NCBI GenBank assembly: GCA_003278175.1
Contig: QCGF01000012.1
Coordinates: 1 to 32,057 of the forward strand
Direction: 5' to 3'
Source: Prochlorococcus sp. AG-363-P15
Lineage (GTDB): Bacteria > Cyanobacteriota > Cyanobacteriia > PCC-6307 > Cyanobiaceae
DNA length: 32,057 bases
Shown here: positions 1 through 32,057 of the stretch, piece after piece
How positions within the stretch are numbered: position 1 is the first letter of the stretch
How the letters are laid out: each line of letters starts with the position of its first letter
The notes under the pieces: model-generated
The model's database searches: none
What the model saw: the letters and a program-made list of their open reading frames with translations, nothing else
What the model was told of the DNA's origin: nothing
Made by a program: the position numbers and the translations under genes

Positions 1-1
1 T

Positions 2-1072
2 GATGTAAGTCAAAAAACTACCTATTACATTTGTATGGCAGTTCTTTTAATGACTGCCTATACAGCAGTGAACTTGCCATTCGCAGCTCTTTCTACTGAA
101 CTCACAGAAGATACAAGTATTCGCACAAGGCTGAATGCTGCCCGATTCACAGGGTCAATATTAGCTGGTCTAAGTGGGTTGGTAATTGCAGCAAGACTAC
201 TTTCCGAAAGCGACGCTGGTTATGTAGCAATGGGGCGAATAACTGGGGTAATGGCAACCATTGCAACATTAATATCTTGCTGGGGTCTGGCTCCATTTGC
301 CAAAAAAGCCAGGAAACCATTTGGAGAAACAGAGCGGATAGGCCTTCAACTAAAGCGAATACTTCGAAACAGTCGATTCATGCAAGTTATAGGTCTTTAC
401 CTACTTCTATGGTGCGGCCTTCAATTAATGCAAACAGTTTCCCTGATCTATTTAGAACAGGTTATGAAAGTTCCACCTGAAATTTCCAAATGGATACCTA
501 TACCTTTTCAGTTAAGTGCTTTATTAGGCCTACAGGTCTGGAGTTTTTATTCAAACAGGTTTGGACGAATAGTTGCTCTGAACTTGGGCAGCAAATTGTG
601 GATCTCTGCTTGTATCATTGCAATGGTTCTTCCTCCCCTATCAAATAACCCTGCTTCATCGAATTTATTTTCACTAAGTAACCTGGAAGGGCTAAAGCTT
701 TTTGCACTGATAACTACAATTTTAATAGTTGGGTTTGGTGCTTCAACTGCATATCTAATACCCTGGTCATTACTACCAGATGCAATAGATGAGGACCCAG
801 AGAAACCAGCCGGAATCTATACGGCTTGGATGGTTTTAATTCAAAAGCTTGGCATTGGCCTAAGTGTGCAGCTACTTGGAATTCTTCTTTCAATAGCAGG
901 CTATCGGTCAACCAGCAATTGCAACGGGTTGGTTGAATGCCTTGAACAGCCAACCAGTGCACAAATAACAATTCGGATTTGCATGGGATTAATTCCCGCA
1001 ATTCTTGTCGGATTAGGGATCCGAATCATGCAACGTTGGCCTGAAAGAGTTAATCAGCTCAAGGTGAATTAG
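2..1072 (+). CDS. GPH/MFS-type sugar-cation transporter, 5'-truncated
   Basis: The reading frame is open to the left edge of the window, so the real start lies upstream and at least about 100 residues are missing compared with the usual 440-480. The visible part is a polytopic membrane protein. It has a segment with NLPFAALSTELTED, which matches the PY-x-A-L-x-x-E-L-T signature that follows an early helix in glycoside-pentoside-hexuronide (MelB-like) carriers. At least eight hydrophobic segments follow. By family the product would couple solute uptake or efflux to a cation gradient in the inner membrane; the substrate cannot be read from the sequence. The stop lies 2 bases before the next gene, so the two are probably co-transcribed. 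Family call fairly sure, specificity unknown. Confidence 0.75.
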   Translation, partial: DVSQKTTYYICMAVLLMTAYTAVNLPFAALSTELTEDTSIRTRLNAARFTGSILAGLSGLVIAARLLSESDAGYVAMGRITGVMATIATLISCWGLAPFAKKARKPFGETERIGLQLKRILRNSRFMQVIGLYLLLWCGLQLMQTVSLIYLEQVMKVPPEISKWIPIPFQLSALLGLQVWSFYSNRFGRIVALNLGSKLWISACIIAMVLPPLSNNPASSNLFSLSNLEGLKLFALITTILIVGFGASTAYLIPWSLLPDAIDEDPEKPAGIYTAWMVLIQKLGIGLSVQLLGILLSIAGYRSTSNCNGLVECLEQPTSAQITIRICMGLIPAILVGLGIRIMQRWPERVNQLKVN

Positions 1073-1074
1073 TC

Positions 1075-1821
1075 ATGAATTTTCCTCGCTGGCTAAAAAG
1101 ACTTGGCAGTAGTGTGATAATTGGAGGGCAAGCTATAGCAGCAACTGCAAGAGGGCGAATAAATAGAATCGATCTTTTTGACCAGCTTCTAGAAGCTGGT
1201 CCAGGTAGCTTTCTAATTGTTCTTATTACAGGAGTAGCAGCTGGAACTGTTTTTAATATCCAAGTTGCTGCAGAACTAAGTCGTCAAGGGGTTGGGTCCC
1301 AAGTAGGTGGTCTATTGGCAATAGGAATGGCAAGAGAAATCGCCCCTTTACTTACAGCGACCCTCCTAACAGGCAAAGTTGCCACAGCCTATGCCGCCCA
1401 ACTTGGAACTATGAAAGTCACAGAACAAATCGATGCCATAACCATGTTAAGGACTGATCCAGTTGAGTATCTCGTCGTCCCCAGAGTGATAGCCATGGTC
1501 ATCATGGCACCAGTTCAATGTTTATTATTTTTCAGTGTTGCTCTTTGGAGTGGCCAAATCAGTAGCACGGCTCTCTACCAGATTCCCCCAGACGTCTTTT
1601 GGAATTCTGTTCGTGAATGGTTGGTAATAAGTGACTTACCATTCATGATTATCAAAGCATTAGTCTTTGGCCTCCAAATTGCGGTAATAGCCTGTGGATG
1701 GGGACTTACAACTAGAGGAGGGCCCAAGGAAGTTGGAACTTCTACTACAGGAGCAGTTGTAATGACTCTTGTCACAGTCTCTTTAGTCGATGTTTTGTTA
1801 ACTCAAGTTCTATTCGGATGA
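1075..1821 (+). CDS. MlaE/YrbE-family ABC transporter permease
   Basis: A 248-aa integral membrane protein with the MlaE (DUF140) fold. An amphipathic N-terminus is followed by about five hydrophobic helices. The conserved core reads GMAREIAPLLTATLLTGKVA and then GTMKVTEQIDAI, the coupling segment typical of this family. MlaE-type permeases move phospholipid or related lipids between inner and outer membrane together with an MlaF-type ATPase and an MlaD substrate-binding protein. Chloroplast and cyanobacterial relatives (TGD1-like, Ycf63) belong here. Neither partner is encoded next to it, so it must be supplied from elsewhere in the genome. Its stop overlaps the next gene's start by 4 bases (ATGA), which implies translational coupling. 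Confidence 0.88.
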   Translation: MNFPRWLKRLGSSVIIGGQAIAATARGRINRIDLFDQLLEAGPGSFLIVLITGVAAGTVFNIQVAAELSRQGVGSQVGGLLAIGMAREIAPLLTATLLTGKVATAYAAQLGTMKVTEQIDAITMLRTDPVEYLVVPRVIAMVIMAPVQCLLFFSVALWSGQISSTALYQIPPDVFWNSVREWLVISDLPFMIIKALVFGLQIAVIACGWGLTTRGGPKEVGTSTTGAVVMTLVTVSLVDVLLTQVLFG

Positions 1822-2252
1822 TTTTCATGAACTCTCAACCTCAATCAAATCCTTCCAATAGTGTTACCTTAAAGCCGTCGTACAGACTACCTTTAATAAT
1901 TATATTGTTTGGGCTAGGGTTATTTATTCTGCAAATAAGCATTTGGTCAGCAATTCTAGTAAGTATTTTTGGCTTATTTCTATTAATTCAATCATTTATT
2001 TTGCGGCTAGAATTTACACCCAAGGACATGATTGTATGGCAACTAGGCAATGAACTGCGCCGCTTTCCATTTGAAAATTGGCTGGCTTGGAGATTATTAT
2101 TACCAAAACTACCTGGAGTCCTATACTTCCGAGAAGAGGCAAGCCCACATCTTTTGCCTATTCTATTTGATCCAGTAACACTTGAGAATCAATTAAAGCT
2201 AAGAGTTGGAGACCTTGAGACCCCTAAAAAAGAGCTTTCCAATCCTTCATAG
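1818..2252 (+). CDS. DUF3119-family small membrane protein
   Basis: A 144-aa protein with a polar N-terminus and two adjacent hydrophobic stretches at about residues 23-58 (LPLIIILFGLGLFIL and the following helix). A soluble C-terminal part is rich in aromatic residues and contains a WLAWRLLLPKLPGVLYFREE segment. This matches, from memory, the cyanobacterial DUF3119 family, whose function is unknown. The ATG at 1818 overlaps the MlaE-like stop by 4 bases. A second ATG at 1827 is possible. Coupling to the permease suggests a shared membrane role, but that is inference from position. Confidence 0.75.
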   Translation: MIFMNSQPQSNPSNSVTLKPSYRLPLIIILFGLGLFILQISIWSAILVSIFGLFLLIQSFILRLEFTPKDMIVWQLGNELRRFPFENWLAWRLLLPKLPGVLYFREEASPHLLPILFDPVTLENQLKLRVGDLETPKKELSNPS

Positions 2253-2287
2253 TTAAATTCATGCAAAAATTAAGATCTTCATGTTGA

Positions 2288-3304
2288 ATGTCTGAAAACA
2301 TCCCCCCTCCTAAGAAAGATGCTCCAGTAGATCTATCTGCTGATAAAAAAAATCTAGGCAACTTTTCTTCAGAAGATGAGTTTCCCAGCAAGCTAGACCA
2401 CGATCAAAAAAAAGATTTAGACGAAGACTTATCTAAAACAAGCTGTTCTCCTCTTGTCAAGATTGCCCTCAAAGAAATTGAATCACGTCGGAACGAACTG
2501 CTTCAAGAAATTGATGAACTTACAAAACGCAAATCTGATCTAGAGAAAAAAATAAAAGCTACATTCACAGGCCAGTCAGATTCAATAGCAAGACATGTGA
2601 AAGGTTTTCAGGACTACCTCACAGGAGCACTCCAAGATCTTGCTCAATCAGCTGAACAGCTTGATTTAGTAGTGCCACCTGTTGTACTCAAACCTTCCCC
2701 ATTAGATCAAATTAAATCCAGTCAAAAGATAGAAATCTCAGAGCAAATTCCTGCAATAGCAGACAATTTCAAGCCTGATGAAACTCTTGTACGTGAATGT
2801 TTCGAACAATTCCTTGGCAGGCCAGATTTCTATGCTGATCCCTGGAAATTAAGACGCAGTCTTGAAAACAAAGATATAGAGCTTCTAGAAGACTGGTTCT
2901 TCAGCATGGGAGGTAGAGGAGCTCAACCAAGTAGAGGAAGCAGAGCCAAAAATGTACTAATCAGTGCTGGCTTAATTTCTATTCTTGGAGAACTATATGG
3001 GGATCGTTTTCAAACACTCGTACTAGCAAGTCAACCAGAAAGATTAGGTGAATGGAGAAGAGGGCTTCAAGATGCATTAGGTCTCGACCGAGAAGATTTT
3101 GGGCCAAATAGTGGCATTGTCCTATTTGAGCGGTCAAATGGAGTCTTAGAGCGTGCTGATCGGCTGGAAGAGCGTGGAGATGTACCTCTAATTCTCATAG
3201 ATTCTGCAGAACAAAGCGTTGAAATCCCACTACTCCAATTTCCGCTTTGGCTAGCATTTGCTGCGGAGCCAGAAGAGCTCTACGCAGATGAAGAACTCCT
3301 CTAA
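2288..3304 (+). CDS. DUF3086-family cyanobacterial protein with coiled coil
   Basis: A 338-aa soluble protein. The first 55 residues are acidic and lysine-rich and look disordered. Residues of about 60-95 form a heptad-like charged coiled coil (ESRRNELLQEIDELTKRKSD). A linker with proline follows, then a globular C-terminal domain from about residue 160 with a glycine/arginine loop (MGGRGAQPSRGSRAKN). The layout fits DUF3086, a family known essentially only in cyanobacteria and with no assigned role. Its TAA shares one base with the plsY start codon, placing it in the same transcription unit. No catalytic motif is recognised. Confidence 0.75.
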   Translation: MSENIPPPKKDAPVDLSADKKNLGNFSSEDEFPSKLDHDQKKDLDEDLSKTSCSPLVKIALKEIESRRNELLQEIDELTKRKSDLEKKIKATFTGQSDSIARHVKGFQDYLTGALQDLAQSAEQLDLVVPPVVLKPSPLDQIKSSQKIEISEQIPAIADNFKPDETLVRECFEQFLGRPDFYADPWKLRRSLENKDIELLEDWFFSMGGRGAQPSRGSRAKNVLISAGLISILGELYGDRFQTLVLASQPERLGEWRRGLQDALGLDREDFGPNSGIVLFERSNGVLERADRLEERGDVPLILIDSAEQSVEIPLLQFPLWLAFAAEPEELYADEELL

Positions 3305-3924
3305 TGCATTCCCAAACTTTCCTTCTAGAAATCTTTTGCTTATTAATTGGATACCTTCTTGGGTCTATCCCAAGTGGATTCCTTGCCGGCAAATGGCTTG
3401 CAGGTATTGATCTACGTGCAATCGGCTCAGGATCTACAGGAGCAACGAATGTATTGAGGCAGGTTGGGAAGTGGCCAGCCTTGATTGTTTTTTTGATAGA
3501 TGTCAGCAAAGGAGCAATCCCTGTCCTGATTGCAAAAACTCTCTTATTAAATGACTACTGGCAAGTTTTAGCTGGCCTAACGGCACTAGTTGGTCACATT
3601 TGGCCCATATGGCTTAATTGGAAAGGAGGCAAAGCAGTAGCAACAGGGCTAGGAATGCTTCTAGGGCTTGCGTGGAAAGTTGGAGCGGCTTGCTTTGGCA
3701 TATTTGTTGCAGTAATCAGTGTTAGCAAAATTGTTTCTTTATCAAGCATTGTGGCTGCTTTAAGTCTTCCTTTTCTGATGTTATCAGCCTTTCATGGAGA
3801 CAACTTCCGTCCAGCCTATTTAGCTTTGAGTATAGTAACCATGGCAATAGTTTTGTGGAGGCACAGAAGTAATCTTCAGAGGCTATTAACAGGAAATGAA
3901 CCAAGAATTGGCAAGTCTTACTAA
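3304..3924 (+). CDS. plsY: Glycerol-3-phosphate acyltransferase PlsY
   Basis: A 206-aa membrane enzyme of normal length that transfers an acyl group from acyl-phosphate to sn-glycerol 3-phosphate, the first step of phospholipid synthesis. All three PlsY motifs are visible in order: [12 protein letters not shown] near residue 20, [15 protein letters not shown] near residue 42, and [21 protein letters not shown] near residue 97. Four to five hydrophobic helices surround them. The start ATG overlaps the preceding stop by one base. The TAA overlaps the TAG of the oppositely oriented pyrF, leaving no room for a terminator between them. Confidence 0.96.
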
Positions 3925-4643
3925 TAATCTTCTAATTCACTGCAAAGATTCTTAAAGGCAATCACAGGATCAATTGCCTTTGTAATTGGTCGCCCTAAAA
4001 CTAAATATGTAGCTCCATAAGACAAAGCTTCTGAGGGACTCATTACCCTAGTTTGGTCTTGAAGGTCAGCCCCCTTTGTTCTAATACCAGGTGTCACCAA
4101 CTTGAAAGGCTCATGAAATAACTTTCGTAGAGTTTTTAATTCCAGCGGTGAACATACACATCCTCCAAGACCTGCTTCAGCAGCTAATTGTGCCAAGAAT
4201 TCAACTCTTTGTTCTATTGGCTCAGTAATGCCAAGCTCCCTAGAAAATCTTTTGGATTCCCAGCTAGTCAGGACTGTTACGGCCAAAAGAGTAGGTGGCT
4301 TACAACCAACTTCAGCAGCTCCATTAATAGCAGCAAGATTTGCTTCTTTAAGTGCAACGAAACCAGAACAAGCATGAACAGTTATAAGTTCCGCCCCTGT
4401 TCTTGCAGCTTGCCTGCAGGCTCCTGAAATAGTCATCGGAATATCATGAAATTTCAGATCCAGGAAAACCCTTAACCCTCTTTCCCTTAATTCTTTAATC
4501 ACTTCTGGGCCAGAGCTTACAAACAACTCCAGTCCAACTTTTACCCATTGCAAATTGGGCAACTGTTCAACCAAATCGAAAACCTCACGTTGATTCATTC
4601 CGTCAAGGGCAAGAATGATTTTCTCAGCAGGGTTCTGCTCCAT
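3921..4643 (-). CDS. pyrF: Orotidine 5'-phosphate decarboxylase
   Basis: A 240-aa cytosolic enzyme that converts OMP to UMP in pyrimidine synthesis. The catalytic D-x-K-x-x-D tetrad region is intact as [10 protein letters not shown] at about residues 60-69. The N-terminal LALDGMN strand, the VKVGLELF strand, and the phosphate-binding C-terminal segments VTPGIR and VLGRPIT are all present. The length is typical of the bacterial group I enzyme. It lies 26 bases downstream of tyrS on the same strand and its stop overlaps that of plsY on the other strand. Confidence 0.96.
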
Positions 4644-4669
4644 TTGTACTTAAATTTCTAGAATTTGAT

Positions 4670-5920
4670 TCACATTTCTATCCTTCTAAAGGTCTTTTTA
4701 CCAATTTGAACCACTTTACCTAGCAACATATTACGATCAGCAAACTCCAAGTTTGGGTCAACAATTTTGTTCCCATCCAAGCGTACAGCTCCTCCTTCAA
4801 TTTGACGTCTAGCATCACTACTACTTTTGCACAAACCAATAGCACTCAAAAAGTAAAAAGCTTTTGCAGGAAAATTTACAGTTGAGATGGAAACTGAAGG
4901 GACCTCAGCTATATGATCTCTTGCTCCTGCGACTAAACGTGCAGCATCAGCTTGTGCAACTTTCGCAGAAGCCAATCCATGACAACTGGCAGTAACATTC
5001 AATGCCATAATCTTTTGCCTTTCTCTTGGGTCCAAAGACAAGGTTTCATTGACTTCTATATCAGTTAAGAGCTCCAAATAACTAGTCACTAATGTGTCAG
5101 GTACCTTTTCTAATTTTGAATACATTGATAAAGGATCCTCATTTAACCCAACAGTATTTCCAATGCTTTTACTCATCTTTTGAATCCCATCAAGCCCAAC
5201 CAAAATTGGTAATAACAAACCAAACTGCTGCTGTTGTTTGAAATGCCGTTGCAGATCTCGACCCATTGCAACATTAAATTTTTGATCAGTCCCCCCAAGT
5301 TCAACATCAGCTTTAACCACTACCGAGTCATAACCTTGAAGAAGTGGATAGAGAAACTCATGCAAAGAAATAGGGATACCTAAATCAACACGTTTACTAA
5401 AGTCTTCCTTTGCAAGCATCTGGCCAACAGTTGCGTTGCCAAGCAAATCAATCACCTGGACCAAATCAAGATCACTAAGCCACTCACTGTTTCGACGAAT
5501 CTCCAAGCGTCCAGGTGTAGTGAAATCCAGTAAAGATTGTTCAGAAGGTTTCCCAAAACCAAGCTGCTCTAAATAGGTCAACGCATTTTCTTCAACCTGT
5601 TTGTTGCTTAGTTGATTTCTTGTTTTACTTTTCCCTGTGGGATCTCCTATTCGAGCTGTGAAATCGCCAATGATTAAAACTGCAATATGACCTGCATCCT
5701 GAAAAGCCCTGAGCTTACGAAAAAGAATGCTATGGCCTAAATGTATTTCACTCCCAGTGGGATCAATCCCCAACTTGACACGCAAAGGCTTTCCAGTTTT
5801 TGAATACTCTTGAATACGTAAAGCAAGATTTCTGTCTGGTCCTTCACTCTCAGCAAAAGGGAAAAGATCTACCATTCCCCTCCTCAACCATGGCGGCAAT
5901 GCAGTTGTCTTTACTGGCAT
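4670..5920 (-). CDS. tyrS: Tyrosyl-tRNA synthetase
   Basis: A class I aminoacyl-tRNA synthetase of about 416 aa that charges tRNA-Tyr. The HIGH-type motif appears as HLGH at residues 60-63, preceded by [11 protein letters not shown], and the KMSKS loop follows IQ at about residue 255. A C-terminal S4 RNA-binding domain is seen as [17 protein letters not shown] followed by the final GKKTFRRI strand. A TTG at 5929 would add three residues, but the ATG at 5920 is the better start. The [15 protein letters not shown] form suggests the TyrZ-like subgroup. pyrF follows closely on the same strand. Confidence 0.96.
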
Positions 5921-5970
5921 AGCTTGCAATTTTGTCTATAGATGTGAATCGTAGAGGGGCTGACTTAACT

Positions 5971-6297
5971 TCAACCAGAAGACTGCTCGAGTTGAGATTT
6001 CATCCTCTCTAAGGTCGAATTCATCTGGTCAAACATTTGTTCAGGTGTAATGCCAAATTGACCTAATTGGGTACGCAATTGCTCAACAGTCATCTTTGCT
6101 TGAAAATCTTCTGAGAGTTCAAAGCGCTTCATGAAGACCCTATAGCGCTCCATCAAAGACTCCATAGTTTCTATAAACATTTTTTTACCCTCACGATCAA
6201 ATTTCCCATAATCAGAACCAAGCTTCATGAGATCTTGGTAATCAGTAAAAAGCTTTTTAGCCTCTTCCTGAACTATCTCGGATTCAAAAAAAGCCAT
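5971..6297 (-). CDS. DUF1825-family protein
   Basis: A 108-aa soluble, largely alpha-helical protein rich in Met, Phe, Glu and Lys, starting MAFFESEIVQEEAKKLF. This matches the cyanobacterial DUF1825 family, which is widely conserved and functionally uncharacterised. The gene has one of the best Shine-Dalgarno sequences in the window (AGGAGG, 8 bases upstream of the ATG), which is unusual here and implies efficient translation. It lies 50 bases upstream of tyrS on the same strand and may be co-transcribed with it. Confidence 0.85.
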   Translation of the reverse strand: MAFFESEIVQEEAKKLFTDYQDLMKLGSDYGKFDREGKKMFIETMESLMERYRVFMKRFELSEDFQAKMTVEQLRTQLGQFGITPEQMFDQMNSTLERMKSQLEQSSG

Positions 6298-6305
6298 ATT
6301 TCTAT

Positions 6306-6311
6306 CCTCCT
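6306..6311 (-). promoter_or_regulatory. Strong Shine-Dalgarno site for the DUF1825 gene
   Basis: A perfect AGGAGG on the minus strand, 8 bases before the ATG at 6297. Most genes in this window lack a clear Shine-Dalgarno, so this site both fixes the start and suggests high translation. Confidence 0.75.
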
Positions 6312-6427
6312 ACATAGGTGTGACTATCTTTTGATTTTTTGCACATCACTCCTTTTAAGCAGAGTTCAAAATCTGCAGCACTTATAGGTTCCATCAACTG
6401 AATCACTGGGGGCTGAGAGGGGGCTCT

Positions 6428-6656
6428 TTAAGAGTTCAACATAGTTTCCCTAAAAACAATCGATTGCGCAGGTAGTGAAAACCAATCGAAGTCTTTTGTT
6501 TCTGACTTGATCCCCCTAGGAAGTTCAAGGTCCTCCAAATAAAGCCACACTCCCTTTTCAGTTAATGCTCTTTAAATGGAAATCTTCTAAGCTCAAAGAG
6601 AGAGCGCAATCTTGTATCACCAAAATCTCATTGCAATCTAACCAAAGGAACCTGAA
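6428..6656 (-). pseudogene. Possible frameshifted gene remnant in the 6298-6728 gap
   Basis: The only stretch over 300 bases without an intact gene (6298-6728) contains two abutting open stretches on the minus strand that together read like one protein. The upstream one (6656-6561) reads through LWLDCNEILVIQDC and LSLSLEDFHLKS before a TGA. The second (6571-6431, another frame) contains EKGVWLYLEDLELPRG, then DFDWFSLPAQSIVFRE, before a TAA at 6430-6428. A one-base shift near 6572 would join them into about 72 aa with normal composition. Tandem TAA codons at 6657-6662 close the upstream side. The product is not recognised. Alternatively the downstream part alone could be a 36-40-aa protein starting at GTG 6550 or TTG 6538. 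Confidence 0.35.
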
Positions 6657-6728
6657 TTATTAGGTGGATTCAAGCAAGGCAAATGAGCTCTATTCAAATT
6701 GACGCAGAAAAAAAGAATAAACAGACCT

Positions 6729-7328
6729 ATGGAAAAATCTAAAGGCCAAAAACCACTATTCCCTTTAACAGGGGCAAACAATTTCACTTCCCAAAGTCAC
6801 AGCGAACTAATTCTTAGGAAAGATGTATTACTAAATTGGCAGAAAAAAATCCACTCTTATCAATCCAAACTTTTTACAGGATCACCTATAAACCACAAAC
6901 AAGGTTCACTTTTCAATGTAGAGGAAAAGAGATCTATTGATAATTTCGAACCCTTAAAGCTCACGCCATTACCTCTTAGTTTTTGGCGCTGGCCAAAGTC
7001 TTCACTCCAAGGTCCAGCTATTTATTTAGTTATGGACATACTGGAAGATTGCGATTCACACATATTGCTGTACATAGGTGAAACACTGGCAGCAGATCGC
7101 CGCTGGAAAGGAGAACATGACTGCAAAGCTTATCTTTCTGCCTATTCAGAAGCACTTAGCAATGCAGGGATTCAACAACAACTGAGTATTCGTTTTTGGT
7201 CAGACGTCCCAAGGAATACCCGTTCCAGGAGAGAATTAGAGCAACAACTTATAAACCTATGGCTTCCACCATTTAATAAAGAGTCAAGAGCACGCTGGAG
7301 TACACCTTTCACAGCAAAGATCAACTAA
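6729..7328 (+). CDS. GIY-YIG-like nuclease domain protein with QxxLF motifs
   Basis: A protein of about 199 aa from the ATG at 6729; an in-frame TTG at 6699 would add 10 residues. The C-terminal half resembles a GIY-YIG endonuclease core. GPAIYLVMD supplies the first strand, LLYIGET the second, a basic stretch with R-R-W-K-G-E-H follows, and a late E in RRELEQQLINLWLPPFN matches the metal-binding Glu and the terminal PPFN seen in this superfamily. The N-terminal 75 residues are polar, probably flexible, and contain three Q-x-x-L-F pentapeptides. The GIY-YIG call is from motif order only. By family it would cut or nick DNA, but the target is unknown. pepA follows after 36 bases. Confidence 0.7.
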   Translation: MEKSKGQKPLFPLTGANNFTSQSHSELILRKDVLLNWQKKIHSYQSKLFTGSPINHKQGSLFNVEEKRSIDNFEPLKLTPLPLSFWRWPKSSLQGPAIYLVMDILEDCDSHILLYIGETLAADRRWKGEHDCKAYLSAYSEALSNAGIQQQLSIRFWSDVPRNTRSRRELEQQLINLWLPPFNKESRARWSTPFTAKIN

Positions 7329-7364
7329 AAAAACCTTTAACATCAATCAACCAACAAGTAGCGA

Positions 7365-8843
7365 ATGGAAATTTCCCTCAATCCTGCAGAGCCCCGAAAC
7401 TGGCATGGATCTGTACTTATTTTAGGAGTCTTTGAAAGAGACCTAGTAGAACAGATCAAAACCCTTGAACTCCAATATCAAAAATACTTACTTGAAAGGC
7501 TTAAAGAGAATAATTTCAAAGGAAAACCTGGAGAAGTATCCAGTTCTCATCTCCTAGGAGATTATTCACACAAATTGATCCTCATCGGGCTAGGCAATCC
7601 CGAAAACCTTCTTCTAGACGACTTAAGGAAAGCAACCGCAATCGGAATCCGCGAAAGCATTGGCAGCAAAGGAAAACTAGGAATTGCTTTACCTTGGGAT
7701 CTATTTAATCCTGAATCAGTAGTAAAGGCTGTAGGGGAAGCAATTCAACTTTCTCTTTTTAAAGACCTTCGTTTTCAAAGCAAGCCCGAGCGAAATACCC
7801 ATCCGGAAAACTTTGAACTCCTTGGAATTTCGAAAATATCAGAAAAAACCCTTAAAGAAATCCCATCGATTTGTGCTGGCGTAGAGCTTGCGAGAGAACT
7901 TGTTGGGGCACCAGCAAACAGTCTTACTCCCACTGCACTCGCAGAGAAAGCCCTACTAATTGCCAATGAATATGGACTTGATTCAAAAATTCTAGAGAAA
8001 GAAGACTGCCTCAAAAGGGAAATGGGAGCTTATCTTGCAGTTGCGCAAGGTTCAGACTTAAAGCCAAAGTTCATACATCTCATCTATCGACCAGAAGGCC
8101 CGATAAAACGCCGTCTTGCAATAGTAGGCAAAGGTCTAACATTTGACTCCGGTGGCTACAACCTCAAAGTTGGAGCAGCTCAAATAGAAATGATGAAGTT
8201 TGACATGGGAGGTAGCGCAGCAGTCATAGGAGCAGCAAGAGCAATCGGAGAGCTTCGTCCTCTAAACATAGAAGTCCACTTCATAATTGCAGCCTGTGAA
8301 AACATGATTAATGGCTCAGCGATTCATCCAGGAGATATTATTCAAGCTTCAAACGGGAAGACAATAGAAATAAATAACACAGATGCGGAAGGACGACTAA
8401 CACTTGCTGACGCACTTGTCTATGCATGCGAGCAAGAGCCAGATGCGATAGTTGACCTTGCGACTCTTACTGGGGCATGTGTAATTGCACTAGGAGAAGA
8501 AATAGCAGGACTATGGACCGACAACAATGAACTCGCAGAGTCTTTAATTTTGGCTGCCAACAATTGTGGGGAGGGGCTATGGCGTATGCCATTAAAAAGC
8601 TCTTATAGAGAAGGATTAAAGTCCATGCTGGCAGATATCAAAAACACCGGTCCCAGAGCAGGCGGCGCAATCACTGCTGGTCTTTTTCTTAAAGAATTTG
8701 TCAACGATTCAATCCCATGGGCGCATATAGATATTGCTGGCACTGTTTGGTCAGATAAAGATCGTGGAATAGACCCAGCTGGAGCCACTGGATATGGAGT
8801 TCGCACACTTGTGAACTGGGTTTGCTCTCAAAGCGAGGATTAA
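7365..8843 (+). CDS. pepA: Leucyl aminopeptidase (M17 family)
   Basis: A 492-aa cytosolic metallopeptidase of the usual cyanobacterial length that releases N-terminal residues from peptides. The two-metal active site is intact: the VGKGLTFDSGGYNLK segment supplies Lys and Asp, MMKFDMGGSAAV supplies another Asp, and the family signature NTDAEGRL supplies Asp, Glu and Arg. The N-terminal regulatory domain occupies about the first 170 residues. The start ATG at 7365 has no strong Shine-Dalgarno. It probably shares a transcript with the GIY-YIG gene. An imperfect AT-rich hairpin follows the stop. Confidence 0.96.
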   Translation: MEISLNPAEPRNWHGSVLILGVFERDLVEQIKTLELQYQKYLLERLKENNFKGKPGEVSSSHLLGDYSHKLILIGLGNPENLLLDDLRKATAIGIRESIGSKGKLGIALPWDLFNPESVVKAVGEAIQLSLFKDLRFQSKPERNTHPENFELLGISKISEKTLKEIPSICAGVELARELVGAPANSLTPTALAEKALLIANEYGLDSKILEKEDCLKREMGAYLAVAQGSDLKPKFIHLIYRPEGPIKRRLAIVGKGLTFDSGGYNLKVGAAQIEMMKFDMGGSAAVIGAARAIGELRPLNIEVHFIIAACENMINGSAIHPGDIIQASNGKTIEINNTDAEGRLTLADALVYACEQEPDAIVDLATLTGACVIALGEEIAGLWTDNNELAESLILAANNCGEGLWRMPLKSSYREGLKSMLADIKNTGPRAGGAITAGLFLKEFVNDSIPWAHIDIAGTVWSDKDRGIDPAGATGYGVRTLVNWVCSQSED

Positions 8844-8861
8844 ATATAAACAATTAATTTT

Positions 8862-8879
8862 TAATTCTTGTAAGAATTA
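8862..8879 (+). terminator. Weak hairpin after pepA
   Basis: TAATTCTT and AAGAATTA form an 8-bp palindrome with a minimal 2-base centre, 18 bases after the pepA stop. It is AT-only apart from a single G/C pair and has no U-tract, so termination is only a possibility. Confidence 0.25.
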
Positions 8880-8983
8880 TCTATATCTACTATCTAATTC
8901 TTAATCTCATCAATAATATAAATTCAATCAGACAATCTTAGAAAAATATTTTCGAGAAGTTTACCAAATCCAAATATTTAATT

Positions 8984-9196
8984 TCAGGAGGCTGCCGCAG
9001 ATAGTGCATTATCTCTTGCCTGAATTCTTTGGGAGAAAGATATTTCTTTCGGACTTTCCAAAGCATGAATTTGCCAACTAGCCCTATCCGTACACGAAGA
9101 CAAAATCCTGTCCAAATCATCCGAAGCCTGCTTGGGCGTCGAGTAAGGACCCACGTGGCGGGTCACAAGCCCATCTTTAACGGTCAGCAGATACAT
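8984..9196 (-). CDS. Small conserved-looking protein, function unknown
   Basis: A 70-aa soluble protein beginning MYLLTVKDGLVTRHVGPYST. It has a beta-hairpin-like N-terminus, a helix with KQASDDLDRIL, and a SWQIHALESP strand. The composition is that of a real protein, and a GAAGGGA element lies about 4 bases upstream of the ATG. Overlapping frames on either strand look like shadows. I recall similar short picocyanobacterial proteins but cannot assign a function. It lies between pepA (convergent) and msrA (same strand, upstream end), with 132 bases of apparently non-coding DNA on the msrA side. Confidence 0.65.
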   Translation of the reverse strand: MYLLTVKDGLVTRHVGPYSTPKQASDDLDRILSSCTDRASWQIHALESPKEISFSQRIQARDNALSAAAS

Positions 9197-9328
9197 ACAT
9201 TCCCTTCACTTAACCTCGAAAGAATGGTAAACGCTTATCAAAAAAAATGAACAGTGGGGAACCCGAATCGTCACGAAGAGAACGCCTAGAATCCGTAATT
9301 TCTTAACCTTTTCATTATAATTGCCGAG

Positions 9329-9961
9329 TTAATTCAACCATTTTTGAGCTGATCTAGCTCTTTCCCCCCAAAGTTCTTTCAATCGCGCGTCCCTCCCGCA
9401 ACTAGTTCTATAAAACTTATATTTAAATTTATTATTCTCTGCAAAATTCTGATGATAGTCCTCAGCTAACCAGAATTTATTGAAATCTTGAATCTCAACA
9501 TTTAATGATTCTATTGGCTTATCTAACTCCAAAGCTGCTTTATCAATACTATCAATTGCATAATTGTGTTGACTTTCATCGAAAGTAAATATCACAGGGC
9601 GATAGGAATCACCTCTATCACAAAATTGACCATCACCATCGAGAGGATCCACATTTCGCCAATAACTTCTTAAAAGTTTCTCGTAGCTAATTTTTGCAGA
9701 GTCAAAATTAACGATAACTACTTCTTGATGCCCTTTATGATTGCGATATGTAGGGTTAAGCAACTCTCCACCGGCATAACCGCTCTCTACTGATTGAACA
9801 CCAGAAAGGCTCTCTAAGTCATGTTCAAGGCACCAGAAACATCCCCCTGCAAAAACTGCTTGCTGTGGGCTGGCTTGCAAAGGATTTGGAGAACCTAAAA
9901 AAAACGAAAAGGCCAAAATAGATATAAATAATGTTCTTATCATGAAAAACATATTTTTCAT
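9329..9961 (-). CDS. msrA: Exported peptide-methionine (S)-S-oxide reductase
   Basis: MsrA reduces methionine S-sulfoxide in oxidised proteins. The catalytic motif [10 protein letters not shown], with the nucleophilic Cys, is at about residues 39-48. [12 protein letters not shown] and YHQNFAENN, typical MsrA segments, follow. Before the motif is a classical signal peptide: [17 protein letters not shown], then a c-region ending QAS, so the enzyme is probably periplasmic or lumenal. ATG codons at 9961, 9952 and 9943 are all possible starts. The first overlaps the lpxB stop by 4 bases (ATGA), so translation is probably coupled to the last step of lipid A disaccharide synthesis. No fused MsrB domain is present. 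Confidence 0.93.
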
Positions 9962-11133
9962 CTTTGCACCAAATCAAGTATTGCCCTAGCCGCCCTATCA
10001 GTCACTCCAGGCTTGCCCAGTTGACTTCTCAATCTTTCATAGCCTTTCATCATCATCATTCGACTTTCAGAGTCTTCCAATAACTCCAGTCCTAACCTAG
10101 CTAATGATGCCGGCTTGAATTCATTTTGAACAAGCTCTGGTACTAAACGTTGCTTCAATAAAAGATTCACTGGAGAAATATGTTCCACATTAAAACGAAG
10201 AATCTTCTTAGCCAAAAAAGCAGTTAATCTGCTTACTTTATATCCGACAATCTGAGGTACTCCATTCAAAGCTAATTCCATATTAACTGTACCCGATTTA
10301 CCTAGTGCAAGATCTGCAGCTGAAAATAAAAAAGGTTTGAGTTCATCTATTTGCTTTGATTGAATAACTCTTCCTTTAACTCCTTTAGAGACAAGGACCT
10401 TACTAATAGCTTCTTCAAAAATAGATAACCCAGCAGGAACAATCACATAAATAGAAGGATCATGCTTCTGGATTATTGAAGCAGCTTCCGCAAAAATAGG
10501 CATCAAATATCGAACTTCTTGGGACCTAGATGCTGGCAAAAGCAAAAGGAGCTTTTGATCTTTACTCAAGCCAAGTTTATGCAATGCATCTTCTCTTTTA
10601 GGCAAAGTTCGTACAGTATCAATCATTGGATGCCCAACCCAAGTAACGTCACCTCCACGTTCTCTGTAGAAATCGGCTTCTGCTTTGAAAATTGCCAAGA
10701 TCTTATCTGAAAAACCAATTAAATCTGTAGTTCCACCATCACCCAGGCGCCAAGCCCATTCCTGGGGAGCAATGTAATAACTAATTGGAATCTTAGGTTG
10801 GCTATTTCGCAACTTATTTCCAAGTCGAATATTCGGTCCCATGTAATCAATTAGAACAACAGCATCCGGTGGCTTCTTCTTTAAAAATTTCTCAACCTTG
10901 TTTTGAACTTTTAATGTTGGCAATACAAGTGGTAATGCTTCGAAAAGTCCTATTGCTCCAATTGGGGCAGTATCTGCAATGAGTTCTGCTCCAGCGGCTT
11001 TCATTCGAGACCCCCCAATAGCAACTAATTCAAGAGATAATGAACGCTTCTCAGCCTCGCGACGTAAAGCTTGAATTAAAAAGCTCCCTTGCAAGTCACC
11101 TGATACTTCTCCGGTACTAATAAGCAATCGCAT
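9958..11133 (-). CDS. lpxB: Lipid-A-disaccharide synthase
   Basis: A GT19 glycosyltransferase of about 391 aa that joins UDP-diacylglucosamine with lipid X to give the lipid A disaccharide at the inner membrane. Visible family segments are [12 protein letters not shown] near the N-terminus, [48 protein letters not shown], and the nucleotide-binding [12 protein letters not shown]. An in-frame TTG at 11139 would give a 2-residue extension and overlap lpxA. The ATG at 11133 is preferred and lies 2 bases after the lpxA TGA. msrA overlaps the 3' end. Confidence 0.95.
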
Positions 11134-11135
11134 AG

Positions 11136-11984
11136 TCAATCATTAGATGCAATTGAGGGCATTGGTCCTCTTCTACCTTTCTGAATAGAAGCAGAAATAA
11201 AATCACAGAGATGCTCTGCAGAAGACATCAAGTTCTCTTCCCTAGCCAACTCAATTGCTTCAGCAATAACATGGTCAGAACGAAATAATAAAGTCCATAT
11301 TTGCTGTAGCTGTCTAAGCTCTCCACCATCATTATTCCCAAGCCCACTTCTCCGAAGTCCGACTTTATTTAATCCACGCAGCCTCCCTGGATGTCCTTCT
11401 ACCAAGCAAAAAGGAGGGACATCTCGATCCACTCTTGTCATGCCTCCAACCATTGCCAATCCTCCAATATGAACAAATTGATGAATGCCCAGACAACCGC
11501 CAATAACTGCACGGTCTTCAATTACCACATGGCCGGCCACCTGAATTCCATTGGACATCACAATGCCATTACCAAGCAAACAGTTATGACCTAAATGGCA
11601 ATAAGCCATCAATAAGTTCCCGTTACCTATTTTTGTTTCTTCTCCTTCATCAGTGGCCCTATTAATCGTTACGCACTCTCTAATCGTATTTCCATCACCA
11701 ATAACCACCTCAGTAGAAGCACCTTTGTATTTAAGATCTTGAGGCTCAAGACCTAAACAAGCACCAGGGAAAATCCTGTTTTGGGAGCCAATTGTTAATT
11801 TCCCGTCAAGGATAACGTTTGGTCCAACCCATGTATTTGCTCCTATCTTTACTTCAGCCCCAACTACAGACCCCGGCCCAATAACAACCCCTTGATCCAA
11901 TTCAGCTTTAGAGTCCACTACTGCCAAAGGGTGCACTTCAGGGGTTTTCTCAATAAGAATTGAAGGATTGCGAAGCTCACTCAT
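11136..11984 (-). CDS. lpxA: UDP-N-acetylglucosamine O-acyltransferase LpxA
   Basis: A 282-aa left-handed beta-helix acyltransferase that puts the first hydroxyacyl chain on UDP-GlcNAc. Hexapeptide repeats (for example [20 protein letters not shown]) run from about residue 20 to 190. The catalytic His lies in the AYCHLGHNC region, with [14 protein letters not shown] downstream. A helical C-terminal domain closes the protein. The length is slightly above the E. coli 262 aa because of an N-terminal extension of about 15 residues. It is 5 bases downstream of fabZ and 2 bases upstream of the preferred lpxB start. Confidence 0.96.
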
Positions 11985-11989
11985 AACTC

Positions 11990-12448
11990 TCAGTCCACCA
12001 AAGAAAACATCAGCTCACCTGAGCAAACCAACTGATCATCAACCGTTGTTTTACCACTAACTTTCCCAAATCTCTGTCTCTTCAAACTAATTAACTCGCA
12101 AGTAATTTTGAGCTGATCACCAGGTACCACAGGCCTACGAAAACGAACTCCATCTATACCTGCAAAAACAAACAAACCTTTAGGCAAGTCAGGCATTTGA
12201 GTAACTATAAGACCACCCACTTGAGCCATTGCCTCAACTATTAGAACGCCTGGCATTAATGGCCTCTGAGGAAAATGCCCCTGAAATTGAGGCTCATTTA
12301 AAGTCACATTTTTAATTGCCACTGCTTTTTTACCAGGATCATGTTCAATAACACGGTCTACCAGAGCAAAAGGGTAACGATGAGGCAATAGCCCCATGAT
12401 TTGCTCGCTAGTTAACACAACTGAATTGGCAGATAAAGAATCAGTCAC
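11990..12448 (-). CDS. fabZ: (3R)-hydroxyacyl-ACP dehydratase FabZ
   Basis: A 152-aa hot-dog-fold dehydratase of fatty acid elongation, which competes with LpxA for hydroxyacyl-ACP. The catalytic His is in [20 protein letters not shown], with the Glu in the same segment. [14 protein letters not shown] marks the N-terminal edge of the fold. The start is GTG at 12448; the next ATG, at residue 18, would cut into the domain. It sits between lpxC (23 bases upstream) and lpxA (5 bases downstream), the arrangement common in Gram-negative lipid A operons. Confidence 0.95.
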
Positions 12449-12471
12449 GTAAGAATTACCTCAAAGGACAT

Positions 12472-13308
12472 TTACTGAAGAAGAGCAGCCGCGAAATCGG
12501 TGTGGAGTCCATGCGAACCCCTATAAACCAACAATTGAGCCTTAGGAAGACCCACCAGGGCCAAATCCCCGATCAAGTCCAAAAGCTTATGTCTTACCGG
12601 TTCATCTTCAAATCTCAAAGGCGGATTTAACCAATGGTCAAAATTACATACCAAAGCATTGCTCAGGCTTCCCCCCTTTATCAAGCCTGAATTCTGAAGC
12701 TGCTCTAGTTGATCCACAAAACCAAAAGTTCTAGCTGGTGCAATTTCTTTAACAAAGGTCTCTGGAGTTAGTTCAATTTTCATGATTTGTCGGCCAATAA
12801 CTTTATAAGGGAAATCAATAATCCCTACAAAAGTGATCTCTTTTGCAGGGGTGGCAGTAATGACACTATTTCCACGATTAATTGCCAACGGTTTGCTAAC
12901 TATTGGAGCAGCCAAACGAGGCGTAGTTGCTGGAACAATACCTGCTTCTAAAATTGCCTCTACCCATCCAGACGCAGAGCCATCAAGCAATGGGATCTCT
13001 TCAGCAGAAACATGGAGATGGACATGAGTCAAACCACATCCAGCCAAAGCTGCTAAAAGATGTTCAACTGTCCCCAAGTGACGCTTACCCAACTTAAGAG
13101 TTGTGCAAAGTTGACTATCAAAAACTTGGCCAATATTAAGGGTTATTGGCTCGTCTGAACTGTCAAACCATGAGACATGGAAACCCGCCTTTTCTGACGG
13201 AGACAAACAAACCTGGGCATACTGTCCACTATGAAGACAGACACCTTCCCTCTTAACTGAACCACCAAGAGTCCATGCACTCTCGTAATCATTAGGCAAG
13301 AAGGTCAC
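12472..13308 (-). CDS. lpxC: UDP-3-O-acyl-N-acetylglucosamine deacetylase LpxC
   Basis: A zinc deacetylase of 278 aa, a little shorter than the usual 290-305, catalysing the committed step of lipid A synthesis. Zinc ligands and active-site segments are visible: LGTVEHLLAALAGCG, EIPLLDGSASGWVEAI, VRHKLLDLIGDLAL (His and Asp ligands), and GSHGLHTDFAAAL with the late His. The start GTG at 13308 shares one base with the bamA TAG, so translation may be coupled. There is no ATG near the N-terminus. Confidence 0.95.
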   Translation of the reverse strand: MTFLPNDYESAWTLGGSVKREGVCLHSGQYAQVCLSPSEKAGFHVSWFDSSDEPITLNIGQVFDSQLCTTLKLGKRHLGTVEHLLAALAGCGLTHVHLHVSAEEIPLLDGSASGWVEAILEAGIVPATTPRLAAPIVSKPLAINRGNSVITATPAKEITFVGIIDFPYKVIGRQIMKIELTPETFVKEIAPARTFGFVDQLEQLQNSGLIKGGSLSNALVCNFDHWLNPPLRFEDEPVRHKLLDLIGDLALVGLPKAQLLVYRGSHGLHTDFAAALLQ

Positions 13309-15578
13309 TAGAACTTCCAGCCCACTCCTAAGTTAAATCGCCAGTCTCCATCAAAATCTCTTCTGGCACCTTCTAAACGCAATGGACCTACCGGTGTATT
13401 AATAATCAAACCTGCTCCAGGTGAAAATCCAGTCCCATTTTTCCCAAGGAGTATTCCTGGCTTGCCAGGAACATCATTTTGCGAATCAAAAGTGGTGGCA
13501 GCATCTATAAAAAACGCTGCTGAAAGCAACTTCCAAACTGGGACTCTGTATTCAACTGTTGCCTCGCCATAATTTCTTCCAACAGCAAGGTCACAATTAT
13601 TCCAACCTCTGACGGAATTCGAACCACCAACACAAAATGCCTCATAAGGTGGGAGCTCACCAATAATTGTTCCCGCTTTAGCCTGTACACCAATGGCTTG
13701 TGGACAGTTAGCTTTTTCTCCTCTTTTTGGTCGACAACCCTTTGCAAGCTTTATCCAATTAACTGGAAAGAAATGAGAATAAGTAGTCCTTGCTCTATTA
13801 AAAGCGGGAGAGTTTTCTCCAATAGGAACATACTGTTCAGTACTAAGGCTTAGGAAGTCTCCGGAAGTTGGATTCCTAGCATCATTAAGTGTGCTATAGG
13901 TTGCTGCAGTTCTAAGGCTATAAAGATTATTTTCAGAAGCACAATTAAAGGCTACACAAATAACATGATTATTAGCCACCTCATGATTTACATAATTATC
14001 TTTGACAACACCATAAGGGCGATCATTGCCAGCAAAATCAATCGCACTAACTTGCTGAATATTCATCCCTATTAATACTTTCCAAGGAACTTTCTTGTAT
14101 GGATCTCCACCATTAATGGGCCTTGCGAATGAGAGTCCACCTCCTATTCGTTGCAGAACAATAGAGTCATCCTCATAGTCAAACCAACTTACATTACTAG
14201 TTGCATTATTTCTTGCTTGTCGCACAGATGAGAATGGCCCCCCCCAAGCGCCAGTGCCAATGTCATATGCATTAGTAGTCCCTGCATCATGGTATTCAGG
14301 GACTCCACGAATACTTCCTCCAGATTGACTCCTGAATTCCTGAGGGACTTCCCTACTTAAAAACAATACGCCCCTAAATGATGTGCGATGTTTATCATCC
14401 TTTAACCATGGGTCCGCAAAGGAAAAGTTAACCAAACCACCATATTGACCATAGGTTAAATCCAATGAGGATTTCCAAGCCCTACCAAGCAAATTAGATT
14501 CATTTAAACCTATTTGACCAAATGCACCTTGCCCACCACTATAGCCAACACCTCCAGAAAGTGATCCTGTTGATTGCTCTGTAATACCTAGAACAATTGT
14601 TATTTTTCCGGGTTCGCCAGGAACTGGTCTCAAGGTAACTTTTATGTCACTAAATAAAGAAGTCCCATATAGTCTTTTGATGTCACTTTCTAACTGGTTT
14701 CTATTAAATAAATCACCAGACTTCATCGAAATCTCTCTCTCTATGACCCAGGATTTTGTTTTACCTCTAATTGCATTGCCATCTTTATCATTAACATCCC
14801 CCTCTTTATTTAAGAACTGTACGTCAACACCAACAACTTCACCTTCTACGACATTTAATTGAACCACGCCATCAGGCGTTACACGGTTAGGACCAGAAAT
14901 CCTGGCCAAAGAAAAACCTTGGTCAACATACCAACTTTTTAAATTTTTCATTCTCAATTGTAGAGAATTTAAATTCAAAGTTTTTCCAAAATCAGGCCGA
15001 AATATTTTATTAACAACATCATTTGGTATTTGTGATTTCTTTGGCGAAAATTCAACTTTTCGAAGAACTGGGTTTGGCTCAACCTCTACCAAGACCTGAA
15101 CACCTAAAGGGCCATTAATAGGCTCTACTCTGACGCCAGAAAACCATCCTGTGGAATAAATCGCATCTAATTCTAATTTCAAATCTTCACGAGTAACTTT
15201 ACTGCCAGGACGAATGCTCATTGCATCGTATGCAGCAAATTCCAATCTCTCCTGTTCAGGGTGACCATCTAGGCCTTCAATAACCACTTCGGAAATCAAG
15301 ACCTTCCTTTGGTTTGATTTCTTGTTCAAATTTTCGTCAAACTGACTCCCACGAAAGAAACGATTAAAAGGCGTGCCTTCTTCTTCGGACTCGCGATTTG
15401 GCTTCGCTAACTGGGCAACCTCTAAATCCTTCAGACTATTACCATCATCATTCGGTGGATTTATTTGCCTAAAGAAGTTCGGCAACCCACTGCCAAAAAG
15501 GACAGGGACAGTCAAAGCCAAACCATATGTCCCTCTAAGCAAGAAACTAGATGGACCGTGGTTAAAAAATCTGGCCAT
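13308..15578 (-). CDS. bamA: BamA/Omp85 outer-membrane assembly protein
   Basis: A 756-aa Omp85 protein that inserts beta-barrels into the outer membrane. An N-terminal hydrophobic segment with a signal-like LALTVPVLFGSGLP is followed by a polar linker to about residue 90. About three POTRA domains follow at about residues 90-330 (first VLISEVVIEGL, then LRKVEFS, then ISMKSGDLFNRNQLE). The C-terminal barrel ends in Phe (GVGWKF). The loop-6 motif occurs as SVRGW. Three POTRAs is the cyanobacterial/chloroplast arrangement. Unusually, three cysteine pairs lie in predicted barrel loops. It is followed by lpxC with a 1-base overlap. Confidence 0.93.
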   Translation of the reverse strand: MARFFNHGPSSFLLRGTYGLALTVPVLFGSGLPNFFRQINPPNDDGNSLKDLEVAQLAKPNRESEEEGTPFNRFFRGSQFDENLNKKSNQRKVLISEVVIEGLDGHPEQERLEFAAYDAMSIRPGSKVTREDLKLELDAIYSTGWFSGVRVEPINGPLGVQVLVEVEPNPVLRKVEFSPKKSQIPNDVVNKIFRPDFGKTLNLNSLQLRMKNLKSWYVDQGFSLARISGPNRVTPDGVVQLNVVEGEVVGVDVQFLNKEGDVNDKDGNAIRGKTKSWVIEREISMKSGDLFNRNQLESDIKRLYGTSLFSDIKVTLRPVPGEPGKITIVLGITEQSTGSLSGGVGYSGGQGAFGQIGLNESNLLGRAWKSSLDLTYGQYGGLVNFSFADPWLKDDKHRTSFRGVLFLSREVPQEFRSQSGGSIRGVPEYHDAGTTNAYDIGTGAWGGPFSSVRQARNNATSNVSWFDYEDDSIVLQRIGGGLSFARPINGGDPYKKVPWKVLIGMNIQQVSAIDFAGNDRPYGVVKDNYVNHEVANNHVICVAFNCASENNLYSLRTAATYSTLNDARNPTSGDFLSLSTEQYVPIGENSPAFNRARTTYSHFFPVNWIKLAKGCRPKRGEKANCPQAIGVQAKAGTIIGELPPYEAFCVGGSNSVRGWNNCDLAVGRNYGEATVEYRVPVWKLLSAAFFIDAATTFDSQNDVPGKPGILLGKNGTGFSPGAGLIINTPVGPLRLEGARRDFDGDWRFNLGVGWKF

Positions 15579-15622
15579 AGATAGATGAAAGCCGGCAAGT
15601 TTTGCCTATATCTCCGCAGACC

Positions 15623-16375
15623 TTAACTGCAATTGTGTGGTTTAGACGATAAGCCTTGTATACGTTTGAGGACCTCACCGTAGGCATTCACCAAACCACC
15701 AAGATCTTTTCTAAAGCGATCCTTATCCAAAATCCGTGCTTTATCATCTGAATTGCGTTGATCCCAAATCCTGCATGTGTCTGGACTAATTTCATCAGAC
15801 AGAAGAATTTGTCCATTTTTATCGATACCAAATTCAAGCTTAAAGTCAACAATGGTAAGGTCTAATTGTTTAAAAAAAGCCTTCAACAAGATATTTATTT
15901 GCGATGAAAGCTTCTCAACTTCTAGCTTCTTTTTCTTACTAATTACTCCAAGCCTTTCTAACCTTGCCTCTGACAATAATGGGTCTCCAAGATTATCATC
16001 TTTAAAATAATAATCTAACAAAGGAGGAATCAACTCCTTCCCTTGCTCAATTGGAGTTTCTTTGCATAAAGATCCTGTAGCGATATTCCTAACAACAACT
16101 TCCAATGGAATGATTTCTACATGCTTGGCAAGCATCCAACAATCATCCTCTCTAGAAAGGTAATGAGTAGGAACTCCAGCTTTTTCCAACACTTCAAAGA
16201 GATGTGCTGAAATTTCGCAATTTATTCTGCCTTTACCCTCAAACTCTTCATGCTTTAGTGCATTAAAAGCCGTAGCATCATTCTTAAATTCAATTAAGAC
16301 CCTATTATCTAAATCTGTCTCATAGATTCTTTTAGCCTTGCCTTCATATATAAGCTGACCGTGCTTTGGTGTCAT
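15623..16375 (-). CDS. purC: SAICAR synthetase
   Basis: A 250-aa phosphoribosylaminoimidazole-succinocarboxamide synthase of purine synthesis. It starts directly with the nucleotide-binding loop [46 protein letters not shown] and [15 protein letters not shown] follow in the expected order and spacing. It is a normal stand-alone bacterial form. bamA begins 44 bases downstream and the unknown secreted-protein gene ends 53 bases upstream, so all three could be on one transcript. purD, another purine gene, lies just beyond on the other strand. Confidence 0.96.
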
Positions 16376-16428
16376 GATAATTCTTTAGGAATTGTTTAAG
16401 GGAAAATCTTTAGTAAAAATTGCACCTT

Positions 16429-17367
16429 CTATTGATCTGGTGCATATTTCATTGAAGACCGTAGCTGATTTTCAAGGAGAATTCTTTCCTCCTCCCTTCT
16501 GATATCACTCCGAATTAATTCCCATTGTGTATAGCGATCATCAAGTTGTTTTGCATATTTCTCAAGATCCTGTTTAAGAACTTTGGCATCTCCACCGGAA
16601 GCCAAGTCCAACATTATCCTTAATCTCAAAATATCACCAACCAACCACCAAGCCTTATCAGCATTGGCTTCATAAAGTGCTAATTCAAGCAAATCCCTGC
16701 GCCGCTCAACATTTAAGCCCTCTAAGCATTGCGAAGCACGAGACATTCGAACAGCGCCTAATGCTCCACTCCTACGGCCAGCCAACAAAACCTTTGCAGC
16801 AGCCTCACAACGACCATTTAGTCGCTCATGCTCTGCAAGAAGGTCCAACGCAGAACGAGTCAAAGAGGACCCATCGCTCCGATAACCAACAGTTATCTCC
16901 TCCTGATCTAAATTCTGCAAAACGCCTGCTGAAAGACTTCTCAAAGCCAAAGAGGCATTTTGATGATCCATAGAAGCATTACTAGCCTGCCAAGACAAAA
17001 GGGCCCATTCTCTTTTTTGAGAATCTGTCTCTGGGAGAATTCCTTGCAGAATCTTCTGAGCTTTTTTAGGGGCTTTGCAAATAACTAATGTATGAGCTCG
17101 CTGCATCTCTAGCTCAAACAACAGGTTGTTCGACTGGTAAGCAATTAATTCTCCACTGAGTTCTATAAGAGAATTCTCTGAAGAAGAATTCAGCGCTTCA
17201 TTGCAACGATTTCTTATATTCTTAAATACCTCTTGAAAAGGCTTTTGTTTGTAATTTAATTGAGCTGTTAATGCAATACTTCTTTCTAACAAGCCATTTG
17301 ACGCTCTAACCATTTGCATATGACTCGAGAAAGCAACCAAGAGAATGGTCAGAGGAACATATTTCAT
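16429..17367 (-). CDS. Putative secreted helical protein, unknown function
   Basis: The frame extends to an ATG at 17436, but ATG 17367 (or 17373) is preferred. It opens directly on a signal peptide, KYVPLTILLVAFSSH, ending near RAS, and it leaves room for the divergent purD promoter. The mature part of about 290 aa is almost all alpha-helical, with repeated leucine/alanine helix pairs (for example LSWQASNASMDHQNASLALR) resembling a TPR-like solenoid, and three or four cysteines. No catalytic motif is recognised. It lies between purC and purD, with 53 bases to purC. Probably exported; function unknown. Confidence 0.7.
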   Translation of the reverse strand: MKYVPLTILLVAFSSHMQMVRASNGLLERSIALTAQLNYKQKPFQEVFKNIRNRCNEALNSSSENSLIELSGELIAYQSNNLLFELEMQRAHTLVICKAPKKAQKILQGILPETDSQKREWALLSWQASNASMDHQNASLALRSLSAGVLQNLDQEEITVGYRSDGSSLTRSALDLLAEHERLNGRCEAAAKVLLAGRRSGALGAVRMSRASQCLEGLNVERRRDLLELALYEANADKAWWLVGDILRLRIMLDLASGGDAKVLKQDLEKYAKQLDDRYTQWELIRSDIRREEERILLENQLRSSMKYAPDQ

Positions 17368-17470
17368 ACACATTGATTCATACCTCTCACCAAAATGAAA
17401 ACTACTCTTTGGAATCTCCTGGCAAAGCCCAGACATTTAAAACCTAGGCCCTCCTGAAACCCTGCGTGTC

Positions 17471-18787
17471 ATGACAAATTCAATCTCATCAGTTCAAGCC
17501 CTTCCACCATTAAAAAGAATTCTTGTTTTGGGAAGTGGTGGGCGTGAAAATGCTTTGGCATGGGCCATAGAAAAATGCAACAGCATTGAAGAGGTATGGG
17601 TAGCCCCAGGGAATGGCGGAACAAAAGACCTTGCTGGGTGCAAGTGCATAGCAATTAAAGAAAGCAATGTAAAGGGGATTATTGATCACTGTCTATTGAA
17701 GCAAATAGATCTGGTGGTAATAGGTCCTGAAACCCCTTTAGCGAAAGGAGTGGCTGATGAATTACGAGCTGTCGGATTAGCAGTATTTGGCCCAGGAGCT
17801 GATGGTGCTCAATTGGAAGCAAGTAAATCATGGTCCAAAGAACTAATGGCTGAAGCTGGTATTCCAACGGCAAAACATTGGACAGCCAATAACGAGAACG
17901 ACGCCCTATCAATTCTAAAAAGCTTTAACAAGCCACTAGTCGTTAAGGCTGATGGACTTGCTGCAGGGAAAGGCGTAACTGTTGCAGAAACCATCCAAGA
18001 AACAGAACAAGCCATTCGAGAGGTATTTCAAGGAAAATTTGGGGCCTCAGGACAAAAACTTGTACTTGAAGAAAAACTAAATGGCCCAGAAGTTTCTGTC
18101 TTTGCTCTTTGTGATGGAGCAAGGATGATACTTTTACCTACTGCACAAGATCACAAGCGCTTAAAAGAAAAAGATCAAGGCCCAAATACAGGTGGGATGG
18201 GAGCATATGCCCCTGCACCTCTTCTAAATGAGGAAGAGCTTAATAAAGTAAGAGAATCAATGCTTGAGCCAACTTTGAATGCACTAAGGGGAAGGGGAAT
18301 CGATTATCGAGGCGTTATATATGCAGGGTTAATGCTTACAGAAACTGGAGCCAAAGTCATTGAATTTAACTGCAGATTTGGTGATCCCGAATGTCAAACA
18401 CTTATGCCATTAATGGGTCCTGAGCTGGCTCTTGTACTTCAAGCATGTGCCCTAGGATCTTTAAGTCAAGCTCCAAATCTGTCGATATCAAATTTGTGCA
18501 GTGCCTGCGTGGTCGCTGCTGCTTCTGGATATCCAGAAGCTCCACGTAGTGGAGATCTTATTAACATCAATACTCAAGCTGGAAAATTAATTCAACTTTT
18601 TCATGCAGGCACAAAATGCACTGAAGACAATAAAATTTCTACTTCAGGAGGAAGAGTTCTTTCTGTCGTCGCTCAAGGGGAAAACTTTGATATCGCTTTT
18701 AAAAATGCATATCAAGGACTCAATGAGATCCATTTCGATGGCATTCACTATCGACGTGACATCGGTTATCAGGTGCGCAAGTTTTAG
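17471..18787 (+). CDS. purD: Phosphoribosylamine-glycine ligase (GARS)
   Basis: A 438-aa ATP-grasp ligase that makes glycinamide ribonucleotide in purine synthesis. The N-domain begins LKRILVLGSGGRENALAWAI. The ATP-grasp core shows PLVVKADGLAAGKGVTVAET, then LVLEEKLNGPEVSVFALCDG, QDHKRLKEKDQGPNTGGMGAYAP, and the metal-binding EFNCRFGDPECQ. The length is normal for a monofunctional PurD. It is divergent from the unknown secreted-protein gene and followed after 27 bases by nblS on the same strand. Confidence 0.96.
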   Translation: MTNSISSVQALPPLKRILVLGSGGRENALAWAIEKCNSIEEVWVAPGNGGTKDLAGCKCIAIKESNVKGIIDHCLLKQIDLVVIGPETPLAKGVADELRAVGLAVFGPGADGAQLEASKSWSKELMAEAGIPTAKHWTANNENDALSILKSFNKPLVVKADGLAAGKGVTVAETIQETEQAIREVFQGKFGASGQKLVLEEKLNGPEVSVFALCDGARMILLPTAQDHKRLKEKDQGPNTGGMGAYAPAPLLNEEELNKVRESMLEPTLNALRGRGIDYRGVIYAGLMLTETGAKVIEFNCRFGDPECQTLMPLMGPELALVLQACALGSLSQAPNLSISNLCSACVVAAASGYPEAPRSGDLININTQAGKLIQLFHAGTKCTEDNKISTSGGRVLSVVAQGENFDIAFKNAYQGLNEIHFDGIHYRRDIGYQVRKF

Positions 18788-18814
18788 TCCATCTATAAAC
18801 ATCATGGCTTAATA

Positions 18815-20875
18815 ATGGCCAGTACTAATTCATCCTCAATTACTGAGGGAGCAAAAGATATTGGCGATGCCCCCTCCCCCCAGCAAACTCCATGGTGGAA
18901 GCGCATAAATCTTTGGTGGGCTGGATTTAGCTTACGAACCAAGTTATTAGGCATCACGACATTGGTCGTAAGCCTCATGATGACTGGCATAACTTTCTTC
19001 ACTTTGAACGGCATTCAACGTGACGCAGGGATGAATGACACGAGATATGCCCGTGACTTAGGCCTACTTCTCTCAGGAAATGTTACAGAGCTAGTTGCCA
19101 ACGGACAGAATAGGGAGGTAGCCAACGTATCCGAAAAATTCTGGCGTTCAAGCAGAAATTTAAGATACATATTCTTTACTGATCCCCAAGGTGTAATTCA
19201 ATTAGGGATTCCAGTTAGTGCAACCCCCAGTCAAGTTGATACTGAACTACTTTTAACCCGAAAACTCCAACTCCCACTAGAGCTAAAACAAAAGCCTCAG
19301 TTTCCTTTAGTTAGGCAACATTTGACTCCCCAAGGTCAAGTCACAGATGTATTTGTCCCAATGCTATGGAAAGGCAACTATCTAGGCGTTCTTGCATTAG
19401 GCGTAACGCCAAATAAAAAAGCTTTAGCCAATGCAGCACTAACCAAAGAAGTAACAGTGGCTGTATTCATTTCAATCTGGGTGCTTGTAATTCTTGGTGC
19501 AGTATTTAATGCATTAACTATTACTCGACCAGTCAAAGAACTTGTTAGAGGCGTACGAGAAATTGCTACTGGAAATTTCAAATCAAGAATCTCAATCCCT
19601 ATGAGTGGTGAATTAGGAGAATTACTTAATGGATTTAATGCGATGGCATCTCAACTTGAAGATTATGACAACGCAAATATTGAAGAGTTAAGAGCTGCAC
19701 AAGTTAAACAGCAGTCACTTATAGCAACAATGGCTGATGGAGCAATCCTAATGGATCCTCAAGGCAGAATAGTTTTAGCGAATCCCACCGCAAGAAGATT
19801 GTTCCGCTGGGAAGGGAGAAACCTTGAAGGCCAAGAATTATTAAATGAGTTACCTGAGATTCTAGGCAATGAATTACATACTCCTATTACTTCATTATTG
19901 ACAAACTCAACTGAAAGCAATGACATTCGTTGCAGTCTTGGCGAACCAGACAGGACACTACGAATATTCTTACAATCTGTCCGAGACTCAACAGGAGAGA
20001 CTCTAAAAGGAGTGGCCATTACAGTTCAAGATCTCACAAGAGAGGTTGAGCTAAATGCTGCCCAAAGCCGCTTTATCAGCAACGTATCTCATGAGTTAAG
20101 GACACCTCTTTTCAATATCAAAAGCTATGTAGAAACTGTTCATGACCTTGGAGATCAACTAAGCGATGAAGAAAAGCAGGAGTTCCTTGGAGTTGCAAAT
20201 GAAGAGACAGATAGGCTTGCTCGGTTAGTCAATGATGTCTTAGATCTTTCAAAACTTGAGTCAGGCAGAAGCATCCAATTTGAATCTATAGATCTACGCC
20301 CAGCGATGGAACAAACACTTCGCACCTACAAATTAAATGCCAAAGATAAGCAAGTTCAACTTGATATAGATATGGACAAAGCCCTTCCTAAGGTACTTGG
20401 GAATTGGGATCTCCTTTTGCAAGTTTTAGATAATTTGGTTGGCAATGCTCTTAAATTTAGCCGTACTGGAGGGAAGCTAAAGCTCAGCGCCTATATGTGG
20501 CCCGATATTTGTACAGCCAAGCCTATGGAAATTAATAGTTCCGGACCCCATTGTGCTCTTGTCTCGCCACTCCCAAGACTAAGAGTCGAAGTTGCTGATA
20601 CAGGACTAGGCATATCCGTTCAAGATCAACAAAGAATTTTTGAACGCTTCTACCGAGTAGAGAATGCTGTTCATACTGAAACAGGAACAGGCCTTGGCTT
20701 ATCTATCGTAAGAGGAATTATTGAAAAACATGGAGGGAATATTCGAATGGCAAGCGAACTTGAGGTTGGAACAACTTTCTGGTTTGATTTACCCCTGGAA
20801 CAAGCAGATGCAGATGAGTTGATGCTACTTTCCGAAAGGAAAAGTCGACTAGAAACAATGAGCGAATTAAGTTGA
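18815..20875 (+). CDS. nblS: NblS/DspA (Hik33)-type sensor histidine kinase
   Basis: A 686-aa membrane sensor kinase. Order: a cytoplasmic N-terminus; TM1 at about 44-64; an extracytoplasmic sensor domain; TM2 at about 212-234; HAMP at about 235-287 (ITRPVKELVRGVREIATGNF); a PAS domain at about 300-405; HisKA with His426 in SNVSHELRTPL; and HATPase with VLDNLVGNALKFS (N-box), VADTGLGIS (G1) and GTGLGLSI (G2). This is the architecture of the near-universal cyanobacterial kinase NblS/DspA, which senses high light and stress and works with an RpaB-type regulator. It is 27 bases after purD and converges on kaiC with 21 bases between the stops. Confidence 0.88.
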   Translation: MASTNSSSITEGAKDIGDAPSPQQTPWWKRINLWWAGFSLRTKLLGITTLVVSLMMTGITFFTLNGIQRDAGMNDTRYARDLGLLLSGNVTELVANGQNREVANVSEKFWRSSRNLRYIFFTDPQGVIQLGIPVSATPSQVDTELLLTRKLQLPLELKQKPQFPLVRQHLTPQGQVTDVFVPMLWKGNYLGVLALGVTPNKKALANAALTKEVTVAVFISIWVLVILGAVFNALTITRPVKELVRGVREIATGNFKSRISIPMSGELGELLNGFNAMASQLEDYDNANIEELRAAQVKQQSLIATMADGAILMDPQGRIVLANPTARRLFRWEGRNLEGQELLNELPEILGNELHTPITSLLTNSTESNDIRCSLGEPDRTLRIFLQSVRDSTGETLKGVAITVQDLTREVELNAAQSRFISNVSHELRTPLFNIKSYVETVHDLGDQLSDEEKQEFLGVANEETDRLARLVNDVLDLSKLESGRSIQFESIDLRPAMEQTLRTYKLNAKDKQVQLDIDMDKALPKVLGNWDLLLQVLDNLVGNALKFSRTGGKLKLSAYMWPDICTAKPMEINSSGPHCALVSPLPRLRVEVADTGLGISVQDQQRIFERFYRVENAVHTETGTGLGLSIVRGIIEKHGGNIRMASELEVGTTFWFDLPLEQADADELMLLSERKSRLETMSELS

Positions 20876-20896
20876 AAATAGTGTAATCAAAAACTT

Positions 20897-22417
20897 TTAC
20901 TCAATTGCTTTAAATACACCTGGCAATCTATCTTCTGAAACACGGTGTGGAGCGCCGCTAAAAATTTGTTCAAAGTTTGTAAATGAATCTTTGATCTGTG
21001 GACCTTCGCCAGTAATTATAAATTCCCGAATTCTCTTATCATGCCATGAACCTCGCATTTTAAAGACATTAATTGCTCTGGCCATTTCACCTCTTATCTC
21101 AACATATTGAAGCAACATAATGGTATCAGTTATTGTTGATATATGAGAGTCAGTAATAGAGTGACTTCCCATAAATTCTTCTGCAGTATTGGTAAAGAAG
21201 CCAGCTATCTCCTCCTGCTTAGCATAACCAGTAACACCAATAACAAACTGTCTAAATGCATTTAAACTAACCCCTCTTGCCAATGCAGATAATGAGTCTA
21301 TTGCCATTCTAGAAGGCTTAAATTGAGAGATCTCCTGTTTGATTATCTGCAAATGATCTTCTAAGCCAGTCGATTCGGGGTATGCACAAATAATCTTCAA
21401 AAGTCCATCGCTTTCCATTCTTTCAAAGTCAATTCCCCAACTTGTAGCATTGCGAAGCAATTGAGCTCGAGATTCTTCATAAGCAAAAAGTATTGCCCTC
21501 TCTTTATTGTTATATGCATCCTCAATAAATTTAGAAACAAGCATGGTTTTTCCTGTACCTGTTGCTCCAGTTGCAAGAATGATTGAATCCTGAAAAAAGC
21601 CTCCTCCACACATTTCATCTAGATCTTTTACGCCTGAACTAATACGGGTATTTGAAGACCTCTGAGTTAACCTCATAGCACCAAGCGCGAAAACAGTTAT
21701 CCCTTGATTTCCCATTGTGAAAGGAAACTCACCTTTCATATGAGTTGTCCCACGCAACTTTAGAATCTCAACTGTTCTTCGTCTTCTCTCAGATTCAAGA
21801 ACATTTCGCAGAATAACTACATTGTCAGAAACAAACTCTTCAACTCCGTAACGAGCAATAGGTCCATATTCATCTATTCTTTCAGTAGTCATAACAGTTG
21901 TAACTTCAATTTGTTTTAGTCGCGAAATTAATCTGAATATTTCACGCCTTACAACATAAATAGCATCATATTGCTGGAAAACTGCAGTCATAGAATCGAT
22001 GGCCACTCTTTTGGCTTTATATTTTCTAATTGCATAACTAATTCGCTCAATCAAGCCAGACAAATCAAAACTTCCCGCCACATCCTGACCATCAGGGTCT
22101 GGAGATGCATCAAGGATAAAAAGCTTATCTTGATCAATCAGATCCTGAAGATTCCAGCCAAAACTTGCTGCATTTCTAATAATGTCTGAAGGTGACTCTT
22201 CAAAAGTTACAAATATGCCTGGTTCATCAAAATGACATATTCCATGGTGCAAGTACTGCAAAGAAAAGACTGTCTTACCCGTGCCCGAAGTACCACTAAC
22301 CAAGGTACTTCGGGCAGTTGGCAACCCTCCTTGACATACATCATCAAAACCCTCAATCCCTGTTGGGAGTTTCTGAACATGATTTGTAGGAGACGGGGCA
22401 GCGCTTGAAAACGACAT
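20897..22417 (-). CDS. kaiC: Circadian clock ATPase/kinase KaiC
   Basis: A duplicated RecA-like protein of 506 aa from the ATG at 22417 (a GTG at 22423 would add two residues). CI has Walker A GTSGTGKT at 42-49 and the catalytic pair in VTFEESPSD. CII has GATGTGKT and FAYEESRAQ. The autophosphorylation segment TDSHISTITDT is intact; Ser427 and Thr428 correspond to S431/T432 of Synechococcus elongatus by constant offset. The C-terminal tail after DSFTNFEQIFSG is about 9 residues shorter than I recall for S. elongatus, in the region that binds KaiA. kaiB lies 114 bases upstream. No kaiA is found in the window. Confidence 0.97.
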   Translation of the reverse strand: MSFSSAAPSPTNHVQKLPTGIEGFDDVCQGGLPTARSTLVSGTSGTGKTVFSLQYLHHGICHFDEPGIFVTFEESPSDIIRNAASFGWNLQDLIDQDKLFILDASPDPDGQDVAGSFDLSGLIERISYAIRKYKAKRVAIDSMTAVFQQYDAIYVVRREIFRLISRLKQIEVTTVMTTERIDEYGPIARYGVEEFVSDNVVILRNVLESERRRRTVEILKLRGTTHMKGEFPFTMGNQGITVFALGAMRLTQRSSNTRISSGVKDLDEMCGGGFFQDSIILATGATGTGKTMLVSKFIEDAYNNKERAILFAYEESRAQLLRNATSWGIDFERMESDGLLKIICAYPESTGLEDHLQIIKQEISQFKPSRMAIDSLSALARGVSLNAFRQFVIGVTGYAKQEEIAGFFTNTAEEFMGSHSITDSHISTITDTIMLLQYVEIRGEMARAINVFKMRGSWHDKRIREFIITGEGPQIKDSFTNFEQIFSGAPHRVSEDRLPGVFKAIE

Positions 22418-22531
22418 ATTCACTATCTAATAGTGAAACAGTAGAGACAAATGAGCGCTTGGCCATCAGCTTCACAGCCTGACTTAAGAATCTCCCTTTC
22501 TAATGTCCTCAAATCAGAACCAAGCCAAGAT

Positions 22532-22843
22532 TCAAGAAGAGAATTCACTGTCAGACAATTCGTCATATAACAAGTCAAGTCCTATCAAAACTCTTTCCCG
22601 ATCTGATAAATCACCAATAATCCGACGAACTGGAGGAGGTAGAATTTTAGCCAACGTTGGCGTAGCAAGAATTTTATCCTCCTCAGCAAGCTGAGGATTC
22701 TTAAGAACATCAATAACCTTCAAGGCATAAACCCCTCGAAACTCCTTCTCCAAAATTTCACGCAATGTTTTCAGTGCTCGCATTGAGTTTGGAGTGTTTC
22801 CAGCAACATAAAGCTTAAGTATGTAGGTTTTTCTTGGACTCAT
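22532..22843 (-). CDS. kaiB: Circadian clock protein KaiB
   Basis: A 103-aa thioredoxin-like clock protein that binds the KaiC CI ring. From the chosen start it reads [19 protein letters not shown] and continues through [19 protein letters not shown] and [20 protein letters not shown], nearly identical to S. elongatus KaiB. The open frame extends 8 codons further upstream, but an AGGAG 7 bases before ATG 22843 and the family's usual N-terminus fix the shorter start. It is upstream of kaiC on the same strand and divergent from rplU. Confidence 0.97.
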
Positions 22844-22850
22844 GACGTAA

Positions 22851-22855
22851 CTCCT
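22851..22855 (-). promoter_or_regulatory. Shine-Dalgarno fixing the kaiB start
   Basis: AGGAG on the minus strand with a 7-base spacer to ATG 22843. It supports the 103-aa KaiB rather than the longer open frame. Confidence 0.7.
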
Positions 22856-22869
22856 AGACACCTGCAATA

Positions 22870-22971
22870 TCAGATGGTTATTCTCTCAGTCTTGACTAAT
22901 GGGGGGGCAAAACCTGAAGATGTTTGATTGTCTTCCGATTGCTGCTTAGGCCTAATGCGGTCAAAAGACAT
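22870..22971 (-). other. 33-codon ORF upstream of kaiB, where kaiA would be
   Basis: An ATG-started ORF of 33 codons, opening SFDRIRPKQQSEDNQ and ending VKTERITI, stops 26 bases before the kaiB ATG on the same strand. The N-terminal two thirds are polar and low-complexity, and a run of seven C crosses it. It may be a leader ORF, a remnant, or chance. No similarity to KaiA is visible by eye. Confidence 0.25.
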
Positions 22972-23031
22972 TATTGAGCCCTCAAAAGCTCGATAATTCT
23001 AAGCCGAGCCTATCTGCGTCTATAGAAATCC

Positions 23032-23424
23032 ATGGCTAAAAAAACAACACCTTCAAAAGCCGACTCTCAATCAGACACATATGCAATTGTGGAAGCTTCT
23101 GGGAGTCAGTTCTGGGTGCAAACCAATCGTTACTATGACTTCAACCGTCTAAAAGCAGATATTGATGAGATAGTAACCCTAGATAATGTTCTACTAATAA
23201 ATGAAGGCAAAGGGGCCAAACTAGGTAAGCCTTATATCAAAGGTGCAAGTGTTGAGCTCAAAGTCCTTGAACATCGCAGAGGACCTAAAATTCTTGTTTA
23301 TAAGATGCGGCCTAAGAAAAAGACGCGGCGGAAGAATGGCCATCGTCAAGAACTGACTCGCGTCATGGTTCAATCCATCTCAACAGGAACGAAATCCAGC
23401 AAAACCAAACAATCTGAAGATTAA
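23032..23424 (+). CDS. rplU: 50S ribosomal protein L21
   Basis: A 130-aa large-subunit protein. The core strands [40 protein letters not shown] and the basic RNA-binding loop [19 protein letters not shown] are those of L21. A lysine/threonine-rich N-terminal extension of about 15 residues and a short polar C-terminal tail make it longer than the E. coli 103 aa, as is common in cyanobacteria. It is divergent from kaiB and 38 bases before rpmA. Confidence 0.96.
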
Positions 23425-23462
23425 CTTCAACAACCAACCAACAACTACCTTCACTAAAATCA

Positions 23463-23729
23463 ATGGCACATAAAAAAGGAACAGGCTCCACTCGCAACGG
23501 CAGAGACTCAAATTCAAAACGTTTAGGTGTCAAAGCCTATGGAGGTGAAACCGTTACAGCTGGGTCAATCCTTATAAGACAGCGGGGTACATCTGTTCTT
23601 CCAGGTGTGAATGTAGGCAGAGGCAAGGATGACACTTTATTTGCTCTAACTGATGGTGTTGTGAACTTCGAAAGTATTCGTCGAGGTCTTCGCAATCGAA
23701 AACGGATTAATATTGCTCAAGAAGCTTAA
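23463..23729 (+). CDS. rpmA: 50S ribosomal protein L27
   Basis: An 88-aa ribosomal protein with the canonical start [20 protein letters not shown], whose N-terminal tail reaches the peptidyl-transferase centre, then [10 protein letters not shown] and [11 protein letters not shown]. There is no Firmicutes-type cleaved extension before it. The rplU-rpmA order is the standard bacterial one. No clear terminator follows; a loose 7-bp match (AGAATCC/GGATTCT) with a long loop spans the 71-base gap to the convergent gene. Confidence 0.96.
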
Positions 23730-23800
23730 AAAGACAACAAAGAATCCAGAGGAAGTTTCTTGACCTTAAGTTTTCTTGGTTTGGGATTCTCTAATCTCAA

Positions 23801-24541
23801 TCAAATAGGTCTATAAGTCCTTGCTGTAATAAGGAAAGGATGAAATACCTCTAAAAATAGATCCTGCAAGGTAAGGAAAAACTTTTCGATCATATCCGGA
23901 TCATCAAAATGAAATGGGTACTCACCATCTTTTCCCTTGTAGAAATACCAGTTCATTAATGCAATTGCCTTAGCTGACAAACGTTTATGAAAATCAACCA
24001 ACTGCTTAGAAGGGGTGGAAATATGTTCAAGGACATCTAAACAAACAAGTGTGTCAAACATCACATCACCTGTACCTTCTAAATCCCTATGCACAGAAAC
24101 CATGTCACCCAAGCCAAGAGCTACCGCTCGCTGCATTACAAAGCTCCTGTTTTGAGGATTCAAATCCACAAACCAAACATGGTCGACGTCTGGGAGAGCA
24201 GCGGCAGCTAGGGCATGTGTCCCAATACCTCCTCCAAAATCAAGGACTTGTCCTCTAGCAAATTGTTGTTGAAGCCGAAGAGTATCTGCAATGTAAGAGG
24301 CACTATTCAAATGCCACGCCGCCAGGTCAAACAGATGCTTCGTGCCAACCTTAGCTTCATAAAAATTTCTAGCATCCTCAGATTTAAAGGACCCTGGATG
24401 AAGCGACGCCAACTCATCTGAACCAAGAGACAATTGAGAATCAACTTCCTCACTTGATAATTCAAGGAATCTCTCTAAGTGAGATTTAATTTGAAAGCCT
24501 GTTCGAAGAAACTCAGAAACATCAAGATTTTTACATTGCAT
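23801..24541 (-). CDS. Class I SAM-dependent methyltransferase
   Basis: A 246-aa soluble protein. The SAM-binding motif I is VLDFGGGIGTHALAAA at about residue 98, motif II is the acidic VWFVDLNPQN, and a motif IV-like segment reads DTLVCLDVLEHI. About 95 helical residues precede the fold, and a C-terminal segment rich in Phe and His (YPFHFDDPDMIEKFF) follows. The substrate is unknown; the layout is that of a small-molecule or lipid-type methyltransferase rather than an rRNA one, but that is weak inference. It is convergent with rpmA and divergent from truB, so it is monocistronic. Confidence 0.8.
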   Translation of the reverse strand: MQCKNLDVSEFLRTGFQIKSHLERFLELSSEEVDSQLSLGSDELASLHPGSFKSEDARNFYEAKVGTKHLFDLAAWHLNSASYIADTLRLQQQFARGQVLDFGGGIGTHALAAAALPDVDHVWFVDLNPQNRSFVMQRAVALGLGDMVSVHRDLEGTGDVMFDTLVCLDVLEHISTPSKQLVDFHKRLSAKAIALMNWYFYKGKDGEYPFHFDDPDMIEKFFLTLQDLFLEVFHPFLITARTYRPI

Positions 24542-24643
24542 TGTCGAATGAGAAAATGGGAAGTTTCAGCAATATCAACCTATAGCTTCAAGTTTAGAGA
24601 AACACTACATTCGACATGAAAACCCTTATAGAAAAATTCGATC

Positions 24644-25579
24644 ATGAAGGGTCCATTTGGCTTCGTAGTCATAGACAAGCCTGAAGGACTCAGCTCACAT
24701 GATTGCGTCAACAGAATGCGAAAAGTTTTTGATATAAAGCGTGTTGGGCACGGGGGGACCCTAGATCCAGCCGTAACAGGCGTCTTACCTATAGCACTCG
24801 GCTCGGCGACAAGACTCCTTCCATATCTTCTGAATGACAAGGAATACAAAGGGGTCATCCAATTAGGGAAGCGCACCTCTTCAGATGATCTGCAAGGAGA
24901 AATAATCTCTACCAAACCATGGCCATTACTAACGCAAAAGTCCCTGGAAAAACAACTAGACCAATTCCGCGGGGCAATACAACAAATTCCTCCAAAGGTC
25001 TCCAGCGTTCATATCCAAGGAGAAAGAGCATACAAAAGGGTGCAAAGAGGTGAAACCTTTGACTTGCCCAAACGAACGGTCACAATCTATAGATTGCTTC
25101 TACTTAAGTGGGATCAAATAACTGGTCAGATCGAGATTAATGTGCATTGCTCATCAGGAACATACATTCGCTCACTAGCCAGAGATTTAGGCGATAATCT
25201 TGGTTGCGGAGCTTGCCTAGCGCAACTTCGTCGCACACAAGCTCTAGGTTTTGAAGAAAAGCAAGCTGTAATGCTGCCAAGCAAGAATGACAGCCTCATC
25301 GGAAAAATTCCAAGTATTATCCCTCCACTCCTTGCTCTGAATCATCTACCTCATTTCACGCTCTCTACAGAGGAAGAAGATCTGCACTGGCGTACAGGTC
25401 GTCAATTAATCGCATCAACCGACAGGCTGAAACCTCCCCCTGAAATCAATCTCTCCAAAGATCAACTATATAAATCAAATATCGTAGTTATTGACAATTC
25501 TGGTGAAGTAGTAGGCATAGCGACATGGGGTAGCACTTCAGTACTACAGCCCAAGGTAGTTTTCAACGCATTGGGATAA
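24644..25579 (+). CDS. truB: tRNA pseudouridine-55 synthase
   Basis: A 311-aa enzyme that makes pseudouridine 55 in the T-loop of tRNAs. The catalytic Asp is in HGGTLDPAVTGVLP at about residue 42. VVIDKPEGLSSHD, YKGVIQLGKRTSSDDLQGE, VSSVHIQGERAYKRVQRGE and CSSGTYIRSLARDLG follow as in other TruB proteins. A C-terminal domain of about 90 residues completes it. It is divergent from the methyltransferase gene, with about 100 bases between. Confidence 0.95.
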   Translation: MKGPFGFVVIDKPEGLSSHDCVNRMRKVFDIKRVGHGGTLDPAVTGVLPIALGSATRLLPYLLNDKEYKGVIQLGKRTSSDDLQGEIISTKPWPLLTQKSLEKQLDQFRGAIQQIPPKVSSVHIQGERAYKRVQRGETFDLPKRTVTIYRLLLLKWDQITGQIEINVHCSSGTYIRSLARDLGDNLGCGACLAQLRRTQALGFEEKQAVMLPSKNDSLIGKIPSIIPPLLALNHLPHFTLSTEEEDLHWRTGRQLIASTDRLKPPPEINLSKDQLYKSNIVVIDNSGEVVGIATWGSTSVLQPKVVFNALG

Positions 25580-25586
25580 TTAAAAG

Positions 25587-25724
25587 CTATTCAAATTCAG
25601 ACAACTTTTTCGTCTCCAAGCCCATGAGGGTTGAAGAAAACTCCGATGACTGGTCCAAACAAAGGAAATCATTCAAATTCTCAAAAGGCATTTCAACCCC
25701 ACCAATAGCAAGTGTAAGCCTCAA
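25587..25724 (-). CDS. Possible small protein between truB and nagB
   Basis: A minus-strand ORF of 45 codons from TTG 25724, or 34 from ATG 25691. It reads LTLAIGGVEMPFENLNDFL and then an acidic helical end with SEFSSTLMG. The alternating hydrophobic and acidic pattern looks like a real short protein. Its 5' end, if the TTG is used, lies inside the 22-bp inverted repeat. A 35-codon ORF on the other strand overlaps it and looks less protein-like. It is 78 bases downstream of nagB. Function unknown. Confidence 0.35.
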   Translation of the reverse strand: MRLTLAIGGVEMPFENLNDFLCLDQSSEFSSTLMGLETKKLSEFE

Positions 25725-25769
25725 GAATTAGAGACAATGCAATCAATATTGTCTCTAATTCTTGAGGCT
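25717..25769. repeat. Perfect 22-bp inverted repeat (long stem-loop)
   Basis: The arms 25717-25738 and 25748-25769 are exact reverse complements (first arm begins AGCCTCAAGAATTAG), with a 9-base loop. There is no T-run on either side in either direction, so it is not a textbook Rho-independent terminator. It lies between convergent truB and nagB and could end both transcripts, protect 3' ends, or be a small mobile-type palindrome. Confidence 0.85.
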
Positions 25770-25802
25770 AGAAGCTTCCCTCATCGAAGTAAATTGCAAA
25801 TA

Positions 25803-26639
25803 CTAACTGGACCAATTATTGCAAAGATCAATATTGGGCTGAACTTTACTCAAGGCAGAGTGATCAACCCATAAAAAAAGATTACTATGTTGTCTCAACC
25901 AACTTGCAGGCAAAAACTCTGAAGCCGGCTCATTCAATAAAGAGTGAAGGACACTGGACTTCGCCTTGCCAGTAACAATCAGATGCACCTCTTCAGCTAA
26001 CAGGATCTCTGACAGACCAAGCGTTATGGCATTAGTAGGCACTCTGCCGAGATCACCCGCGAAAGAAGAAGCATTCTGCTCACGTGTAGCCGAAGAAAGA
26101 TCGACTACCCTACAGGAGGCATCAGGGTGGCAAGGAGGCTCATTAAAGCCAACGTGACCATTCATTCCTAAACCAAGCAACTGAATGCTTAAGCCACCCA
26201 AGCTCTTAAGATGCTTTCTATACAGGTCAGCTTCTTCTATTGGATCTTTTGAACGCCCATCAGGAATCAATAGCTTGTCAGAGCCCAACCTCAGTGGGCT
26301 TCCTAGGTGACGATTCATATAAGCTGAAAAGCTATCTGCATCTCCTTTAGAAAGACCAACATATTCATCAAGGTTAAAACTAGACCACCCATCCAAAAGA
26401 GGCTCCAAGTTCTGCTTTGGCCAAGATCGAAGGCGTGCAACAAGAGCTTGGTAAATTGGCTCCATTGTCCTGCCAGTAGCCAAGCCGAGAGGTTTAGGAA
26501 AACTTTCTGAGAGTCTTTTGATTAAACGTTCTTCCAAAACATCCACTACCGCCTCAGCTAAATCAAATGAGCTTTTATACACCTTTATCTTGCAAGGGAA
26601 CTCTTGAGAAAGCTCCAAATTTGACCAGCCTAGGGACAA
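25803..26639 (-). CDS. nagB: Glucosamine-6-phosphate deaminase-like protein
   Basis: A 278-aa NagB-family sugar-phosphate isomerase/deaminase. GLATGRTMEPIYQAL is the phosphate loop, FNLDEYVGLSKGDADSFSAYM holds the ring-opening Asp, and LLGLGMNGHVGFNEP carries the catalytic His and Glu. The Asn before Gly-His matches the Bacillus-type enzymes. By family it converts glucosamine-6-phosphate to fructose-6-phosphate and ammonia. A 6-phosphogluconolactonase is less likely given NEP and LDEYVGL. The start is uncertain: TTG 26639 is used because no ATG is near. It is downstream of the SpoIID gene on the same strand. Confidence 0.85.
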   Translation of the reverse strand: MSLGWSNLELSQEFPCKIKVYKSSFDLAEAVVDVLEERLIKRLSESFPKPLGLATGRTMEPIYQALVARLRSWPKQNLEPLLDGWSSFNLDEYVGLSKGDADSFSAYMNRHLGSPLRLGSDKLLIPDGRSKDPIEEADLYRKHLKSLGGLSIQLLGLGMNGHVGFNEPPCHPDASCRVVDLSSATREQNASSFAGDLGRVPTNAITLGLSEILLAEEVHLIVTGKAKSSVLHSLLNEPASEFLPASWLRQHSNLFLWVDHSALSKVQPNIDLCNNWSS

Positions 26640-26700
26640 GTTTTCATTATGCAGCGACTTAAATCTAGGCGTATCTCAACCGTTTAATCCAAAAGAATGA

Positions 26701-28113
26701 TTATGTTGACGAAAACCTACGAATCTCTACCCCCTTGTAGTAATGAGTCAATATTCGGCGAAAGTCGATGCCTTTCTTGGCCAAGCCATAAGCACCCCAT
26801 TGACTCATGCCAACTCCATGTCCAGAGCCAGAGCCCTGAACAATTAAAATCCGTTTCTGACCTAGTGGGGGCAACGGTGGTGGTGGTTCCAAAGCAAATA
26901 TAGGGGGTGGTTTTGGAAATGAGTGTGAGCCAGTCAAAAGTAATGGCTGCTTCGAACCCTCTATATCTTGAGGGGGAAGATCAAAGATCAGTCTTCTTAA
27001 AGACCATCTACGACGAAACTCAGGTGAAGACCATCGTTTGTTCGAGAATGCTTCTCTGTTAGATGCTGGTATAAACGATGAATTCTTTGTTTTTTCGCCC
27101 CTTTTGGAGGAATAAGGCGCCGTCTGAAAGCTCACCAAAGTACTTTTCAAACCCAAGCGACTGCGTAACTCCTTCCCCGTCAATTCCAAATCACCTTCTG
27201 GCCCCTCAACCCTCGCGATAAGAGTCCTTCCAGTAGTACTACGTTTAACAATCTGAATCCTTTCCAACCCACCTATTTCAAAAAAGGCAGCTTTCAGTTG
27301 GACAGGATCAAACTGGGTCTTCCACTGATAAGAAGGACTATGTTGATCATGATCAGGAACACTTACTAGGTAAGGCAACTGCTGTTTCCAAACAGCACCA
27401 CTTGCCTCAGTCTCTCCACCAGAACTGCTATGAAAAACGGCGTTAATTAATCGACCTTTATGAGTCAGGACCAGAGAACGGGTCGAATTAACAGCCTTTT
27501 TAGTGCTTTGAGTCTCTGACTCAATGCCCAAATAAACCTGACTAGCTTCTGTTGCTCTGACATCATAATCCTCTTTTTCACTAAGTTTTTTCAATGCATA
27601 TGTCCTTGCAGCAACAGCCTGAGCCTTAAGTGCAGCCATGGGCCAAGATTTAGGCATCTCACTACCAACCACACTCACCAGATACTTTTCAATCCCCAAG
27701 TGATTGACAACTTGTATTAGTCCTCCTCTAAACAGAACTTTTAATTCGCCGCGGTATCGACGTTTCCCTAACCAGATACCTCGAGAATCCTTACTTCGAA
27801 TCTTTAATTCAGACTTAGGGGACAAATAAGACCACTTATTTGCATTTCCATTGATTGCAATAACAAACTGACCTTTCTTTTGACGAATTTTTAAAGTGCT
27901 AACTCTTTTCTCCTTAGAGCTGATTCCATGAACAAGTAATGGTTGATCACCATCAGCACGAAAGCGCAGTTGTTTTGTCTCTAAAACCAATACACGCATA
28001 ACTGGCTCCTGACCAGCCTGAATCTGACCTTCTGAAAAGATGGTCATTATCAAAATGCTTCCAAAAACACCCCAGGTTTTCTGAGGTATCAAACGGCCCA
28101 CAACCAATAACAA
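26701..28113 (-). CDS. SpoIID/LytB-domain envelope protein
   Basis: A 470-aa protein of the SpoIID/LytB family, whose sporulation member is a peptidoglycan lytic transglycosylase. The N-terminus has a signal-like stretch (VFGSILIMTIFSEG). The SpoIID domain shows WPMAALKAQAVAARTYALK at about residue 155, then VFHSSSGGETEASGAVW. The C-terminal signature GSGSGHGVGMSQWGAYGLA follows a long proline- and serine-rich insert. In this non-sporulating cyanobacterium it should act on cell-wall peptidoglycan in the periplasm. The start is probably TTG 28113 or GTG 28101; the first ATG (28047) would lose the signal peptide. Confidence 0.85.
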   Translation of the reverse strand: MLLVVGRLIPQKTWGVFGSILIMTIFSEGQIQAGQEPVMRVLVLETKQLRFRADGDQPLLVHGISSKEKRVSTLKIRQKKGQFVIAINGNANKWSYLSPKSELKIRSKDSRGIWLGKRRYRGELKVLFRGGLIQVVNHLGIEKYLVSVVGSEMPKSWPMAALKAQAVAARTYALKKLSEKEDYDVRATEASQVYLGIESETQSTKKAVNSTRSLVLTHKGRLINAVFHSSSGGETEASGAVWKQQLPYLVSVPDHDQHSPSYQWKTQFDPVQLKAAFFEIGGLERIQIVKRSTTGRTLIARVEGPEGDLELTGKELRSRLGLKSTLVSFQTAPYSSKRGEKTKNSSFIPASNREAFSNKRWSSPEFRRRWSLRRLIFDLPPQDIEGSKQPLLLTGSHSFPKPPPIFALEPPPPLPPLGQKRILIVQGSGSGHGVGMSQWGAYGLAKKGIDFRRILTHYYKGVEIRRFSST

Positions 28114-28199
28114 CTTGAGTACTATTTTGCCTAGAAGATAATAAAAGCGCCAATAAGACGACTACGAGATGACAGGATAAACATTGATAGTTAAAGGCC

Positions 28200-29156
28200 T
28201 TGCAGGTCACCTTCCTAGGTACAAGTTCAGGCGTTCCAACCCGCGCCCGTAACGTTTCCGCAATGGCACTGCGTCTTCCGCAGCGTTCAGAGCTATGGCT
28301 ATTTGACTGTGGAGAAGGGACACAACATCAATTTCTTCGCAGTGAACTCCGCCTTTCCCAACTAAGAAGGGTTTTCATATCTCATATGCATGGAGACCAT
28401 GTATTTGGACTCCCAGGCCTGTTGGCAAGTCTTGGACTAGCAGGGAATAGTCCAGGAGTGGAAATATATGGTCCTGATCAACTAGAAAACTATTTAAAAG
28501 GTGTAATAACAAGCAGCTCAAGCAGAATTAGCTATCCGATAAAGGTGCATCGAGTAAAAGATCGTGCTACTAAAAATCAAATAGTTTTTGATGATGATGA
28601 TTTTCTAGTCACCTGCTGCCAACTCAACCATCGAGTACCAGCATATGCATATAGAGTTGAACAAAAAGCAAGACGAGGTCGTTTTAACCTTGAACTAGCA
28701 CGAGAGCTAGGAATTAAACCAGGTCCGATCTATGCAGCTTTAAAGCAGGGAGAAAATATTCAATTAGAAGATGGCCGCATCATTCAAGGAAAGGATTTTT
28801 GTGGTCCTGATCGACCAGGAACAAGCATTGTCTATTGCACAGATACCTTTTTTTCAGAATCAGCAATTGAGTTGGCTAGAGGGGCGGATCTACTAATTCA
28901 TGAGGCAACCTATGCTCATGAAGATGCAGATTTGGCATATCAGCGGAAACATTCCACGAGCACAATGGCTGCTCAAACAGCTTCAGAAGCAGGTGTTGGT
29001 CAACTTGTTTTAACCCATTTGAGCCCCAGATATGCCCCAGGGAACCGATTAACACCCAATGATCTTCTTAATGAAGCAAAAGCAATATTCCCAAATACCC
29101 TTTTAGCAAAAGACTTTTTGCAAATAGATATAAAACCAGGCTGCAACAGTTCGTGA
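28200..29156 (+). CDS. rnz: Ribonuclease Z (tRNA 3' endonuclease)
   Basis: A 318-aa metallo-beta-lactamase-fold nuclease that trims tRNA 3' trailers. [20 protein letters not shown] begins the fold, and the metal-binding motif is [20 protein letters not shown] near residue 62. [17 protein letters not shown] and [10 protein letters not shown] complete the site. The family's usual N-terminus matches the TTG start at 28200, since no ATG occurs before the fold. It is divergent from the SpoIID gene with an 86-base spacer. Confidence 0.94.
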
Positions 29157-29231
29157 TTCCTTGGCAAAGGTTCCACCACGTCGTGAAAGAATGTCTGGGT
29201 GCGGTTTTTTAGTCAGTCTCTGGCGTCCTCA

Positions 29232-29780
29232 ATGACCTCTCTTATTTCCTTTCTAAAACGGTCCCTTACAAGACTGCTGATATTGGTACCAGTACTTGTT
29301 GGTCTCTGTATCAGCCCGATGTCAGCAGACGCTCTATATCCCACAGATACATCTGATTCCAGTGTTGCCCGCGATCTTCACGGGCAAAATCTGCAAAACA
29401 CCGAATATGTCAAATACGACCTTTCTGGTGCTGACTTAAGCGATGCAGATCTCACTGGTTCATTCTTTAGCGTTTCAAGTCTGCAAAACGCTAATTTGAG
29501 TGGGGCAAATTTCAAAGGCGTCATTGCTTACGCAACCCGCTTTGACAATGCCAACCTTTCCAATACAAATCTCAGTGGTGCAGATCTACTGAAGAGTAAA
29601 TTCCCTGGGGCAAATATTGACGGGGCAGATTTCACGGATGCCTTACTTGATAGGTCTCAGCAGAAGGCTCTTTGTGAGAGAGCTTCTGGCAAAACAGCAG
29701 AAAGCTTGAAATGCGGTTCTTTAAGTGCTGGCTATGTTCCAGCTTCTGAAGGCCAAAACAAGTTTAATCCAGGAACTTAA
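29232..29780 (+). CDS. Exported pentapeptide-repeat protein, probably lumenal
   Basis: From ATG 29232 the protein is about 182 aa; an upstream GTG at 29199 would lengthen the leader. The N-terminus is a signal peptide: basic FLKRSLTR, a hydrophobic core LLILVPVLVGLC, and an Ala-x-Ala site (SADA). About 14 pentapeptide units follow (LSGADLSDADLTG, LQNANLSGANFKG, LSNTNLSGADLLK), forming a right-handed quadrilateral helix. The end has a Cys pair in LCERASGKTAESLKC, as in thylakoid-lumen pentapeptide proteins of the TL17 kind. Lumenal location is inferred. Function unknown. Confidence 0.85.
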   Translation: MTSLISFLKRSLTRLLILVPVLVGLCISPMSADALYPTDTSDSSVARDLHGQNLQNTEYVKYDLSGADLSDADLTGSFFSVSSLQNANLSGANFKGVIAYATRFDNANLSNTNLSGADLLKSKFPGANIDGADFTDALLDRSQQKALCERASGKTAESLKCGSLSAGYVPASEGQNKFNPGT

Positions 29781-29781
29781 A

Positions 29782-29805
29782 TTTAAAGAGGGAAGCCTCT
29801 TTAAA
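29782..29805 (+). terminator. Stem-loop 1 after the pentapeptide gene
   Basis: TTTAAAGAGG and CCTCTTTAAA form a 10-bp stem with a 4-base loop, 1 base after the stop codon. The 3' arm ends in AAA rather than a T-run, so it is an atypical terminator. Confidence 0.55.
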
Positions 29806-29815
29806 AGATTGATCC

Positions 29816-29851
29816 CAAATAGGAGCATGTTTCCCGACATGCTCCTATTTG
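29816..29851. repeat. Stem-loop 2, 15-bp perfect stem
   Basis: CAAATAGGAGCATGT (29816-29830) and its exact complement (29837-29851) flank a 6-base loop. It sits between two other stem-loops and belongs to no gene seen here. Confidence 0.7.
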
Positions 29852-29866
29852 AGTAACTAAATATTA

Positions 29867-29899
29867 AAAGGCCCTTAAATTAAATATTTGAGGGCCTTT
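29867..29899 (-). terminator. Stem-loop 3, bidirectional terminator candidate
   Basis: Arms 29867-29880 and 29886-29899 pair over 14 bases with one G-T wobble (core AAAGGCCCTT) around a TAAAT loop. Read on the minus strand it lies 4 bases after the stop at 29904 and is followed by TTTTAATATTT, so it can end that gene's transcript. On the plus strand it ends in CCTTT. Confidence 0.6.
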
Positions 29900-29903
29900 A
29901 AGC

Positions 29904-30254
29904 TTATTTAGAACCTTTATGAAAGGTATTAGAGTCTTTCTTAGAATTGGGATGCCTGCTATACCACCACTCCTGCATCTCAGAAGAAAATCTACAAGAA
30001 AATAATGTCAATACTGTTTTTGTTGGCTTGTATCCAGGCTGAAGAATCTCAACCGAATAAGAAGGACACCGTCTAGCTGCCATATCCGCAACAAAACGAG
30101 AACCAATCCTTCTCCAGCTTGGTTCTTTACTCTTCCATGCCAAACGCGAACAAGGCCATGGGAGCTCCTCACGATCAAACAATCGACAACAAGGTCCAAT
30201 GACTCGAAAGCTGTACTGTCCACCTTCACTAGGGTGGATAGTTCCATGTGCCAT
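29904..30254 (-). CDS. Small basic Cys-containing protein, unknown function
   Basis: From ATG 30254 a 116-aa basic protein starting AHGTIHPSEGGQYSFRVIGP; a GTG at 30296 would add 14 residues. Four cysteines lie in the N-terminal half (PCC, WPCSRLAW, RRCPSY), with many Arg and Trp residues (SKEPSWRRIGSRF). The cysteines could bind metal or form disulfides, but no known motif is complete. It has no signal peptide or membrane segment. It is downstream of petF but separated by a good terminator, so it probably has its own promoter. Confidence 0.65.
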   Translation of the reverse strand: MAHGTIHPSEGGQYSFRVIGPCCRLFDREELPWPCSRLAWKSKEPSWRRIGSRFVADMAARRCPSYSVEILQPGYKPTKTVLTLFSCRFSSEMQEWWYSRHPNSKKDSNTFHKGSK

Positions 30255-30325
30255 TAAGGCATCAACATTTTTCCTTTCGCGTGTAACAGAACTCACAAAA
30301 TCAAAAGATGGCTTTTAAAAAACAA

Positions 30326-30353
30326 TAAAAAAAGCCACCCCATGAGGGTGGCT
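30326..30353 (-). terminator. Rho-independent terminator of petF
   Basis: On the minus strand AGCCACCC, a 5-base loop and GGGTGGCT form an 8-bp GC-rich stem (30353-30333), followed directly by TTTTTTT (30332-30326). It lies about 58 bases after the petF stop and is the clearest terminator in the window. Confidence 0.88.
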
Positions 30354-30410
30354 GATAAGACTCTGTTTTGCAAGTCTCTAAAACTATCTGAGCAAGAAAC
30401 GAGTCAAGCT

Positions 30411-30710
30411 TTAATAAAGCTCTTCCTCAGCATGAGTTGTGATTGTGCAGTCAGAAGTTGGGTAAGCAACACAAGTCAACAAGAAACCAGCCGAAAGCTG
30501 GTCATCATCCAAAAAGCTTTGATCAGATTGATCTACAGAACCTGAAGTCAACTTGCCTGCACAAGTAGAACATGCACCTGCTCTACAAGAGTAAGGGAGA
30601 TCAATTCCTTGCTCTTCAGCAGCATCAAGGATGTATTGATCATCGGGGACTTCAATAGTGGTGTTTATGCCCTCGCTTTGGTTAACGAGAGTGACCTTGT
30701 AAGAAGCCAT
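30411..30710 (-). CDS. petF: [2Fe-2S] ferredoxin (plant type)
   Basis: A 99-aa soluble electron carrier, reduced by photosystem I and used by ferredoxin-NADP reductase and other enzymes. The cluster ligands are in [14 protein letters not shown] (C-x4-C-x2-C), with the fourth Cys in [13 protein letters not shown]. It ends with the acidic TTHAEEELY of photosynthetic ferredoxins. The open frame runs 26 codons further upstream, but ATG 30710 (ASYKVTLVN) is the family start. The leader has a tandem 9-base repeat and a pyrimidine-rich stretch before the ATG. A strong terminator follows. Confidence 0.95.
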
Positions 30711-30719
30711 AAGTAAAAA

Positions 30720-30737
30720 AAGACCTGAAAGACCTGA
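30720..30737 (-). repeat. Tandem 9-base repeat in the petF leader
   Basis: TCAGGTCTT occurs twice in direct tandem on the minus strand, followed by a T-run and the ATG at 30710. No Shine-Dalgarno is visible, so this pyrimidine-rich segment occupies the ribosome-binding position. Confidence 0.6.
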
Positions 30738-30836
30738 AGTAAAAAATATCACCTCATTATCAATCCTTTTTACATCGATGTGCGGCAATTACATCACCAC
30801 CATGCCCCAAGATGAATCAGTCAAATACTAAAAGGC

Positions 30837-30866
30837 CCTCTCATAAGTAAAACTTATCTTTTGAGG
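30837..30866 (-). terminator. Weak terminator candidate after prmA
   Basis: On the minus strand ATAAGT-TTT-ACTTAT forms a 6-bp hairpin, extended by CCTC/GAGG with unpaired bases between. GGCCTTTTAG follows. It directly abuts the prmA stop. The stem is imperfect. Confidence 0.35.
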
Positions 30867-31781
30867 TTATTTTTTCGGCTTTTTGACCTCTAGCAATGCC
30901 CACTTGTCCTTTTCCACACAACGAACAATTTCCCAGCCCAAAGAATCAAATAAATTTTCTAGCCTTGGCAACTGATCAACCAATATTCCGCTTAACAAAG
31001 CTCGGCCATTAGGCGAAAGGAATTCATCAAAATCCAACGCCAATTTCTCAATTACATGAGCAAGAATGTTGCATAGAAGTAAATCAACTGAATTTCTCTT
31101 CAACTTTCCACGAAGAACATCCAAAGATCCCCTTTCAACACTAAAGCGATCTAAATGGGTTTTATTCAATCTAATGTTTGAAAGACTTGCACAAACTGCC
31201 AGGGAATCAATATCAACTGCCCAAACCTCTTTCGCTCCCAGAATTAAAGCAGCCAAACTCAAAATTCCGCTTCCACATCCAAGGTCAATAATCTTTAAAT
31301 CAACAGGAGGGTTATCTTCTAAAGCTTCTAGACACAAGCGAGTTGTTGGGTGACTCCCAGTACCAAAAGCCATGCCTGGATCCAATCGCAATACAGTTCT
31401 TTGCGAAAATTCTTCTGGGATCTCTAACCAGGCCGGCAAAATCAACAAATTTCTGCCAACTGCATCTGGAGTCCAGTATTGCTTCCAACTTTTGCTCCAA
31501 TCTTCGTCAGCGATCTTTTCCCAAGAAATTTGGGAAATTGATATGCCATTGGAATGAGCCAATGGCATAAGCGAGTTCAGCAGAGAATCTTTCGTAGAGA
31601 TTGACCAATCACAAGAAGGCAACCAGACAAAAAAGGTTCTTTCGTTCAGGTTTTCAGGTAAATATTGAATCGCATAACGACAAATTCCAAGATCTTCGAG
31701 TTTCCAAAAAAACAGCTCCTCAAAATCTGGAAGAGAACTAAAAGATAAGCGCCACCAAAATATGGTTTCAACAAAGCTCAT
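30867..31781 (-). CDS. prmA: Ribosomal protein L11 methyltransferase
   Basis: A 304-aa SAM-dependent enzyme that trimethylates ribosomal protein L11. The N-terminal substrate-binding domain is about residues 1-110. LRLDPGMAFGTGSHPTTRLCLEAL, the PrmA signature, leads into the SAM fold with IIDLGCGSGILSLAA, VDIDSLAV and LLLCNILAHVI. The length matches the family. It is 33 bases downstream of serA on the same strand and probably co-transcribed with it. Confidence 0.95.
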   Translation of the reverse strand: MSFVETIFWWRLSFSSLPDFEELFFWKLEDLGICRYAIQYLPENLNERTFFVWLPSCDWSISTKDSLLNSLMPLAHSNGISISQISWEKIADEDWSKSWKQYWTPDAVGRNLLILPAWLEIPEEFSQRTVLRLDPGMAFGTGSHPTTRLCLEALEDNPPVDLKIIDLGCGSGILSLAALILGAKEVWAVDIDSLAVCASLSNIRLNKTHLDRFSVERGSLDVLRGKLKRNSVDLLLCNILAHVIEKLALDFDEFLSPNGRALLSGILVDQLPRLENLFDSLGWEIVRCVEKDKWALLEVKKPKK

Positions 31782-31814
31782 GAATCAAAAATAAAGCAAA
31801 AGCAGGTCAAACCC

Positions 31815-32057
31815 TCACAAAGTAACTGGATGGGCTTCTTGAATACCGTTAATCGAATGAATGGAAGCCAATAATTCTGAAGGTATTGGATCGTCAATAC
31901 TCAAAACCATCACGGCATCACCCCTGACAATTTTTCGCCCAACTTGCATTGAAGCAATATTGACATTGTGCTCGCCAAGCAAAGAGCCAAGTTGACCAAT
32001 AATCCCAGGCATATCGCGATGTCTTGTGAAAAGCATGTGCTGACTAGGCGAAACATT
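31815..32057 (-). CDS. serA: D-3-phosphoglycerate dehydrogenase, C-terminal part
   Basis: Only the last 80 codons are inside the window; the frame is open to the right edge. The visible part is the C-terminal ACT regulatory domain: SPSQHMLFTRHRDMPGIIGQ, then LLGEHNVNIASMQVGRK, then GDAVMVLSIDDPIP and a final GIQEAHPVTL. This matches the serine-binding ACT domain of cyanobacterial SerA, which starts serine synthesis from 3-phosphoglycerate. The catalytic domains are not visible, so the identification rests on the ACT domain. prmA follows. Confidence 0.88.
   Translation of the reverse strand, partial: NVSPSQHMLFTRHRDMPGIIGQLGSLLGEHNVNIASMQVGRKIVRGDAVMVLSIDDPIPSELLASIHSINGIQEAHPVTL

Follow-up and report, generated by a model that had tools for sequence, protein, structure and literature searches.

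A conserved GIY-YIG protein with sliding-clamp motifs as a candidate nuclease for MutL-less mismatch repair in Cyanobiaceae

The window, the whole stretch of DNA analysed here (32,057 nucleotides), is a contig of Prochlorococcus sp. AG-363-P15, the source genome being 57% complete. On its forward strand, positions 6729-7328 encode a protein of 199 amino acids counted from the ATG (there is an in-frame TTG at 6699), and the next gene on the same strand is the leucyl aminopeptidase gene pepA (7365-8843). A first, sequence-only reading had picked out three QxxLF pentapeptides, resembling those by which ligands bind the bacterial sliding clamp DnaN, at the N-terminus of this protein. Indeed, the open reading frame contains all three exactly: motif 1, QKPLF (6747-6761, residues 7-11); motif 2, QSKLF (6861-6875, residues 45-49); and motif 3, QGSLF (6900-6914, residues 58-62). 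A GIY-YIG domain occupies 7011-7298 (residues 95-190). Elsewhere in the window, kaiB (22532-22867) directly precedes rplU (23032), leaving no room between them for kaiA, as expected for Prochlorococcus.

The sequence-only reading had also held that the three motifs exceed what chance would supply. This was confirmed, both by shuffling, as composition-preserving shuffles produced three QxxLF motifs in residues 1-73 once per 200,000, and by the retention of Q, L and F across 134 homologues (94 distinct Cyanobiaceae orthologues and 40 other cyanobacterial homologues). Of these two results, conservation carries far more weight than the number of motifs or the shuffles. At the Q, L and F positions, the majority residue accounted for 97% (motif 1), 70% (motif 2) and 95% (motif 3) of the 134 sequences, compared with 21-23% in the three linkers. 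Within the 94 Cyanobiaceae orthologues, Q7, Q45 and Q58 were conserved at 97-100%, and L and F nearly so, while residues 12-25, 50-57 and 63-72 drifted. An orthologue alignment of this kind had been chosen beforehand as a test able to refute the clamp interpretation, which survived it. The remaining open reading frames of the window hold three QxxLF motifs in about 9,900 residues. The pentapeptide by itself is weak evidence, since the neighbouring PepA contains QLSLF at residue 128 (7746-7760), presumably inside a folded domain. So short a motif might be thought to turn up by accident in a low-complexity tail, but the shuffles and the conservation together rule this out, and we give it a negligible chance of being correct.

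The three motifs are not equivalent. Motif 1 has the Cyanobiaceae consensus RQG[DE]LF, with Q, L and F present in 97%, 96% and 93% of the 94 orthologues; outside the family it lies at the extreme N-terminus as KQLSLF, EQLNLF or NQLNLF, Q and L each being found in 39 of 40 homologues and F in 36. Motif 3 (consensus Q[GST]SLF) is similarly widespread, with Q in 94/94, L in 88/94 and F in 89/94 Cyanobiaceae sequences, and takes the form Q[TVAG]xLF outside them, for example QTSLF (Q 39/40, L 38/40, F 34/40). In contrast, the LF of motif 2 (consensus HQ[SA]P[LI]F; F49 in 85 of 94) is retained only in Cyanobiaceae. In the 40 outside homologues, QQVR-like residues take its place after Q45, and at the position of F49 arginine is commonest (25/40), with F absent from the six commonest residues. 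Three equivalent motifs were therefore ruled out. Since motifs 1 and 3 persist outside Cyanobiaceae and motif 2 loses its LF there, the alignment identifies the former as the apparent ancestral pair and the latter as a Cyanobiaceae-specific addition on a conserved helix.

The AlphaFold2 model of the window protein (mean pLDDT 71) shows a mixed alpha/beta domain from about residue 80 onward. Motifs 1 and 3 lie within low-confidence, disordered segments (residues 1-25 and 52-63), and motif 2 forms the end of a confidently predicted helix (6819-6875, residues 31-49; pLDDT 83-87). The N-terminus had been described as flexible, which holds for motifs 1 and 3 and fails for motif 2. The helix also carries W37 and Q45, which were found in 93 of 94 Cyanobiaceae sequences (the sole exception being truncated) and in 40 of 40 outside, residues 37-38 reading WQ in Cyanobiaceae and WK elsewhere. 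With its Q fixed even where the LF is missing, motif 2 may have a structural role.

The assignment of the C-terminal part to the GIY-YIG fold, as first suggested, rests on structural comparison, on a trend in Pfam matches and on conserved residues. In VIA-align, the top rows were almost all GIY-YIG enzymes, led by T4 EndoII (Z 8.3, rmsd 2.9 over 102), I-TevI (Z 6.0, rmsd 2.6 over 81) and UvrC (Z 5.7, rmsd 3.1 over 82), with R.Eco29kI also among the leading rows; unrelated folds scored clearly lower, save for a Grx domain from a plant (Z 5.6). Neither plain Foldseek nor plain sequence searches against solved structures returned a significant match. The Pfam profile PF01541 scored 17.8 bits against the window protein, below its cut-off of 22.6 (E 0.004), and matched 32 of 35 orthologues at E up to 1 (best 1e-5). 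Y99, Y115, R125 and N183 are invariant in the 134 homologues, E171 is present in all but one, and H130 is invariant or nearly so; we take these six to be the likely catalytic residues, from motif spacing relative to I-TevI and UvrC. On these grounds we are fairly confident that the protein is an active nuclease. It resembles T4 EndoII, I-TevI, the N-terminal domain of UvrC and R.Eco29kI in fold and in the pattern of catalytic residues, but shares only 15-17% identity with them, and to our knowledge none of those domains carries paired clamp motifs. Apart from GIY-YIG, the 199 residues gave no Pfam match, including to the NucS C-terminal nuclease domain (PF01939), and none to the ATPase or C-terminal domains of MutL.

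The clamp itself appears competent to receive such peptides. DnaN of the window's genome keeps the residues of the E. coli pocket (L155, T172, G174, H175, R176, L177, P242, M362 and P363), and the pocket is intact in 14 cyanobacterial genomes, the window's own and 13 others. Two near-complete genomes of one genus (G610 and G449) gave no DnaN match with TIGR00663, for which an inserted element or an artefact of the search may be responsible. In seven Cyanobiaceae, the window's own genome included, DnaE has SGQGNLFD or SGQGNIFD at about residue 927; the same-genome DnaE thus bears QGNLF, of the same class as the nuclease motifs, at the internal clamp-motif position, and by its sequence this serves as an internal reference for the peptides that the Cyanobiaceae clamp would accept. 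Moreover, motif 1 outside Cyanobiaceae (QLSLF or QLNLF) fits the published bacterial clamp-binding consensus, QL(S/D)LF (PMC9690074). Together these observations make it very likely that the GIY-YIG protein is tethered to DnaN through its motifs. The original proposal of a clamp-tethered nuclease thus stands as regards the fold and motifs 1 and 3, which occur phylum-wide and match the clamp consensus, and is amended in that the three motifs are unequal.

A single-copy orthologue was found in 371 of 399 Cyanobiaceae genomes and in 263 of the 269 that are near-complete (at least 90%), including those of only 1.6-1.7 Mb; the clamp-motif nuclease is a single-copy core gene of this family, carried by nearly all picocyanobacteria of oceans and lakes. 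Outside Cyanobiaceae its distribution is patchy, with strong scores in 45 genomes and marginal matches in four more in a phylum-wide sample. A quick tree grouped the outside copies mostly by family, its deep branches being unsupported. In 70 of 80 Cyanobiaceae loci pepA is adjacent downstream on the same strand, as it is in none outside, and the pepA/DUF1825/tyrS synteny is likewise confined to Cyanobiaceae. With no context conserved beyond the family, functional linkage from gene neighbourhood was ruled out, and pepA is probably not functionally linked to the nuclease.

Nostocales and Oscillatoriales have plasmid-borne copies, which lack conserved repair neighbours. The plasmid homologues, in Nostoc, Phormidium and Cylindrospermopsis, are annotated 'GIY-YIG nuclease family protein', and some lie near TnpB, AIPR or HNH genes. 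Those of Phormidium yuhuli and Cylindrospermopsis curvispora are homologous to the window protein over their whole length, with QLSLF or QLNLF and a second QxxLF, but differ from it in that identity is 33-38%, motif 2 lacks LF and the hosts tested have MutL. On three Nostoc plasmids, a conserved 67-aa gene lies about 20 bases downstream of the homologue (L277:6603-6806, L278:6516-6719 and L279:6415-6618); its product has four cysteines with zinc-ribbon-like spacing and is possibly a partner or regulator of the homologue. Some Nostocales (G557 and G723) contain several fragmented family copies with internal stops, which suggests turnover of copies. Phage records, viral contigs, PHROGs and PADLOC yielded no match to the nuclease, ruling out a phage or known defence origin.

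The lineage in which this gene is universal has an unusual complement of mismatch repair genes. Earlier work reported that no cyanobacterium has mutH and that several P. marinus also lack mutL (PMC5101192), and that strain MED4 has mutS without mutL or mutH, any repair role for its MutS having been left to biochemistry (PMC2921402). We found MutL over the cut-off in none of 81 Cyanobiaceae genomes (59 genera); in the phylum sample it was found in 0 of 58 Cyanobiaceae genomes compared with 304 of 328 others. Where it occurs in photosynthetic cyanobacteria (L193-L199), MutL has EQHIAHERxxxE instead of DQHAxxExxxxE, the usual MutL endonuclease motif. The idea that cyanobacterial MutL generally lacks a nuclease site was dropped, as this variant and the ACR, CPHGRP and FRR motifs are kept. 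NucS was absent from all 12 Cyanobiaceae genomes searched and was ruled out as their alternative mismatch enzyme.

MutS1, on the other hand, is kept despite the loss of MutL, scoring over the cut-off in 72 of 81 Cyanobiaceae genomes and matched in 50 of 50 near-complete ones, and it retains the mismatch-reading FxE motif. In 29 of 32 Cyanobiaceae MutS1 proteins (loci L209-L220 and L231-L250) an N-terminal extension carries QxxLF, mostly QGSLF, and a C-terminal motif was found in none; the other three have no recognisable clamp motif. Conversely, among 20 MutS1 proteins of other cyanobacteria (L251-L270) none has the N-terminal motif, and a C-terminal one, typically QLDIF, is present in 15. Judged from these sequences, the MutS1 clamp motif moved from the C-terminus to the N-terminus, coinciding with the loss of MutL, and this relocation took place in the same lineage that came to carry the clamp-motif nuclease universally.

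These results are consistent with a model whereby a GIY-YIG endonuclease is held on DnaN by short peptides within an N-terminal region that is mostly disordered. The hooks would be the N-terminal QxxLF and a second QxxLF some 50 residues on, with a possible third on the intervening helix in Cyanobiaceae. The two peptides could fill both pockets of one clamp dimer, so keeping the nuclease on DNA that has just been replicated. In Cyanobiaceae, MutS1, through the N-terminal QGSLF hook that it gained, and the nuclease would meet on the clamp, whose orientation would supply strand discrimination; the nuclease, for which the fold and conserved residues predict nicking activity, would nick, and the erroneous strand would be removed from the nick. 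With MutL lost and a MutS bearing the same hook kept, the nuclease may be the cutter that is lacking. The sequence-only reading had suggested a part in repair or in replication-linked cutting, which this model narrows to one specific hypothesis. We put the probability of the whole explanation, that of a clamp-tethered nuclease nicking for MutS1-dependent, MutL-less repair in Cyanobiaceae, at about 0.5. That the nuclease supplies the mismatch-repair nick, a step argued from one lineage, is a slightly less than even prospect. We suggest more tentatively that mismatch repair in picocyanobacteria dispenses with MutL, the clamp joining MutS1 to a stand-alone GIY-YIG nickase through N-terminal QGxLF hooks.

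Several observations temper this model. The loss of MutL in Cyanobiaceae looks like a single event, so its correlation with the nuclease has little statistical weight. No linkage of the nuclease gene to mutS1 was seen in the loci compared, which counts against a repair role, as do the three Cyanobiaceae MutS1 proteins without a motif. Homologues elsewhere coexist with MutL, sometimes on plasmids, and this weakens the repair role further. Indeed, MutL was present in every one of the 45 genomes outside Cyanobiaceae that have a strong homologue, which rules out strict replacement, whereby the family would occur only where MutL is absent; given also the plasmid copies, the nuclease family taken overall does not stand in for MutL.

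This coexistence, and the existence of plasmid copies, would be expected if the protein were a clamp-tethered, structure-specific endonuclease acting independently of MutS1 in another replication-coupled task, on a flap, a branched intermediate, a ribonucleotide or a lesion. The evidence for the tether applies equally to such a role, and T4 EndoII, to which the protein came closest in the structural comparison, does not act in repair. What it fails to explain is why a gene that is patchy elsewhere should be universal in just the lineage that lacks MutL and has a rewired MutS1 motif. We consider it a serious possibility, nearly as likely as the supply of a mismatch-repair nick. The plasmid homologues, the TnpB, AIPR and HNH genes near some of them and the fragmented copies might instead point to a mobile or defensive nuclease, engaged in plasmid competition or in attack on invading DNA and using the clamp to locate DNA under replication. 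This is unlikely for a syntenic, single-copy core gene that is retained in the smallest Cyanobiaceae genomes and has no counterpart in the phage, viral and defence collections. Less likely again is that the motifs bind some partner instead of DnaN, or that they pack against the rest of the protein and so stabilise its fold. The position of motif 2 on a conserved helix, its fixed Q and the QLSLF of PepA would fit such an arrangement, but motifs 1 and 3 are unstructured, conform to the clamp consensus and are similar to the DnaE motif of the same host.

If MutS1-dependent nicking is correct, the closest functional counterparts of the nuclease would be NucS/EndoMS and the nuclease domain of MutL; it would also recall plant MSH1, while belonging to none of these families. 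NucS/EndoMS of Archaea and Actinobacteria is likewise a stand-alone endonuclease found where canonical MutS-MutL repair is missing, but differs in fold and family. NucS occurs in species that have no MutS and recognises mismatches on its own, while Cyanobiaceae keep MutS1. In Actinobacteria, NucS also contacts the clamp, by way of a clamp-binding motif (PMC8228993, PMC9690074). In bacteria without MutH, the MutL endonuclease domain is clamp-tethered by a short motif, nicks and works with MutS (PMC9690074); a similar tether is predicted here for a GIY-YIG protein that has an unrelated fold and no ATPase. Plant MSH1 is a MutS fused to a GIY-YIG domain, for which an atypical repair mechanism has been proposed (PMC12292046). 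The pathway we propose would likewise combine MutS with a GIY-YIG nuclease, but from distinct proteins that both bear a clamp motif, and no fusion was seen; nor did we find evidence of common descent with MSH1.

Few phototrophs are as abundant as Prochlorococcus and marine Synechococcus. In the open-licence literature we found no paper joining GIY-YIG with clamp-binding motifs, and even without a part in mismatch repair, the core clamp-tethered GIY-YIG nuclease described here appears to be new. It is a concrete and near-universal candidate for the nuclease missing from any picocyanobacterial mismatch repair, and the relocated motif of MutS1 provides a second, independent clue, so that the question of repair in these organisms becomes directly testable. 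If the proposal is true, it would be a third prokaryotic solution to mismatch repair, beside MutS-MutL(-MutH) and NucS.
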